The notes beneath the pieces are model-generated. The model saw only the letters and a program-made list of their open reading frames with translations, was not told where the DNA came from and made no database searches. This document shows positions 1-64,000 of a stretch of 64,000 nucleotides of DNA, piece after piece (the first letter of the stretch is position 1; each line of letters opens with the position of its first letter). A program made the position numbers and the translations under genes. The stretch covers positions 797,244-861,243 of the forward strand of contig NC_015681.1 in the NCBI RefSeq assembly GCF_000217795.1, written 5' to 3'. The stretch is from Thermodesulfatator indicus DSM 15286. Its GTDB lineage: Bacteria; Desulfobacterota; Thermodesulfobacteria; Thermodesulfobacteriales; Thermodesulfatatoraceae.

Positions 1-586
1 CTTCTTTGTCCGATATATTATTCCCTACGAAAAATATATTTTTGACCCCTAGGTCTTTGGCCATTTTAGCAATTTGTTTGGCCGTCTCTATACTGCCTAG
101 ATAAGGCTGAACTACGATTAATACCGCGTCAATAGCGGAAATAGTAGCTCGGCCAAAGGGTTCCACTCCGGCCTCAAGGTCAATAACTATAGCTTCTTTA
201 CTCTGTAACAACAGAAAAGAAAGAAGACGCCTTAAAACAGTTTGTTCCGGACAGGCACACCCTCCACCTGCTTCTTTAATGGCACCGAGGACCATTAACT
301 TTAAACCATTGCGAACAAGAGTAAACTTTTCAGGTAGATCATCTACTTTAGGATTTAGTGAATAAAAAGGACCTTCTTTTTCAGCTCTAGCCGCTAAAAG
401 ATCTTTCATTTCTGCTATAGGAGTAACCTTATCTGCCTCTTTGAAACCGAGTAAACGAGCCAGATGCGGGCTTGGATCAGCATCTATGGCTAGGACCTTA
501 TAGCCTTTTTCCAAAAGGGCCCTGCATAAAAGAGCCGCAATAGTTGACTTTCCTACTCCACCTTTGCCACATATAGCTATTTTCAT
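1..586 (-). CDS. cooC: CooC-type nickel-insertion ATPase (partial, C-terminus outside window)
   Basis: Reading the minus strand from ATG at 586 gives about 195 residues with no stop before the window edge, so the C-terminus is missing. The start has a deviant Walker A, GKGGVGKST (residues 7-15), then a DADP motif (about 35-38), a Cys-Ala-Cys pair (C110, C112) in GGGCACPE, and DLEAGVE near residue 142. This combination is characteristic of CooC, the MinD/ParA-like ATPase that helps insert nickel into carbon monoxide dehydrogenase; in characterised CooC the CXC pair forms the Ni-binding dimer interface. No CODH gene is visible here, so the client enzyme is inferred. It is divergent from proS. 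A CooT-like nickel protein lies at 48.7 kb in the same window. Confidence 0.85.
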   Translation of the reverse strand, partial: MKIAICGKGGVGKSTIAALLCRALLEKGYKVLAIDADPSPHLARLLGFKEADKVTPIAEMKDLLAARAEKEGPFYSLNPKVDDLPEKFTLVRNGLKLMVLGAIKEAGGGCACPEQTVLRRLLSFLLLQSKEAIVIDLEAGVEPFGRATISAIDAVLIVVQPYLGSIETAKQIAKMAKDLGVKNIFFVGNNISDKE

Positions 587-662
587 GACAAGAATTTTTA
601 GCAGGTAAAAAAGATTTTTGCCAGTATTTATTTTTTGTTTGACCCTGCTGTAAAACTTGATT

Positions 663-690
663 TCGCCTGTCCCTGTTTTACGTTTATGTT
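663..690 (+). promoter_or_regulatory. Putative proS promoter carrying the GCCTGTCCCT motif
   Basis: TCGCCT (663-668), a 16-bp spacer and TATGTT (685-690) lie 35 bp upstream of the proS ATG. The ten bases GCCTGTCCCT (665-674) overlap the -35. The same arrangement is found in front of ahbD and the ParB-like gene. The promoter call is inference from hexamer match and spacing. Confidence 0.45.
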
Positions 691-725
691 TTGCGTTCAA
701 AATATTGAAACATTAAGGAGGAGTT

Positions 726-2441
726 ATGCGGCTTAGTCGTTATTTTATTCCTACCTTGAGAGAAGACCCTGCTGAAGCTGAAGTTATAAGTCACAAGCTT
801 CTATTACGAGCCGGTATGATAAGAAGGGTAGCCTCGGGAATTTACACTTTTCTCCCTTTAGGTCTAAGGGTCCTGCGTAAAGTAGAAAATATTGTGCGCG
901 AAGAAATGAATAGAGCCGGGGCCCTTGAAGTTCTTTTGCCTTTGGTTCAACCTGGAGAATTATGGCAGGAAACCGGCCGTTGGGACAAATTTGGCAAAGA
1001 GTTATTACGGTTTAAAGACCGCAAAGAACATGATTTCTGCCTTGGTCCTACCCATGAAGAAGTCATTACTGACCTGGTAAGAGGAGAAGTTCGCTCCTAT
1101 CGCCAGCTACCCCTCATCCTTTACCAGATCGCCACTAAGTTTAGAGATGAGATAAGGCCGCGTTTTGGTCTTATGCGGGGGCGAGAGTTCATCATGAAAG
1201 ATGCTTACAGCTTTGATGCCGATGAAAAGGGCCTTGATAAAAGCTACTGGCTCATGTATGAGGCTTATGAACGCACTTTTAAAAGATGCGGCTTAAAATT
1301 TAGGGCCGTATTAGCTGATACTGGGGCCATCGGAGGTAGCGAATCTCACGAATTCATGGTCCTGGCTGATACCGGTGAAGATGTTATTGCCACCTGTCCG
1401 GCTTGTGGCTATGCCGCTAATTTAGAAATGGCTGAGGCCAAAAGAGAATTTTCCTATCCAGATGAACCAGAAAAACCTTTAGAAAAAGTTGCTACCCCTG
1501 AAGCCAAACGAGTTGAAGAAGTAACGGCCTTTTTGGGAGTTCCTCCTGAAAAGTTAGTCAAAACATTAATCTATGTCGTAGATGGCCAGCCTCATGCCGT
1601 GTTAATAAGGGGGGACCATGAACTAAACGAGATAAAGCTGAGAAAAGCCTTAGGAGCAGAAGAATTAGAAATGGCTGACCCGGAAACAGTAGAAAAGCTC
1701 ACGGGAGCTCCCGTTGGTTTTGCTGGTCCGGTGAGGATTTCTGGCGTAAAAATTATTGCCGATAAAGCTATTTGGGGGCTGAAAAACTTTATCGTAGGGG
1801 CTAACGAGGCTGATGCCCATTACGTAAATGTCAATTATCCCAGAGACTTTGAAATAGAGGCCTTTTTTGACTTGAGAAACGTAACTGAGGGAGACCTATG
1901 CCCTAAGTGCGGTAAGCCGCTTGAGTTGGTGCGCGGAATAGAAGTAGGCCATGTATTTAAACTTGGCACCAAATACAGTGAGGCTATGGGAGCTACCTTC
2001 CTTGATGCCGAGGGCAAAGAACGACCGTTTGTAATGGGTTGCTACGGCATAGGTGTTTCTCGTACCATGGCCGCAGCAATTGAGCAGAACCATGATGAAA
2101 ACGGAATCATCTGGCCAATAAGTATAGCTCCTTTTCAGGTCATTCTGCTCACACTTAATCCCAAAAGCACAACATTAATGGAATTTTCAGAAAAGCTTTA
2201 TAAAGAGCTTGAGGCCCAAGGCCTTGAAGTTCTCTGGGATGAAAGAGATGAGCGTCCAGGTGTCAAATTTAAAGATGCAGATTTAATTGGCATCCCCTAT
2301 CAATTAGTAATAGGCAAAACCTTTGAAAAAGAAGGAAAACTTGAAATTAAAGAAAGGGCCACTGGAGAAAAAAGGCTTTTAAGTGAGGAAGAAGCCCTAA
2401 ACTTCCTAAAAGAAAAGGCTAAAACAACTTCTGGTGAGTAA
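726..2441 (+). CDS. proS: Prolyl-tRNA synthetase
   Basis: A 571-residue bacterial-type ProRS, the usual length for the form with an inserted editing domain. It charges tRNA-Pro in the cytoplasm. Class II motif 2 is visible at about residues 144-161 ([16 protein letters not shown]), GSESHEF at 204-210, and motif 3 GCYGIGVSR near 440. The central INS (YbaK-like) region, roughly 230-400, is flanked by CPACG and CPKCG Cys pairs that could bind a metal. A strong AAGGAGGAG lies just before the ATG. The end overlaps the GTG start of tlyA by 8 bp, so the two are probably translationally coupled. Confidence 0.97.
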
Positions 2442-3174
2442 AGAGAGACTTGATAAACTGTTAGTTAAACGAGGCCTGGTGGAGAGTAGAGAAAAAGCCC
2501 AGGCTATGATTATGGCCGGCCAGGTTTATGTTAATGGCGAGCGTGTGGATAAGGCCGGCCATAAAGTCCCTGTTGAGGCAGATATTCAAATAAAAGGAAG
2601 ACTTCCGTTTGTTTCTCGAGGTGGCCTCAAGCTTGCTCACGCTCTAACACACTTTGGTTTAAACGTTAAAGGGTTAGTATGCGCGGATATCGGTGCCTCA
2701 ACCGGCGGCTTTACTGACTGTTTATTACAGGCCGGAGCCCAAAAAGTTTACGCCATCGATGTGGGAAAAGGCCAGCTTCACTATAAACTACGCAGTGATC
2801 CTCGAGTTGTGGTATTTGAAGAAGTAAATGCCCGTTATCTTACAGAAAAAGACCTGCCTGAACCAGTAGATTTAATAACTATAGATGTCTCTTTTATTTC
2901 TCTTACGAAAATTTTACCAGCAGCCTTACGCATTTTAAAACCCGGGGGAAAGATAGTCGCTTTGATAAAACCCCAATTTGAAGTAGGTAGAAACAAAGTA
3001 GGTAGAGGCGGGGTTGTTCGCGACCCGGCTTTACACCAAGAAGCTATAAAAAAAATAGAAGATTTTGCTACTAAAGAGCTAAATCTAAAGTCATATGGTG
3101 TGATAGAGAGCCCTATCTTAGGCCCTGCCGGGAACAAAGAATTTCTAATACTTTTAGCAAAAACCGACAGCTAA
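2434..3174 (+). CDS. tlyA: TlyA-family rRNA 2'-O-methyltransferase / haemolysin-like protein
   Basis: 246 residues from a GTG start inside the end of proS. An S4 RNA-binding domain occupies about residues 3-62 ([21 protein letters not shown]). An FtsJ-like Rossmann methyltransferase follows, with SAM loop [11 protein letters not shown] around 84-94 and the catalytic-type motifs TIDVSFISL and ALIKPQFE. In characterised family members the product 2'-O-methylates cytidines of 16S/23S rRNA. The historical name haemolysin is not evidence of membrane lysis. The length is typical. Coupling to proS places it with translation functions. Confidence 0.9.
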
Positions 3175-3242
3175 ATAAGTTGGCTTATCAAATCAATAAT
3201 GTTATAAAAGCAAAAATTAGGGATTTTAAAAGGGGGTATTTT

Positions 3243-3959
3243 ATGCTGGTTAAAGAATGGATGACCGAAGATCCCATAACCATAGACGAAAATGCATCTA
3301 TCATGAAAGCTGTCCAGATAATGAAAGAACATAGTATGCGGCGCTTACCAGTAGTCAAAGCCGGCAAACTAGTGGGTATTATCACAGATAGGGATATTCG
3401 TGAAGCCACACCCTCAAGAGCCACTACCTTGGATATTCACGAACTCTATTATTTGCTTTCAGAAATAAGAGTAAAAGACGTAATGACTCCAAACCCCATT
3501 GCCATAAGTCCTGATGTAACCGTTGAATACGCTGCCGTTGTTATGCTAGAAAACTGTATTTCTGGACTTCCCATCGTAGACGAAGAAAACCACGTTTTAG
3601 GTATTATTACCCAAACCGATATTTTTAAAGTCCTTATTCATATTACGGGCATCTACTACGGCCCCTGGCAGGTAGCTTTTTTACTGCCTGCTAAACCAGG
3701 GCTAATTTCTGAACTAGTACAAAACATTCGCACCTGGGGAGCTCGCATTGTCACTGTACTGAGCGCCTACGAAGGGCTTGAGCTTGAAAGAAGACGCGTT
3801 TATATACGCCTAACAGGAATAGAAGAAGAAAAATTCAAAGAAATGATAGAGGCCCTAAAAGAAAAGTATGAGGTACTTTACTGGGTAAGAGATGATCTCT
3901 CCTACATCCCCAGAAAGGAAGAAAGATCTAAAAGCCGAGAGGCCTCAAAATTTCTCTAA
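3243..3959 (+). CDS. AcuB-like protein with two CBS domains and a C-terminal ACT-like domain
   Basis: The chosen start is ATG 3243 (238 aa), preceded by AAAAGGGGGT; an upstream TTG at 3180 in frame has no better support. Residues about 5-60 and 80-135 form a CBS pair (VKEWMTEDPITI..., VKDVMTPNPIAI...), which usually senses adenine nucleotides. Residues about 140-210 look like an ACT domain (LLPAKPGLISELVQNIRTWG). This CBS-CBS-ACT order is that of AcuB-type proteins; no acetoin operon is present, so the ligand is unknown. The last 32 bp overlap convergently with the end of the PBP1A gene. Confidence 0.8.
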   Translation: MLVKEWMTEDPITIDENASIMKAVQIMKEHSMRRLPVVKAGKLVGIITDRDIREATPSRATTLDIHELYYLLSEIRVKDVMTPNPIAISPDVTVEYAAVVMLENCISGLPIVDEENHVLGIITQTDIFKVLIHITGIYYGPWQVAFLLPAKPGLISELVQNIRTWGARIVTVLSAYEGLELERRRVYIRLTGIEEEKFKEMIEALKEKYEVLYWVRDDLSYIPRKEERSKSREASKFL

Positions 3960-5952
3960 AGATATTAGGTAATATACTCCTGCGCGGTAATGAATTTTTG
4001 AGTTCAGGAACATTTTCTTCTTTAAACGGAGTAAGGATAATTTCTTCTCCGCGAAGTGGGTCGAAATCTTTTGTTTCTACAAAAACTATTCCTTTTGGAG
4101 GTTCGGGGGCTTCTTCTTTGTAACTGTCAGGTCTGCTTTTCATTACCTTTACCCACAAAGGACAGGCGGCTCGACCTCCTGTTTCTAGCCTTCCCAATGG
4201 TTTAACCTTATCATAACCTATCCATACTCCGCAGGTTATATCGGGAGTAAATCCTATAAACCAGGCATCTTGGTAATTATCAGTGGTTCCTGTTTTCCCA
4301 GCTGCCCAGACTCCTAATTGCTTAGCACAACGACCGGTACCTTCTCTAACTACTTCGTGTAATAAAAATTCCATAATGTAGGCAGTTTCTGCGGAAAGAA
4401 CCCTCTTAGACGATCTTTCCAGAGGAATCTCTTGGCCGTGTCGGTCAAAGATACTGTCAACTAAAGTCTCTTCTTTAAAAACTCCCTGGTTGGCAAAAAC
4501 AGAATAAGCTCTGGTTAGCTCTAGAAGAGAAAGTCCACTACTTCCCAAGGCCACAGAATAATTTTTAGCTAAAGGGCTTTTTATCCCTAAACTTTTGGCC
4601 ATCACAAATAAATCCGGAAGCCCTACTGCATAAGCCAATTTAACCGCTGCTGTATTACGAGAATGTACCAACGCCGTACGCAGACTTATAATCCCGAAAT
4701 AATCTCTATCAAAATTTTTGGGCTGCCAGTAAGAGCCTGGTCTAGCTCCTGGAAGGACAATAGGCTCATCTACAATTTTACTAGCTGCAGTGGCTATGTC
4801 TTTTTCGATGGCTGTAGCCCAGATAATGGGTTTAAAAGCTGAACCAGGCTGCCTTCTAGCCTGAACCGCCCGATTAAACTGATTGTGCTCATAGTCTCTT
4901 CCGCCTATCAAGACCCGCACAGCCCCTCTTTTATTATCAAGACAAATTATGGCTCCTTGCGGGATATCCTTATGCTTGTTTCTTTTGGCAATTAGTTCTA
5001 ACTGTTCTTTTAGTTTTTTAATGGCTTCTTCTTGCCATAGCAGATCAAGCGAAGCATAAATGGTGTAACCACCGGTATAGAGTTCTTTACCGAACTTTTT
5101 TTCCAGGCGATATTTCAAAATACTCAAGAAATAAAGGGCTTCTTTTTTAGGAGAAAAATCTCCTGGGTTCAACTTTAAAGGACTGGCCATGGCTTTTTTG
5201 GCCGTCTCAAGGCTGATGTAACCCTCTTCAGCCATCCTCGTAAGTACGTAAGCCCGCCTTTTAAGGGCAAGTTCGGGATTGCGAAACGGATTATAACGGC
5301 TGGGAGCAGGCGTTAAACCAGCAATAAGCGCGGCTTCTGGTAAGGTTAGCTCCCAGACATGTTTATTAAAATAAGTACGAGCCGCAGCTTCTACTCCGTA
5401 AGCTCCGGCACCCAGGTAAATTTGGTTAAGATAAATGGTTAATATCTCGTCTTTGGTAAGAGCTGAGTCTATTTGCCAGGCCAGGATAGCTTCTTTAAGT
5501 TTTCGCTTAAAAGTTCGTTCACGAGTTAAAAGAAGGGCTCTGGCCACCTGTTGAGTTATAGTGCTTCCTCCTTGAACTATTCGCCTCTCTTTTATGTCCA
5601 CAATAAGAGCCCGTAAAATACTCCAAAAATCAAGCCCTTGGTGTTCGTAAAAACGGGCATCTTCTGCAGAAACAAAAGCTTGAATTAAATAAGGGGGTAC
5701 CTGAGAAAGAGGAACAGGAAACCGCCTTTCTTTATACCAGTAAGCCAATACTTCACCGCGATGGTCAAGAACAGTGGTAGCAGCTGGGGGTTCGTACTTA
5801 GCTAGTTTAGAAATACTCGGAAGATTAAGTGAAAAATAAAAGTAAACCAGAAATAAAATTAGCCCTAAAGATATTGCCGCAGCGCTAAACAACACTATAG
5901 TCAGGTGAAAATGAGTAAGTATTCTTTGTTTTTTGGGACGTCTTCTAGGCAT
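3928..5952 (-). CDS. Penicillin-binding protein 1A (bifunctional transglycosylase/transpeptidase)
   Basis: A 674-residue class A PBP that polymerises and cross-links peptidoglycan in the periplasm. It has a basic cytoplasmic N-terminus, one membrane anchor (about 15-40), a GT51 domain with catalytic Glu in SAED (E97) and GSTITQQ (129-135), and a transpeptidase domain with SAFK (S371), SRN (431-433) and KTGTT near 555. The Leu/Pro-rich tail after about 620 is short, as in PBP1A of Gram-negatives without long extensions. Its start overlaps the end of the ABC-class ATPase gene by 8 bp, and its end overlaps the CBS gene on the other strand. Confidence 0.93.
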   Translation of the reverse strand: MPRRRPKKQRILTHFHLTIVLFSAAAISLGLILFLVYFYFSLNLPSISKLAKYEPPAATTVLDHRGEVLAYWYKERRFPVPLSQVPPYLIQAFVSAEDARFYEHQGLDFWSILRALIVDIKERRIVQGGSTITQQVARALLLTRERTFKRKLKEAILAWQIDSALTKDEILTIYLNQIYLGAGAYGVEAAARTYFNKHVWELTLPEAALIAGLTPAPSRYNPFRNPELALKRRAYVLTRMAEEGYISLETAKKAMASPLKLNPGDFSPKKEALYFLSILKYRLEKKFGKELYTGGYTIYASLDLLWQEEAIKKLKEQLELIAKRNKHKDIPQGAIICLDNKRGAVRVLIGGRDYEHNQFNRAVQARRQPGSAFKPIIWATAIEKDIATAASKIVDEPIVLPGARPGSYWQPKNFDRDYFGIISLRTALVHSRNTAAVKLAYAVGLPDLFVMAKSLGIKSPLAKNYSVALGSSGLSLLELTRAYSVFANQGVFKEETLVDSIFDRHGQEIPLERSSKRVLSAETAYIMEFLLHEVVREGTGRCAKQLGVWAAGKTGTTDNYQDAWFIGFTPDITCGVWIGYDKVKPLGRLETGGRAACPLWVKVMKSRPDSYKEEAPEPPKGIVFVETKDFDPLRGEEIILTPFKEENVPELKNSLPRRSILPNIFREILRPLGF

Positions 5953-7633
5953 CTTTAACTCTCAGAGAACGCAAACGATTAAGGGCCGCAGCTAGCTCCA
6001 TTGGCCTGAAAAAAGCAAGGTCTCCCCGGGGCATTCCACTCAAACATTTAAGCCCCTTAGTTTTTACAGTCATTTCTATAAAGTTTAACCCTTCTAGCAA
6101 ATTTTTCCCCTGCTTTATTTGTTCGGCCAAAAGAGGAAGGGCTAAACTGATAGCTCTAGTTTGATCTACAGAAACTATCTGTTCCACTGCTGAAAGATCA
6201 ATAACTTCTTTTCCCCAAAGAACGGTGTCTCTGGATTTTGCTTTAGGACTTTTTGAAACTTTGGGGAAACTTTCAGGAAGAAAATACCTGGAATTTGGTT
6301 TTTTAAAAGGGGGGACGTCTTCTTTTAGGCGATTTGAAGGATATTTTTGGATAATATTTCTGGCCTCTATAGTGGCATCTTTGGGAAGATAATTGTCCAT
6401 CACTATTACTGTATCAGCCACATCAAGATAATCTCCACAGCCACCAATTACCAGTATGCTTGATACACCAAAAATTTCATATAATTCACGTACTCTATCA
6501 AGAAACGGTGTAATGGGTTCTTTCTCTTTACTTACTAGCATCTGCATTCTTAGATCACGAATCATAAAGTTAGTAGCTGAGGTGTCTTCGTCAATAAGAA
6601 GGACATCGGCGAAAAGCTCAAGGGCTTCCATGATATTGGCCGCCTGACTAGTAGAACCAGAGGCACAGTCAGTAGTAAAAGATTTAGTATCAAGACCTAA
6701 AGGCAAATTATTTATAAAAGGTGAAATATCTACACCGGTAATCTTGCGGCCATCTTCAGCACGAATTTTTACTGCTAAAGGAGAAGTTACAACTAGCTCC
6801 CGCCCATCTCCTGGTATGTGATTGTAAATACCAAGTTCAAGGGCCCGCAAGAGAGTAGATTTTCCGTGAAAGCCACCACCAGCAATTAAGGTAACTCCTG
6901 GACGTATTCCTAAACCCCGCACTCGGCCACGATTGGGAAGATCTATCTCTACAGCTAAAGAATCAGGAGCCTTAAAAGGTACGGCATTTTTTGCCGGTTT
7001 CGGATCTATCCCGGAAGCCCTTGGTAAAATACTTCCATCCGCTACAAAGGCTATAAGGCCCAAAGCTTTTAGCCTATCCCGTAAAAAATCGGCATCTTCA
7101 TTTATTTCCACAAAAGCCTTGAGGAAAGTATGGTCTAATTCCGGGTAACAAAGGGCTTTGGCTAATTTGGGCAGATAATCCAAGAGAATTTTCTGGGCTT
7201 CTTTAGCTAAAATACGACGCCCTGCGGCCGGAAGCCCTACAAAAAAACGCAGCTCAATACCTCCGTTATCATCTAGTTCTAGGGCTGTGCGAGGAAGAAT
7301 TTCCTGCCCTGGGCCGTGAACTTTTATTAATCCACCTTTGCCTGTGCCAATTTTGCGGGAAAACTTTTGAGCTAATTGAGAAGCTTTATAAGCCAGATAA
7401 TTTTCAAGTCCTACCTTTCGTGAAGGATTATTGTAAAAATGGGAAGGGATTTGGGCCAGATCTCCAGGAATTTTTAATCTCAGTAAACTTGGAGGGGCAA
7501 ATGGGTCTGACTGAACTTTATCTATAAAAAGTGTGCCTTCTGAAAATTGATAAACACCTTTTAGCTCTTTGTAAGCACCATATCCTTGGCCACCTATGCG
7601 TTTAAGTTTGGCGCTAAGAGTTTTGGCATCCAT
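5945..7633 (-). CDS. Predicted ABC-class P-loop ATPase (COG3044-like)
   Basis: 562 residues. It resembles the soluble 'predicted ATPase of the ABC class' family rather than a transporter. There is no membrane segment. A Walker A-like GGGFHGKSTLL lies near residue 253, a signature-like SGSTSQ motif near 325, and Walker B LLIDEDTSATNFM near 345. The N-terminal 200 residues are family-specific, with many basic residues (KIGTGKGGLIKV), suggesting a nucleic-acid or polyphosphate ligand; this is inference. The biochemical role of the family is not established. It sits between a 91-aa gene and PBP1A in what looks like one operon. Confidence 0.8.
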   Translation of the reverse strand: MDAKTLSAKLKRIGGQGYGAYKELKGVYQFSEGTLFIDKVQSDPFAPPSLLRLKIPGDLAQIPSHFYNNPSRKVGLENYLAYKASQLAQKFSRKIGTGKGGLIKVHGPGQEILPRTALELDDNGGIELRFFVGLPAAGRRILAKEAQKILLDYLPKLAKALCYPELDHTFLKAFVEINEDADFLRDRLKALGLIAFVADGSILPRASGIDPKPAKNAVPFKAPDSLAVEIDLPNRGRVRGLGIRPGVTLIAGGGFHGKSTLLRALELGIYNHIPGDGRELVVTSPLAVKIRAEDGRKITGVDISPFINNLPLGLDTKSFTTDCASGSTSQAANIMEALELFADVLLIDEDTSATNFMIRDLRMQMLVSKEKEPITPFLDRVRELYEIFGVSSILVIGGCGDYLDVADTVIVMDNYLPKDATIEARNIIQKYPSNRLKEDVPPFKKPNSRYFLPESFPKVSKSPKAKSRDTVLWGKEVIDLSAVEQIVSVDQTRAISLALPLLAEQIKQGKNLLEGLNFIEMTVKTKGLKCLSGMPRGDLAFFRPMELAAALNRLRSLRVKDA

Positions 7634-7634
7634 A

Positions 7635-7910
7635 TTAAGCTCTTCTTTTAAAGGCCCAGAGAATATGACTACGCGGGAACTCCCTGGCTATTAGTCGGGC
7701 TAAAATTTTTTGGAGATCTTTTAGATCTCTGGCCACGTGATCTTCATTAAAAAAGCCTCTTTCTTCCACTAAAAAAGCGTCTTCAACTTTTATTACCCTT
7801 ACGATGCGATTTCTTTTTTTGCACAGCAAATCAATACATTCACCTACATCTAAATCTTTACACTGGGAAAGACTCCAGTTAAGTGCCTTTTCTATAGCAA
7901 CGCGGGCCAT
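7635..7910 (-). CDS. Small protein of unknown function upstream of the ABC-class ATPase
   Basis: 91 residues, not recognised. It is a mixed alpha/beta sequence with a short Cys pair (C17 and C25) and a basic end (SHILWAFKRRA). It ends one base before the ATG of the ABC-class ATPase gene, so the two are very likely co-translated. That tight coupling is the main evidence that it is real. Its function is probably tied to the ATPase, but nothing in the sequence names it. Confidence 0.65.
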   Translation of the reverse strand: MARVAIEKALNWSLSQCKDLDVGECIDLLCKKRNRIVRVIKVEDAFLVEERGFFNEDHVARDLKDLQKILARLIAREFPRSHILWAFKRRA

Positions 7911-8013
7911 ACCTTTTGCATTTTAGGTCAAAACCACACAAAAACAAGATAGCCTTTTCGAGAACAAGTTTTTCCATTAGAAAATAACATCATCTTATTT
8001 AAGGAGGAAACAA

Positions 8014-9186
8014 GTGTTTATACCTGAAGGCTTTTCTTTTGGAGCTATAGCTAGCGGTATCAAGAAAAAGGGGTTTGATCTCGGTTTGATTTATGCGGAA
8101 AAACCCGCTTTGGGAGTAGGGGTTTTCACTACCAATCTGGTAAAAGCTGCACCTGTCCTTCTGGGGCAAGAGGTTCTAACTAGAAATAATAAATTTCGAG
8201 CCATAATAGTAAATAGCGGCTGTGCCAATGCCTGCACCGGAGAAGCAGGGCTTTTAGACGCCAAAGAAATATCTTCTTATCTCGCTCAAAAACTTAATTG
8301 CTCTCCAGAAGAAATACTTCCCGCCTCAACAGGCGTTATAGGTGAACGTCTTCCCAAAGAAAAGATTATTAAAGCTATACCTTCTCTTATAGAAAAGTTA
8401 TCTCCCGAAAGATATCAAGATTTTGCAAAAGCCATTATGACTACTGATGCTTTTCCCAAAATAGCTAGTCGGCAAATTGAAATTTCTGGAGTAAAAATAA
8501 ATATTTTAGGCATCGCCAAAGGTGCTGGAATGATAGCTCCCAATATGGCCACCATGTTAGCTTTTTTACTTACTGATATCTCTCTTCCCCAGGAAAGACT
8601 AGCAAAAATTTTAAAAGCCGTTGTTAACAAAACTTTTAATAGAATTACCGTTGATGGAGATACCAGTACTAACGATACTGTTTACTTAATGGCCAGTGGT
8701 CAAAAAAAAGAAGTAGAAAAAAAAGATATGACAACTTTTGAAAAAGCACTTTATGAAGTATGTTATGAACTGGCTTCTTTTATTGTTAAGGACGGAGAAG
8801 GTGCTACAAAGTTAGTAAAAATAAGCGTAACAAATGCTAAAAGCGAAGAAAAAGCTCTAAAAATGGCTAAAACTATAGCCAATTCTCTCCTAGTAAAAAC
8901 AGCCCTTTTTGGAGAAGACCCAAATTGGGGCCGTTTTCTGGCAGCTATGGGAAGAGCAGGCGTAAATTTTGATCCAAATAAAGTTGATATTTATGTAAAC
9001 AAAATAAAAATTGTAGAAAATGGTCTAGGGATAGGAAAAGAAAACGAAAACAAAGCTCATCTGGAAATGAAAAAACCAAACTTTTCAATAACTATTGACT
9101 TAAAAGAAGGAGATTATAAAGCTTATTATTTAACCTGTGATTTAAGTTACGATTATGTAAAAATCAATGCCGAATACCGAACTTAA
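8014..9186 (+). CDS. argJ: Glutamate N-acetyltransferase / ornithine acetyltransferase
   Basis: 390 residues from GTG 8014, preceded by TAAGGAGGAAACA. ArgJ recycles the acetyl group from N-acetylornithine to glutamate in arginine synthesis; some also make N-acetylglutamate from acetyl-CoA. The autoprocessing site is clear: KGAGMIAPNMATML, with the Ala-Thr bond at about 179/180 and T180 the expected nucleophile of the beta chain. The family motif for substrate binding, DGDTSTND, is present. The gene is noticeably A-rich compared with the cysS-oppF stretch. It overlaps the next small gene by 20 bp. A separate NAGS-like gene lies at 45.6 kb, so acetylglutamate can be primed independently. Confidence 0.95.
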   Translation: MFIPEGFSFGAIASGIKKKGFDLGLIYAEKPALGVGVFTTNLVKAAPVLLGQEVLTRNNKFRAIIVNSGCANACTGEAGLLDAKEISSYLAQKLNCSPEEILPASTGVIGERLPKEKIIKAIPSLIEKLSPERYQDFAKAIMTTDAFPKIASRQIEISGVKINILGIAKGAGMIAPNMATMLAFLLTDISLPQERLAKILKAVVNKTFNRITVDGDTSTNDTVYLMASGQKKEVEKKDMTTFEKALYEVCYELASFIVKDGEGATKLVKISVTNAKSEEKALKMAKTIANSLLVKTALFGEDPNWGRFLAAMGRAGVNFDPNKVDIYVNKIKIVENGLGIGKENENKAHLEMKKPNFSITIDLKEGDYKAYYLTCDLSYDYVKINAEYRT

Positions 9187-9355
9187 AAATCAAAATAAAG
9201 AAAAGGGCAAGAAATCTGAAGAAGAATTAGGTTTTTGCGCTAAAGATGGAGAATACCGTCTTATAAAAGAAGGTTGTCCTTATCCTAAAGATTATTGTCC
9301 TTATCGAAAAGCTTGTCTTATTCATTTTATATCAAAAAAAGGAGGCGATTTTTAG
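9167..9355 (+). CDS. Small cysteine-containing protein between argJ and surE
   Basis: 62 residues, not recognised. A lysine/glutamate-rich N-terminus is followed by a compact Cys cluster (C25, C37, C44, C49 in GFCAKDG...EGCPYPKDYCPYRKAC), suggestive of zinc or iron-sulfur binding. It overlaps argJ by 20 bp, and its TAG stop overlaps the GTG of surE by one base (TAGTG). The surE ribosome-binding site lies inside its last codons. Position and non-random composition support a real gene; the function is unknown. Confidence 0.6.
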   Translation: MPNTELKNQNKEKGKKSEEELGFCAKDGEYRLIKEGCPYPKDYCPYRKACLIHFISKKGGDF

Positions 9356-10110
9356 TGCGTATCCTTTTAACCAATGATGACGGTATTTTTGCTGAAGGTC
9401 TTTGTGCTTTATACGATGCTTTGTGTGATCAGCATGAAATTTTTGTTGTAGCTCCAGAAGCCGAAAGAAGTGCCGTAGGTCATGCCATTACTATAGCTGA
9501 TCCTCTAAGAATCAAAAAAGTCAAAAGAGGAAATATATTTTTTGGCTATGCTGTTAGTGGTACCCCTGCAGATTGTGTAAAAATTGCTTTAAAAGAGATT
9601 ATCCGTTCACCAATAGATTTAGTTCTTTCAGGCATTAATAGAGGAGCAAATGTTGGCATAAATGTGCTTTACTCAGGAACGGTTTCAGCTGCTACCGAAG
9701 GAGCTATTCTCGGTTATCCAAGCGTAGCTGTATCTCTAGATGAATATAAAGAACCTGATTATTGTTTTGCCGCTTATTTTATCAGCTGTCTTTTGGACTT
9801 TTTAAAAGAAAACAAAATAAAAAATTCTTTTTGTTTGAATGTTAATATTCCCTTTTTACCAGCACATAAAATAAAAGGTATTAAATTTGTCCCTCAAAGC
9901 ACCAAGCCTCTTATTGAAAGGTTCGAAAAAAGAATTGATCCTCATGGAAATCTTTACTACTGGCAATGTAGTGAAGAATTTACCGAAAAAGACCCAAACA
10001 CCGATGTAGTTGCTTTAAAAGAAGGCTACATTACCATAACTCCTCTCTTCCATAACTTAACTTCTTTTGAACTACTTAATAAAATTTCTTCTTGGGAAAT
10101 TCACTACTAA
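9355..10110 (+). CDS. surE: 5'/3'-nucleotidase SurE
   Basis: The start is set at GTG 9355 (251 aa), because MRILLTNDDG is the invariant SurE N-terminus and AAAGGAGGCGA precedes it. A longer in-frame start exists but would add 20 residues foreign to the family. Metal ligands D8/D9 are in TNDDG, with the conserved serine in PEAERSAVGHA and the asparagine in SGINRGANVG. SurE removes phosphate from nucleoside monophosphates (often a stationary-phase survival function). It is in an operon with argJ and the small Cys protein. Confidence 0.95.
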   Translation: MRILLTNDDGIFAEGLCALYDALCDQHEIFVVAPEAERSAVGHAITIADPLRIKKVKRGNIFFGYAVSGTPADCVKIALKEIIRSPIDLVLSGINRGANVGINVLYSGTVSAATEGAILGYPSVAVSLDEYKEPDYCFAAYFISCLLDFLKENKIKNSFCLNVNIPFLPAHKIKGIKFVPQSTKPLIERFEKRIDPHGNLYYWQCSEEFTEKDPNTDVVALKEGYITITPLFHNLTSFELLNKISSWEIHY

Positions 10111-10133
10111 AGAAATTTTTTCTATTTTAAGTC

Positions 10134-10163
10134 TTGACATTTATAAACATTTGTTTCTTAATA
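10134..10163 (+). promoter_or_regulatory. Putative promoter of the small HTH gene
   Basis: A perfect TTGACA (10134-10139), an 18-bp spacer and TTAATA (10158-10163) lie upstream of the ATG at 10189. A strong AAAGGAGGG follows. This suggests the HTH gene has its own transcript despite sitting just after surE. Confidence 0.5.
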
Positions 10164-10188
10164 AAAGAAAAACAAAGGAGGGTTATAA

Positions 10189-10425
10189 ATGGCCAGAAAG
10201 CGTAGCAGACCTATCACCAAAGAAGATGTAAAGTTTGTCTTTGAAAACTATCTTAACATGTCCGCTGCTGAAATTGCTGAAAAATTAGGTATTAGTAAGT
10301 TTCAAGTAATGAAAATCGTTACTGAACTTCGCAAAAGAGGGGTAAACATTCCTAAGAAAGTCGGCAAAAGAGAAAATCCCATTGACGCGTTCGTTAAAGA
10401 ACTTAAAGAAGCAGGAAAAGTATAG
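10189..10425 (+). CDS. Small helix-turn-helix DNA-binding protein
   Basis: 78 residues. The centre (about 28-58), SAAEIAEKLGISKFQVMKIVTELRKRG, is a clean winged/tri-helical HTH with a typical turn (KLGIS). Basic residues start and end the protein (MARKRSRP; PKKVGKR). There is no ligand domain, so it may be a nucleoid-type or auxiliary regulator. It has its own likely promoter and is followed by a strong terminator, giving a monocistronic, probably well-expressed gene. The target is unknown. Confidence 0.75.
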   Translation: MARKRSRPITKEDVKFVFENYLNMSAAEIAEKLGISKFQVMKIVTELRKRGVNIPKKVGKRENPIDAFVKELKEAGKV

Positions 10426-10463
10426 TTTTCCTTTTTACAGGCACCATTCCCATCAAAAAAAGT

Positions 10464-10502
10464 TAAAAGGGATGTCTTTATGGCATCCCTTTTAATTTTT
10501 TA
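10464..10502 (+). terminator. Rho-independent terminator after the HTH gene
   Basis: TAAAAGGGATG (10464-10474) pairs with CATCCCTTTTA (10484-10494), followed by ATTTTTT. It lies 38 bp after the stop codon of the HTH gene. Confidence 0.85.
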
Positions 10503-10520
10503 AAATGACGCTCAAAAATT

Positions 10521-10658
10521 ATTAATCCGAGTGTTTTTTACACGACAAAGTATCGCCACTGACATAATCGCTAAAGCAAAGTAACCTTCGCTGTCACTGC
10601 GAGGCCTCGTTAGAGGTCGAAGCAGTCTCAGGGATTGCTTCGCTTCGCTCGCAATGAC
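10521..10658. repeat. 138-bp repeat, copy 1 (inverted relative to copy at 63123-63260)
   Basis: This stretch matches the reverse complement of 63123-63260 over its full 138 bp with three visible differences. The inner part (10593-10658) is a copy of the palindromic GTCAYTGCGAGG...GCAATGAC repeat. The outer part (10521-10592) is unique to this pair within the window. It lies in the 479-bp gap between the HTH gene and ahbD. The rest of that gap (10659-10850) holds no gene; it does contain a 9-bp inverted repeat, AGTTAGAAT (near 10742) and ATTCTAACT (near 10798). Confidence 0.9.
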
Positions 10659-10850
10659 TCAATTGTCGCCTATTTAGTGACACCATTAATATCTGAATTA
10701 TCTACTAGCGTTCTCAAGCTAATAATGATTAAGAGTCTTTCAGTTAGAATGAATACGCCGAAAGATGCGGAACATATCAACTCCTAAAGTAGCCTCTTCT
10801 ATTCTAACTTTCAGCACTCTATAACTCTGAGAAATTACTTCAAAGTTGTT

Positions 10851-10880
10851 TTGCCTGTCCCTCGACTTTTATGGTATGTT
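10851..10880 (+). promoter_or_regulatory. Putative ahbD promoter with TTTGCCTGTCCCT motif at -35
   Basis: TTGCCT (10851-10856), an 18-bp spacer and TATGTT (10875-10880) lie 24 bp before the ahbD ATG. The 13-mer TTTGCCTGTCCCT (10850-10862) covers and extends the -35. Confidence 0.5.
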
Positions 10881-10904
10881 GAGACCAGAACAAAGGAGGT
10901 TGTT

Positions 10905-11990
10905 ATGCATCAAAACCATCCCCACAACGCTGAACAAAAATTTATTCCCAGGCTAGTAGCTTGGGAGCTTACCAGACACTGTAATCTTGATTGTGTTCAT
11001 TGCCGAGCCGCGGCCAGCCGTGGGCCTTATCAAAACGAATTAACTACTGAAGAATGCTTCCGCATATTAAAGGAAATAAAAGAAGTGGGAAATCCCATTA
11101 TTATTTTGACTGGAGGAGAACCCCTTCTCAGAGAAGACATATTTGAAATAGCCCAGGAGGCCTCTCGTTTAGGATTCAGGCCAGTTATAGCTACCAACGG
11201 AATCCTTATAACAGATGAAATAGCAAAAAAGATGAAAGAAACCGGAGTAGCCAGAGTCTCCATAAGTCTTGATGGAGCAACTGCTGAATCACACGATAAT
11301 TTCCGCAAAGTAAAAGGCGCTTTTGAAGGGGCCCTAAAAGGTATCTCTATATTAAAAAAAGCCGGCATACCATTTCAAATCAACACCACTATCACTGAAG
11401 TCAATGTTGAGGAAGTCCCAGCTATTTTAGAGCTAGCTTTAAAGCTTGGAGCAGTGGCTCATCATATCTTTTTGTTAGTACCAGTTGGACGGGGAAAAGA
11501 AATGGCCGACCAGGCCCTCACTGCAGAAAAATACGAAAAAGTCCTACACTGGTTTTATGATCAAAGGAAAAAAGTACCTGAAGGGTTCCACCTTAAAGCC
11601 ACCTGTGCTCCTCATTATTACCGTATTTTACGCCAAAGGGCGAAAGAAGAAGGTCAACAAGTTACTTACGAAACTTTTGGTTTAGATGCCGTAACTCGCG
11701 GATGTTTAGCAGGTACTGGTTTTTGTTTTATTTCTCATCGAGGAGTTATCCAACCATGTGGCTATCTTGAGTTAAATTGCGGAGAACTCAGGAAACAAAC
11801 CTTTCCAGAAATTTGGTGGCATTCTGAAATATTTAAAAATTTACGAAATTTTAAGGTTTATAAAGGCAAATGTGGAAGATGTGAATACGTACGTGTTTGT
11901 GGCGGCTGTCGGGCTAGGGCCTATGAAGCCACTGGTGATTATCTTGACGAAGAACCTCTTTGCACCTACGAACCCAAGAAAGGGGGTTAG
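10905..11990 (+). CDS. ahbD: AhbD-type radical SAM haem synthase (siroheme-dependent haem pathway)
   Basis: 361 residues from ATG 10905, with AAAGGAGGTTG just upstream. It has the radical SAM motif CNLDCVHC (C26, C30, C33), GGEP near residue 74, and a C-terminal SPASM/twitch cluster (GCLAGTGFCFIS...QPCGYLEL...CGRCEYVRVCGGCRARAYEATGDYL). These phrases closely match AhbD, which converts Fe-coproporphyrin III to haem b by two oxidative decarboxylations in sulfate reducers and archaea. AhbC and NirJ-type paralogues are related alternatives, but the C-terminal wording favours AhbD. The other ahb genes are not in the window. The stop codon lies inside a terminator hairpin. Confidence 0.85.
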   Translation: MHQNHPHNAEQKFIPRLVAWELTRHCNLDCVHCRAAASRGPYQNELTTEECFRILKEIKEVGNPIIILTGGEPLLREDIFEIAQEASRLGFRPVIATNGILITDEIAKKMKETGVARVSISLDGATAESHDNFRKVKGAFEGALKGISILKKAGIPFQINTTITEVNVEEVPAILELALKLGAVAHHIFLLVPVGRGKEMADQALTAEKYEKVLHWFYDQRKKVPEGFHLKATCAPHYYRILRQRAKEEGQQVTYETFGLDAVTRGCLAGTGFCFISHRGVIQPCGYLELNCGELRKQTFPEIWWHSEIFKNLRNFKVYKGKCGRCEYVRVCGGCRARAYEATGDYLDEEPLCTYEPKKGG

Positions 11991-12003
11991 CCCCCCCTTT
12001 CTT
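11976..12003. terminator. Bidirectional terminator shared by ahbD and the convergent gene
   Basis: AAGAAAGGGGG (11976-11986) pairs with CCCCCTTTCTT (11993-12003). The TAG of ahbD lies in the loop. The stop of the opposite-strand gene (12003-12005) touches the other arm. The minus-strand reading also gives a hairpin between the genes, so it can stop transcription from both sides, though the T-runs are short. Confidence 0.65.
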
Positions 12004-12341
12004 TACTCAAAATATTTTTCTTCGATTTCAATACCAGCTTTTTTAAGGCGCTCATAATCTTCTTTTAATAAAGCATTAGCTAAATTTCTATTAGCCAGCT
12101 CTTCTTCATAACTTTCGCTAGGAAATCCCATAGCATAAAATCTTTCTATCTTGTAAGTTTCGCCATCTACTTCAAACTCAAAAATAGCCCCCAAGATATA
12201 TGCTTCTTTTTCTTCAAGAATTTGAGCTTCTGGATGGATTTTTAACACAATAGGACGCTTGAGAAGAGTGACTTTGGCTTTTACTTTTTTGCCTTGTTTG
12301 GCCATTTCTACTATTTGTGCTAAACGATCGACTCTTTCCAT
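12003..12341 (-). CDS. Conserved-looking protein of unknown function (112 aa)
   Basis: Not recognised. 112 residues with no signal peptide or membrane segment. The N-terminal half is beta-rich and basic (GKKVKAKVTLLKRPIVLKI), the middle reads FEFEVDGETYKIERFYAMGF, and the C-terminus is an acidic helical tail ending EEKYFE. GCAGGAGGTCTAATT precedes the ATG. It stands alone between ahbD and cysS. A small beta-domain followed by a helix is all that can be said. Confidence 0.6.
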   Translation of the reverse strand: MERVDRLAQIVEMAKQGKKVKAKVTLLKRPIVLKIHPEAQILEEKEAYILGAIFEFEVDGETYKIERFYAMGFPSESYEEELANRNLANALLKEDYERLKKAGIEIEEKYFE

Positions 12342-12442
12342 AATTAGACCTCCTGCTTTTTTTGAGAGAAATAGGTATTACTTTGGTCCTGGTCAAGCTT
12401 TCGGAGATAGGTAAACTTTGGAGCTTTGTCAATCCTTTTATC

Positions 12443-12471
12443 TTGCCACGCCACTTGCACCTTGGTATAAC
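12443..12471 (+). promoter_or_regulatory. cysS promoter placing the transcript start on the AUG
   Basis: TTGCCA (12443-12448), a 17-bp spacer and TATAAC (12466-12471) lie directly upstream of ATG 12479. The expected transcription start, about 7 bp after the -10, would be 12478-12479, so the mRNA would be leaderless. No Shine-Dalgarno sequence is visible in the short gap. Confidence 0.55.
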
Positions 12472-12478
12472 TCCGACC

Positions 12479-13975
12479 ATGAAGGATATAGAAATAAAGT
12501 TTCAAAATACACTTACTAGAAAAAAAGAAGTCTTTGAGCCGCTCTCTCCGCCTAGGGTCACCATGTACGCCTGCGGTGTCACCGCTTATGATGAATCACA
12601 TTTAGGTCACGCCCGGGCCGCGGTGGTCTTTGATGTTCTCTTTCGTTTTCTTAAGTTTCTCGGCTTTGAAGTTATTTATGTGCGCAATTACACCGACATA
12701 GACGACAAAATTATCAAACGGGCTTATGAAGTGGGGGTTAGCCCCAAAGAACTCGCCGAGCGTTACATAAAATCTTACGACGAAGACATGAAGGCCCTAA
12801 AAGTCTTAAGGCCTACATATGAACCTAAGGCCACCGAACACATTCCCCAAATAATTGCCTTGATTGAAACGCTTATTAAAAAAGGCTTTGCCTATGTGGC
12901 CGATGGAGATGTTTATTTTTCTGTAGAGAAATTCCCAGAATACGGAAAGCTTTCTGGCAGAAACCTTGAAGAATTAAAGGCCGGTGCTCGCATAGCTGTT
13001 TCAGAAAAAAAACGCCATCCCCTTGATTTTGCTCTCTGGAAGGCGGAAAAACCAGGAGAGCCTTCTTGGGACAGCCCCTGGGGCCGAGGACGCCCTGGCT
13101 GGCACATTGAGTGCTCGGCCATGGCCATGTATTACCTTGGTGAAACTATAGACATCCACGGCGGTGGCCTTGACTTGATTTTCCCTCACCACGAGAACGA
13201 AATAGCCCAGAGTGAAGCCGCCACCGGTAAACCCTTTGTGCGCTACTGGCTCCATAACGGCATGGTAACCGTTGGCCGGGAGAAGATGTCAAAAAGCCTT
13301 GGGAATTTCGTCACTATAAAACAAATGCTCTCCCGCCATCACCCTGAGGCCATAAGGTTATTCTTACTTTCTATGCATTACCGGAGCCCCCTTGACTATA
13401 CGGAAAAAGTCGTCTCTGACCACGAAAAGGCCCTTGAAGGTCTTTACGAAACTCTTTATTTAATTGAAAAGTTACGCCCTAGCTCGGAAAAGGCCCCTGA
13501 AAATCAACAAAAAAATCTTGCTAAAATAAGCGAAACCATCAAAAACTTTGAAAACGACTTTATCTCAGCCCTGGCTGACGACTTAAATACCGCTCGGGCC
13601 ATAGGCTCTCTTTTCTCTTTAGAAAAGGCCCTTAACAATCTCCTCAAGCTCTGCGCTCGTAAAGTAGCAGAAGACCACTTAAAACTGGCAAAAAAAGGCA
13701 AAACTCTGGCCACTAAACTTGCGGGAAGCCTTCTTGGCATACTTGAAGAAAGCCCGGAGGCCTTTATTGAAAGGAAACGCTCCCAGGCCCTTTTGGCCAA
13801 AGGTCTTGACCGAGATGAAATAGAAAGGCTCATCAAAGAAAGAGAAGAAGCGCGCAAGGCCAAAAACTTTGAAAAGGCCGACGCCATCCGCGATGACTTA
13901 GCCCAAAAAGGTATTATAATTAGAGACACTCCCTGGGGAACTTTCTGGACGGTGGAACATGAAGCTTCCAGTTAA
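12479..13975 (+). CDS. cysS: Cysteinyl-tRNA synthetase
   Basis: 498 residues from ATG 12479; MKDIEIKFQNTLTRKKEVF aligns with the usual CysRS start. An in-frame extension to 12362 adds 39 residues of no CysRS character. Zinc and active-site elements are present: CGVTAYDESHLGHARA (the HIGH-type motif), GWHIECSAM, HHENEIAQSEAATG, and KMSKSLGN near residue 267. It charges tRNA-Cys. There is no visible ribosome-binding site but a well-spaced promoter abuts the ATG. The stop overlaps the cvpA start by 17 bp. Codon use from here to oppF is more G/C-rich than in the argJ-surE region. Confidence 0.97.
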   Translation: MKDIEIKFQNTLTRKKEVFEPLSPPRVTMYACGVTAYDESHLGHARAAVVFDVLFRFLKFLGFEVIYVRNYTDIDDKIIKRAYEVGVSPKELAERYIKSYDEDMKALKVLRPTYEPKATEHIPQIIALIETLIKKGFAYVADGDVYFSVEKFPEYGKLSGRNLEELKAGARIAVSEKKRHPLDFALWKAEKPGEPSWDSPWGRGRPGWHIECSAMAMYYLGETIDIHGGGLDLIFPHHENEIAQSEAATGKPFVRYWLHNGMVTVGREKMSKSLGNFVTIKQMLSRHHPEAIRLFLLSMHYRSPLDYTEKVVSDHEKALEGLYETLYLIEKLRPSSEKAPENQQKNLAKISETIKNFENDFISALADDLNTARAIGSLFSLEKALNNLLKLCARKVAEDHLKLAKKGKTLATKLAGSLLGILEESPEAFIERKRSQALLAKGLDRDEIERLIKEREEARKAKNFEKADAIRDDLAQKGIIIRDTPWGTFWTVEHEASS

Positions 13976-14492
13976 TTGGGTGGACATCGCGGTTATAGTC
14001 ATAATGGCTGTGCTCATTATTAGAAACGCCTGGACAGGTTTTTTTCGAGGTCTTTCTTCTTTTGCCGGGCTTATAGCTGGTTACGTAATAGCCTTGAAGT
14101 ATAGTGGCTTAATTGAAGGTATAATTGCTCCCTGGCTCTCAGGCCAGTGGGTTAAAATTGCCTCCTATGTTTTGGCCTTTCTAGTAGGTTTTTTAGGAAT
14201 ATTCATTTTAGCTGAGCTTTTAACCTACTTTTTAAAAAAAACCAGGCTTTCCTGGATTGACCGTTCACTTGGTGCTATTCTTGGTGCCGTAAAAGGTTTT
14301 TTACTTCTGGCCGCTATCTTTATTCTTGTTACCACCTTTTTCCCTCAGGGAGATAAATATTTCCGCCATTCTTATACTTATCCTTATATCATGAAAGGGG
14401 CTCGTTTTATTGTCGGTTTTTTACCCACAGAAATCAAAGCCCGCTTCAATTACAACCTGCGGAGAATTTTAAGTAATGAAAGGCAAATTTGA
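13959..14492 (+). CDS. cvpA: CvpA family membrane protein
   Basis: 177 residues with four likely membrane helices (about 9-27, 33-50, 65-90 and 105-128) separated by short basic loops. It matches the CvpA/colicin-V-production family (WVDIAVIVIMAVLIIRNAWTG, then SWIDRSLGAILGAVKG). Family members are inner-membrane proteins linked to envelope homeostasis; the exact role is not established. It overlaps cysS upstream by 17 bp and mazG downstream by 17 bp, so all three are likely one operon. Confidence 0.85.
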   Translation: MKLPVNWVDIAVIVIMAVLIIRNAWTGFFRGLSSFAGLIAGYVIALKYSGLIEGIIAPWLSGQWVKIASYVLAFLVGFLGIFILAELLTYFLKKTRLSWIDRSLGAILGAVKGFLLLAAIFILVTTFFPQGDKYFRHSYTYPYIMKGARFIVGFLPTEIKARFNYNLRRILSNERQI

Positions 14493-15273
14493 CGACCTTG
14501 GACCTCTTTTCGTAAAGCTGGTAGAAATTGTCGCCCGTCTGAGAGGGCCTGGTGGCTGCCCGTGGGACCAGGAGCAAACTCCTGAAACCCTCAAAAAATA
14601 TGTTCTTGAAGAGGCTTATGAAGTCTTTGAAGCCATAGGTGAAGAAACACCGCTCTCGGTCTGTGAAGAAATAGGCGATCTTCTCTTTTTGCTTGTGTTT
14701 ATCGCTTATCTTTACGAAGAAAAAGGTGATTTTGAACTGGCAGATGTATTAAAACTCTGCGCGGACAAGATGATTCGCCGCCACCCTCATGTGTTTGGAG
14801 AAAATACTCTGACAAACCCTGATGAAGTAGTAGCCCAATGGCAAAAAATCAAAGAAAAAGAGGCCAAAGACAAAGGCAAAAAGTCTTCGGTGCTAGGGAA
14901 CCTGCCCAAAGCGCTTCCTGCCCTTCAGCGGGCCTTTCGCCTGGGAGAAAGAGCAAGCCGCGTAGGTTTTGACTGGGACAAGCCAGAAGAGCTTTTTCCG
15001 AAACTTCACGAAGAAATAACGGAGCTAAAAGAAGCCCTCACTAAAAAAGACAAAAAGGCCTTAAAGGAAGAAGTAGGGGACTTGCTTTTTACCGTAGCCA
15101 ACCTTTCTCGCAAACTGGGAGTAAACCCCGAAGAGGCCTTACGCCTTGCCAACGAAAAGTTTGAAACTCGCTTTCGCCAAATGGAAAGCCATTTTAAAGA
15201 CAAGGGTAAGAACTTAAACGAAGTTTCTCTCGCCGAGATGGACGCCGTTTGGGAAAAGGTTAAGAAAAGCTAA
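14476..15273 (+). CDS. mazG: Nucleoside triphosphate pyrophosphohydrolase MazG
   Basis: 265 residues, the typical tandem-domain MazG length. Two MazG folds are visible by their EExxE/ExxD metal motifs: EEAYEVFEAI with EEIGDLLF (about 49-75), and EEITELKEAL with EEVGDLLF (about 176-205). GGCPWDQEQTPETLKKY near the N-terminus is a family hallmark. It hydrolyses NTPs/dNTPs to NMP and PPi, cleaning nucleotide pools. It is the last gene of the cysS-cvpA-mazG group, and its end overlaps the convergent RNA ligase gene by 4 bp. Confidence 0.95.
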   Translation: MKGKFDDLGPLFVKLVEIVARLRGPGGCPWDQEQTPETLKKYVLEEAYEVFEAIGEETPLSVCEEIGDLLFLLVFIAYLYEEKGDFELADVLKLCADKMIRRHPHVFGENTLTNPDEVVAQWQKIKEKEAKDKGKKSSVLGNLPKALPALQRAFRLGERASRVGFDWDKPEELFPKLHEEITELKEALTKKDKKALKEEVGDLLFTVANLSRKLGVNPEEALRLANEKFETRFRQMESHFKDKGKNLNEVSLAEMDAVWEKVKKS

Positions 15274-16442
15274 TCTATCTGGGCAAGGCCCTGGAGCTTC
15301 CCGGCCCAGAAAGAAGTGGCCTTGGGATAAATCTTGGCAAACTCTACATGGAGATACTCGTCTTTCCATTCCTCACGGCGGATTTCAATACGCACCTGCG
15401 CGGTGCGAAAGTGGGCCATAAGGGCTTCAAGGGATTCTTTACGGCGCAAACGCACCTTGAAGACCTCCTCTACTGGTTCGCCCTGGGCTACTTTGTCTAG
15501 AAGTTCTTTCATCTCACCGAAAAAGGCCTCTCCAAGCGCTTGATAAAAATTCTCGTCAAAGGGCTGGTCTAATTCCCAGCGGGTGATAGTCATGCGCACC
15601 AGACGATGAACGATGTAGCTGGCGTCAAGCTCGCCAATATAGGGAAAGGCCACCCGCAGGTCAGAAACATTTGAAGACGAGGTAACATACTTTATAACCC
15701 GGCCGTCTTTAAAGGACACGGGTTTTAAAACTACGCCCTCCCGGCCTTCCTCTTCGTAGCGGAGAATAAGTCCTTTTAAAGGATCAATCTCCTGTGGACT
15801 ATACGGCCCGCTTATTTCCGGAGTCCTGAATTCATATTCTCGCAAAAGGGCATATTTTTTTTCTGGCGCAAGGAACTTTTGCCTTTCAAGATCAAAGATA
15901 TCAAACACAAAGAAGGCCACGTCTTCTTTTATGTAGGGCGGCCATTCAGACACAAAGGGATTTTCCGGGCCTGCTACTTCGCAGCAGATTACATAACGAG
16001 GATATTTTTCAAAGAACTCGGGAAGCATGGGTAAAAAATCAGGCCAGCGGTCGGTGGCAAAAGGGCACACGTAGCCACGGCGGGTGAAGGCCTTTATCTC
16101 GCCAAAAACATTGGCCAGCCTAACATTGTAGCCTTCTATCTTTTCCTCGGCGTAGAAAGGACCGTAAATATAGCGCGGAATGCCGGTTTTAAGCACAAAC
16201 ACCCTGGGGATACTGGGAAAACCCGGCATAAGAAGACCTGGGCCAATTACCGTTCCCGCCGGAAACCCCCGAAACTCTCTCCTGAAACGAAAGGCTGGCT
16301 TCTTTAAGCCCTCAATAAAAAGAAGCTTGCTCTGCTCTAAGGCCTTCTCCAGGTCTTCTAACCTGACTTTGCGAAGGGGTCTCAGGGCTTGATAAACTTC
16401 ACGCAAAAGCTCAGTCTGTTTTTTGAACTCTTCTTCAATCAT
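15270..16442 (-). CDS. Rnl3-family (Pab1020/MthRnl-like) RNA ligase
   Basis: 390 residues. The nucleotidyltransferase motif I is EEKIEGYNVRL with the adenylated lysine at K101. Motif IIIa is FFVFDIFD near 195, motif IV EGVVLKP near 260, and motif V IKYVT shortly after. Length and the helical C-terminal domain fit archaeal-type Rnl3 ligases, homodimers that join 5'-phosphate to 3'-OH RNA ends and can circularise RNA. It starts 8 bp inside the end of rtcA, so it is translated with the RNA 3'-phosphate cyclase. Together they form an RNA-end processing pair; the natural substrate is unknown. Confidence 0.85.
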   Translation of the reverse strand: MIEEEFKKQTELLREVYQALRPLRKVRLEDLEKALEQSKLLFIEGLKKPAFRFRREFRGFPAGTVIGPGLLMPGFPSIPRVFVLKTGIPRYIYGPFYAEEKIEGYNVRLANVFGEIKAFTRRGYVCPFATDRWPDFLPMLPEFFEKYPRYVICCEVAGPENPFVSEWPPYIKEDVAFFVFDIFDLERQKFLAPEKKYALLREYEFRTPEISGPYSPQEIDPLKGLILRYEEEGREGVVLKPVSFKDGRVIKYVTSSSNVSDLRVAFPYIGELDASYIVHRLVRMTITRWELDQPFDENFYQALGEAFFGEMKELLDKVAQGEPVEEVFKVRLRRKESLEALMAHFRTAQVRIEIRREEWKDEYLHVEFAKIYPKATSFWAGKLQGLAQID

Positions 16443-17496
16443 AGCTCTCCTTTGTTAAAAGATGGGTCACCTCACCAGGAGTATCAAGGTCTCCTTTAAC
16501 TTCAGGCGTAAATTCCGGCAAAAATTGTTTTATTACCCAGAGATTGGTAAAAAAATGCCTGGTTAGCCTAGAGCAGTCAAAATAAAAAGGCACTCGGGTT
16601 AAGGCCAGAGGCACCAGAAGCTGGTCCGCCAGATATGGGTCAACGGCCTTACCCGTGCGATAAAAGTCAAAAAAGGCACGAACGGCTTCTTCAGCCACTT
16701 TTTCCGCAGGTTTCCCTTTTTTACCCAGGGCAAAAAAGCCGGCACGCTTTTCCTGTTCATTATAAGCGAGAAAAACCACGGTGCCCGGACTTTTGGCCCG
16801 GGCCTTTTCCAGAAAGACAATAGGCTCAAAGCCTTTTTGGGCTAGAAGCTCTGAGGCCGCCTTGGCCTGCCGCGTGCGTATGTGCGAAGGCAGATCCTCG
16901 GTCACAATAGAGAGTACTTTTACCCGCTTGCGCTTATAAGGCCCTTTTAAAACAAAAGGGCCTCTTGCTTCTTGATGAGGAGCTATCTTTATTACCACCT
17001 CTCCGCCACCAGCCGGGTAAAAACCGTAACGTCTTAGTTCAAATTCAAAAGAAAAGCCAAGAGGCCCAAGCACAGGACCGTAAACTTCGGCCAGGAAATG
17101 AAAACACGGGGCATGAGGCACATGTGTCCCGCCTTTTAACAATAGCTTTGAAGCGCCGGCCAGGGCCAGGGGAAGGCCCACTGTCTGAAAAACAAGGGCC
17201 GTTGAACCAGCAGTGCCAATATCAAAGTGGTAAGAACCTGGCTTTGCTCTCCCCGGCTTAAAAGTAAGATTGAGAGACCCAACCTGAGCGCCTTCAACTT
17301 CTGCCCCTGAAACCTTTTGAGCGGCCTTAACACAAGTAAGATGCTGGGGCCTCAAACCCGGCTTTGGCCTTTTGGCCCGAATGTTTACCAGCTCAAAGGG
17401 CTTTCCTGTAAGCAGAGAAAGGGTAAGCGAGGTACGAAGTATTTGCCCTCCCCCTTCGCCATAAGAGCCGTCTATGCGAATCATAGCCGATGACAC
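16435..17496 (-). CDS. rtcA: RNA 3'-terminal phosphate cyclase
   Basis: 353 residues, the usual length. The N-terminal DGSYGEGGGQILR is a hallmark, followed by RPKPGLRPQHL and GGTHVPHAPCFHF. The catalytic, AMP-accepting histidine is at H314 in TRHFFTNLWVI. RtcA converts RNA 3'-phosphates to 2',3'-cyclic phosphates using ATP. ATG 17496 overlaps the end of oppF by 16 bp; a second Met at residue 5 (MIRIDGS) is an alternative start. No RtcB or RtcR is present. The partner here is an Rnl3 ligase instead. Confidence 0.93.
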   Translation of the reverse strand: MSSAMIRIDGSYGEGGGQILRTSLTLSLLTGKPFELVNIRAKRPKPGLRPQHLTCVKAAQKVSGAEVEGAQVGSLNLTFKPGRAKPGSYHFDIGTAGSTALVFQTVGLPLALAGASKLLLKGGTHVPHAPCFHFLAEVYGPVLGPLGFSFEFELRRYGFYPAGGGEVVIKIAPHQEARGPFVLKGPYKRKRVKVLSIVTEDLPSHIRTRQAKAASELLAQKGFEPIVFLEKARAKSPGTVVFLAYNEQEKRAGFFALGKKGKPAEKVAEEAVRAFFDFYRTGKAVDPYLADQLLVPLALTRVPFYFDCSRLTRHFFTNLWVIKQFLPEFTPEVKGDLDTPGEVTHLLTKESYD

Positions 17497-18443
17497 GCTA
17501 CGAAATGTCCTTTGGCAATTTCTTTTAAAGCAGGGGCTTCTCTTTCACAAGAAGATAAGGCCTCCTGGCAGCGAGGGAAGAAGGGGCAGCCCGTAAATTC
17601 AAGGGTAGGGTCAGGGGGTTCGCCTTTTATGTGGCTCATTAGCTTGCGCCTGGCAGGATCAGGCTCGGGCACGGACTCAAGAAGCAGGCGCGTGTACGGA
17701 TGGTGAGGCCTACTCATAAAATCCTCAGTCGGAGAAATTTCTACCACCCGGCCAAGGTACATAACCGCCACCCGCTGGCTTAAAAATAGCACCAAAGGTA
17801 AATCGTGCGAAATGAAAAGATAAGTTAAGTTCCCTATTTTTTTGAACTCAAGGAGCAGTTTAAGTATCTGGGCCTGAACAGAAACATCAAGGGCAGAGGT
17901 TGGCTCATCAAGCACCAGCACTTTGGGCGAAAGGATAAGGGCCCTGGCTAGCGCTATGCGCTGGCGCTGGCCGCCGCTAAACTGATGGGGATAACGATCC
18001 ATATCTTCTTCACGAAGCCCTACCCTGGTTAGCATTTCAGCTACTCTAGCACGAAGCTCTCTTTTAGGGGCCAGACGGTGAATCATTAAAGGCTCAGCCA
18101 GAAGTTCGTAAATTTTTTTGCGTGGGTTAAGAGAGGCGAAGGGATCCTGAAAGACGATTTGTATTTTGCGGCGATACGGACGTCGTTCTTTCTCAGAAAA
18201 GGCTGAAAAATTTACCCCTTCAAAAAAGACTTCACCTTCTTCAGGTGTTTCAAGACCTAGGGCCAGACGTGCCAGCGTGCTCTTACCACAACCAGACTCC
18301 CCCAGGATGCCCAGGACTTCGTTTTCATAAACGGAAAGATTTATATGACGCAGGGCATAAAAGGCCTTTTTGCCGGCGAAAAAACCACGGCGCAGGTGAT
18401 AAACCTTTGAAACATCACGAAACTCAAGCGTAATTTTATCCAA
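17481..18443 (-). CDS. Oligopeptide/dipeptide ABC transporter ATP-binding protein (OppF/DppF type)
   Basis: 320 residues. Walker [10 protein letters not shown] lies near 48-56, signature FSGGQRQR near 155, and Walker B VLVLDEPTSALD near 178. The C-terminal oligopeptide-type tail contains GCPFFPRC...SSC, a Cys cluster usual in this subfamily. It energises peptide uptake with an OppD partner. The natural partner is the OppD gene at 20869-21822 on the same strand, now separated by about 2.4 kb of mobile and repeat DNA. The permease and binding-protein genes are not in the window. It runs into rtcA by a 16-bp overlap. Confidence 0.92.
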   Translation of the reverse strand: MDKITLEFRDVSKVYHLRRGFFAGKKAFYALRHINLSVYENEVLGILGESGCGKSTLARLALGLETPEEGEVFFEGVNFSAFSEKERRPYRRKIQIVFQDPFASLNPRKKIYELLAEPLMIHRLAPKRELRARVAEMLTRVGLREEDMDRYPHQFSGGQRQRIALARALILSPKVLVLDEPTSALDVSVQAQILKLLLEFKKIGNLTYLFISHDLPLVLFLSQRVAVMYLGRVVEISPTEDFMSRPHHPYTRLLLESVPEPDPARRKLMSHIKGEPPDPTLEFTGCPFFPRCQEALSSCEREAPALKEIAKGHFVACHRL

Positions 18444-18635
18444 ATGTAATTCTCCTTTTCGTCAGCGCGAGAAATACTCGCTACGCTCGGGACAAGGATT
18501 GCTTCGCTTCGCTCACAAGTATAAAAAGTTAGCCACCATAATAAAAAATTTCCACCATTCTGTCACTGCGAAGAGCCGGAGGCGGCGAAGTCTCTTAAGT
18601 AAAACATTTTGCCAGGGTCTTTTTAAAAAGATTAC

Positions 18636-18697
18636 GAGACCTTTGCAAATATCTTAGTCAAGAGACTGCTTCGCCCATAAGGGCTCGCAGTGACAGA
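18636..18697. repeat. MITE-like end (GAGACCTTTGCAAAT) with internal palindromic arm
   Basis: GAGACCTTTGCAAAT (18636-18650) leads into GACTGCTTCGCCC...GGGCTCGCAGTGACA. The same order occurs at 25574-25637 and 35184-35247. The matching opposite end, TTTTGCAAAGATCTC, is at 20165-20179, so the IS110 element lies between the two ends. Confidence 0.7.
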
Positions 18698-18757
18698 TAG
18701 AAAATAGACTCGCAGTGATAACCACAAAGAGTCATGGTATGGTTCCAATTTAACCCT

Positions 18758-18831
18758 GTCATTGCGAGGCCTCGTTAGAGGCCGAAGCAATCCCAGGGAC
18801 TGCTTCGTCGCCTTCGGCTCCTCGCAGTGAC
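18758..18831. repeat. Palindromic GTCATTGCGAGG repeat, 74-bp copy
   Basis: It begins GTCATTGCGAGGCCTCG and ends GCTCCTCGCAGTGAC, so the two ends are inverted repeats. Copies or halves occur at 10593-10658, 18460-18517 (degenerate), 18564-18600, 20084-20150, 35405-35465, 36990-37050 and 63125-63188. The gap 18444-18890 holds no gene; it is made almost entirely of such copies. Confidence 0.8.
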
Positions 18832-18890
18832 GCCTGAGAGAGTCATTGTATGGTTTTAAGTAAAGGGCAAAAGCATTAAAGTAAAAAAAG

Positions 18891-19056
18891 TTGGTAGGGA
18901 GGGACAGGCTGTTGAGTCATGGAACGTTTGCTTTTTAGCAAACTGTTCGATCGCAAGATTAGCCGTCCTTCCCTGTGTTTGAACAGTATCCGGGACGTTT
19001 CCGCTTACGGAAACTGTCCGTATACAAGGCTAAACCTGGAAGGACCTCCCTACCAA
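18891..19056 (+). ncRNA. Candidate IS110 bridge RNA in the left end of the element
   Basis: A region of about 166 nt between the left side of the IS and the transposase ATG is closed by a perfect 12-bp inverted repeat (18891-18902 with 19045-19056). Inside are a hairpin GTTTGC/GCAAAC (18926-18943), a hairpin GTTTCCG-CTTA-CGGAAAC (18997-19014, extended by flanking GAC/GTC), and long-range pairs TTAGCC/GGCTAA (18959-18964 with 19028-19033) and GTCCTTCC/GGAAGGAC. IS110-group recombinases are known to use a structured bridge RNA encoded in this position. The RNA call is inference from position and fold. A 60-codon frame across it has no protein character. Confidence 0.6.
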
Positions 19057-19097
19057 CAATCTTTATTTTATCTCAAAGAAAGGAGAATTGAAGACCT

Positions 19098-20067
19098 ATG
19101 AAAAATTTATCTTTTCTTGGGGTGGATGTGGCCAAGGATACATTGGTTATTTTTGATGGCCAGAAGGTTTACGAGTTTCAAAATGAAAGGGGTTTAAAGA
19201 AATTTAAGAGGAAGTTTTTTAAGAAGAAAGAAGACAGGAAGAAAAGGGTGGTGATATACGAGCCCACAGGGCCATATTCGGTATTTCTGGAGGAGTTCTG
19301 TGCTACGAATATGATAAAAGTAGTATCCATTAACCCCAGAAAAGTCCCCCGTTTAAGAGAAGTATTAGGTCATAGAGCAAAAACAGATAATCTTGATGCG
19401 AAACTGTTATACGAATATCACAAGATAGTTAGCGAAGAAGAGATCAAAGAAATAGAATATAACGAAAATTTAGAGAAATTATCTTTATTGTTAAGTGAGT
19501 ATCAATTACTTCAAAATATAGAAAACAAGTTATCTAATTTTCTAGAGTATTTAGATAGAGTACCAGTAGATAGTAAAGAAAGCAAAAAAACACATACAGA
19601 AAAACTTAGAAGAAACAAGGCAGAGGCTTCAGAAGATAAAGAAAGAGATGGAGGAATTAGTAAATAAAGATGACGACATAAACAAAGGGGTTAAAGAAAT
19701 AGAGAAAGTTAAAGGTATAGGGAAGATGATAGCGACATATTGTTACATCTTTTTTCGGAAGAGGCGGATAAGAAACCGGCGGGAGGTAGTAGCTCTAGCA
19801 GGATTGGACCCGGAAGTAAAGGAATCTGGTAAGAGGAAGCTGGTAACCAGGATAAGCAAGAAAGGGGATAATAGGTTAAGGAGTTTGCTTTTTATGGGGG
19901 CGCTTAGTGCCATAAGATGTAAAGAAGGGGGACTAAAAGAGTATTACGAAAGTTTGATAAAGAGAGGAAAACCGAAGAAAGTGGCCATAATAGCCTGTGC
20001 CAGAAAATTATTGATATTTGCTTTCTATAATTACAAAAAATGGCAAATGGAAGTTCAAAGTGCTTGA
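19098..20067 (+). pseudogene. IS110-family transposase, frameshifted
   Basis: ATG 19098 (after AAAGGAGAATT) opens a DEDD RuvC-like N-terminal domain: LGVDVAKDTLVIFDG (first Asp), YEPTGPYS (Glu), and GHRAKTDNLDAKLL (the last Asp pair). Reading then shifts by one base at an A7 run near 19577-19583. The coiled-coil linker and the C-terminal Tnp domain with the conserved serine region (VVALAGLDPEVKESGKRKLVTRISKKGDNRLRSLLF) continue in the next frame to 20067. Removing one A restores a single protein of about 320 aa. A garbled stretch after CYIFF (about 19748-19790) may hide a second, compensating pair of shifts. IS110 transposases are not known to need frameshifting, so this copy is probably dead. 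Confidence 0.8.
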
Positions 20068-20164
20068 CAAAAACCACAGTATCTTGCGAGGCCTCGTTAG
20101 AGGCCGAAGCAACGCTCTCGCGAAGCGCTAAGCGCTGTGGCGATCTATCTATATTTTCCTGAAT

Positions 20165-20179
20165 TTTTGCAAAGATCTC
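20165..20179. repeat. MITE-like terminal repeat (TTTTGCAAAGATCTC)
   Basis: This is the inverted counterpart of GAGACCTTTGCAAAT at 18636-18650. The bases between 20084 and 20164 are a half copy of the palindromic repeat. Similar closing ends occur at 25763-25772 and 35531-35545. Confidence 0.6.
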
Positions 20180-20189
20180 ATTACAATTA

Positions 20190-20597
20190 TTAAGCCTCAA
20201 AAAACTTGGAACATCTGTGTTTCAATTTTTTATCAAAAGTTAATATTTCGCCTTTTTGTTTATGAGCTTTTACGCACAGAAAACACTCAAGCCAAATAAG
20301 ACCTTCAGATTCAAAAAATAAGTTTAAGGCTTCAAGCAATACTTTCTTGTCACGATTGACCACACCCCTGTATAGCAAAAGGTCTTTCAGGGCTTCCGCA
20401 GTTTCTCTTGCTGGAATACTGTAAGTTTTAGTAAGCACATAAAAAGTTTCCAACAAAACTTCCGGAAGTATAATAGCTTTTTGATATCCTTGTCTCAGAT
20501 CTTCGAAAAAAGGACAAATTTCTTGGTATTGTTCCTCAATATCGGCCAAAAGATAGCGCAAAAGAACATTGGTATCAGGGAAGATCACGGTACCCAT
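20190..20597 (-). CDS. PIN-domain ribonuclease toxin (VapC-like)
   Basis: 135 residues. The PIN active-site start FPDTNVLLRYLL has the first Asp at D8, a Glu in LPEVLLETFYVL at about 45, and the closing TFDKKL near 120. The position usually written D-(A/C)-hydrophobic in the third acidic site reads LIWLECFL, i.e. Glu replaces Asp, which may weaken metal binding. VapC toxins cleave tRNA or rRNA. It starts 23 bp inside the upstream AbrB-type antitoxin gene, the usual toxin-antitoxin arrangement. It lies inside the insertion that separates oppD from oppF. Confidence 0.82.
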   Translation of the reverse strand: MGTVIFPDTNVLLRYLLADIEEQYQEICPFFEDLRQGYQKAIILPEVLLETFYVLTKTYSIPARETAEALKDLLLYRGVVNRDKKVLLEALNLFFESEGLIWLECFLCVKAHKQKGEILTFDKKLKHRCSKFFEA

Positions 20598-20811
20598 CGG
20601 CTACTTTTTGCCAGGCAATCTCTCGTTTTTCTGAATGAGAAAAATCTTCTTTAACGTATTTTTTGAATATTCCACCTACGTTTCTAACGGATTCAAGAAT
20701 TATTTTCCCCTCTACTACTCTAAAACGCACTAAATCTGTTCCCAAAATCTGCCGCATTTTTTTGGGAATAGTAACCTGACCTTTAGAAGAAATTTTTAGC
20801 ATAGCTTCCAT
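20575..20811 (-). CDS. AbrB/SpoVT-type antitoxin (VapB-like)
   Basis: 78 residues. The N-terminal swapped-hairpin AbrB domain is clear (MLKISSKGQVTIPKKMRQIL, then DLVRFRVVEGKIIL). The C-terminal 30 residues are a toxin-binding tail of mixed charge. A CTGGAG sequence lies 8 nt before ATG 20811; the second Met at residue 4 is an alternative. The antitoxin should bind its own promoter and neutralise the VapC-like protein encoded downstream. Confidence 0.82.
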   Translation of the reverse strand: MEAMLKISSKGQVTIPKKMRQILGTDLVRFRVVEGKIILESVRNVGGIFKKYVKEDFSHSEKREIAWQKVADGYRDLP

Positions 20812-20868
20812 GTTTTACTCCAGGTGAAATTCTTTACTAAGAGTGCTTGACCATCTAGAAGCCCAAAC

Positions 20869-21822
20869 TCAAGCACCACTTGCATAAAAACACCTAACCA
20901 AATGCCCTTTGGCTACTTCCTGCCACGAGGGCTCTTTCTCTAAACAAACTTTACGAACAATAGGGCAGCGGTCAGAGAATTTACATCCCTTGGGCCTGGC
21001 CCCGGGCGGGGGCACCTGACCTGGCAGAGGTTTCAGCTCTTTTTTATCGGGACGAGGCAATACTTCAAGAAGGGCCTTAGTGTACGGGTGAAGAGGCCTT
21101 GAGAAAAGCTCTTCACAGGTAGCCTTTTCCACCAGACGGCCGGCATACATTACCGCCACGTAATCGGCTAAAGTGGCCACTACCCCCAGGTCGTGTGAAA
21201 TAAGCAGGATGGAAAGATTTCGTTTTTCTCGCAAAGTGGCCAGAAGCGCAAGTATCTGCGCTTGAATAGTAACATCAAGAGCTGTGGTAGGCTCATCGGC
21301 AATAAGGAGAAGAGGATCTCCAGCCAGGGCCATAGCTATCATTACCCGCTGGCGCATACCCCCTGAAAGCTCGTGAGGATAAGCTTTAAGACGAGACTCT
21401 GGCGCAGGGATCCCTACTTCTGCCAGGAGCCTTGCCGCTTGGGCCAGGGCTTCCTTGTGCGAAAGCCCCTTGTGCCACTCAAGAACCTCGGCAATCTGTG
21501 TGCCCACAGTGAAAACAGGGTTAAGGCTTACCATTGGGTCCTGAAAAATCATGGCCACTTTGGCGCCACGGATTTTGCGCATTTCCTCTGGAGGGAGTGA
21601 AAGAATATTTTTCCCTTGAAAAAGTATCTCGCCGCTCGTTACTTCAAGGCCGGGAGGCAAAAGGCGCATAATAGCAAGCCCTGTCAAACTTTTGCCACAA
21701 CCAGATTCTCCTACCAGGGCAAGTATCTTCCCGGAGGGTAGGAAAAAGGAGACATCCTCCACTACCGGAACCCTTGACTTACTATATGAAATGTTTAGAG
21801 CGTTAATTTCCAGCAGATTCAT
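20869..21822 (-). CDS. Oligopeptide/dipeptide ABC transporter ATP-binding protein (OppD/DppD type)
   Basis: 317 residues. Walker [10 protein letters not shown] lies near 38-46, signature LSGGMRQR near 152, and Walker [13 protein letters not shown] near 173. The C-terminal oligopeptide extension carries [15 protein letters not shown]. The T-to-L change after GKS is common in OppD. It is the partner of the OppF-type gene at 17481-18443; both face left and would normally be adjacent, but VapBC and IS110/repeat DNA now lie between them. It is divergent from the rhomboid gene. Confidence 0.92.
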
Positions 21823-21881
21823 CTTGACACAAGCTTAACCGTCCCCATTTTTTCAAGCAACTAAAATAAGGAGGCTTTGCC

Positions 21882-22622
21882 ATGTTTCCCATTCAGGATA
21901 GCGCCCCAAGGCGAGGGGTACCGCTGGCTACTTACTTCTTGATAGCGGTAAACGTAGCCATTTTTCTGGTAGAAGTTTCTCTTCCCAAAGAACTCCTCCA
22001 GCAAATAGTTTTCTATCTGGGGGTAGTGCCAGCGCGTTACACCGGAGGCCTTAACGATGTAGGCCCAGGCCTGAAGTACCTAGCCCTTTTCACTTCACTT
22101 TTTCTCCATGGAAGTTGGATCCATCTTTTTGGAAATATGTGGACGCTCTGGATCTTTGGCGACAATGTAGAAGACCGCATGGGGAGTTTACGTTTTCTGG
22201 CCTTCTATATCTTGTGCGGGCTGGCGGCGTCTTTTACCCATATTTACTTTCACCCAACTTCCACTGTCCCTACCATAGGCGCTTCAGGGGCTATTTCAGG
22301 GGTGCTTGGCGCCTATTACGCTCTATTCCCGCTGGCCAGAGTAATTGTTATGATTCCCGTCTTTATTTTTCCGTTCTTTTTTGAATTGCCGGCGGTGTTT
22401 TATCTCGCCTGGTGGTTCTTTTTACAGGTCTTTTCCGGCACGCTTTCCATTGTTCACGGTGAGATCGTTGGTGGCGTGGCCTGGTGGGCTCACGCCGGAG
22501 GCTTTGTTGCTGGTCTTCTGCTTCACCGGTTTTTCTGTAAACGAGGCTTCCGCAAATATTTCTTTGATGAGTACCGACCCTGGGGCGTTTTGGCCCTATA
22601 TCAAAATAAAACAAATCGTTAA
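21882..22622 (+). CDS. Rhomboid-family intramembrane serine protease
   Basis: 246 residues with about six membrane helices. The catalytic serine is S135 in GASGAISG and the catalytic histidine H204 in WWAHAGGFVAG. The conserved HLFGNMWTLWIFG motif is at about 81-93. It cleaves transmembrane helices of other proteins within the membrane; the substrates are unknown. AATAAGGAGGCTTTGCC precedes the ATG. The next gene, a Clp-like membrane protease, begins 11 bp later, so the two proteases are probably co-expressed. Confidence 0.92.
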   Translation: MFPIQDSAPRRGVPLATYFLIAVNVAIFLVEVSLPKELLQQIVFYLGVVPARYTGGLNDVGPGLKYLALFTSLFLHGSWIHLFGNMWTLWIFGDNVEDRMGSLRFLAFYILCGLAASFTHIYFHPTSTVPTIGASGAISGVLGAYYALFPLARVIVMIPVFIFPFFFELPAVFYLAWWFFLQVFSGTLSIVHGEIVGGVAWWAHAGGFVAGLLLHRFFCKRGFRKYFFDEYRPWGVLALYQNKTNR

Positions 22623-22633
22623 GGAGGTGTAAG

Positions 22634-23485
22634 ATGACAGGTTTTGACATTTTTTGGATTTTCTTCATTTTAATGACGCTTCAACCTTTGATGCGGCAGC
22701 GATTTTTAGAAGCCGCCCGGCAGCGCATGATTGAAAAGATTGAAAAGAAGAGAAACTCGCGTGTAATTTTGCTGGTGCACCGCCAGGAAACCATGAGCTT
22801 CTTTGGCTTTCCCGTAATGCGCTACATTGACGTGAACGACTCCGAACAGGTAATTCGGGCCATTCACATGACTGATCCTGATGTCCCCATTGATTTGGTC
22901 TTACACACGCCAGGTGGTCTGGTGCTGGCTGCCCTTCAAATTGCCAAGGCCTTGAAACGTCATAAGGCCAAGACCACGGTTTTTGTGCCGCACTACGCCA
23001 TGAGCGGTGGAACCCTGATTGCCCTTGCGGCTGACGAAATCGTTATGGACGAACACGCGGTGCTCGGCCCGGTTGACCCACAACTTGGCCAGTATCCAGC
23101 CGCTTCTATCGTCAAAGTGAAACAGGAAAAACCCGTAGAAAAGATCGATGACCAAACTTTGATTTTGGCCGATGTTTCGGAAAAGGCTTTAAAGCAGATG
23201 AAAGAACAGTTAAAGGAATTGCTTTCCGATAAGTATCCTGCAAATAAAGTAGAAGAATTAGCCGAGATTATGTCTCAGGGGCGCTGGACTCACGATTATC
23301 CCATAACCTTTGAAGAAGCGAAAAAGCTTGGTCTTCCCGTGCGCACGGACATGCCTGCGGAAATCTATCAGCTAATGAATCTCTTCCCACAGCCGGTAAG
23401 ATATCAGCCTTCAGTCCTGTACGACCCAAGCCCCAAACGAGCCAGTGAAAACAAAATAGAATCATTGGTAAAGAGCTTAAAGTAA
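22634..23485 (+). CDS. SDH-type (ClpP-fold) serine protease with N-terminal membrane anchor
   Basis: 283 residues. One hydrophobic N-terminal helix (about 5-18) is followed by a ClpP/crotonase-fold domain with VLHTPGG (90-95) and the nucleophile serine S124 in AMSGGTLIALAADE. This wording matches the SDH proteinase family (PF01972), related to the SppA signal peptide peptidases. The lysine/histidine dyad partner cannot be assigned by eye. The C-terminal 80 residues are basic and Pro-rich. It follows rhomboid by 11 bp, suggesting a shared role in membrane-protein turnover. Confidence 0.85.
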   Translation: MTGFDIFWIFFILMTLQPLMRQRFLEAARQRMIEKIEKKRNSRVILLVHRQETMSFFGFPVMRYIDVNDSEQVIRAIHMTDPDVPIDLVLHTPGGLVLAALQIAKALKRHKAKTTVFVPHYAMSGGTLIALAADEIVMDEHAVLGPVDPQLGQYPAASIVKVKQEKPVEKIDDQTLILADVSEKALKQMKEQLKELLSDKYPANKVEELAEIMSQGRWTHDYPITFEEAKKLGLPVRTDMPAEIYQLMNLFPQPVRYQPSVLYDPSPKRASENKIESLVKSLK

Positions 23486-23489
23486 GATG

Positions 23490-23512
23490 AAGGGCGGGAA
23501 GCTCCCGCCCTT
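23490..23512. terminator. Hairpin between convergent protease and channel genes
   Basis: AAGGGCGGGA (23490-23499) pairs perfectly with TCCCGCCCTT (23503-23512), just after the stop at 23485 and just before the convergent stop at 23520. The T-run is short but the GC stem is strong. It probably serves both genes. Confidence 0.65.
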
Positions 23513-23519
23513 AACGAAA

Positions 23520-24620
23520 TTACTTGTTTAAAAGTTTTCGCAAAAGTTCTTCGGCAACACTTTTTCCGCCGAGACCAAAAGCTAGGGCAAAGGCTAAGCC
23601 AGCACCAATACACAATGAAAAAACTACGATCTTGACTATATCTGGAGACAACCCAACGAAAGGAAGAGCAATAAAAACCGCCGCCACAATAAAGGCCACC
23701 TGAATGGTTTTAGCCAAAGACTTGTTAGCAATTTTTTGCGAAAAAGTACTTCCAAGAAAAATACCGGCAAACAAAATTAGAAAAGCTACCACTAATTTAA
23801 AGGCTATTAAAATAAAAGAGTAAGTTAACTGATAAAGAGCAGTGGCTTCTAAATAGTTAAACGCCTGAGATAAACCGAGAAGAACAGCAAAGGTGACAAC
23901 TAAATACCTTACTATTTCGCTAAAATTAACACCTTCCCCAAAAATACCAGTTTTCCTGATAGCATCTTCCAGATTAAGATTCCTTACAACACGAGCCAAA
24001 ATATCAGCAAGGATTCTTCCCACATAAAAGGCTATTCCCAGAATTAAAATAGCGGCGATTACTTTAGGAATGGCTTCAAAAATAGTAGTAAGCATACCAA
24101 CGGCAGGCTTAGTGATAGCTTCTATCTGAAGCGTGTTAAGAGCAGCAATTATTACGAAAATTACTATTAAGCCATAAACAATATTGCCTACAACGGTAGC
24201 AATGTTTTTAAATCCGTATTTTTCCGCTAAAGATTTAATTTTTATAGTTTCGAGAAGAGAAGATATAAACTCTCGGGCTATTTTAGCAAAGAGAAAACCT
24301 ATGACCAAAATGACAATGGCCCCTACAATATTGGGCATGTATGCCGCTACCTTATTGAGTAGATCAAGAAAAGGCTCAGTAACATACTTGAGTCCAAGAA
24401 CTTCCAATACGGCCACTACGGTGATTAAAAGAATGAAGTAATAGACTAAGTTACTGGTGCTTTTTAAAAATTCTTCTTGATTTTTAAATGCACTTATCTT
24501 GCCTAAACCCTTTAAAGTGCCGCTTCTTAAAATACGAGCGACAACCCAGCCAACTATTAGTAACGCTAAAGCTTGGATCGCCAAAATCAAATAGGGCAAA
24601 AGGTTATTTAACCATTCCAT
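23520..24620 (-). CDS. Mechanosensitive ion channel family / TM-helix repeat protein
   Basis: 366 residues, very hydrophobic. There are about eight helices arranged as repeated units (for example NIVGAIVILVIGFLFAKIARE and a similar IPKVIAAILILGIAFYVG), which is the conserved TM-helix repeat (PF05552) of MscS-related proteins. The cytoplasmic MscS beta domain is not evident, so it may be a shortened channel or a scaffold. The C-terminal ALAFGLGGKSVAEELLRKLL is typical. It has its own promoter and lies next to an AT-rich gap. Confidence 0.75.
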   Translation of the reverse strand: MEWLNNLLPYLILAIQALALLIVGWVVARILRSGTLKGLGKISAFKNQEEFLKSTSNLVYYFILLITVVAVLEVLGLKYVTEPFLDLLNKVAAYMPNIVGAIVILVIGFLFAKIAREFISSLLETIKIKSLAEKYGFKNIATVVGNIVYGLIVIFVIIAALNTLQIEAITKPAVGMLTTIFEAIPKVIAAILILGIAFYVGRILADILARVVRNLNLEDAIRKTGIFGEGVNFSEIVRYLVVTFAVLLGLSQAFNYLEATALYQLTYSFILIAFKLVVAFLILFAGIFLGSTFSQKIANKSLAKTIQVAFIVAAVFIALPFVGLSPDIVKIVVFSLCIGAGLAFALAFGLGGKSVAEELLRKLLNK

Positions 24621-24663
24621 TTTAAACCTCCTTACGCCTTATTTAGTAATTTTATAAAAATGT

Positions 24664-24691
24664 ATTATATATTATTCAGTAAAAATGTCAA
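24664..24691 (-). promoter_or_regulatory. Strong promoter for the mechanosensitive channel gene
   Basis: On the minus strand TTGACA (24686-24691) and TATAAT (24664-24669) are separated by 16 bp, both perfect sigma-70 hexamers, about 45 bp upstream of the ATG at 24620. The rest of the 363-bp gap (24692-24910) holds a degenerate repeat end, AATCTTTGCAAAG (24776-24788), and no gene. Confidence 0.7.
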
Positions 24692-24913
24692 TATAGTATA
24701 TAAAATAATCTAGTAAAATATATGAATAAAATAATTTTAAATTGTCATCTATTAGAATTAACTAAATTTAATAAGAATCTTTGCAAAGACAGAACGTTAG
24801 TTGAGATCGCCTCAGACTACGTCGCCCCGCGACAGAGAAATAGCAAAGCAATTTGACTTAACAGGGAAAGAAGGGAAAAAGTTAAAACCATCTGACGACC
24901 AAGATTTAAAAAT

Positions 24914-24942
24914 AAAAAAGCCCCGCAAGCGGGGCTTTTTAA
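24914..24942 (-). terminator. Terminator after slyD
   Basis: AGCCCCGC (24919-24926) and GCGGGGCT (24929-24936) form an 8-bp stem with a two-base loop, with A-runs on one side and T-runs on the other. It can work in both directions and lies 42 bp beyond the slyD stop. Confidence 0.85.
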
Positions 24943-24983
24943 CTGGGTACTCTTAAGGGTAACTACCCTCTGAACTAGCAGCT

Positions 24984-25472
24984 TCAGCCACTTCCGCAAT
25001 TGCGCATATCACAAGCGGCAAAATCCATAGCCGTGGCTTCACGAACTTCGTCTATCTTGATTTTCATAATTACGTTGTGGCCAGCAGCAGGGTGATTAAA
25101 ATCAGCCACGACTTTGCCGTCTTTTTTAGCTATTACTAAAAACATAAGCTGGCGGCCAGTAGGAGTAACTTCTTGATAATATTCGCCTTCTTTAACCTGG
25201 TCTGGATTTTTGAGCTGGTCAAGAGAAATTTCCTGGACAAGATTTTTGTCATAAGGACCGTAAGCCTGCTCAGGCGGGATAGTAACGGTGATTTCTTCAC
25301 CTTCTTTAGCACCAACAATAGCTTGTTCAATAATAGGCATGAGAGGATCACGGCCAAGGAGAAAGCTCACTTTCATAGGCCTGGCAAACCAGGCTGGAGT
25401 TTCTTTGCCTTCAATTTCGAGCTGGTAGCTCAGGGTAATTACTTTGTTAGGGGCAACGGTTTTGTCTTCCAT
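24984..25472 (-). CDS. slyD: SlyD-type FKBP peptidyl-prolyl isomerase / chaperone
   Basis: ATG 25472 (162 aa) is chosen because TTGGAGGAAGAA lies directly before it; an in-frame TTG four codons upstream would remove the ribosome-binding site. FKBP strands surround an inserted IF chaperone domain (about 75-130). The family phrases GRDPLMPIIEQAIVGAKEGE, PPEQAYGPYD and DFNHPAAGH are all present. The C-terminus CDMRNCGSG is a short metal-binding tail rather than the long His-rich tail of E. coli SlyD. It folds proteins by prolyl isomerisation and may handle nickel. Monocistronic. Confidence 0.9.
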   Translation of the reverse strand: MEDKTVAPNKVITLSYQLEIEGKETPAWFARPMKVSFLLGRDPLMPIIEQAIVGAKEGEEITVTIPPEQAYGPYDKNLVQEISLDQLKNPDQVKEGEYYQEVTPTGRQLMFLVIAKKDGKVVADFNHPAAGHNVIMKIKIDEVREATAMDFAACDMRNCGSG

Positions 25473-25573
25473 TTCTTCCTCCAAAATACAAATTGTAAAA
25501 TTTTACTCTAGCAAACAAGTCAACTATCGTCAAAATTTATTTTTGTTTAATCAACTATTGTTAAAATTTATAC

Positions 25574-25772
25574 TAAAGACCTTTGCAAAATATTTTACTT
25601 AAAAGACTGCTTCGCCCTTGCGGGCTCGCAGTGACAAACTGACCGGTGGCTGGTGGTAGATGGAGGATGGCAGAAGAGACTGCTTCACTCCGTTCGCAGT
25701 GACAACAAGAGGGCATCATACGAGTCTGTGTCAGTAGGCAAAGCAACATCTGTTTAATTTTTAAAGATCTCA
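25574..25772. repeat. MITE-like element with inverted ends, 199 bp
   Basis: It starts TAAAGACCTTTGCAAAAT and ends TTTTTAAAGATCTCA, inverted relative to each other. The interior has GACTGCTTCGCCC...GGGCTCGCAGTGACA and a second GACTGCTTC...CGCAGTGAC arm. It has no coding content. It fills most of the 415-bp gap between slyD and a small gene. After it come the 14-bp palindrome AACGCTTAAGCGTT (25781-25794) and AGCGGGAATCTTGGT (25803-25817), which recurs at 39902-39916. Confidence 0.75.
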
Positions 25773-25887
25773 CCTAGATTAACGCTTAAGCGTTGGGGGC
25801 AAAGCGGGAATCTTGGTTTCTTTTGTATTTTCCAAAATTTTTGCTATTTTAATCTACGCTTAAGGGTAAAATAAAATGGGAGGATAT

Positions 25888-26097
25888 ATGGACCGGAAGC
25901 TTTTAGATCAACTCAAAAAGAAAGTACAAGCAGAACTGGTAAAAAAAGAAAGGGAAACCTTAGAGTATTGGCTTCAGGAACTTCAAAAAATATATGCTAA
26001 AAAACACCAAACTCTTCCTGAATTTAAAGCGGATGTGCGCCAATTTATGGAACGCATGAAAAACAGACTCGAAGTCTTAAAGACCAAAGGTCTATAG
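25888..26097 (+). CDS. Small charged coiled-coil protein
   Basis: 69 residues from ATG 25888, preceded by ATGGGAGGATAT (the ATG within that ribosome-binding site is an unlikely start). It is almost entirely helical, rich in Lys/Glu/Gln with heptad-like leucines (LLDQLKKKVQAELVKKERE). It has no Cys and no membrane segment. Not recognised. It converges on the GH57 gene, 18 bp away. It may be a small structural or adaptor protein. Confidence 0.6.
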   Translation: MDRKLLDQLKKKVQAELVKKERETLEYWLQELQKIYAKKHQTLPEFKADVRQFMERMKNRLEVLKTKGL

Positions 26098-26115
26098 TTT
26101 AACTACTCCTTAAAA

Positions 26116-28188
26116 CTAAGTTATTTTTAGAGTTAGTCTTTTGGTAAAAAGGCTACCTTCTTTAAATTCCACTGCCCAGAAAGGCATAATTGCCAGACCT
26201 TGGGTAGTTAAATCAAAGCCGGCCTCAGATTGACTGACCGTCTTCACCGGGAACATAAAAAAGCTTGCTTGTTCTTCTAGTTTGAGAACAAATTTTTCTT
26301 TTTTAGGACCTTCTATTGCCAACTCTTTTCCAGAAAAGCTCACCGGCTTAGTAAAATCTATTGTTTGGCCGTCAACTTTTATATTTCCTTTACCATAAGC
26401 CAAAAGCGGCGGATAAATATTTAATTCCACCCCGAAGAAACATCTAGTTTTTTGAGAAGCACGATACTCCAGTTCATAGGAAACATCTAAAACAAGACCC
26501 GATTTCTCCAGTTTTATCTTTTTGCGCAATAAAAGGGGCCTTCTTGGAGAACCTGGGGGATAAAGACCACCATCACGGAAAAATATCAGTTCTTTTCCCT
26601 TTTTATGGCAGTTAAAAGGCTGGTTAGCAAAGTCTCCCCATTCAGCAAAATCACATCTAACAAAATCAGAAAGCCTACGATTTGGATCAAAAAAGTGCTC
26701 AATTAAGCTATGCCTTTCATACCAGTCATAAACCAAGGCCTTTAATACTTCTTCAGAAGGCTTTTTGCGAAGGGTATGGATGCTTGAAACTCCTTCTTCA
26801 AAATCAACAGGTTGTTCTTCTGGGTATTTTATGGCTTCGTGATAGGCTTCAAAGCGTCTGGTAAGAACGTTCGTGTAATTGTGTGGATGGCAAAGCCGTG
26901 ACCACTCTATCAGCTGTGCACCATAAGAAGGTTTAAAAATAGCCACGGCTTTGGCCGAAGAAAAGAATATTTCTTCCTGGCCGTCATAATCAACATCACA
27001 AGTATCAATTTTTGCTTTTTGCTTTGCCCTTAATTTGCCTTCAGCAGATAATAGCTTCTGCCATACCGCCTGGCGTAAATGGGGCAGATAAAGACCGCCG
27101 AAGATCCCGTGCCAATATGCATCATTACACTGGGAGGCAAGAAGATCGAGCCTGGCCTCAGGGTCGATCTTTCGCCTTGAAAGCTCGCTCACTTGCAGCA
27201 TGCGTTTATGGAGATGATTTGACTCTGGATACTTAACAAAAAAATTTCGCCAATGACCACCTCTTATAAAAGCAGAAAAGCGAGTTTTTTCAGGTTTGAG
27301 ACGCTTTAAAAGCTCCTCAAGTTCAAGAATTCGCTTGGCCGGAAGGGCCCATTCTTCCATTTCTGAGTATGAAGCTGTAGGCAAGTAGGCCAGCCCATTT
27401 GGCTTAACTTTTTCTAACGCTTGCGCATAAGTCATAAGTTCAATTTTTTCTTCTTCAATCCACTGGCCCATAGTCTTCAAAAAAGTCTCAAGCCAACCTT
27501 CTTCAAAGACCCACTTTTTAGTCCCAGGCCATACTCCAAATTTTTCGCCATCGTCAAAATAAACGGCAAGCCGTCCTCCCCGAGAAACCACATCAGCAAG
27601 ATAAAGTCCAAGCCTTTCTACTGGCCAGAAAGGGATTGCGTAACGCAAAGTCTCATCTATTGGGAAAACCGCAAGCTTGTGCCCTTCAGCCTCAGTAAGA
27701 TAGTAACCATACAAGTCGTTTTTTTCGAAACCCGTGACGAGAAAATGTCGGTCGTCAACAACTACATATTTTATCCCTAATAAGGCCAAGTCCTCCACCA
27801 GTGGCTGATCCCACACACGCTCAGTAAGCCAGAGGCCTATTGATGTCTTCCCAAACTGTTTCTTTATATAGTCTTTATGACGAAGAATCTGTTCTTTACG
27901 GTCCTCTCTAGGGATAACGGCCAAGATAGGTTCAAAAAAACCCCCTACCACTGGCTCGATTTGGCCTCGGGAAATTAATTCTCCTAAAAGCTCGAAAGTG
28001 GTGGGATGATTATCTTCCCACCACTTGAGTAAAATACCGCTAACATGAAGGCTTATACAAAAGAAAGGATATTTGGCCAATATTTTCAGGAAAGGGTAAT
28101 AACTTTCTTCAGTCAGCCGCCTTATCACAGAATCAAAATTGCCAAGGGGTTGATGATTATGGACTCCAAAAACAAACGGCAATTTCAT
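26116..28188 (-). CDS. Glycoside hydrolase family 57 (alpha-amylase / 4-alpha-glucanotransferase type)
   Basis: 690 residues, close to the archaeal 4-alpha-glucanotransferase length. The start MKLPFVFGVHNHQPLGNF has the conserved HNHQP motif. The nucleophile-type Glu is E123 in WLTERVWDQP, the acid/base Asp is in VYFDDGEKFG (about 212-213), and the C-terminal beta domains (about 300-690) match DUF1925/DUF1926. It rearranges or trims alpha-1,4 glucans in the cytoplasm (no signal peptide), pointing to internal glycogen storage. It begins 15 bp after the nadA stop, probably as the last gene of the group. Confidence 0.9.
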   Translation of the reverse strand: MKLPFVFGVHNHQPLGNFDSVIRRLTEESYYPFLKILAKYPFFCISLHVSGILLKWWEDNHPTTFELLGELISRGQIEPVVGGFFEPILAVIPREDRKEQILRHKDYIKKQFGKTSIGLWLTERVWDQPLVEDLALLGIKYVVVDDRHFLVTGFEKNDLYGYYLTEAEGHKLAVFPIDETLRYAIPFWPVERLGLYLADVVSRGGRLAVYFDDGEKFGVWPGTKKWVFEEGWLETFLKTMGQWIEEEKIELMTYAQALEKVKPNGLAYLPTASYSEMEEWALPAKRILELEELLKRLKPEKTRFSAFIRGGHWRNFFVKYPESNHLHKRMLQVSELSRRKIDPEARLDLLASQCNDAYWHGIFGGLYLPHLRQAVWQKLLSAEGKLRAKQKAKIDTCDVDYDGQEEIFFSSAKAVAIFKPSYGAQLIEWSRLCHPHNYTNVLTRRFEAYHEAIKYPEEQPVDFEEGVSSIHTLRKKPSEEVLKALVYDWYERHSLIEHFFDPNRRLSDFVRCDFAEWGDFANQPFNCHKKGKELIFFRDGGLYPPGSPRRPLLLRKKIKLEKSGLVLDVSYELEYRASQKTRCFFGVELNIYPPLLAYGKGNIKVDGQTIDFTKPVSFSGKELAIEGPKKEKFVLKLEEQASFFMFPVKTVSQSEAGFDLTTQGLAIMPFWAVEFKEGSLFTKRLTLKIT

Positions 28189-28203
28189 TTGGGCCTCCTA
28201 CTC

Positions 28204-29133
28204 CTAAGTGCGAGGGATTTCTAACATACGAGTTACCGCCCGGTAAGCCTTGATCCTTATATCTTCAGGAACCTTTACCGTGGGAGATAAAGTTTCGAGC
28301 GATTTTTTTAAATCTTCAAGGGAAATAATCTTCATGGCCTCGCAGAGCATCTTTTCTGAAGCCGGATAAAATTCTTTATCGGGGTTTTGTTTTTTCAAAG
28401 GATATAAAAGCCCAACCTCTGTACCTATAATGAATTCTTTAGCTTTGGACTCGCGAACATAGCGTAACATACCGCTGGTTGACCTTACGGCATCAGCCAG
28501 GTCAATTACCTCAGGGCGGCATTCTGGATGGGCTATAAAGAGAGCCTCTGGATGTGCTTTGCGCGCCGCTTTAACCTCTTCCACCGTTAACACATCATGG
28601 AAAGGACAATAGCCTTCAAAATAGTGAATTTTTTTATCTTTTAAAAAACGCTGGGTGTAGCGAGCTAGATTTTTGTCCGGGATAAAGATTACTTCTTTTT
28701 CCGGTAAAGCCTTAACCACATTTACAGCGTTAGCTGAAGTGCAACAAATATCAGAGACGGCCTTTATTTCTACATAGGAATTGACATAAGTTACCACAGG
28801 CGCGCCAGGATATTTTGCCTTAAGGGCTTCTACATCTTCAACGGTTATCATATCAGCCATCTCGCAGCCCGCCTCTACCCGTGGGAAAACTACCAATTTG
28901 TCTGGCGAAACTATGGCCGCGGTCTCGGCCATAAAGCGCACCCCGCAAAAGACAATAACTTCCGCCTCGGTTTGAGCGGCTTTCAGGGAAAGTTCAAGAG
29001 AATCACCAACAAGATCAGCTACATCTTGAATCTCTGGGGGCTGATAATTATGGGCCAAAATAATGGCTTTACGATCTCGCGCAAGCTCTCTTATCTCTTG
29101 CTGAAGTTCATTCAAGGCTGGCTGTTCACCCAT
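28204..29133 (-). CDS. nadA: Quinolinate synthase A
   Basis: 309 residues. It condenses iminoaspartate with dihydroxyacetone phosphate to quinolinate for NAD synthesis. The [4Fe-4S] ligands correspond to C90 (AGCEMADM), C176 (GYCPFHD) and C264 (KMLCEAM). Other hallmarks are ILAHNYQPPEIQDVAD, TYVNSYVEIKA, CTSANA and AHPECRPEV. The family-standard length supports ATG 29133. It lies between lolA and the GH57 gene with 4- and 15-bp gaps; nadB and nadC are not here. Confidence 0.96.
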   Translation of the reverse strand: MGEQPALNELQQEIRELARDRKAIILAHNYQPPEIQDVADLVGDSLELSLKAAQTEAEVIVFCGVRFMAETAAIVSPDKLVVFPRVEAGCEMADMITVEDVEALKAKYPGAPVVTYVNSYVEIKAVSDICCTSANAVNVVKALPEKEVIFIPDKNLARYTQRFLKDKKIHYFEGYCPFHDVLTVEEVKAARKAHPEALFIAHPECRPEVIDLADAVRSTSGMLRYVRESKAKEFIIGTEVGLLYPLKKQNPDKEFYPASEKMLCEAMKIISLEDLKKSLETLSPTVKVPEDIRIKAYRAVTRMLEIPRT

Positions 29134-29137
29134 AAAA

Positions 29138-29791
29138 TCACCTCTGTCTTATTATCTCAACATCTCTTGGAGGTTCAAAGTGAAAAATGGACGATTTAAG
29201 TTTAACATTTCGTTTTATTTTAAAAAATTTAATTTTCGTAAGGTTTTCGAGCTGATCCCAAAACCATATCTCTTTAATGGCTCCATTTTCAGGAGTAACA
29301 ATTAGACAAATTTTTTGTACCTGAGTTTCCTGATCTTTAGGAATAAGAGTAAGGGCTACCTTTTTTTCAGAAAGTTTTTCAAAGGAGCTAAGCTCAAAAT
29401 CTCGCAAAATGTCAGCCTGACCTTTGAGAAAATTAACTGTAACCTTAGAAGATAATGATTGATCTAACGGAAAAACCATCACCTGTTTATCCTTAGGGCT
29501 ATAAACATAAATGGTTTTACCGTCAAATATGACCAGAAGTTTCTCAGGCCACTCATATTCCCAGCGCATAAGGCCGGGTTTTTTATAAAAAACTTTACCT
29601 TTAGAAATCTTTACCTGGCCACCTCTTTTGAAAAGAACTTCTTGTTCAAATTCACCAGCAAAACTTTTGGTTGCCTGATAATAAGCCTCAACGCGCTGGG
29701 CTATCTCGGTCGGCAAGTTTGCCGCCCAAAGCGACTTATTTATCAGGACTCCTAAGCACAGGACGAGGACGAACACCATCTGACGGACCAA
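29138..29791 (-). CDS. lolA: Outer-membrane lipoprotein carrier protein LolA
   Basis: 217 residues. The N-terminal signal peptide (VFVLVLCLGVLINKSLWAA) has a likely cleavage near residue 24. The LolA half-barrel has the family phrases SFAGEFEQEVLFKRGG, GKVFYKKPGLMRWEYEWPEK and LLVIFDGKTIYVYSPKDKQV. It carries lipoproteins across the periplasm to the outer membrane. Its start lies 56 bp inside the end of ftsK, an unusually long overlap in another frame. A start at the internal Met of MVRQMVF (M5) would shorten the overlap to 44 bp. Confidence 0.9.
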   Translation of the reverse strand: MVRQMVFVLVLCLGVLINKSLWAANLPTEIAQRVEAYYQATKSFAGEFEQEVLFKRGGQVKISKGKVFYKKPGLMRWEYEWPEKLLVIFDGKTIYVYSPKDKQVMVFPLDQSLSSKVTVNFLKGQADILRDFELSSFEKLSEKKVALTLIPKDQETQVQKICLIVTPENGAIKEIWFWDQLENLTKIKFFKIKRNVKLKSSIFHFEPPRDVEIIRQR

Positions 29792-31832
29792 CGATTCCCT
29801 CCTTTTCCATTCTTTCTATCATGCGAGCAGCTCTATTATAGCCCACTCTTAAACGTCTTTGTAACATAGAAATAGACGCTTGGCCGGTTTGCACTACGAT
29901 TTGTACAGCCTGTTCATAAAGTTCATCAACTTCATCGTCAGCAATTTCTGAACCACCCTCTTCGGTTACCGTAAACTCTATCTCGTAAGCGGGTTCACCC
30001 TGGGATTGCAGGAATTCAATCACCCTTTTTACTTCTTCTTCGCTTATATAAGCCCCATGAATACGCTTTAATTTTGAAGTTCCAGGAGGCAAAAAGAGCA
30101 TGTCTCCAGCACCAAGGAGCCTTTCTGCTCCACCTGTGTCTAAAATGGTACGAGAATCAGTACGAGAAGATACTTGAAATGAAATCCTAGCAGGAAAATT
30201 CGCTTTTATAATACCGGTTAACACATCTACCGATGGCCTCTGGGTAGCCAAAAGCAAATGAATACCTGAAGCCCTAGCCATTTGGGCTAATCTAGTAAGA
30301 GACATTTCTACATCTTTTGACGAAACTACCATGAGGTCTGCCAGCTCATCCACCACTATGACAATATACGGGAGCTTTTCTTCTGCCTGGGCGTTATAAG
30401 ATTCAAGGTTTCTCGCCCTGGCTTCTTCAAGGAGCTGATAGCGCCTTTCCATCTCAGCTACTGCCCATTTTAAGGCCAGAGTAGCGGTTTTGGGCTCAAG
30501 TAGTACCGGATGTAAAAGATGAGGAATGCCGTCATAAACCGAAAGTTCAATACGTTTAGGATCTATAAGGAGCAAGCGTACTTCTTCAGGAGTAGCCTTA
30601 AAAAGAAGGCTCATAAGCATGGAATGGAGGCACACACTTTTCCCTGTCCCAGTGGCTCCAGCTATGAGGAGGTGGGGCATTTTGGCCAAGTCTGTAACCA
30701 CTGGACGTCCTGAAATATCTTTTCCCAGGGCCAGCGTCAGCTTTGATTTGGCTTTACGATAGGTCTCACTGGCAAGAATTTCTTTCAAATAAACAATCTC
30801 CCGTTCACGGTTAGCTACCTCTATACCTACAGCTGATTTGCCAGGTATCGGGGCTACAATACGAACACTTGCCGCCTTAAGCCCAAGGGCTAAGTCATCG
30901 GCCAGAGAAGAAATCTTATTGATTTTTATACCAGGAGCTGGTTCGTATTCATAAACTGTAATTACCGGGCCTGGACAAATCTCTGTTACCTTTCCTCTTA
31001 CCCCAAAGTCTTCAAGCTTTTGTTCGAGAAGCTTGGCTCTGGCCAAAAGCTCTTCTTTACTTTCGCGTTTTACCTGAGGCGGAGGATCATTCAACAAGTT
31101 TAATGGAGGTTTTTGAAATTTCTGCCCTATACTGGGGGTAGGCAATTTTTTAGACTCGTCTTTTTCTGGAGTATAAAGGTCTTCTTCTGGCTCAGGGTAG
31201 ATTTCTTGAGCCTCTGGAATTTGTGGTTCAAAGGCCGAAACCAGTTCTCTTGCTTCCTGAACCGGAGATTCATGAGTTTCTCTTGAAAAGAAAGTTTTAA
31301 ACTTACTTATCAAAAAGACAACGAAGTTTTTGGCCCTTTCTAAAAGCTCTTTTGGAGAAAAGCCGGAAATCAAAGAAAGTGCTACCAACTGAAACAAAAC
31401 TATGATGAGGAAAAGCCCTGGTTTACCTAAAAGGGCTACTAACTGTTTGCCTAAAACGCCTAGGAGGCCACCGTTTAATGGATAAGGCCCAATTTCTCCA
31501 TGAAGGTTGGCCAATGGTTCCAGAAAAGAAACCGAAGATATAAAAAGAACCGCCGCCACCAGAAGCCTTAATCCCTGTTTTTGGCCGCTAAAAAGCCAGA
31601 TTCCTCCAAGGATCAAAAAAATAGGGACAAACCAGGCCCCAATACCTGCAAGATCAAAGAAAAAGGCAGATATATAAGCCCCGATAAGACCGGTAAAATT
31701 TTTAACCTGAATAGCTCCAACACGACCAAAACCAGGATCATCAGGGTGATAACCCACCAAGGCTAAAAAAATAAAAACTCCAAGAGCTAGTAAAACTATA
31801 CCTATAATTTCGTGTTTAAAACGATTAAACAT
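29736..31832 (-). CDS. ftsK: DNA translocase FtsK
   Basis: 698 residues. Four membrane helices lie in the first 170 residues, followed by a short Pro/Glu-rich linker (about 200-260), the motor with Walker A GATGTGKSV near 395 and Walker B IVIVVDELADLM near 495, and a C-terminal gamma winged helix (LYEQAVQIVVQTGQASISMLQRRL) that reads KOPS sequences. It pumps chromosome ends apart at the division septum. The linker is much shorter than in E. coli and resembles SpoIIIE-size proteins. It is followed by lolA, a pairing common in Gram-negatives. Confidence 0.95.
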   Translation of the reverse strand: MFNRFKHEIIGIVLLALGVFIFLALVGYHPDDPGFGRVGAIQVKNFTGLIGAYISAFFFDLAGIGAWFVPIFLILGGIWLFSGQKQGLRLLVAAVLFISSVSFLEPLANLHGEIGPYPLNGGLLGVLGKQLVALLGKPGLFLIIVLFQLVALSLISGFSPKELLERAKNFVVFLISKFKTFFSRETHESPVQEARELVSAFEPQIPEAQEIYPEPEEDLYTPEKDESKKLPTPSIGQKFQKPPLNLLNDPPPQVKRESKEELLARAKLLEQKLEDFGVRGKVTEICPGPVITVYEYEPAPGIKINKISSLADDLALGLKAASVRIVAPIPGKSAVGIEVANREREIVYLKEILASETYRKAKSKLTLALGKDISGRPVVTDLAKMPHLLIAGATGTGKSVCLHSMLMSLLFKATPEEVRLLLIDPKRIELSVYDGIPHLLHPVLLEPKTATLALKWAVAEMERRYQLLEEARARNLESYNAQAEEKLPYIVIVVDELADLMVVSSKDVEMSLTRLAQMARASGIHLLLATQRPSVDVLTGIIKANFPARISFQVSSRTDSRTILDTGGAERLLGAGDMLFLPPGTSKLKRIHGAYISEEEVKRVIEFLQSQGEPAYEIEFTVTEEGGSEIADDEVDELYEQAVQIVVQTGQASISMLQRRLRVGYNRAARMIERMEKEGIVGPSDGVRPRPVLRSPDK

Positions 31833-31835
31833 TTT

Positions 31836-32339
31836 TTAAGGAGACTCTTCTTTGAGAAAAGCCAACCCCTGACTAATCAAGCCAGACCAGCCCAATTGTT
31901 TTAGTATCGGCCATATCTCTTCATCTGAAAGAGACGAAAAGCGTGCTAACAGTAAAAGAGAAGGATTATCCTTTAAAAAAATAGCCACAAAACCCTTTTT
32001 TTCTTTGGGTGCATAGCTAATCAAGGCTCGATAACCATCTATCTGACGGTATTTCAAAATAAAGTCAGGTGTTTCTACTTCAAGCCTACCCTTAAGAGTT
32101 TGAGCTAACTTTTCCCCTTGCGTCCCACCGGCGAAAAGGACTTCTAGTCTGGCGCCATCTCCTCGCTCATAGAAGCGACGAATATAAAAGGCCTTTTGTT
32201 CTCCACCAGCGTATTTAAGATAATGCGGCTCAGAGGCCTTCCAGCCGGCAAGATCTTTAAGAAAAGAAAGTTCCGCCTTTGAGGCCCAAACTACCAAAGG
32301 AGACAAACAAAGAAATAAGACGAATAAAAATCTCTTCAT
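31836..32339 (-). CDS. Secreted protein of unknown function, DUF6599-like
   Basis: 167 residues from ATG 32339; a longer in-frame start adds 16 residues before the signal peptide and is rejected. The signal peptide is MKRFLFVLFLCLSPLVVWA. The mature part (LAGWKASEPHYLKYAGG...FYERGDGARLEVLFAGG...) resembles the periplasmic DUF6599 family by eye; this is tentative. It ends 4 bp before ftsK. The region upstream shares the TTTGCCTGTCCCT motif with other promoters in the window. Confidence 0.65.
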   Translation of the reverse strand: MKRFLFVLFLCLSPLVVWASKAELSFLKDLAGWKASEPHYLKYAGGEQKAFYIRRFYERGDGARLEVLFAGGTQGEKLAQTLKGRLEVETPDFILKYRQIDGYRALISYAPKEKKGFVAIFLKDNPSLLLLARFSSLSDEEIWPILKQLGWSGLISQGLAFLKEESP

Positions 32340-32394
32340 AAATGCCTCGTAAAAATTATTTTTTAAAAGATACCACGAATGCAGCATTTCTAAA

Positions 32395-32423
32395 AATCAA
32401 ATGTAAAAATTAGGGACAGGCAA
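32395..32423 (-). promoter_or_regulatory. Putative minus-strand promoter with TTTGCCTGTCCCT motif
   Basis: On the minus strand TTGCCT (32418-32423), a 17-bp spacer and a weak TTGATT (32395-32400) lie 56 bp upstream of ATG 32339. The 13-mer covers 32412-32424. It also lies in the divergent gap before pmbA (32499). Confidence 0.35.
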
Positions 32424-32498
32424 AACAAAAATTAAAGATGAATTCTAAAGATAAGCCGAGTATAATGACTTCAATTTTCAAAGTTTCGGGAGGAGCAA

Positions 32499-33815
32499 GT
32501 GGATCAAATAAAAGATATCCTCTGGCCCTGGCAAAAAGAAAAAGGCCTTGAGGCCTTAGAAATATATGCTTATGAAGAAAAAGGCCTAAAAATAGAAAAA
32601 AAAGACCGCCGACTAGAAAAATTTCAACCTTATGAAGAACACGGGCTGGCCATAAGAATACTGAAAGATGGGGCTCTGGGGTTTTCTTTCACCACTTCTT
32701 TGGCTCCAGAAGATGTTTTAAACGCGGCCTTTAAGGCTTATGAAATGGCCTCGGTTATGGAAAAAGACGCTTACTCTTTACCAGGCCCCCAGGAATATCC
32801 CATTTTACCGCCGGCAAGAGAAGAATTAATTTCTGCAGAAGAAGGACTTGCTATTCTTGAACAAGTAGAAGAAACAGCTTTTTCTTATGACTCACGCGTA
32901 AAAAGAATTCAAGAAGCTGGCCTTAGTCATAGCCAGGGGAAACTTTACATAGCCAATACAAACGGCCTCGAAGCTCAATGGGACTACGGCGGCTTTTCTT
33001 TGGTAGCGGTAGTGATAGCCATGGAGGGAGAAGAAGCCCAAATGGGCTGGGAATGGCAGCTATTTCCCTTGAGAGAGAGGATAAAACCTGAGGAAATAGC
33101 GCAAAAAGCCGCTTATCGGGCGGTAAAAAGACTTGGGGCTAAGCCAATTTCTTCCCGAAAAATCCATGTTCTCCTGCCGCCTCACGTAGCAGTAGATTTC
33201 CTAGAGCTACTTTCAAGTTCGTTTCTGGGAGATAATCTAGTTAAAGGCAAATCTGTTCTCAAAAATAAACTTGGCCAAAAAGTATTTCCCTCATTTATAA
33301 ACATTATCGATAACGGAGTTTTGGTTGATGTTATAGGCACAAGACCTTTTGATGACGAAGGTATTCCCCAACGCGAGACAGTCTTAGTTAAAGAAGGGAA
33401 AATAGAAAATTTTCTCTTTGACTCTTATTGGGGTAAAAAAGCAGGTTTCCCATCTACCGGTAATGCCAGGAGGGGAAGCTTCAAAGATCAACCCTCTGTA
33501 GGGCTTACCAATTTTTATCTTAAGCCAGGAGAATACCCTCCAGAAAAAATTACAGGCAAGTTATCAGAATTTTTTGAGGTCTTAGAAGTTTTAGGCATGC
33601 ACACTGCTGATCCCATTTCAGGAGAATTCTCGTTAGGCGTTTCTGGTCTTCTTCACCGCAACGGAGAAATTATCCCTGTAAATGGCATGGCTATTTCAGG
33701 TGATATTTTTTCACTTTTTGAAAAGATTGAAGCCCTAGGCAATGACCTCACTTTTTACAGCAACATTGGGAGCCCTAGCATTCTTACCGCTAAGCTTGAC
33801 CTTGCTGGTAGCTAG
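32499..33815 (+). CDS. pmbA: PmbA/TldD-family metalloprotease, PmbA (TldE) type
   Basis: 438 residues from GTG 32499 with CGGGAGGAGCAA upstream. It matches PmbA/TldE across its length (for example YEEHGLAIRILKDGALGFSF near 50, RRGSFKDQPSVGLTNF near 325). It forms a heterodimer with TldD that degrades unfolded peptides and processes some RiPPs and antitoxins. The zinc-binding HExxxH of TldD is absent, as expected for the PmbA/TldE subunit. No tldD is in the window, so its partner must be elsewhere. Confidence 0.88.
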   Translation: MDQIKDILWPWQKEKGLEALEIYAYEEKGLKIEKKDRRLEKFQPYEEHGLAIRILKDGALGFSFTTSLAPEDVLNAAFKAYEMASVMEKDAYSLPGPQEYPILPPAREELISAEEGLAILEQVEETAFSYDSRVKRIQEAGLSHSQGKLYIANTNGLEAQWDYGGFSLVAVVIAMEGEEAQMGWEWQLFPLRERIKPEEIAQKAAYRAVKRLGAKPISSRKIHVLLPPHVAVDFLELLSSSFLGDNLVKGKSVLKNKLGQKVFPSFINIIDNGVLVDVIGTRPFDDEGIPQRETVLVKEGKIENFLFDSYWGKKAGFPSTGNARRGSFKDQPSVGLTNFYLKPGEYPPEKITGKLSEFFEVLEVLGMHTADPISGEFSLGVSGLLHRNGEIIPVNGMAISGDIFSLFEKIEALGNDLTFYSNIGSPSILTAKLDLAGS

Positions 33816-33905
33816 TTTGTCCTCAATAAAAACAAAGAACTTAAGCTTTTAAAAAAAATTGGAAGTAATATTAAAAAAATTATCTCTTTTAAAGATAAGT
33901 AAAAA

Positions 33906-33930
33906 CACAAAGCTATGATATAGCTTTGTG
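33906..33930. promoter_or_regulatory. Perfect 10-bp inverted repeat before the CBS gene
   Basis: CACAAAGCTA and TAGCTTTGTG flank TGATA, 21 bp before ATG 33952. On the plus strand it is followed by A's rather than T's, so it is not a terminator for pmbA. It is better read as an operator or a 5'-UTR hairpin close to the ribosome-binding site. Confidence 0.5.
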
Positions 33931-33951
33931 AAAAAAATGGAGGGGCTTTAT

Positions 33952-34359
33952 ATGAAAGATTTAGCACAAATAACAGTTAACAAAGTGATGACACGATCGC
34001 TAAAAATTGTAGATATCGATACTTCTTTTGAAGAAGTGGTTAAAACTTTTAATGAAACCAAAGTACACGCCCTCATCGTAGTAGGGCCCGGTGGTGAATT
34101 TATGGGGATTTTGAGCCATTCCGATATTATAAAAGGCTTACAAGAATATGGTCCTAAAATATTTGTATTAACTGCTGAAGACCTTATGCATCCTAAACCC
34201 TTCACTATTGACCCCAATGCAAACCTCAAAGAAGCAGCGGCCATAATGGTTAAAAACAGGATCCATCGTCTTTTAGTTATCTCCTCTCATGCGGGGAAAT
34301 ATATCCCTATAGGTGTTCTTTCGGCTACTGATATAATTAAAGCCGTAGCCAATACTTAG
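33952..34359 (+). CDS. Two-CBS-domain protein
   Basis: 135 residues from ATG 33952, preceded by ATGGAGGGGCTT; an upstream in-frame GTG would add 8 residues and include the ribosome-binding site. It is only a CBS pair (NKVMTRSLKIVDID... about 7-60; EDLMHPKPFTIDPN... about 72-130), probably sensing an adenosyl ligand. It shares the fold, but no close similarity, with the AcuB-like protein at 3.2 kb. It is followed 16 bp later by the barrel gene. Confidence 0.8.
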   Translation: MKDLAQITVNKVMTRSLKIVDIDTSFEEVVKTFNETKVHALIVVGPGGEFMGILSHSDIIKGLQEYGPKIFVLTAEDLMHPKPFTIDPNANLKEAAAIMVKNRIHRLLVISSHAGKYIPIGVLSATDIIKAVANT

Positions 34360-34374
34360 AAGGAGGATATCCAA

Positions 34375-35154
34375 ATGACAGCCAAAAAGTTAAGCGCGCT
34401 GATTTTTATTTTGGTCTTATTTTTAGGGACACGGGTTTGGGCTTTTGGACTTGAAGCAGCCGGGGGCTTTTGGAGTGAAAACCCTAGTGGAGATATCTCT
34501 TATAAAGGAGATAGCCTGTCAGTAAAAGACGACCTTAGATACGATACCGAATATAAACCTTTCGGAAGAGTTAAAATTGACCTCCCTCTCATAAATTTTT
34601 ACCTGGCATATACGCCTGTTAATTTTGAAGAAGAAGGAGAACTAAATAAAACTTTTACTTTCGGAGATAAAACTTTTAATGCTAATGTGCCTTTTGATAG
34701 CTACCTAAAAATGCAACAATATGACCTTGGTGTTTACTGGGGAATTCCTTTTCTTAAATCTGTTACTGAAGCGGCCACTTTAGGATTTGCAGGGATAAAC
34801 GTGGAACTTGGCTTAAACGCTAGAGTCATGAACGTAGAAGCAGGTATTGAGCAGCAAAACCTCAAAGAAGATACCTCTTTTACTGTGGTTATCCCGTTAC
34901 TTTACGGCGGCCTGAGTATAGATTTTGGTAAAGTAAGTCTTGAAGGTGAGTTCCGCGGCATCGCCTACAATAACAACCATTATTACGATGCTATTGGAAG
35001 GCTTAAATTTTATATATTTAGCACTCCTTTGGTTGGGCCGTCGGCCTTTGTTGGTGTGGGTTACCGGTATCAAGACTTAAAATTCGATGTTGACGATTTT
35101 AAAGGCACCTTTACTTTATCAGGTCCCTTTGCTGAACTTGGAGTTAATTTTTAA
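34375..35154 (+). CDS. TIGR04219-like outer-membrane beta-barrel protein
   Basis: 259 residues. The signal peptide ends near residue 23 (GTRVWA|FGLEA). The rest is alternating beta strands ending in an aromatic C-terminal residue (AELGVNF), the outer-membrane insertion signal. Phrases such as GGFWSENPSGDISYKGDSLSV and KPFGRVKIDLPLINFYLAYTP resemble the TIGR04219 barrel family. The role is unknown. It is downstream of the CBS gene and probably co-transcribed. Confidence 0.75.
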   Translation: MTAKKLSALIFILVLFLGTRVWAFGLEAAGGFWSENPSGDISYKGDSLSVKDDLRYDTEYKPFGRVKIDLPLINFYLAYTPVNFEEEGELNKTFTFGDKTFNANVPFDSYLKMQQYDLGVYWGIPFLKSVTEAATLGFAGINVELGLNARVMNVEAGIEQQNLKEDTSFTVVIPLLYGGLSIDFGKVSLEGEFRGIAYNNNHYYDAIGRLKFYIFSTPLVGPSAFVGVGYRYQDLKFDVDDFKGTFTLSGPFAELGVNF

Positions 35155-35183
35155 CCTGCTTTTTAGGGTGATAAGTACAGATC

Positions 35184-35545
35184 TGAAACCTTTTGCAAAA
35201 TGCTATACTTAAGAGACTGCTTCGCCCATACGGGCTCGCAGTGACAGTGTGGTAGATGGCTAATGGCTGAGGGAGGAAAATACGGCTTCGCTCCGCTCGC
35301 AGTAACTAAATGGTAGATGGCAGATGGCTGATGGTAGATTGCTCTCACTTCTCACTTATATTTACGAGGAGCCCCGCAGGGCTGACGAAATGGCCCAGCA
35401 GGGTCATTGCGAGCCCGTCCCTTTTCAGTCATTGCGAGCAAGCCGCAGGCGAGCGAAGCAATCTCAGGGCCAAAACAACGCTCTCGCGAGGCGAAAGTCT
35501 CGCCGTGGTCATCAATCTATGTTTTTTAAATTTTGTAAAGGTCTC
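35184..35545. repeat. MITE-like element with inverted ends, about 362 bp
   Basis: It starts TGAAACCTTTTGCAAAATG and ends TTTTGTAAAGGTCTCA, inverted to each other. Inside are a GACTGCTTCGCCC...GGGCTCGCAGTGACA arm, a short simple repeat of the type GGTAGATGGC (about 35246-35340), and two GTCATTGCGAGC arms at 35405 and 35426. It accounts for the whole 417-bp gap between the barrel gene and ndk. Short frames across it are repeat-derived. Confidence 0.75.
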
Positions 35546-35571
35546 AGAAAAATTTTTATAGGAGGGAAGTT

Positions 35572-36000
35572 ATGCCCGTTGAAAGGACTTTGAGTCTTAT
35601 CAAGCCAGATGGAGTAGAACGCAATTTAATAGGTCAGGTGTTGAGTTTTTTTGAAAAAGGCGGCCTTAAAATCGTGGCCATGAAGATGCTTCACCTCACC
35701 AAGGCCCAGGCCGAAGAGTTTTACATCGTCCACAAGGAACGCCCTTTTTACCAAGAATTAACCGAGTACATGGCCTCTGGCCCTATTGTAGCCATTGTCC
35801 TTGAGGGCGAAAACGCCATTGCCAAGTGCCGCGAAATTATGGGAGCCACTGACCCGGCTGAAGCTGCCGAGGGTACTATTCGTAAAACATTTGCTTTGAG
35901 CAAGGGAGAAAACACGGTTCACGGCTCTGACAGCCCTGAATCAGCTGCCAGGGAAATAGCCTTTTTCTTCAGTGAACTTGAGATTTGCCCTCGTTCATGA
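35572..36000 (+). CDS. ndk: Nucleoside diphosphate kinase
   Basis: 142 residues with ATAGGAGGGAAGTT before the ATG. The catalytic phospho-histidine is H117 in NTVHGSDS; the N-terminal [18 protein letters not shown] is standard. It transfers phosphate between NTPs and NDPs. It ends in an ATGA overlap with thiL, giving translational coupling. Confidence 0.97.
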
Positions 36001-36950
36001 CCGAAGAAGAAATCCTTGCCTTTTTCCGGAAAAAATCTAAGCCGGTTCACCGGGAAGTCATCTGCGGTATCGGTGATGACTGTGCCGTAATCTCAAGGGG
36101 CTCCTTCTGGGAGCTCCTTACCACCGATACCATGGTGGAAAATGTCCACTTTGACTTCGCCTACTTTGATCCGTATTTTGTGGGGAGAAAGCTTGCGGCC
36201 GTTAACCTGAGTGATATTGCCGCCATGGGTGGAGAGCCTGCTTATGCTCTGCTTAATCTGAGCGTACCGGGCATCTCTGAGAGGGAGCTTCCTCTCTTCT
36301 GGGAAGGGATAACTACTAAGCTTGCAAACTACGGGGCCGAAGTGATTGGCGGAGATGTTACCCGCAACCCTGAGCGCTGGCACCTTACCCTTACCCTAAT
36401 AGGCCATGCTCCTTCAGGAGGGGTTATCTTTCGTCAAGGGGCCAGGCCGGGGGATCTGATTTTTGTATCTCGTCCGCTTGGGGCTTCAGCCGGGGCGCTT
36501 GAGTTATGGCAACAAGGCTTTGAACCGCCCGAATCTCTTAAACGAGCTCACCTTGACCCTGAGCCGGAAATAAGGCTTGGAAAGGTATTAGCACAGGAAA
36601 ACCTTGCTTCGGCCATGATGGACATCTCAGACGGCCTGCTTCTTGATCTGGCCAGACTTTGCCGGGCAAACAGCCTGGGGGCAGAAATAGAAGCCGAAAA
36701 AATTCCTGTCCATGAGGCTTTAAACGAAGTTTCTCTTTCTCAAGAGCCTATTTTTTATGCTCTTTCCGGCGGAGAAGATTTTGCCCTTCTTTTTACCGTC
36801 CCACCTGAGAAAGAAAGATTTTTGCGTTTAAAACTCGGCTCGCAAAGGCTTTTTCAAATAGGCTACATTATAGAAGAACAAATTATTTACTTAATAAAAA
36901 ACGGCCAAAAAGAAAAAGTCTCCCCTTCTGGCTTTGACCACTTTGCTTAA
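35997..36950 (+). CDS. thiL: Thiamine-monophosphate kinase
   Basis: 317 residues from ATG 35997, which overlaps the ndk stop (ATGA). A TTG start 4 codons upstream is possible but less likely. The family motifs are GIGDDCAVI near 26, [14 protein letters not shown] near 42, [16 protein letters not shown] near 70, GGDVTRNP near 117 and [12 protein letters not shown] near 205. It phosphorylates TMP to the cofactor TPP. Other thi genes are not in the window. Confidence 0.95.
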
Positions 36951-36954
36951 AAGA

Positions 36955-37100
36955 GATGCTTCACCTGTTGGCTCGAAGTGTCAGGAAGCTGTCATTGGGA
37001 GCGAAGCGAAGTAGTCCCGGTCCCGAACGAAGCGAGAGTTCTCTCCCATGAACCTGGCGAAGAGCCTTAAGATCGCCACAGCGACTGACGTCGCCTAGCG
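36955..37100. repeat. Degenerate palindromic repeat remnants
   Basis: Decayed pieces of the GACTGCTTCGC and GTCATTGCGAG repeats (GATGCTTCACCTG..., GTCATTGGGAGCGAAGCGAAG..., GAACGAAGCGAGAG). There is no coding content between thiL and the DUF505 promoter. Confidence 0.5.
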
Positions 37101-37148
37101 TTAACGCTTTGGCCACCCAAAACACTTTAACAATTTTTCCCTTTGAAC

Positions 37149-37176
37149 TTGACACGGCATTTACCGTGCCTATGGT
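37149..37176 (+). promoter_or_regulatory. Promoter of the DUF505-RAMP-like operon
   Basis: TTGACA (37149-37154), a 16-bp spacer and TATGGT (37171-37176) lie upstream of ATG 37212. A small inverted repeat, CACGG/CCGTG, lies in the spacer (37152-37167) and could be an operator. Confidence 0.55.
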
Positions 37177-37211
37177 TCAATTGTTTGGAAATTCTAACGA
37201 GGAGGCGGAAT

Positions 37212-39149
37212 ATGCTTATCAAGAAAGAACATGCCGAAGCGCTTTTGAAACTCCTTTCATTTGAAGAGGAAACTCAGACTAAAGGCATGGAAATTTTAGA
37301 GGCCGATGAGGACCTTTACCTTGAACTGGAAATGCAGGCACTGGTGCGCCAGTCAGCCCCTTTAAAAAGGGAACTTACTTACTTGGGGAAAGAACTTGCC
37401 CTTGTGCTTCGCGACTTAATTGACCGCGAAAAACTCCCTTCTCCGGAAAAGTGGCCTGAGGGCTTTCGTTGGCTGGGCACAGAGATTGTGGCCATGCTTG
37501 AGGCAGCAGGTTTGGCCGGCCAGGTTGGCCCTCTTGCTGTAGAGCCCTTACAGCAAAGAGGCCTTGCTGCACAAATAAAAGACAAAGAAACCGGCAAAGA
37601 GTACATAGGCTTAACTGAGGCCGGAAAAAGAATTTTTGAAATTTATCAGGCCCTTGAACCCGAGCTTGAAATTTCAGCAGAGCTGGCCCAAGAAATTCGC
37701 AAGCTTCCAGCCGGCCCGGCTAGGGCTTCGCTTCTTACCATTGATACTCATACCAAACATCTCCTTGAGGCCATGCGTCTTATTGCTTATAGCGTCCCCA
37801 CTTCTGACATTTACGCCTTTACCGCCCTAGGCCAGGCCGTGAAAAAGGCTCTCACCTACGGTGGTTTTGGTGAAGGGGATGTGCTAACCAGCGACATTCT
37901 CTGGGCGCTCGCTGATGTGGCTGATGAAAAAGAAGTCCCAGAAGCTACCATCGCTATTCTTCAAAGCCTCGGTTACATTGACCAGAACAAAGAACTTCTC
38001 CCCGCAGGTTACTGGGCCTTAGAAGTGTTACGCCTTTGGAAACGAGAAGTTACTCCTGACGCCTGGACGGTAGCCATAGAAGAAGAGGAAGTTGAAATAC
38101 TTCAGGCCATTGAGCATCTCTGGCAAAAGGCGGAAAACAATCCTGAAGAAACGCCTACCTTTAAAAATCTACGGGCGGAGATGATTGACCGCAAAATTAA
38201 GCAATACAAAGAAATTTTAGCTCGTTATGGCCGTAAAATTGAAGAAATGCCCGAAAAATATCAACAAATCGCCAGCCAGTTTATGGAAGCAAAAGACCTG
38301 GCCCGCTGGTACGACGACAACTTTTCTCTACGCTTAAGCCTTTATAGCCTTGAATCTTTTAACTTGATTCATACTACTGAAGATCAAAAGGGTAGAGAAG
38401 TCTTTGAGCTAACTGATTTTGGCCGAAAAGTCATCAAAGACCAGGAAGTCAAAGTACGCGAGATTTCTTCAACCGCCGTAAAAGCCATTACCATTACTCA
38501 CCGCTCCTTTTCGGCGCCAAATGTGGAATGGGTGGACGAGGCCTTAGAAGAAGGGCTTTTGGGGACAGGCGAACCCACTCGCTCTGGCTACTTTTACGCC
38601 GAGCTTGCGGAAACCATCTCAAGAATGCCTCATTTAACGCGCTATGAAGCCGAAATTTTGGCTTCTATTCCCAGCCGTGGCATTAGCGTGGAAGACCTGT
38701 TTGATATGGTAGGTGAAGGCAAAAGAAGGCGTTTTAAATGGGCACTTGAGAAACTAGAAGCCCGTCATCTTATAAATGTCATGCCTGACGGAAACATAAT
38801 TGAGACCGAGGCTGGGGAAATGATTGACCGGGCTGTTTCAGGTGTGCCTAAAAACTTCGGCCATCCTATTAACCCTTTGATTTATCGTGTGCTAAAGGCC
38901 CTAGCCGAAGTGGGAACACTCTTCGTTAAAGAAAAGCGTATAAGGATTTTGCCTAAAAACATAAAAGAGGCCATAAAGCGAAGTGGGCTTCCGGCCATCG
39001 TCTTTGACGAGGCTTTAAAAGCCGCACGCCACGCTGGTTATGTGGGCAAAAATACCATCACCGAAGCAGGTTATTTAATACTCCAGGCCGTTGATAAGAT
39101 GAACCCGCACGAGGAAGTAAGGGTATTTTACGCCGGGGAGGAAGCTTAA
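37212..39149 (+). CDS. DUF505-family protein (multiple winged-helix-like repeats)
   Basis: 645 residues from ATG 37212, with CGAGGAGGCGGAAT upstream; an in-frame extension to 37143 crosses the promoter and is rejected. The sequence is soluble and mostly helical, with repeated units ending in phrases like YIGLTEAGKRIFEIYQAL, VFELTDFGRKVIKDQE and NIIETEAGEMIDRAV, which look like winged-helix modules. It matches DUF505, known mainly from Aquificae, methanogens and other thermophiles; the function is unknown. It overlaps the next gene by one base (TAATG). Confidence 0.75.
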   Translation: MLIKKEHAEALLKLLSFEEETQTKGMEILEADEDLYLELEMQALVRQSAPLKRELTYLGKELALVLRDLIDREKLPSPEKWPEGFRWLGTEIVAMLEAAGLAGQVGPLAVEPLQQRGLAAQIKDKETGKEYIGLTEAGKRIFEIYQALEPELEISAELAQEIRKLPAGPARASLLTIDTHTKHLLEAMRLIAYSVPTSDIYAFTALGQAVKKALTYGGFGEGDVLTSDILWALADVADEKEVPEATIAILQSLGYIDQNKELLPAGYWALEVLRLWKREVTPDAWTVAIEEEEVEILQAIEHLWQKAENNPEETPTFKNLRAEMIDRKIKQYKEILARYGRKIEEMPEKYQQIASQFMEAKDLARWYDDNFSLRLSLYSLESFNLIHTTEDQKGREVFELTDFGRKVIKDQEVKVREISSTAVKAITITHRSFSAPNVEWVDEALEEGLLGTGEPTRSGYFYAELAETISRMPHLTRYEAEILASIPSRGISVEDLFDMVGEGKRRRFKWALEKLEARHLINVMPDGNIIETEAGEMIDRAVSGVPKNFGHPINPLIYRVLKALAEVGTLFVKEKRIRILPKNIKEAIKRSGLPAIVFDEALKAARHAGYVGKNTITEAGYLILQAVDKMNPHEEVRVFYAGEEA

Positions 39150-39871
39150 TGAAGTATTACTTAGTGGCCCATACTCCGCTGGCTGCTGAAGCGAAGGGTT
39201 TCCCCCGCGAAGGGGGGAAGCCCTATTTTCCCGGCCAGCTTTTGCGAGAATCCATTGAAGAGGCGCTTTTCTTTTACGCCCTTGGCAAACACCCTGATTT
39301 TGCCGAACTCGTGCGGGTATTCCTTATGGCCGGAAATTTTGACAAAATCGCTTCGGTCAAAGACTTTCTCTTGGAAAGGCTCCGTGAAAGATACCTTGAG
39401 CTGCAAGAGCTAGTTTTGCCGGAAAAAATCTGGCTTGAAGAAATCACCAGCCGCTTGGTACACACCATTGAAGTTTCAACTGGACGGATTTTGAAAAAGA
39501 GAGAGCACCAGGTCTTTATTGGTGTGGCTGAGTTTGAAGCGGAAATTCCGCAAGTAATGAAATATGCAGGCTTAAGTTATTGTGAAGGCCTGGCTCGGGC
39601 CGAGCTCAGGCATCTCAGAGAAACCATGTCCAAGCTTGTGCCCTTTTACGAAGACTTAACCAACCGGCTGCGAAACTTCCAAATTCCACTCAGGACCGGC
39701 TACTGGACTGACGATCCCTTCGGTGGCCTGCTTCTGGCTTACTGGCGAGTAAAAGAAGTGCGTGAGGTTATCAAACGCCGCTTAAAACGTGACCCACTTC
39801 CTGAAACGGTTCTTTATTCGCCTAAAGACAAAGCTACTTTTGGCTGGATAGAGATTACCGAAAATGTGTAA
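39149..39871 (+). CDS. RAMP-fold-like protein (Csm5-resembling), function unknown
   Basis: 240 residues, coupled to DUF505 by TAATG. KPYFPGQLLRESIEEALFFY near residue 28 resembles the 'IPGSSLKGAIRTALL' motif of CRISPR RAMP proteins such as Csm5. The C-terminal LRTGYWTDDPFGGLLLA resembles the RAMP glycine-rich loop. The middle is helical and charged. There is no CRISPR array, Cas10 or other Csm gene in the window, so a CRISPR function is not supported. It may be an orphan RNA-binding RAMP working with DUF505. The fold call is by eye only. Confidence 0.5.
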   Translation: MKYYLVAHTPLAAEAKGFPREGGKPYFPGQLLRESIEEALFFYALGKHPDFAELVRVFLMAGNFDKIASVKDFLLERLRERYLELQELVLPEKIWLEEITSRLVHTIEVSTGRILKKREHQVFIGVAEFEAEIPQVMKYAGLSYCEGLARAELRHLRETMSKLVPFYEDLTNRLRNFQIPLRTGYWTDDPFGGLLLAYWRVKEVREVIKRRLKRDPLPETVLYSPKDKATFGWIEITENV

Positions 39872-39884
39872 AAAGGAAGTTACC

Positions 39885-39916
39885 ACCAAGATTTCCGCTT
39901 AAGCGGGAATCTTGGT
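39885..39916. terminator. 32-bp hairpin after the DUF505 operon
   Basis: ACCAAGATTTCCGCTT followed directly by AAGCGGGAATCTTGGT forms a 16-bp stem with one G.U-type mismatch, 14 bp after the stop. It lacks a T-run, so it could be a weak terminator or a repeat. Half of it (AGCGGGAATCTTGGT) recurs at 25803-25817. Confidence 0.5.
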
Positions 39917-39952
39917 ATATATTATCGATTATTTCATTGGCATTACACGCTT

Positions 39953-39978
39953 TTCTTCGACTTACTTCTTCGACTTAC
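39953..39978. repeat. 13-bp perfect tandem repeat (two units)
   Basis: TTCTTCGACTTAC occurs twice head to tail in the gap before the ParB-like gene. The function is unknown. Confidence 0.7.
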
Positions 39979-40029
39979 TAATCCCGCCTTTTCCGTACAT
40001 AAATTCTGATAGGATAGAAAATTTAAATT

Positions 40030-40058
40030 TTGCCTGTCCCTGTTGTGAAACCTATATT
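40030..40058 (+). promoter_or_regulatory. Promoter of the ParB-like/Memo/Hdr operon with TTTGCCTGTCCCT
   Basis: TTGCCT (40030-40035), a 17-bp spacer and TATATT (40053-40058) lie 29 bp before ATG 40088. The 13-mer covers 40029-40041, and a second perfect copy lies inside the gene at 40134-40146. Confidence 0.6.
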
Positions 40059-40087
40059 TCTTTAGAAGAAGATTAAGGAGGTTTATC

Positions 40088-40873
40088 ATGAGAGAGCTCT
40101 GCCGTTATAAAGACCCGGTAAAAAATCAAGAACTTTGCCTGTCCCTCTTCCAGGTAGATGAAATTCTAATCCCCTCTTTTCAGCGGGATCTTTCTGAGGG
40201 GCTAAAACGCAATCTAGAACTGGCCATTGAAAAATTAGGTTTTCTTCATCCTATTGTCGTGGTTGAAGGTGATGAAGGTTACTACGTAGTTGATGGCCGC
40301 CATCGCTTAGAAGCCTTAAAAGAACTAGGTTATCAGGAAATTATTGGCATTATTGCTCCTCAAGAACTAGCTCTCCATATCCTGGAATTTAACACCGAAA
40401 AGCCTCCAAATGTAAAAGAAAAGTCCAAGCAAGCTTACCGTCTTTTTTATGAGTTTCTCGAAAAAGAACCACAAACTTTAGAAATAGACCTTATTAGTTT
40501 TTTTAAAGAACCTTCACTTATAACCTTTGGTTTTATACTTGAAGAATTTGAACCAAGGTTTCCCGCCAGCTTTTATGAGTCTTTTGTCTCCAAAATAGAT
40601 AATTTTTTACACGAACCATTAGAGGAAGCCTCTAAAGAAAGACGCCGCAGAGCCGAAAAACTCGTGGAGTTAAACCAACAGGTTAATGAAACTTATGCCC
40701 GATTAGGCTTGACAAACGCCCTACTTAAGGGAGAAATTGTTCGCAAAGCTGTACAGCGCGCTTATGGAATAAGGGTACGAAAGATTGACGACGAATTCTA
40801 CGAAGCCATTGAAAAAGTAAAAGAGGCTTTAAATAAGATATCACCTGAAGACATAGGTGGCCATGAAATATAG
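40088..40873 (+). CDS. ParB/Srx-fold domain protein of unknown function
   Basis: 261 residues with TAAGGAGGTTTATC upstream. The N-terminal ParB-like domain has IPSFQRDLSEGLKRNLELAIEKLGFLHPIVV and the CTP-binding-type motif VDGRHRLEALKELG (about 72-86). The C-terminal half is helical and charged, without the ParB HTH being obvious. It is not in a parAB context, so chromosome partitioning is unlikely; it may be a nucleotide-binding regulator. It overlaps the Memo gene by 11 bp. A copy of the recurrent 13-mer lies within codons 16-20. Confidence 0.7.
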   Translation: MRELCRYKDPVKNQELCLSLFQVDEILIPSFQRDLSEGLKRNLELAIEKLGFLHPIVVVEGDEGYYVVDGRHRLEALKELGYQEIIGIIAPQELALHILEFNTEKPPNVKEKSKQAYRLFYEFLEKEPQTLEIDLISFFKEPSLITFGFILEEFEPRFPASFYESFVSKIDNFLHEPLEEASKERRRRAEKLVELNQQVNETYARLGLTNALLKGEIVRKAVQRAYGIRVRKIDDEFYEAIEKVKEALNKISPEDIGGHEI

Positions 40874-42035
40874 CCCTGACTTTCGCCCTAAATTAAGAGC
40901 AATTGATATTATCCCTTTTAATTGGCAGGGGAAAGAAGCCTTTCTTTTACGAGACCCATTGGCTTACAGTGAAAACCCTTTAGTGGTTCCCAAAGAAATG
41001 GCTCCTCTTCTAATCGCCCTTGATGGACAACACTCTTTGAGGGACATACAGGTAATGCTTACCAGAAGTCTTGGCCGTCTGGTTATGCTTGAAGAAATAG
41101 AAGATTTTCTGGCCACCCTTGAGAAAAATCTCTTCCTTGAGACTGAATTTTTTACTAAAAAACGCCAGGAACTTGAAAAAGATTTCAGTCAATCAAAAGT
41201 TAGACCTTCATCTCATGCTGGTCACGCCTACCCCCTAAAGCCTGATGAATTAAAAACCTTTTTAAACCAAATACTAAATCTCTGGCCTAAACGGCCAAAC
41301 TACAATCCCCGAATAATAATTGCTCCACATATTGACTTTCGTGCTGGGGCGCAAACTTTTGCCGCTGCTTATCAAGGGTTATCATGGCCCAAAGGGGCGA
41401 GAGTTATCGTTTTGGGGACAGGCCATTTTTTAGAAACACCTGTTTCTTTGGCATATAAAGACTTTGAAACCCCTCTTGGTTTAGTGAAATATGACCGAGA
41501 ATTTGTTGCCGAACTTAGCAAAAAGATAGATGAAGATTTACGCGGGCACGAATGGGCCCACAAAAGCGAACATTCTATAGATTTCCAAGTAGTTTTTTTG
41601 AAACATCTTCTAGGAGAATTTTCGTTGGTTCCCATTTTAGTAGCCAGCCCCCAAGGCCATAGAAATTTTTTTAAAAAACTGGCAGAATCCCTGAGAGACC
41701 TGCTAGACGAAAAAACTTATTTAGTGGTAGGAGTTGATTTTTGTCATCTGGGTCTTCGTTACGGTGATCCCACTCCAGCAGGTGAAAATGAAAAACAAAA
41801 AGCCAGAGAATTCGATTTTAATCTTTTACAAAAGGTTTTAACCTTTGATGCCGATAGAATTTACGAGATGTTAGCTAAAGATGATTACTATAAAGTCTGC
41901 GGCTTTGGGCCTTTATATCTTTTGAGTCTTATTTTTTCAGGAGAAAAATTGTCAGGGAAAATTCTTCACCAGGAAGCTGTTGATTTTGGTGAAGGTTCGA
42001 TCGTTTCCCTGGCAGCGGCTGCTTTTTTTGACTAA
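40863..42035 (+). CDS. amrB: AmmeMemoRadiSam system protein B (Memo) with N-terminal extension
   Basis: 390 residues from ATG 40863; a GTG two codons upstream is possible. The Memo domain (about 120-390) has HAGHAYPL, APHIDFRAG, GTGHF, SEHSIDFQ and VGVDFCHLG, carrying the His/Asp/Cys metal-site residues of the family. The first 115 residues look like a small PqqD/winged-helix-like domain (LIALDGQHSLRDIQVML). The family usually appears with AMMECR1 and a radical SAM protein; neither is adjacent here. The natural reaction is unsettled. It precedes hdrCB. Confidence 0.82.
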   Translation: MKYSPDFRPKLRAIDIIPFNWQGKEAFLLRDPLAYSENPLVVPKEMAPLLIALDGQHSLRDIQVMLTRSLGRLVMLEEIEDFLATLEKNLFLETEFFTKKRQELEKDFSQSKVRPSSHAGHAYPLKPDELKTFLNQILNLWPKRPNYNPRIIIAPHIDFRAGAQTFAAAYQGLSWPKGARVIVLGTGHFLETPVSLAYKDFETPLGLVKYDREFVAELSKKIDEDLRGHEWAHKSEHSIDFQVVFLKHLLGEFSLVPILVASPQGHRNFFKKLAESLRDLLDEKTYLVVGVDFCHLGLRYGDPTPAGENEKQKAREFDFNLLQKVLTFDADRIYEMLAKDDYYKVCGFGPLYLLSLIFSGEKLSGKILHQEAVDFGEGSIVSLAAAAFFD

Positions 42036-42054
42036 AAATGCTATAAAGAATTTC

Positions 42055-42552
42055 ATGGAAAAAATAGCTGAACGAGACTTTTCTTTTTGCCTAACCTGCC
42101 AGACTTGTACTAACGGTTGCCCTTGTGTCTCTCTTATGGACTATTTACCTCACCAGCTAATGCGGCTTTTACAATGGGAAGAATTTGAAGAGGCCCTAAA
42201 AAGTAAGGCCATCTGGGTATGTGTAGGGTGTAATGCCTGTACTCACGCCTGCCCCATGGGCATAGAAATCCCTGAAATTATGGACATTTTAAGGCAAGAA
42301 GCCATAAAAGTTGGGATTATAGCTGAAAAAGACATCTATGAATTCCACCGACAAATGTTGCTCTCTTTGAAGCGTCATGGCCGTGTAAGCGAATTTGAAC
42401 TAATTTTGGCTTATAAAACGAAAAAGGGACATTTCTTTGAAGACATAACACTTGGCTTGCAAATGCTTACCAAAAAAAAGATGAAGCTTAAACCTGCTCG
42501 TTTAAAAGAGCGCAAAAAAATTAGAGCTTTTTTTGAAAAATGTCCTCTATAA
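42055..42552 (+). CDS. hdrC: Heterodisulfide reductase subunit C-like [4Fe-4S] protein
   Basis: 165 residues from ATG 42055 (start tentative; no strong ribosome-binding site, with a TTG overlapping the Memo stop possible). Two [4Fe-4S] motifs lie near residues 12-24 (CLTCQTCTNGCPC) and 55-65 (CVGCNACTHACP), the HdrC pattern. HdrC shuttles electrons to HdrB. Its end overlaps hdrB by 13 bp. No HdrA or flavin subunit is in the window, so the electron source is unknown; in sulfate reducers such modules serve energy coupling. Confidence 0.85.
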   Translation: MEKIAERDFSFCLTCQTCTNGCPCVSLMDYLPHQLMRLLQWEEFEEALKSKAIWVCVGCNACTHACPMGIEIPEIMDILRQEAIKVGIIAEKDIYEFHRQMLLSLKRHGRVSEFELILAYKTKKGHFFEDITLGLQMLTKKKMKLKPARLKERKKIRAFFEKCPL

Positions 42553-43367
42553 CTAAATTTGCTTATTATCCTGGATGTTCTCTTGAAGGGTTGGCTACTG
42601 AAGCTGAAGAAGCCCTCCTTGAAGTAGCCAAATACTGGGATATAGAACTCATAGAAATTCCTGACTGGAATTGCTGTGGTAGTTCCTCAGCACATAACCT
42701 TTGTGAAGACTTAGCCCGTAAACTTACCTGGCGTATTCTTGCCTCCTTGCCGAATAATACTTCTGAAATTCTCACCTTATGCCCCAGCTGTTTTGATCGC
42801 TTAAGGCTTGGCCTATTCGAAGCCCAAAAAAATCCCAAAAAATTCTTGACACTTTTTGGCCAGAAGCCAAATCCTTCTTGGAAAATAAGACACTTTGTAG
42901 AGGTATTAGCTTCTTTCCCCTGGCACAAAATAAAGGGTAAGCCCCTTTCTGGCCTACGTTTGGCCCCTTATTATGGCTGCTTACTTTACGTGCCAGCGAA
43001 ACTTCCACCTCCCATGGAAGACGGTCTTATGGAAAAAATGCTTTCTTCTTTAGGGGCAGAAATTGTTCCCTGGCCTTACGCCAAACAATGTTGCGGAACA
43101 TATCTCTCAATAATTAAACCTGATTTTGTCTCTGGAATCGTACGACGCATGATGATGGAGGCCCAAAAAATACAGGTCGATGCCCTGGTTACCCACTGTG
43201 TTATGTGTCAGATGAATCTCGAAATGCGAGCTCCTGTAAAAGTAGATCTTCCCGTTTTTCACCTGAGTGAATTGCTGGCCCTGGGTTTAGGACAGGCCCA
43301 CATCTCTTGGTTTAAGAAACATCTTTTAGACCCCTTGCCTCTTCTATTAAAAAAAGGTTTTTGCTAA
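42540..43367 (+). CDS. hdrB: Heterodisulfide reductase subunit B-like protein
   Basis: 275 residues with two CCG domains that bind the non-cubane [4Fe-4S] clusters of HdrB: C14 (PGCSLEG) with NCCGSS and CPSC, and YYGCLL with QCCGTYLS and HCVMCQ. This fits the CX30-39CCX35-36CXXC pattern by eye. It reduces a disulfide or disulfide-like substrate. It starts inside hdrC, so the two subunits are co-translated. The substrate here is unknown. Confidence 0.85.
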   Translation: MSSITKFAYYPGCSLEGLATEAEEALLEVAKYWDIELIEIPDWNCCGSSSAHNLCEDLARKLTWRILASLPNNTSEILTLCPSCFDRLRLGLFEAQKNPKKFLTLFGQKPNPSWKIRHFVEVLASFPWHKIKGKPLSGLRLAPYYGCLLYVPAKLPPPMEDGLMEKMLSSLGAEIVPWPYAKQCCGTYLSIIKPDFVSGIVRRMMMEAQKIQVDALVTHCVMCQMNLEMRAPVKVDLPVFHLSELLALGLGQAHISWFKKHLLDPLPLLLKKGFC

Positions 43368-43425
43368 GGCTTTTTTTTCTCGAAAAACCAGGATAAAAAA
43401 CGTAAAAGTTCCAAGTTTTAATACA

Positions 43426-45588
43426 ATGAAAAAAATTACTCTTTGTCTATTTTTGATATTGGTCTGCCCTGCAATAACTACCGCCGCTAATAAATGGCAT
43501 ATAGAGGCGGATACTCTTTCTTTTCTGAAAAGTAAAAAGCTACTTATTGCCGATGGCAATGTTATCATTAGCAATAAAGATAACGTTATTTACTGTTCTC
43601 GTTTTATCTACGAGCTGCCTTCAAAAAAAGCTATTCTATATGGACCTATAACCATAGACACAGACGGGGACATCGTCCAAAGCTCTCACGGCTGGTTAAA
43701 TCTCGAAACATATAAAGGAGAGTTTGAACACGTTCGCCTCTACTTAGGGCCAGGCAAAGTGCAAGCTCTTGCCTTTGAAACGGCAAGAGTACAAATTTTA
43801 GCCAAAAAGGTAAGAATCCTTGGCCAGGGAACCTATCTTGCCCAAAAAACAACCATAACCACTTGTGATATTTGTAAAAATGGAAAATGCAGCCCTGACT
43901 GGAGTTTTTGGGCCAGAAAGCTAAAGGTTACTCCAGAAGGTAAGGCCTACGCCAGAGATATTACCTTCAACGTCAAGCGAATACCTCTTCTTTATAGTCC
44001 TTATCTCAGTATTGGTATCAAAACAAAACGTCATAACGGTTTTTTGATTCCTCGTTTAATCCAAAGTACAAGAGAAGGATTTGGTCTGGAAATTCCCTAT
44101 TTTTGGGCCATAAATGACAGTTTTGACTTGACTTTTTACCCTTTTTACACAGGCAAAAGAGGGTTTATGACCGGCCTTGAAGCCAATTACGCTTTAGGAG
44201 AAAACAGTTTTGGTACCTTCAGAACAAGATATATTAAAGATCGATTAAAAGATAATGACTATAATGCAGACGGAATTATTCGTTCAAATAAAAATCGTTA
44301 CTGGATAACAGGAAAGATTGATCAGGAGCTAGCCAAGAACTGGCCATTGAGATTAGATATAGACATTCTTTCTGATAAAGATTTCCTGTATGAATTTTTA
44401 GGTGGATCTCTTGGTTTTGACCAGAGCAACTCCTTTTACTTAAACCGCTTTGGCCGCGGTCTTGATGAAAAAAATAGCTTTTATCGTACTAATCGAATTT
44501 GGTTAACCCATTCTTTCGGTCATTATTTCTTTCAAACAAGTGCTACCTACTACGATAGCGTTTTTCCTGGTTGGCAGGAAGAAATCCTAAATCCTCTCCC
44601 GCGTGTTTATTTTTCCCGTTTAACCACTCCTATTTGGGGACCAATAAATTTTTCTTTCGAAGAAAACTACACCCATTGGTGGCGAGAGAAGGGTTTTCGA
44701 GGACACAGGCTTGACCTTACTCCGGAAATAAGTCTTAACCCTTCACCCTGGAAACCTCTAGATTTGAGAATAGCGTATCGTCTAAAACACACTTCCTATC
44801 TGGTAGATTGGCAGGATAATCATCAATATGAATACCTAAACCGAACCCTTTATGAAATAGAAACCCGGGCTGGTCTTAATTTTAGCCGTATATATCCTTT
44901 TAGCCGCTTCGGCGTTGTTGGCTTCAAACATGTTTTAAGGCCAAAAATCACCTATCTTTATCGTCCTGAAACTAATCAGAACGATCTACCAACATTTACC
45001 GTCGAAGATAGGTTACCCAAGAGCAATGTTTTAGATTATGGTCTGTTACAATTTGTCACTGCTAAAGAAAAGGATTCTTCAGGAAATATTCGTTATTCTG
45101 ACTGGCTGCGTCTGTGGGTTCATCAAAGTTTTGATTTTAATGAAGCCACTAGAAAATTAGAAGGCTCCGATGACAAACGGCATCCCTTTTCCGACCTTTT
45201 CGCCGAAGGGGAAAGTAATTTTCTACACAAAATCTATATTCGGGCAAGCACCTCTTATAACTTCTACGGTCTAGGTTGGACCACAGCTAATCTTTCTCTC
45301 AACTTACGCAATACCAGAGGAGAAAACATAGGCTTTGATTACCGATGGGATAAGGTAAGAAAAATAAAACAAATCAACCTGAATTTACGCAAAAATGTTT
45401 ACCACGGGTTTTGGTTTGCTTATAACGCCCAGTATAGCTTAAAAGAAGGTGAACTTTCTTCCTCTTCTATGGCTTTTGAATATCGCACCAAGTGCTGGTG
45501 GGGAGTTATTAAAATCTACCAGAACCCCGACGAAACTCGCTATTCGTTTTACATAAACCTTGTAGGCATAGGCGGCTGGGGACGCTAG
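43426..45588 (+). CDS. lptD: LPS-assembly protein LptD
   Basis: 720 residues. A signal peptide (MKKITLCLFLILVCPAITTA) is followed by an OstA/LptA-like jellyroll (about 22-140, IEADTLSFLKSKKLLIADGNV) and a large beta-barrel with the LptD phrases IPLLYSPYLSIG and NGFLIPRLIQSTREGFGLEIPYFWAIND. It ends in an aromatic-rich strand. LptD inserts lipopolysaccharide into the outer membrane. The cysteine set in TTCDICKNGKCSPDWS could form the folding disulfides. It is downstream of hdrB by 58 bp; no lptE is nearby. Confidence 0.93.
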   Translation: MKKITLCLFLILVCPAITTAANKWHIEADTLSFLKSKKLLIADGNVIISNKDNVIYCSRFIYELPSKKAILYGPITIDTDGDIVQSSHGWLNLETYKGEFEHVRLYLGPGKVQALAFETARVQILAKKVRILGQGTYLAQKTTITTCDICKNGKCSPDWSFWARKLKVTPEGKAYARDITFNVKRIPLLYSPYLSIGIKTKRHNGFLIPRLIQSTREGFGLEIPYFWAINDSFDLTFYPFYTGKRGFMTGLEANYALGENSFGTFRTRYIKDRLKDNDYNADGIIRSNKNRYWITGKIDQELAKNWPLRLDIDILSDKDFLYEFLGGSLGFDQSNSFYLNRFGRGLDEKNSFYRTNRIWLTHSFGHYFFQTSATYYDSVFPGWQEEILNPLPRVYFSRLTTPIWGPINFSFEENYTHWWREKGFRGHRLDLTPEISLNPSPWKPLDLRIAYRLKHTSYLVDWQDNHQYEYLNRTLYEIETRAGLNFSRIYPFSRFGVVGFKHVLRPKITYLYRPETNQNDLPTFTVEDRLPKSNVLDYGLLQFVTAKEKDSSGNIRYSDWLRLWVHQSFDFNEATRKLEGSDDKRHPFSDLFAEGESNFLHKIYIRASTSYNFYGLGWTTANLSLNLRNTRGENIGFDYRWDKVRKIKQINLNLRKNVYHGFWFAYNAQYSLKEGELSSSSMAFEYRTKCWWGVIKIYQNPDETRYSFYINLVGIGGWGR

Positions 45589-45601
45589 TTTGACTGTAAG
45601 T

Positions 45602-46072
45602 CTAAAATTCTTCCTGACCAAGCTCTAAGATAAGAGCCTCTTCATCACATTCTGGAAATTTAGGACATTTCACACAATCAGCCCATACTTTGTGGGGAAG
45701 CTCGGTCTTTTCAATGTCTTTAAAGTGCAATTTACGAAAAAAATCAGGGGCATTAGTTAAAACAAAAACTTTAGGGACCCCTAAATCTCTGGCTTCCTCT
45801 AAACAGGCCTTGACTAAATTTACCCCAACACCTTCTCCTTGGTATTCTTCACTTACTACCAGAGAACGAATTTCGGCAAGATCCTCCCAGCAGATATGCA
45901 AAGCACAAGCCCCGGCGATAAGGTCTTTCCCTTCAGGCGCAAAGACAAAAAATTCACGAATATTTTCGTAAATTTCAGCCAGCGGCCGGGGCAAAACCTG
46001 GCCTGTCTTAGAAAAATGCACAATTAAACGATGGATGTCGCGAGCGTCCTTTAAACGAGCCTTTCTAATCAT
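45602..46072 (-). CDS. Short GNAT N-acetyltransferase, NAGS (ArgA)-like
   Basis: 156 residues. The GNAT core has IRSLVVSEEYQGEGVGVNLV (the acetyl-CoA loop, about 68-87). The C-terminal KVWADCVKCPKFPECDEEAL with its Cys cluster is characteristic of the short N-acetylglutamate synthases of sulfate-reducing and related bacteria, which lack the kinase-like domain. It would make N-acetylglutamate, complementing ArgJ at 8.0 kb. Its start meets the SPOR gene stop (overlap of one base). Confidence 0.8.
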   Translation of the reverse strand: MIRKARLKDARDIHRLIVHFSKTGQVLPRPLAEIYENIREFFVFAPEGKDLIAGACALHICWEDLAEIRSLVVSEEYQGEGVGVNLVKACLEEARDLGVPKVFVLTNAPDFFRKLHFKDIEKTELPHKVWADCVKCPKFPECDEEALILELGQEEF

Positions 46073-46740
46073 TAGTTACTTATTCTCTGAACATAAAAAC
46101 TTTTCAGCTTTTCACGAGCTTTTATTTGTTCTCCAAAGGCCTTGGCTTCAGCTAGCGTAGCAAAACGCCCCACATAAACCCTATACCACGTACCTTTTTG
46201 CGGGAGTGTTACCTTTTTAATAGTTACCTCATAACCCCTATCTCTCAGATAAGAAGCGTACTTTTCAGCATCGGCTTGGCTCCTAAGAGAAGCCACCTGG
46301 ACAGCATAAAAAGACTTAGGCTTTTCTTTTTTAGGCGGAACAACTTTTTGAGGCCGGGCAACCTTGGAGCTTTCTTGTAATGCCTTAGGCTGCTTTGTGG
46401 CTTTTTCAGACTCCGGCAAAACAGGAGTAGCTGGCTCTACTTTTTCCGGTTTTTGCGTAACGGCGTTTTGAGCCTGAGAAGTGGGCTCCTTAACCAGAGG
46501 AGGAGGTTTTACTTCTTCAAATACAGGTGGCGGTTCGATGTTTTTCTTTGATGAAAGTGCTTTTTGGCTAACAGGAGACCCTAACGAATGCACCTTGGTA
46601 GAAACCATTTTTTGGCCGAAATAAAAACCCAGCACAAACATCCATAAAAACAAACAAATCAAGAGACCAAAGGAAAAAATAAGCCCTGGCCAGCCTAACT
46701 GAAACTGAAAGCGCTTTTTCTTAGGTGTCTTTTTAGCCAT
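46072..46740 (-). CDS. SPOR-domain membrane protein
   Basis: 222 residues. A basic cytoplasmic tail, one membrane helix (about 19-42), a Pro/Lys/Glu-rich linker (about 55-140) and a C-terminal SPOR domain (FYAVQVASLRSQADAEKYASYL...) that binds denuded glycan at the septum. It is likely an accessory cell-division protein. It starts at the argS stop (one-base overlap), so it is co-translated with argS. Confidence 0.88.
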   Translation of the reverse strand: MAKKTPKKKRFQFQLGWPGLIFSFGLLICLFLWMFVLGFYFGQKMVSTKVHSLGSPVSQKALSSKKNIEPPPVFEEVKPPPLVKEPTSQAQNAVTQKPEKVEPATPVLPESEKATKQPKALQESSKVARPQKVVPPKKEKPKSFYAVQVASLRSQADAEKYASYLRDRGYEVTIKKVTLPQKGTWYRVYVGRFATLAEAKAFGEQIKAREKLKSFYVQRISN

Positions 46741-48407
46741 TACATCCTCTCAGGGGCGCTTACGCCTAAAAGATTTAACCCTGTTTTAAGAACCTGTTTT
46801 ACTGCTTTAGCCAAGACTAGTCTAGCTTTGGTAAGGTCCAAATCTTCACTTAAAAAACGATGCTTGGTGTAATAATCGTGAAGAGCTGTAGCTAAATCAA
46901 GAAGATAAAAAGTCACCAAATGAGGCTCAAATTTGGTGGCCGCGGCTTCTACGGTATCAGGAAAATAATCGAGAAGTTTTAGAATAGCAAAGTCTTCAGG
47001 TTGATTAAGAAGGCCTAAATCAACTTCAGTTGCTTTAGGCACGGTTAAGCCAGCTTCTTCAGCCTTTCGAAAAAGGCTAGCTAGCCGCGCGTGGGCATAT
47101 TGAACATAATAAACAGGGTTCTCACGGCTTTGTTTTTTGGCTAGCTCTACATCAAAGTCAAGAGGGGTATCCGCCCGACGAGTAAGAAAAATAAAGCGAG
47201 TAGCATCTTTCCCCACCTCGTCGATTAATTCCCGAAGGGTAACAAACTCTCCAGCCCGAGTGGACATGCTCTTTAGCTTGCCCCCCTCAAGCAGATTGAC
47301 CATCTGAATGAGAATTACCTTGAACTGATTCTCTTCAAGCCCAAAGGCTTTGATTACCGCTTTCATACGAGGAACATAACCGTGGTGGTCGGCCCCCCAG
47401 ATATCAACTACTTCGTCAAAACCCCGCACCAAAAACTTGTGGTAATGATAGGCAATATCCGAGGCAAAATAAGTAGGCTCCCCACTTGCCCTTATTACTA
47501 CCCGGTCTTTCTCATCACCGAATTCTTTCGCTTTAAACCAGATAGCGCCGTCTTTTTCGTAAAGGAGTCCTTTTTCTTTGAGAAAAGAAAGCGCCTTTTC
47601 AATGTAAGTTTCTTCATGAAGAATTTTTTCAGAAAACCACTGGTCATAAACCACACCAAAATCTTCAAGGTCCTTCTTAATGCCAGCCAGAATTTCTTTA
47701 ACCGCAAATTCTTTGGCAAGGGTAATGGCTTCTTCTTCAGGTAAACTCAAAAACTCTGGATTCTCTTTAAGCAAAGAACGAGCAATATCTATAATGTATT
47801 CGCCGCGGTAATGGTCTTCTGGAAAATCGATCTTTTCTCCACTTAATTCTTTAGCTCGCAGATAAACAGAACGCCCTAGTATCAGCATCTGCCGGCCAAC
47901 GTCGTTTATGTAGTACTCTTTTTCAACATTAAAACCAGCCATGGCCAGAATACGGGCAAGTGTATCTCCTACCGCAGCACCACGTCCGTGGCCAATGTGA
48001 AGCGGGCCTGTGGGGTTGGCAGAAACAAACTCTACTTGAAATTTTCGCCCTGAGCCTAAGTCGCAAGCACCGTAATTTTCAGCAGACTTTTCTATTTCTA
48101 GAGGAACCTTTTGCCAATAATCTTTGGCTATAAAAAAGTTAATAAAACCCGGGCCAGCGATCTCTATCTTTTCAAAAAGGTCTTTCCGAGAATTAAGTTT
48201 TTCCACAAACCAGGAGGCGAGTTCTCGTGGATTCTTTTTAGCCTGGCCGGCCAAGCTTAAGGCAATGTTAGTAGCGTAATCTCCATGGGCTTCATTTTTA
48301 GGAGGTTCTACTTGAAAACGCGCCTTAACACCTTCAGGCAAAATGCCTTCTTCCTTAGCCTGTTCACAAAATTTTTCGAGTTCTTTATAGATTATTTTGG
48401 CAATCAT
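46740..48407 (-). CDS. argS: Arginyl-tRNA synthetase
   Basis: 555 residues. The class I HIGH motif is HIGHGRGAAVGD (about 137-148), and the KMSKS-like loop is KLKSMSTRAGE near 385. An N-terminal Add1 domain and a C-terminal DALR helical domain ending in LLGVSAPERM are present. It charges tRNA-Arg. It is preceded by the 112-aa Cys protein (4-bp overlap) and followed by the SPOR gene. Confidence 0.96.
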   Translation of the reverse strand: MIAKIIYKELEKFCEQAKEEGILPEGVKARFQVEPPKNEAHGDYATNIALSLAGQAKKNPRELASWFVEKLNSRKDLFEKIEIAGPGFINFFIAKDYWQKVPLEIEKSAENYGACDLGSGRKFQVEFVSANPTGPLHIGHGRGAAVGDTLARILAMAGFNVEKEYYINDVGRQMLILGRSVYLRAKELSGEKIDFPEDHYRGEYIIDIARSLLKENPEFLSLPEEEAITLAKEFAVKEILAGIKKDLEDFGVVYDQWFSEKILHEETYIEKALSFLKEKGLLYEKDGAIWFKAKEFGDEKDRVVIRASGEPTYFASDIAYHYHKFLVRGFDEVVDIWGADHHGYVPRMKAVIKAFGLEENQFKVILIQMVNLLEGGKLKSMSTRAGEFVTLRELIDEVGKDATRFIFLTRRADTPLDFDVELAKKQSRENPVYYVQYAHARLASLFRKAEEAGLTVPKATEVDLGLLNQPEDFAILKLLDYFPDTVEAAATKFEPHLVTFYLLDLATALHDYYTKHRFLSEDLDLTKARLVLAKAVKQVLKTGLNLLGVSAPERM

Positions 48408-48742
48408 GGTTTAAGGGTAACGTCTCTCGTAAAGTCTGGGCAGCGAAAAGGACTTCCGGTATCGCGGGTAAAACGTTTTTGACAAGTCTCTCGCCAGGCA
48501 CACACGGCACACAAAGCCAATTCCTCAGCTAAAGAGCCAGATTCTTTTATAACCTTGGCTTCAGCCACTTTTAAGCGAGCATTTCCCACAAGTAAAGCTG
48601 CTTCACGAAGCTTAGTAGCAAGCTTGGGCTGGCCCTCTTCTTCAGCCTTATCTGCCCATATTCCGAGTTCTTTAGCCTCTTCAGCCAATAATTTTTCCCA
48701 TTGTGAAAGCTTTTCTTCTAACTGTTTTAACATTTCGCTCAT
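48404..48742 (-). CDS. Coiled-coil protein with C-terminal Cys4 cluster
   Basis: 112 residues, not recognised. The first 75 residues are helical (MLKQLEEKLSQWEKLLAEEAKEL). The C-terminus carries C78, C81, C87 and C100 (CAVCAWRETCQKRF...FRCPDF), a probable zinc or [4Fe-4S] site. GGAAGCAATAA precedes ATG 48742. It overlaps argS by 4 bp and the CooT-like gene by 4 bp, so it is in that operon. It may be related to the small Fe-S proteins of sulfate reducers, but this is not certain. Confidence 0.65.
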   Translation of the reverse strand: MSEMLKQLEEKLSQWEKLLAEEAKELGIWADKAEEEGQPKLATKLREAALLVGNARLKVAEAKVIKESGSLAEELALCAVCAWRETCQKRFTRDTGSPFRCPDFTRDVTLKP

Positions 48743-48939
48743 TTATTGCTTCCTTTTGGTTTTATAAAAACCTTATGTTTTAAAAAGTCTATGGCTACAA
48801 TTTCGCCTTCCACTTTTTTAGGTTCTTCAAAAAAAGATTTAAGTACCAGGCCGTCTGGTTTAACTTCTATTTCGATTACATCATTCATAATCTCTTCTTC
48901 CTGACCATTTCCAAGCCAAAAGGCCTTAGCCTGGCACAT
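48739..48939 (-). CDS. cooT: CooT-like nickel-binding protein
   Basis: 66 residues with TAGGGAGGTTTTT before ATG 48939. MCQAKAFWLGNGQEEEIMNDVIEIEVKPDG matches the CooT family, whose dimer binds one Ni(II) through Cys2 in the invariant Met-Cys start. Beta-rich and basic at the C-terminus. In Rhodospirillum it is part of the CO-oxidation system; homologues also occur without CODH, where the role is unclear. It is not next to cooC (1-586), so joint action is inference. Confidence 0.8.
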   Translation of the reverse strand: MCQAKAFWLGNGQEEEIMNDVIEIEVKPDGLVLKSFFEEPKKVEGEIVAIDFLKHKVFIKPKGSNK

Positions 48940-49029
48940 AAAAACCTCCCTATAAAAACTTCTTTTAAAAGAACTCTCTAAGGCCTAATTGTCAACCAGT
49001 TGTTTAGCACTCAACAATCAAATATCTAC

Positions 49030-49110
49030 TGTCCCGAACGAAATGTGTTATCGCAAGGCACTAGCGGCGCTGTGGCAATCTTAAGCAAAAAATTCGAATT
49101 TTACAAAGAT
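49030..49110. repeat. Palindromic repeat remnant with one MITE-like end
   Basis: CCCGAACGAAATG...GGCACTAGCGGCGCTGTGGCAATC runs to TTTTACAAAGATCCC, the closing end seen at 20165-20179 and 35531-35545. The opening end is lost. The gap holds no gene. Confidence 0.45.
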
Positions 49111-49121
49111 CCCCACAATTT

Positions 49122-49526
49122 TTAGAATAAAAGTCTTCTATGCTGATCAACCCTTTTGGCCGGACCAATAATTGGTTCCAAAACTTCTCTAGCACGACGC
49201 ACCACTTGCCGAGCTAAAACCAAGGCTTCCTTTGCAGCTTCAAGGGACGGGTTTTTAGTAAGCTCTTTGAGGCGGTTTATATTATTTTTTATTTCTTTAG
49301 CTAATTCAGGCTCACAGGCCTTATCCAGTTCGGCAAGGATTTTTTCAAAAGAAGGCTTCTCTTTAGGAGCTTCTATTTGAACTATAGCCCAAAGAGCTCG
49401 TACAGCCCTATCAATTGCTTCATTAGCAAATTTCAAGATCTTTTCAGGGTCTTTCTCTTCTTCAGCAAAGGCTATTTGTTCTTCGGCATACTTAAAGTAA
49501 GTTCTAGCCCGAATGTAATAGGGCAT
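49122..49526 (-). CDS. Helical protein of unknown function, HEPN-like
   Basis: 134 residues, all helical. RTYFKYAEEQIAFAEEEKDPEKILKFANEAIDRAVRALWAIV is reminiscent of HEPN four-helix bundles, but the RX4-6H motif is not clear, so this is weak. It shares a base with the preceding 64-aa gene (49526), which in turn shares one with efp, so the three are co-translated. The function is unknown. Confidence 0.6.
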   Translation of the reverse strand: MPYYIRARTYFKYAEEQIAFAEEEKDPEKILKFANEAIDRAVRALWAIVQIEAPKEKPSFEKILAELDKACEPELAKEIKNNINRLKELTKNPSLEAAKEALVLARQVVRRAREVLEPIIGPAKRVDQHRRLLF

Positions 49527-49720
49527 TATACCTCCCCCCGCAACCGGCGATAAAAATGCTCGGTAAGCTTTTCGTCTGCAAGCTCACAAATTTCAAAAAG
49601 AAGTTCTATCATATCGAGCATTTCTGCCTGGCCATCAGGGGGACGGGCCTCAAGGTCTTCTATAAAAGCTCCGCTTTCCAGGTACTCTTTAAATTCTTTA
49701 AGCTTTTTAAGGGTAAGCAT
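49526..49720 (-). CDS. Small acidic protein of unknown function
   Basis: 64 residues, not recognised. Acidic and helical (LKEFKEYLESGAFIEDLEARPPDG...MIELLFEICELADEKLTEHFYRRL), with one cysteine. Its start overlaps the efp stop by one base and its stop overlaps the next gene by one base, which supports it being translated. Confidence 0.6.
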   Translation of the reverse strand: MLTLKKLKEFKEYLESGAFIEDLEARPPDGQAEMLDMIELLFEICELADEKLTEHFYRRLRGEV

Positions 49721-50283
49721 TACTCCGCCCTCTCTACGTACGCTCCAGTACGGGTATCTACTTTTATGAGATCTCCTTCATTAATAAAAAGGGGTACTTT
49801 AATTACCGCTCCGGTTTCAAGCTTGGCTGGCTTTGAACCACCAGAAACCGTATCTCCTCTCACACCCGGTTCGGTTTCCACCACTTTTAACACTACAGTA
49901 ATGGGAAGGTCTATACCAATAGGCTTACCTTTGTAGTAGAGGACTTTGACATTGATATTTTCCTGGAGATATTTCCAGGCGTCTCCCAGTTGTTCCTTGT
50001 CGAGGTAAACCTGGTCATAATCTTCTAAGTCCATAAAAACGTAGCGATCGCCTTCGGCATATAAATACTGCATTTCTTTTTCTTCAAGGTCTGGACGCTC
50101 AAACTTCTCCCCAGAACGAAAATTAGCTTCTAAAACTCGACCAGTAATTAAATCGCGCAACTTAGTTCGTACCGTGGCCTGCCCTTTAGCCACTTTTGAG
50201 TGCTGAAATTCTATAATTTCGTATGGTTTTCCATCCCATTCAATTTTTAAACCACGCCGAAAATCTGAAGTAGAAATAGACAT
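49720..50283 (-). CDS. efp: Elongation factor P
   Basis: 187 residues, three beta-barrel domains of standard length. The modification loop reads [15 protein letters not shown]: Lys33 is kept, while the usual KPGKG is KVAKG (Gly replaced by Ala). The loop lysine rescues ribosomes stalled at polyproline. The modification pathway (EpmA/B, rhamnose or 5-aminopentanol) cannot be told from the window. TAGGAGGAGATT precedes the ATG. First gene of a three-gene unit with the 64- and 134-aa proteins. Confidence 0.95.
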
Positions 50284-50293
50284 AAATCTCCTC

Positions 50294-50644
50294 CTATTTA
50301 AAAATAATCAAGCGCTCACCATCTTTTACCAGACCATAACGCTTCCGCGCAATCTCTTCATAGGCCTGAGGATCACTCTTTAGGCGTGAAATCTTGGCGG
50401 AAAGGTGAGCTTTCGTCAAGAGGAGATTTTCTTTTTGAGAGGATAAATGGGCAATTTGACGATCTAGATAAAAATAAGAAAGACTACCAACAACAAACAA
50501 AAATAAAAAAGACAATATCAAAGCCTTTAAAGATAAAAAATCCCAAAAAGAATTGAATTTCTGCGAAGATTTCTTCTTTTGTCCTTTAGGCAAAATTTTT
50601 GAACGTCGTTTAGCTTTACTTTTAGGCCTGTAAACAGAAATCAT
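50294..50644 (-). CDS. ftsB: FtsB/DivIC-like septum protein
   Basis: 116 residues. A strongly basic N-terminus ([22 protein letters not shown]), one membrane helix (about 38-60), then a short coiled coil and the typical FtsB ending ([22 protein letters not shown]). It bridges FtsQ and FtsL at the division site. The basic N-tail is longer than in E. coli FtsB. It lies between efp and the rpoD terminator. Confidence 0.82.
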
Positions 50645-50656
50645 AAGCTACCTAAA

Positions 50657-50684
50657 TAAGAAAGGGGCGAGATTCGCCCCTTTC
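50657..50684 (-). terminator. Terminator downstream of rpoD
   Basis: AAAGGGGCGA (50661-50670) pairs with TCGCCCCTTT (50674-50683). On the minus strand the stem is followed by a T-rich tail (CTTATTT). It lies 5-30 bp after the rpoD stop and just upstream of ftsB. Confidence 0.8.
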
Positions 50685-50687
50685 AAC

Positions 50688-52019
50688 TTAGTCTGAGTAA
50701 TACTTATAGTGATCTTTCTTAGTCATCTGGCGAAGCCTTGAAAGAGCTTTCTTCTCAATCTGCCTGATACGCTCACGAGAAACACCAAAACGCTTACCAA
50801 TCTCTTCAAGGGTATATTCGCTTTCCTCGCCTATTCCGAAACGTAAACGAATAATTTTTTCTTCACGAGGAGAAAGGGTCGATAACAAATTACGCACTTT
50901 TTCAGAAAGATCCCTATCTTTTACCTGTTCAAATGGTGAAGGACTTTCTTTATTTTCGATAAAATCTCCCAGAGTGCTATCTTCGTCTCCAATTGGCAGT
51001 TCTAAAGAAACTGGTTCTTTAGAGGCCTCAAAGATAGCCAAAATCTTTTCCTGTGGAATACCTGTACGCTCAGATATTTCCGCAGGTGTAGGTTCACGCC
51101 CAAGCTCTTTTACCAGCTCATAAAAAGCCTTAAAGAACTGGCTACGCAACTCAAGGAAATGCACTGGCAACCGAATAGTACGAGTTTTATCGAGAATAGC
51201 TCTGGTAATAGCCTGCCTTATCCACCAGGAAGCATAAGTGCTGAACTTATTCCCTTTGCTGTAGTCAAAACGAAAGACAGCCCTCATAAGACCGAGGTTA
51301 CCCTCCTGAATAAGGTCTGCCAGAGAAAGCCCTTGCCCCATATAGCGTTTGGCAATAGAGACCACCAACCGCAAGTTGGCCTTGACCATTTCATCTTTGG
51401 CCTTTTCAACTTGAGCAGCCCTTTCTTCAATAGCCCGACAAAGCTCGGCAATAGATTCATCTTCAGGATATTTCTTGTGGATCTCCTGCACAGTTCGGAC
51501 CATAATGTTTAAATGACTCTTCTTAGGTTTAAGGCCCGGATCTCTTTTCTTCCAAAGTCTTATCTGCTCACGCAACTCTTCCATCTCAGGAAGCTCAGAA
51601 GGATGTTCCATAATAGAATTCACTATAAACTGGAAGCCGCCTCGGATTATTTTAGAAAGCTCTTCTTCTTTCTCAGGAGTTAGAAGTTCATATTTGCCCA
51701 TCTCGCGCAGGTATGCAGAGGTAACTTCTTCAGATTCAGAAGCCGCTATAGGTTCTTCTTCCTCTTGAGTAACCACTTCTTCGATTTTCTTTTCAGGGGA
51801 ACGCTCTGGCCAGTCAGGGTGATCCTTTTCAAAAAGTTCTTTCTCGTCAAGGACTTCTATGTTATTCTTGTAGAGAAAATCAAAAATTGCTTCTATCTTT
51901 TTAGGATCACCAAATTCTTCAGGAAGGAGGTCATTTAAGGCCTCGTAAGTAATAGCTCCGTCCTTCCCGGCCTCTAATAACTTTTCCTCTAAATTTTGAA
52001 CCTTTGTCTTCTTTTTCAT
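50688..52019 (-). CDS. rpoD: RNA polymerase primary sigma factor
   Basis: 443 residues. Region 1.1 is at about 8-60, region 1.2 begins at SAYLREMGKYELL, region 2 carries NLRLVVSIAKRYMGQGLSLADLIQEGNLGLMRAVFRFDY with WWIRQAI, and region 4 ends GKRFGVSRERIRQIEKKALSRLRQ. The long non-conserved insertion of proteobacterial RpoD is absent, as in compact sigma-70 factors. It directs transcription from -35/-10 promoters such as those marked in this window. Confidence 0.95.
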   Translation of the reverse strand: MKKKTKVQNLEEKLLEAGKDGAITYEALNDLLPEEFGDPKKIEAIFDFLYKNNIEVLDEKELFEKDHPDWPERSPEKKIEEVVTQEEEEPIAASESEEVTSAYLREMGKYELLTPEKEEELSKIIRGGFQFIVNSIMEHPSELPEMEELREQIRLWKKRDPGLKPKKSHLNIMVRTVQEIHKKYPEDESIAELCRAIEERAAQVEKAKDEMVKANLRLVVSIAKRYMGQGLSLADLIQEGNLGLMRAVFRFDYSKGNKFSTYASWWIRQAITRAILDKTRTIRLPVHFLELRSQFFKAFYELVKELGREPTPAEISERTGIPQEKILAIFEASKEPVSLELPIGDEDSTLGDFIENKESPSPFEQVKDRDLSEKVRNLLSTLSPREEKIIRLRFGIGEESEYTLEEIGKRFGVSRERIRQIEKKALSRLRQMTKKDHYKYYSD

Positions 52020-52239
52020 AAATCTCTCACCTGCCCCTTAGGCAAACTCGGTTTATAAAATTAAGCCTTTAATATTTAACACTTTTTATTCATATCGGCA
52101 AGTATTTAATTTTCGATTAATATTAACATCAATATAACTATTTAAAAATAATTTGTAAATATTCTAAACTAATAAGTTTTCATTTAAATTGAAACCTAAT
52201 TGCAAGATGGTAAATCTGGATTAAAAGTCAAGGGTAATT

Positions 52240-52983
52240 ATGACGGATAAAGAAAAGAAAAAGCTTGAAAAAATGCTTTATTATGCTTTAGGGCGACGGC
52301 CTGATGAATTTGGCCTGGTTCCGCAAGAAGGCTTTGTGCGCTTAAAAGACTTGCACCGGGCTCTCATTGAAGTGGATGGTTTCAAAAATATTCGCTTAAA
52401 AAAGCTTAAAGACTTCTTCCTTATTTTTAAGCCTGAACGTTTTGAGTTTAACGAAGAAAAAGAAATAGTACGGGTAAAACCTGAGTTGGCCGCAGAAGAA
52501 ATTTATATCAGGGAGTTTAGCGAAAATCCTCCGACCATTTTGTACGTAACTGTAAAGCCCAAGGCTTGGATAAAGATTTCAGAAGAAGGGCTAGCTTCGG
52601 AAGCTATTGTCTTAACTCCAGATAAAGAACTGGCCCAAAAGATGGCCAAAAGGAAAGGGGCTCTGGTTATCAAAGTAGATACTAAGAAGGCCATGAGTTT
52701 AGGAACCATTTTTGAACGCTTTATTGAAAAGTTATTTTTGACCAGTTGGATTCCTGCTGAAGCTTTAAAAGGTCCGAAAGTAGATGAAGCTTTTAAAAAA
52801 CGCTATCTGCCACCTCCTAAAAAAGAAAAAAAACCGCCAATAATTCTCGAGATTGAACCTTCTTTTCAAGAAGAAACAAAACCTGCAGAAGAAGTTCTTC
52901 CTTATCGCAAGATCACTAAAGGTCGCAAAAAAGACCCTGCTTGGAAAAAGGCCCAACGCATTAAACGACGCGAAAGACTTTAA
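52240..52983 (+). CDS. KptA/Tpt1-like protein (RNA 2'-phosphotransferase fold) with altered catalytic residues
   Basis: 247 residues. The N-terminal KLEKMLYYALGRRPDEFGLVPQEGFVRLKDLHRAL follows the KptA winged-helix lobe. The C-terminal lobe (LYVTVKPKAWIKISEEGLASEAIVLTPD...GALVIKVDTKKAMSLGTIFERF...LFLTSWIPAEAL) follows the NAD-binding lobe. The usual LRH reads LGR and LYHGT reads LYVTV, so residues of the Arg-His-Arg-Arg tetrad appear replaced. It may be inactive as a 2'-phosphotransferase or use another chemistry. The basic tail (KRRERL) suggests RNA binding. 220 bp of AT-rich DNA separates it from rpoD. Family call by eye. Confidence 0.55.
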   Translation: MTDKEKKKLEKMLYYALGRRPDEFGLVPQEGFVRLKDLHRALIEVDGFKNIRLKKLKDFFLIFKPERFEFNEEKEIVRVKPELAAEEIYIREFSENPPTILYVTVKPKAWIKISEEGLASEAIVLTPDKELAQKMAKRKGALVIKVDTKKAMSLGTIFERFIEKLFLTSWIPAEALKGPKVDEAFKKRYLPPPKKEKKPPIILEIEPSFQEETKPAEEVLPYRKITKGRKKDPAWKKAQRIKRRERL

Positions 52984-53052
52984 GTACTTTGAGTTTTTCA
53001 TTTGACTAATGTCTACCAAAAAAGTATTTTTGAAGGCAAAAAGGAGGCCGGG

Positions 53053-54252
53053 GTGCCACTTCCAGACAAGCAAGGACATTTTGGACCCTTTGGCGGACGA
53101 TATGTTCCAGAAACCTTAATGCCAGCTCTTTTTGAGCTGGAAGAAGCCTATCGCCATTACAAGCGAGATAAGTCCTTTAAAAAAGAACTTGATTTTTACT
53201 TCAAAACTTATGTAGGAAGGCCAACCCCTCTTTATCCCGCAAGCCAGCTAGCTAAAAAATTAGGCGGGCACTTAAAAATCTACCTCAAACGCGAAGACTT
53301 AACTCATACTGGTGCGCACAAAATAAATAACACCATTGGTCAGGTACTTCTGGCCAAAAAAATGGGAAAAAAGCGCATTATTGCCGAAACAGGAGCTGGC
53401 CAGCATGGCGTCGCTACAGCTACGGCTGCCGCCCTCCTCGGCCTTGAATGTATTGTCTATATGGGTGCCAAAGACACTGTGCGCCAGGAAATGAATGTCT
53501 TCCGTATGGAACTTCTAGGAGCCAAAGTTATCCCTGTCTATTCTGGCACCCAAACTTTAAAAGACGCTATAAATGAAGCCATAAGAGACTGGGTTACCAA
53601 TGTGGAAACCACTCATTACGTAATCGGCTCGGTAATGGGCCCTCACCCCTATCCCATGATAGTGCGTGATTTTCAAAGCATAATTGGCAAAGAAACCAGA
53701 AAACAAATACTTGCGGCTGAAGGACGTTTGCCAGATGTTCTCATCGCCTGTGTAGGCGGAGGCTCAAACGCCATGGGTTTATTTTATCCCTTTGTGGAAG
53801 ATCAGATGGTCAAAATGATAGGTGTTGAAGCGGCAGGTACAGGTCTTGATACCGACAAACATTCCGCCACTCTTACCGTAGGTGAACCAGGAATACTCCA
53901 CGGCATGATGACCTATCTCCTCCAGGACAAAGTAGGCCAAGTAAAAGGGGCTCATTCTATAGCCCCGGGGCTCGATTATCCAGGTGTCGGGCCAGAACAT
54001 TCCTTTTTAAAAGAAACTGGCCGAGCTGAATACGTAACCGTTGATGACCAAGAAGCCCTCTCTGGTTTTAGACTACTTTCTGAAACTGAAGGCATTATCC
54101 CTGCCCTTGAAAGCGCTCACGCCGTGGCTTATCTGGCTAAAATAGCTAAAAAACTCCCTCAGGGGACCATTGTAGTGGTTAATCTCTCTGGCCGGGGAGA
54201 TAAAGACGTAGCGGCAGTGCGTGAATACCTGCGGAGGAAAAGTGATGACTAG
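53053..54252 (+). CDS. trpB: Tryptophan synthase beta chain
   Basis: 399 residues from GTG 53053, which has AAGGAGG 5 bp upstream. An in-frame TTG at 53002 would add 17 residues and lacks a ribosome-binding site. The PLP lysine is K90 in HTGAHKINN; the phosphate-binding GGGSNAMG lies near 235. It joins indole and serine to tryptophan. It overlaps trpA by 8 bp. Standard TrpB1-type length; the other trp genes are elsewhere. Confidence 0.96.
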
Positions 54253-55060
54253 AGGCGCACGAGCGGTAGAAGATGCTATCCGTAAGGCTAACGAGCGTGG
54301 TGAAGCGGCTCTTATCCCTTTTATAGAAGGAGGCGACCCTGACCTTTCTGCTACCGAGGACCTACTGTGGGCTCTGGCCGAAGCTGGGGCAGATGTCATA
54401 GAACTGGGTTTTCCTTTTTCAGACCCTTTAGCTGATGGTCCCGTTATTCAGGAGGCCGCTCAAAGAGCCCTGCGCCACAACCCGACTATCGATCAATTCC
54501 TTGATCTAGTCGCCAAACTACGCCAAAAAGGCTTTAAAGTGCCGCTAGTGATCATGGGTTATTTGAATCCATTTTTTCGGTATGGGCTGGAAAACTTTGC
54601 TAGAAGAAGCCGAGATGTCGGCCTTGACGGCGCTATTATTCCGGACCTTCCTCTAGAAGAAGCTAAACCCTGGTTAAAAATCGCCCGCAAACATAAACTG
54701 GCTAGCATTCTTTTGGCTGCTCCTACCACGCCCCCTGAAAGGCTTGAAAAAATTGCCAAGGCTTCAAGTGGTTTTCTCTATTATGTTTCTATAACCGGTA
54801 TCACGGGGACGAAAAAGGCTATTCCTGAAGAGCTTGCTTTAAAACTTGATCTAGCTAAAGAGCTAAGCCCAGTGCCTGTAGCTGTAGGCTTTGGCATATC
54901 AAATCCTGAACAGGTAAAGGCCCTTTCACTTCATGCAGACGCCATCATAGTGGGAAGTGCCATTGTTAAGCTCATAGCCCGACACGCTGAAGAAAGAAAA
55001 AAACTTCCAGAGCTTGTTGGCCGCTTTGTAAAAGAACTTAAAGAGGCTACCAAACGTTAA
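54245..55060 (+). CDS. trpA: Tryptophan synthase alpha chain
   Basis: 271 residues from ATG 54245, preceded by GGAGGAAAAGTG inside trpB; an in-frame GTG at 54221 is not needed. The catalytic Glu is in [12 protein letters not shown] and Asp in [18 protein letters not shown] and IVGSAIVK bind the substrate phosphate. It cleaves indole-3-glycerol phosphate and channels indole to TrpB. It ends one base before the MidA start codon. Confidence 0.95.
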
Positions 55061-55061
55061 G

Positions 55062-57608
<2,547 letters not shown>

Positions 57609-57617
57609 TGACACTTA

Positions 57618-59054
57618 ATGACGGCCAAAGTCTTAGCCGTCCTGGGAACAATGTCATCGGTGGGCAAAAGTCTGCTCACCGCTATTATTTCTTACCATTT
57701 TGCTAAAAAGGGTCTAAAGGTTTCACCTTTTAAGGCCCAAAACATGTCTCTAAATGCTTTTGCTACCACAGAAGGCGAGATGGCCTACGCCCAGGTCTTT
57801 CAGGCCTGGGCTGCTGGCCGTAAACCCAGCGTAAAAATGAATCCACTACTTTTAAAGCCTTTGGGAAACATGACCTCTGAAATTATATTTCTAGGGAAAA
57901 CTCAAGGGATTTTGCCTTCTGGGAAGTTTCAAAAATTTAAGGCCGGTTTTAAAAAACAAGTTTTTTCCGTTTTTGAAGACATTTTGGCGGAAAATGATTT
58001 AGTGGTTATAGAAGGCGCCGGAGGGCTTGCCGAACTAAATCTCCTTAAAAATGATTTTGTAAATTACGAGATCGTCTCGCGTTATCAAATTCCTTTTCTT
58101 TTGGTGGGCGACATTGACCGAGGAGGTATTTTTGCCCAGATCTGGGGAACTTATGAACTGGTACCTGAGCTTAAACCTCTTTCAGTTGGCTTTGCAATCA
58201 ATAAATTCCGTGGAGCGCCAGAACTCTTTGAAGATGGTATAAAAATCCTTGAACACAAAACCCAAAAACCCTGTCTTGGGCTTTTGCCCTTTTTGACCTT
58301 GAAGCTCTTCGAAGAAGATAGTGCTTCTTTAGGGCTCCCTAACCAAAAGTTTAGCTCAGGGCCCGAAAAATTAAAAATAGCTGTGGTTTATTATCCCCAT
58401 ATTTCCAACTATCTGGATTTTGATCCTCTAAAATTTGAACCAGATGTAGAAGTGATATTAACGGCTGAACCCCAAGAACTCTTAAAAGCCCATGTCATCA
58501 TACTCCCTGGTAGCAAGAATACCATGGCGAGCCTTAATTTTCTGAGGGAAAAAGGCCTTTCTGAAACCATAAAGTCTCTTTCTCGCCAAAAAATACTTAT
58601 CGGGCTTTGTGGTGGTTTTCAAATCCTTGGCCAAAAAATAAGCGATGAGGGAGTAGAAAACCTCGGAGAAGTGCCAGGCCTTGCGCTTTTACCCCATGAA
58701 ACACGTTTTTTCCGCCCTAAAATTGCCACCGCACAGGAAATAACTCTAAACTGGCCTTTTTTTCAGGGAAATTTGAAGGGTTTTGAAATCAGGTATGGAA
58801 GGAGTTTTTTAGGAGGGCAAGAAATTTCACATTTATTTAAAGAAAATATTTTTGGCAGCTATCTTCACGGCATATTTTATGAAGACGACTTTCGTCACGC
58901 TTTTCTTTCTTATGTTAGGGACTTATTCGGGTTTGAACCTCGACCAAAAACTTTTTTCCATGAGTTTGTTCAGCAACAAATAACAAAAATTTGTAAAGAT
59001 TACGCCTTTAAAAGATTTCTAAGCAGATTGGAAAAGGCCCTTTTTATTCCATAA
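57618..59054 (+). CDS. cobQ: Cobyric acid synthase
   Basis: 478 residues. The P-loop is [13 protein letters not shown] at the N-terminus, [11 protein letters not shown] and [11 protein letters not shown] are typical of CobQ/CbiP, and the amidotransferase Cys is in [11 protein letters not shown] (near 338). The closing His motif is [11 protein letters not shown]. It amidates the corrin ring in cobalamin synthesis, expected to feed corrinoid proteins. No other cob genes or cobalamin riboswitch are seen nearby. It converges on cfa with an 11-bp overlap. Confidence 0.93.
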
Positions 59055-60348
59055 TATCCCAATTCAGGTATATATCCTCACGAGTTAAGGGAAGATCATT
59101 TTCGCCTCGTTCACGATTTTTAACTAGCAAGCTTTGAAAAACGCTCTGTTCATTTATGGAAAAAGCATAAGCTGAGCCGGCCATGTAAAGCCGCCACACC
59201 CGATAAGTAGGCTCATCTACAAATTGGCGAGCTTTTTCGTAATTTTTTTCAAGATTTTTCACCCAGTGGCGTAAGGTGAGCACATAATGTTCCCTTAAGG
59301 ACTCAACGTCTCTTATTTCAAAGCCCACTCTTTCAGCCACGGTAAGAGTTTTATATATTGGCAAAAGTTCACCATCCGGGAAAACATAACGGTCAGTAAA
59401 AGACCATCTTTTTATACGCCAGCTCCAGTCTGCGGCGATACCGTGGTTTAGAAAAACTCCGCCCGGTTTCAAAAGCTTCCAGGCCTTACGAAAATAAGTC
59501 CAAAGTTTAGAACTCCCTACGTGTTCAAACATGCCAATGCTTACCAACTTGTCAAAAGGTTCTTTCTCATCTAGCTGACGATAATCAAGGAGGCGAACTT
59601 CGGCTAAATCTTCAAGTCCTTCCCTTTTTATCCATTCGTTGGCATATTTCACTTGATTTTCACTGAGGGTAATACCCAAAATCTTTACTCTATATTTCTT
59701 AGCTGCATAAATAACAAAGCCTCCCCACCCACAACCTATATCAAGCACCCGTTCGCCGGGTTTCAAACGCAATTTACGGCAAACAAGTTCTAGTTTGTTT
59801 TTCTGAGCTGTCGCTAAATCCTGGTCAGGACTTCTAAAATAGGCACAAGAATAGACCATCATTGGGTCAAGATAAGTGGCGTAAAATTCTGGAGGCAAAT
59901 CATAATGATAAGAAATAGCCTGTTTATCTCTTTCTATGGAATGGGTTTTACCTTTAAGCTTAGCTGCTTGACGCCCTTCTAAACGCCTGGCTCTACGAAC
60001 TGACATCCTAAGCTTAAAAAGGCTGCGCCAAAAGAAGGGGTTCGTCAAAAGACGAGGATAAAGCTGGCGCAAGTATTCGCCTAAGGGAAAGACAGAATAA
60101 ATATCACCCTCAAAATCTAGGTCATCGTAAATATAAGCTTCACCCAGCCGAACATCCGTTGGGAAGGCCAATAGATGAGCCAAAATCCCTGGATTTTTAA
60201 TGACTATGGTAACCTTTGGTTCTTTCAATCCTGGAGGGGCCCATTCTTCCCCTGTCCAGAAACGAACCTTGAAGTAAGCTGGACTTAAATTTTTAAAAAT
60301 CAAATTTAGAAGAGCAATATTTTCTGAAACCAACTTTGGCTCCATCAT
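59044..60348 (-). CDS. cfa: Cyclopropane-fatty-acyl-phospholipid synthase family methyltransferase
   Basis: 434 residues. SAM loop [16 protein letters not shown] lies near residue 200, with [14 protein letters not shown] and [17 protein letters not shown] after it; the N-terminal domain has the lipid-binding region typical of Cfa. It methylates or cyclopropanates unsaturated membrane lipids. It is monocistronic, divergent from the DUF5320 gene and convergent with cobQ. Confidence 0.9.
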
Positions 60349-60406
60349 ATCTAAAACATAAATCTTGAAAATAATATGACAAGTATTCCGTCGAAACTAG
60401 TTGCAA

Positions 60407-60435
60407 TTGACACTTAATCTCAAAAAGGTTATTTT
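60407..60435 (+). promoter_or_regulatory. Putative promoter of the DUF5320 gene
   Basis: TTGACA (60407-60412), a 17-bp spacer and TATTTT (60430-60435) lie 31 bp before ATG 60467. Confidence 0.5.
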
Positions 60436-60466
60436 TAGATTGAATCCATAAAGAGGAGGTTTAGCT

Positions 60467-60841
60467 ATGCCAGGGTTAGATCGCACAGGTCCTTTAGGTG
60501 AAGGCCCAATGACTGGCCGAGGTCTCGGGCTTTGTACACCTGAAGGCAAAGCTTTTTTGGCTAGAGGTCCATGGGGCCGAGGCTTTGGCTGGGGGCGAGG
60601 CTTTGGTTGGGGACGTGGTCTGGGTTGGCGTCACGGTTGGGGACGTGGTTTTGGCCGCGGTTGGTGTTGGCGTTTCTTTGGAGGCTTTGGCGGGGGACGC
60701 GGTTTTGGCTGGGGCTGGCGCCGATGGCTAGCCTCTCTTACGCCTGAAGAAAGAAAAAAACTCCTTGAAGAAGAGGCCAATTTTTATCGTGAACAGCTTG
60801 AAGAAATAGAAAAAGAACTTAAAGAAGAACAAAAAGAATAA
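60467..60841 (+). CDS. DUF5320-family Gly/Arg/Trp-rich protein
   Basis: 124 residues with AAGAGGAGGTTTAG upstream. The N-terminus MPGLDRTGPLGEGPMTGRGLGLC is the DUF5320 signature. Residues 34-87 are repeats of GRGFGW/GRGWxW with about ten tryptophans; the C-terminus is an acidic helix (PEERKKLLEEEANFYREQL). The repeat is also visible in the DNA. The family is often found near molybdenum/FeMo-cofactor (NifX-like) genes in anaerobes, but none is present here. The function is unknown. Confidence 0.8.
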   Translation: MPGLDRTGPLGEGPMTGRGLGLCTPEGKAFLARGPWGRGFGWGRGFGWGRGLGWRHGWGRGFGRGWCWRFFGGFGGGRGFGWGWRRWLASLTPEERKKLLEEEANFYREQLEEIEKELKEEQKE

Positions 60842-60870
60842 CTGCCATCTCCCTCCTTATCTCTATAACC

Positions 60871-60892
60871 GGGGGAAGCCTTGTCTTCCCCC
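60871..60892 (+). terminator. Hairpin after the DUF5320 gene
   Basis: GGGGGAAG (60871-60878) pairs with CTTCCCCC (60885-60892), then ATAGTATTTTG. It lies 30 bp after the stop and is a plausible, weak terminator. Confidence 0.6.
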
Positions 60893-60915
60893 ATAGTATT
60901 TTGTACAAGTAATTA

Positions 60916-61935
60916 ATGTTCAATTTATTCAAGAAAAAACTTCCCAGGCTTCGTTCTGCTCAAATAGAAGTTTCTACTTATTGTCAGTTCCGCTGCCAAA
61001 TGTGCCCTCACCATCTTTTTTATGACATCTGGCAGGCTAAACATATGGATCTAGTACTTTTTGAAAAAATTCCTTTGGCACAATTCAAATTCGTTCATTT
61101 GCAAGGCTGGGGAGAACCATTGCTACATCCTGATATTCTCAAGATGATCGATATAGCTGCCCGATACACGAAAGTTGGCTTGACCACCAATGGTTATTTT
61201 TTAGAGAGAATTCTTGATCATGTAGAAAAACTTGATTATCTCGCTATATCCATTGCCAGCCCCGATGAGAAAAAGCACCGAAACATTAGAAAATGCGCCC
61301 TTAAGCCTATAATTGAAGAAGTTAAATTCATCGCCAGGCAAAAAACTCGCCCAAAATTAGTACTTTCTACCGTTATGATGCGAAGCACTATAGAAGAACT
61401 GCCCGATTTAATAGAATTAGCAAAAGATTGCGGAGTCGATGAAGTTATAGCCAACAATCTTGACTATATTCCCTCGACTACTCTGGCGGAAGAGGCCATA
61501 TTTTGGTTATCCCCTAATGAAAAAGAACATTTTAACCAAATAATAGCCCAGGCAAGGCAAAAAGCGGAAAAACTGGAAATAGCCTTTGAGGCCAAACCAT
61601 TAAAAGCTGAAGAAGTTATAATATGCGCTGAAAGGCCCCATGAATCTTGCCTAATTACCGTTACCGGACAAATCTCGCCTTGCGTTTATTTACATTTGCC
61701 CACCAAAAACGAATTTTTACCAAGATTTTTTAATAACCAGGAAATAAAAATACCAAAAGTCTATTTTGGTAATCTAACCAAGAACTCATTTACAGAAATA
61801 TGGTTTAGAAAAGAGTATCGCCTTTTTAGAGAACAATATCTCAAACGTGAAAGAGCGCTTTACTCGAGTTTACTCTTAGACTTCCCTGAACTTCCTTCTT
61901 TTTGCAAAACCTGTTATAAAGCTTACAGCCTTTAA
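60916..61935 (+). CDS. Radical SAM protein with SPASM-like C-terminus
   Basis: 339 residues. The radical SAM cluster is CQFRCQMC (C23, C27, C30), followed by QGWGEPLLHPD (about 63-73) and TTNGYFL. A C-terminal auxiliary-cluster region has CLITVTGQISPCVYLHLP and ends FCKTCYKAYSL. The substrate is unknown; it could be a maturase or a peptide-modifying enzyme, but no precursor peptide gene is obvious apart from the Cys-poor DUF5320 upstream. The ribosome-binding site before the ATG is weak. Confidence 0.75.
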   Translation: MFNLFKKKLPRLRSAQIEVSTYCQFRCQMCPHHLFYDIWQAKHMDLVLFEKIPLAQFKFVHLQGWGEPLLHPDILKMIDIAARYTKVGLTTNGYFLERILDHVEKLDYLAISIASPDEKKHRNIRKCALKPIIEEVKFIARQKTRPKLVLSTVMMRSTIEELPDLIELAKDCGVDEVIANNLDYIPSTTLAEEAIFWLSPNEKEHFNQIIAQARQKAEKLEIAFEAKPLKAEEVIICAERPHESCLITVTGQISPCVYLHLPTKNEFLPRFFNNQEIKIPKVYFGNLTKNSFTEIWFRKEYRLFREQYLKRERALYSSLLLDFPELPSFCKTCYKAYSL

Positions 61936-62108
61936 GTTAATAAAACATCATATATTTAAAAACTATACTTTTTGTTAGTTTTCTTTCACCCATACCTTTA
62001 AACAAGACAAATAATTAGTATCAAAAAATTGTTCGCCAAGAAGTTTTGCAAAATTTTTATATAAATTACTATAAAATAGCAAACCTTAGAAAGAACTTAG
62101 GAGCAAAT

Positions 62109-63122
62109 ATGAATTACGTAAACAATGTAACTTTAATAGTAAGTGAATTATTGAAACGCGTAACAACTCTTTTTTTAAAAATGAATCAATTAAAGATATG
62201 ACCGTATCCCTTTAGAAATTGCCTCCAAGAACTCTAAAAGTATTCGTTATTGTGTTTATAGAGATCGTGCAGAGCTTAAATATAGAATAATGGCCATACT
62301 TGGATTTGGCATAGAAGATGAAAAAGATGAATTAACCCCACTATCCGATTATGCAGAAAAGGCTTTACTTAGAGAAAAGCCAACAGCTCCAGTTCTTATG
62401 GTTAACGATGTTATATGTAATAGTTGTAGTAAAAGCACCTATTTTGTAACCAATGCATGCCATGGATGTGAAGCGCGTCCCTGTTTAATCAACTGTAAAA
62501 AGAATGCTATTAATAGTAAGAGGTAGAGCAGAGATTGATCCAGAAAAATGTGTTAATTGTGGACTTTGTGCAAAAGTTTGTCCTTACCATGCTATCATTT
62601 ACGTACCTGCTCCTTGTGAAGATGCTTGTCCCGTAGGTGCAATTAGAAAAGAAGAAGATGGCAAACAGAAAATTGACTATGAAAAATGTATTTACTGTGC
62701 AAGATGTCTGCAGGCTTGCCCTTTTGGAGCAATTTTAGAAAAATCTCAACTTATAGAAGTCATTCGTTCTCTAAAATCACCCTCTCAAAAAACTGTAGCT
62801 CTAATAGCACCAGCTATTGCAGGCCAATTTTCGGCAGATTTTGAACAGATTGTTTCTGCTCTCCGGAAGCTAGGATTTGATTATATTGTAGAAGTAGCCG
62901 CCGGTGCAGATATTTATGCAAAAAAAGAAGCCAAAGAATTTATTGAACGAATGGAAAAAGCTGATAAGCTCATGACTTCTTCTTGCTGTCCTTCACATTT
63001 AGAACTCGTAAAAAAGCATATTCCAGAACTTTCTCCTTATGTTTCCAGCACAAGGACACCTATGCACTACGCAGCTGAACTAGCTCGTGCTCAATATCCT
63101 GAGGCTAAAATTGTATTCGTAG
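62109..63122 (+). pseudogene. [FeFe]-hydrogenase-like iron-sulfur protein, decayed
   Basis: Starts MNYVNNVTLIVSELLKRV after TTAGGAGC. A one-base shift near 62170-62185 (T7/A5 run) breaks it into RIPLEIASKNSKSIRYCVYRDRAELKY, and a second shift near 62515 moves it to the frame with VNCGLCAKVCPYHAI and two further [4Fe-4S] motifs. The H-cluster lobe begins (VALIAPAIAGQF, MTSSCCPSHLELVKKHIPELSPYVSSTRTPMHY), then the gene is cut at 63122 by the 138-bp repeat. The pattern resembles monomeric hydrogenases of anaerobes with an unusual Cys-rich N-terminus. Without the C-terminal cluster ligands it cannot be active. Confidence 0.8.
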
Positions 63123-63260
63123 GTCTTTGCGAGCGAAGCGAAGCAATCCCTGAGACTGCTTCGACCTCTAACGAGGCCTCGCAGTGACAGCGAAGGTTAC
63201 TTTGCTTTAGCGATTATGTCAGCGGCAATACTTTGTCGTGTAAAAAACACTCGGATTAAT
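63123..63260. repeat. 138-bp repeat, copy 2 (inverted relative to 10521-10658)
   Basis: Matches the reverse complement of 10521-10658 with three differences. It begins exactly where the hydrogenase reading frame loses similarity, and the frame ends in repeat-encoded residues (CERSEAIPETASTSNEASQ). Confidence 0.9.
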
Positions 63261-63278
63261 ATTAATCTTATCCAAAAA

Positions 63279-63317
63279 ACAAAAAAGGCCTGGCTGAGGG
63301 TTACTCAACCAGGCCTT
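63279..63317 (-). terminator. rRNA operon terminator
   Basis: AAGGCCTGGCTGAG pairs with CTCAACCAGGCCTT around GGTTA. Read on the minus strand the stem is followed by TTTTTTGTTTTTTGG. It lies 20 bp downstream of the 5S rRNA. Confidence 0.85.
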
Positions 63318-63336
63318 CTATCTATCTAAAATTTAA

Positions 63337-63454
63337 CCCGGGCGCCGACCTACTCTCCCACCGGGGTAACCCAGCAGTACCATCGGCCCTGGAGGGCTTA
63401 ACGACCGTGTTCGGAATGGGAACGGGTGTGGCCCCTCCGGTATGGGCACCCGGG
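63337..63454 (-). rRNA. rrf: 5S ribosomal RNA
   Basis: About 118 nt. The closing stem CCCGGGTGCCC...GGCGCCCGGG and the conserved CCGAACACGG loop (read on the minus strand) are visible. Its position downstream of 23S and upstream of a terminator is the normal order. Confidence 0.92.
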
Positions 63455-63584
63455 AATTTTCTCCTTCTCTTACCTTCTAAAAGATCAAAATAACCAAAAA
63501 AACAAAAATTGCTGACAAGTGATATAGGGTACCGCTCCGGTATCCACGAGCCACCCACAGTATTAACTATCTAAGCCAATACTG

Positions 63585-64000
<416 letters not shown>

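Follow-up and report, generated by a model that had tools for sequence, protein, structure and literature searches.

A tailed KptA-like protein of Thermodesulfatator indicus that lacks key residues of RNA 2'-phosphotransferases

The 64,000-nucleotide stretch of Thermodesulfatator indicus DNA analysed in this study (the window) carries a gene for a 247-amino-acid protein that is a member of the Tpt1/KptA superfamily, with significant similarity over both lobes of the fold. The gene spans positions 52240 to 52983 of the forward strand (ATG at 52240, stop codon ending at 52983), as indicated by the open reading frame, a PF01885 match, profile searches and an AlphaFold2 model. We consider it reasonably probable that this protein is a KptA-derived pseudoenzyme that associates with RNA through its N-terminal lobe and a basic C-terminal tail. 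The role of KptA in bacteria is a long-standing puzzle, because we know of no splicing pathway in these organisms that generates the 2'-phosphate substrate of the enzyme. The presence of the same catalytically dead version across much of the phylum suggests a job other than 2'-phosphate removal. A literature search, which left most subscription journals outside its reach, returned no report of an inactive KptA family or lineage.

Fold and active site

An earlier note on this DNA had proposed that both lobes of the Tpt1/KptA fold can be followed in the protein, and several lines of evidence agree. The Pfam model PF01885 matches residues 5-168 with a score of 27.2 bits (cut-off 26), and both lobes align to CthTpt1 (PDB 6e3a). 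When the sequence alone was searched against the PDB, only KptA/Tpt1 entries were found, with 6e3a as the best match (E 1.7e-5). A profile made solely of 28 relatives within the order, none of which has the catalytic residues, matched CthTpt1 at E 1.4e-11 and nothing else significantly, and a profile to which some intact members were added gave a best PDB match at E 3e-39. An AlphaFold2 model of the protein (pLDDT 89.8) was used for a Foldseek search, in which the top 22 matches were all KptA/Tpt1. A different fold family was rejected because no profile placed the protein in one, and the significant profile and structure matches were to KptA/Tpt1 only. The model superposes poorly on KptA overall (rmsd ~11 Å). 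A rearrangement of the lobes as a special feature of this protein was rejected, since the model of an intact member superposes equally badly, which points to a modelling or shared effect.

The N-terminal RNA lobe comprises residues 1-85 (52240..52494, forward strand), as set by the lobe boundary of CthTpt1 at amino acid 85, and retains Lys11, Y15, P21 and the EFGL motif. The former NAD lobe follows as residues 86-178 (52495..52773, forward strand), based on the alignment, the model and the profile. G178-P179 (52771..52776, forward strand) marks the conserved end of the fold and the start of an extension, and P179 is found in a fraction of 0.95 of the degenerate members. Among the 28 order members, the invariant core residues are K11, Y15, P21, E23, F24, L26, P107, W110, L131, G140, G178 and P179. 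The protein thus resembles characterized Tpt1/KptA proteins (PF01885; CthTpt1 6E3A, TkoKptA 9LD4, PhoTpt1 8TFI and E. coli KptA) in its two-lobe fold over residues 5-178, in the N-lobe motif K11, Y15 and P-[DW]-E-[FY]-G-L, and in the equivalents of Arg68 and Arg139. In contrast, it lacks Arg18, His19, Arg121, His101, Thr103 and His125, carries a 70-amino-acid C-terminal extension with a conserved basic tail, and falls far under the cut-offs of the NCBIfam KptA equivalog models (49.7, 41.2, 19.8 and 18.4 bits versus cut-offs of 239, 231, 279 and 233, respectively). Neither CthTpt1 (182 amino acids) nor E. coli KptA (555-bp gene) has such a tail.

In CthTpt1, the essential catalytic tetrad consists of Arg18, His19, Arg68 and Arg121, the phosphate is contacted by Lys66 and Tyr80, and NAD+ is bound by His101, Thr103, Arg121, Arg139 and Arg140 (PMC6333775). 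The two substitutions listed in the earlier note, LRH to LGR and LYHGT to LYVTV, can be read straight from the DNA. The first two tetrad residues are lost where L17-G18-R19 (52288..52296, forward strand here and below) replaces Leu17-Arg18-His19, and the NAD adenosine-ribose contacts are lost where L101-Y102-V103-T104-V105 (52540..52554) replaces L-Y-His101-Gly-Thr103. Two further changes go beyond that list. The second NAD-site histidine is gone, with I123-V124-L125 (52606..52614) aligned to V-His125-L so that the YVHL motif reads AIVL, and Arg121 is gone, with the preceding loop that bears it shortened. The tetrad positions are therefore occupied by G18, R19, the retained R67 and a gap at 121, and the NAD site reads V103, V105 and V124 in place of H101-G-T103 and the histidine of YVHL. 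R67 (52438..52440) is equivalent to the catalytic Arg68 and is kept in 36 of 167 family members, and R138-K139 (52651..52656) corresponds to Arg139-Arg140, with Arg139 kept in 151 of 167. Only these Arg68 and Arg139 equivalents remain in the window protein among nine catalytic and NAD-binding residues tested. Some phosphate contacts could persist, given Arg67, Arg138 and the arginine at position 19.

These findings bear out the expectation that this KptA-fold protein does not run the NAD-dependent 2'-phosphotransferase reaction, as both tetrad and NAD residues are missing. From its residues, the protein is very likely unable to bind NAD+ in the manner of KptA or to transfer an RNA 2'-phosphate. 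Indeed, NAD-dependent 2'-phosphate removal appears excluded with high confidence, because the RslTpt1 double mutant H99A-T101A, altered only in the His and Thr of its HGT motif, gave 4% product in vitro and proved lethal in yeast (PMC6333775). Whether other residues fill the tetrad had been raised as a check, and the outcome was negative: a family-wide search for residues that rebuild it revealed none that are conserved, and compensating residues were rejected on this basis. Position 18 itself varies widely in the family (residues include G, A, S, C, T, V, L, Y and E), and the loss extends to the NAD site.

It is improbable, in our judgement, that the protein is still an enzyme of altered chemistry that uses another cofactor or a phosphorylated substrate in a remodelled cleft. 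Such a function would be in keeping with the retention of R67 and R138, with the Arg139 equivalent in most of the family, with the presence of G137 in 71% of degenerate members and with purifying selection on the core. However, no new conserved polar set is apparent, the invariant core residues of the order are mostly structural, and Thermodesulfobacterium members lack even Arg139.

The conserved tail and a putative RNA-binding role

The fold is followed by a variable, mixed-charge linker (residues 180-219; 52777..52896, forward strand) that is modelled with low confidence (pLDDT 49-61 for residues 201-230) and is poorly conserved (mean majority fraction 0.36 for residues 190-219). The basic tail, LPYRKITKGRKKDPAWKKAQRIKRRERL, comprises residues 220-247 (52897..52980, forward strand), as defined by composition, the model and the order alignment, and includes a predicted terminal helix at residues 234-246 (pLDDT ~86). 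With 13 K/R versus 2 D/E and a pI of 11.7, the tail is as basic as the earlier note had described. R223, K224, T226, G228, K230, K231, W235 and K236 are invariant in the order, such that 8 of 16 positions (222-237) are invariant in the tail versus 12 of 175 in the core (Fisher p 2.6e-5).

Nearly all family members, intact or dead, have a C-terminal basic tail ending in ...GKKK...WK...RRxR. Both kinds have in common the GP hinge, the variable linker and a basic C-terminus with W-K and an Arg/Lys cluster, which is the combination by which we define a tailed KptA and which the window protein possesses. Of 164 members, 130 have a WK dipeptide among their last 45 residues, and the median net charge over the last 30 residues is +10. 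In the genomes of the order there is one such tail per genome, always in the KptA-like gene; no other protein in these genomes has the same tail at a significant score, and no relatives of the tail were found in the PDB.

Pairwise dN/dS values for the core are ~0.05-0.2 (approximate, with dS saturated in several comparisons), and those for the tail are similar in most pairs. The low values rule out a pseudogene. Chance does not account for the substitutions or the tail, because both are found again in dozens of related genomes and core dN/dS is low. Seven Thermodesulfobacterium-group genomes lack the gene although rpoD is present, and several complete Thermodesulfobacteriales genomes lack it at the syntenic rpoD locus, so the gene is not essential there. 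The absences in the Thermodesulfobacterium group, together with a possible remnant at one rpoD locus, would fit a gene that is decaying toward loss after KptA became useless. This explanation is largely refuted by the selection data and is extremely unlikely, since frames are intact in nearly all of the >100 genomes with a match, dN/dS is low and the tail is invariant across deep divergence. The possible remnant is a 77-amino-acid frame divergent from rpoD (genome G026, L245:1252-1482) that resembles residues 29-64 of the family profile (DYKDFLRIKRNFQVSIFVKKFKKIKF), and it is likely, or at least possible, that it represents a decayed copy in a lineage that lost the gene.

Because fold and tail are under purifying selection, the retained function is likely to be non-catalytic. 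We infer RNA binding from the retained Lys11, the basic tail and what the N-lobe is known to do. In the mechanism that we propose, a tailed KptA/Tpt1 RNA 2'-phosphotransferase gave rise to the pseudoenzyme, whose winged-helix N-lobe with phosphate-facing Lys/Arg residues and flexibly tethered basic tail with its invariant Trp-Lys would bind structured RNA. The target might be tRNA or rRNA, for example, with the protein serving as a chaperone, a stabiliser or a competitor for access. The tail appears to predate catalytic loss, being already present in the intact ancestor, which suggests that the binding role is the older one and rendered catalysis dispensable.

Basic tails are also able to bind proteins, membranes or DNA, which counts against RNA as the ligand, and the tail may equally well serve for docking on a protein or the ribosome. 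It is conceivable, albeit unlikely, that the dead fold serves as a protein adaptor: its tail (G-[KR]-K-K...W-K) would attach to a protein or the ribosome, the globular part would act as a scaffold, and the ligand would not be RNA. Conservation of the tail above that of the fold, an invariant Trp typical of docking motifs and a catalytic-site surface that is not conserved among dead members speak for an adaptor; the very high positive net charge, the descent from an RNA-binding enzyme and the lack of a conserved gene neighbour speak against it.

Distribution across the phylum and history of the losses

The family was found in 103 of 297 genomes sampled across the phylum, and the same protein in 37 of 60 relatives examined. 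Named members include Thermodesulfatator autotrophicus (84% identical), Thermosulfurimonas, Thermodesulfobacterium, Desulfatibacillum and Desulfonema. The gene is single copy per genome, except for one genome with a split match. In that genome (G151, L133) the profile matches two distant pieces on one contig with an N-run in the tail of the larger piece, and the split probably stems from a gap in the assembly, not from a divided gene. When scored for the nine residues, the 167 members form two groups, in which 19 keep 7-9 and 148 keep 0-4; the complete tetrad is present in 17. Most KptA relatives in the phylum therefore lack the active site and keep the fold and a better-conserved tail, and thus constitute natural separation-of-function variants. 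Such variants point to a role that does not involve catalysis, probably RNA binding, and that the tailed enzymes may share.

Every PF01885 match in the 297 genomes falls in a genome with the tailed family, and the coordinates overlap where compared; KptA in the phylum therefore exists almost only in tailed form. Two exceptions, both grouping with CthTpt1, are untailed canonical KptA proteins whose catalytic residues are intact (L037 in genome G039 and L221 in G232). Since the host of L037 belongs to the order of T. indicus, this copy was probably acquired horizontally. At E <= 0.01, PF01885 detects only 15 of the 28 order members (a Thermodesulfobacterium protein, L017, scores 16.4 bits versus the cut-off of 26), so automatic annotation overlooks part of the family. 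The automatic label RNA 2'-phosphotransferase is wrong for dead members, and the more divergent members are missed by the Pfam model.

Tailed intact KptA proteins of other Desulfobacterota (for example L032, L035 and L132) share with the window protein the C-terminal architecture, namely the GP hinge and the basic WK/RR tail. Unlike the window protein, they have all catalytic and NAD residues. L032 and L035 are 29% and 26% identical to it, respectively, and score 123-134 bits with PF01885. A tree of the 167 members and CthTpt1 was built by a quick method (59 of 165 inner branches starred, many deep forks weak). All catalytically intact members cluster with CthTpt1, and the window protein belongs to a clade with full support that comprises 28 degenerate proteins from its order. 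This tree requires at least three changes of state and so three or more losses of catalytic residues. Rooting on the canonical enzyme, as placed by the quick tree, would mean one large early loss followed by later separate losses.

Individual codons document changes at the first tetrad position. In family f13, intact members have CGG or AGG at Arg18, whereas three relatives have CTG, CAA or GTG with LxHRPDEF otherwise kept, and one member of family f40 has GCC. Thus, Arg18 was altered while the surrounding motif was still intact. Three nearly intact tailed KptA proteins carry Leu (CTG), Gln (CAA) or Val (GTG) in place of Arg18 (L141 in G291, L142 in G228 and L148 in G179), and L141 and L142 retain the HGT motif. 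They are apparent early stages of active-site loss.

Known RNA systems and gene neighbourhood

In archaea, tRNA U47 is reversibly 2'-phosphorylated by the ArkI/KptA system, in which active KptA erases 2'-phosphouridine-47 (PMC9095486). The window protein shares with this system the KptA fold, and the hosts in its order are thermophilic; however, the eraser chemistry appears impossible for it, and mesophilic lineages carry the dead protein too. It is doubtful, although worth stating, that the dead branch has turned from an eraser into a binder, which would now read RNA 2'-phosphate or recognize a specific tRNA or rRNA site once phosphorylated. If so, Desulfobacterota would hold undiscovered internal RNA 2'-phosphorylation, and bacterial KptA would have a non-catalytic role held by its tail. 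A reader of 2'-phosphouridine-47 is an attractive fit to a thermophilic order. Set against it are the mesophilic carriers and the finding that Pkinase (PF00069) and RIO1 (PF01163), which are general kinase-family profiles rather than ArkI-specific ones, have no match in the genome of T. indicus. The N-lobe model of an intact member has a weak structural likeness to the winged helix of the La motif (LARP1 LaM; rmsd ~2.9 Å, E ~0.2), which is not significant; the KptA C-lobe and the sequence exclude membership.

The KptA-like gene is flanked by a divergent rpoD gene (sigma factor; 50688..52019, reverse strand, from the open reading frame and neighbourhood comparison) and by trpB (53002-54252). 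The rpoD arrangement is kept in Thermodesulfobacteriales (26 loci) but not phylum-wide. A divergent hemL lies beside the gene in Desulfobacterales (30 loci) and is, with rpoD, the commonest context; elsewhere in the phylum the neighbour is hemL, a DUF1844-like gene or others. It seems very improbable that the family, from its intact ancestor to the dead members, works on DNA or in transcription, for instance as a regulator. The divergent rpoD and the ability of a winged-helix lobe to bind DNA would suit such a role, but the arrangement is confined to one order and KptA N-lobes are known RNA binders (PMC6333775). Across the family loci there is no universal operon partner that would link the protein to an RNA pathway, which counts against the RNA-associated reading. 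The neighbours seen (rpoD, hemL, CCA/poly(A) polymerase-like, MiaB-like, DUF1844-like and trp genes) were rejected as partners because all are lineage-specific. An Rfam search around the gene matched no structured RNA, and promoter and terminator scans were at most modestly above shuffles.

A CCA-adding/poly(A) polymerase-like gene adjoins or lies near the dead KptA gene in 17 loci (including L053, L058, L064, L073, L092, L093, L106, L111 and L116, and L050, L052 and L057 in Thermodesulfobacterium). The two genes share a strand in Desulfobacterales MAGs and converge in Thermodesulfobacteriaceae. On the 3' side, the window has trpB and trpA, and several close relatives (compare L042 and L049) have a TolC-like outer-membrane factor and efflux genes. 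This rearrangement lies beside the otherwise conserved pair of rpoD and the KptA-like gene.
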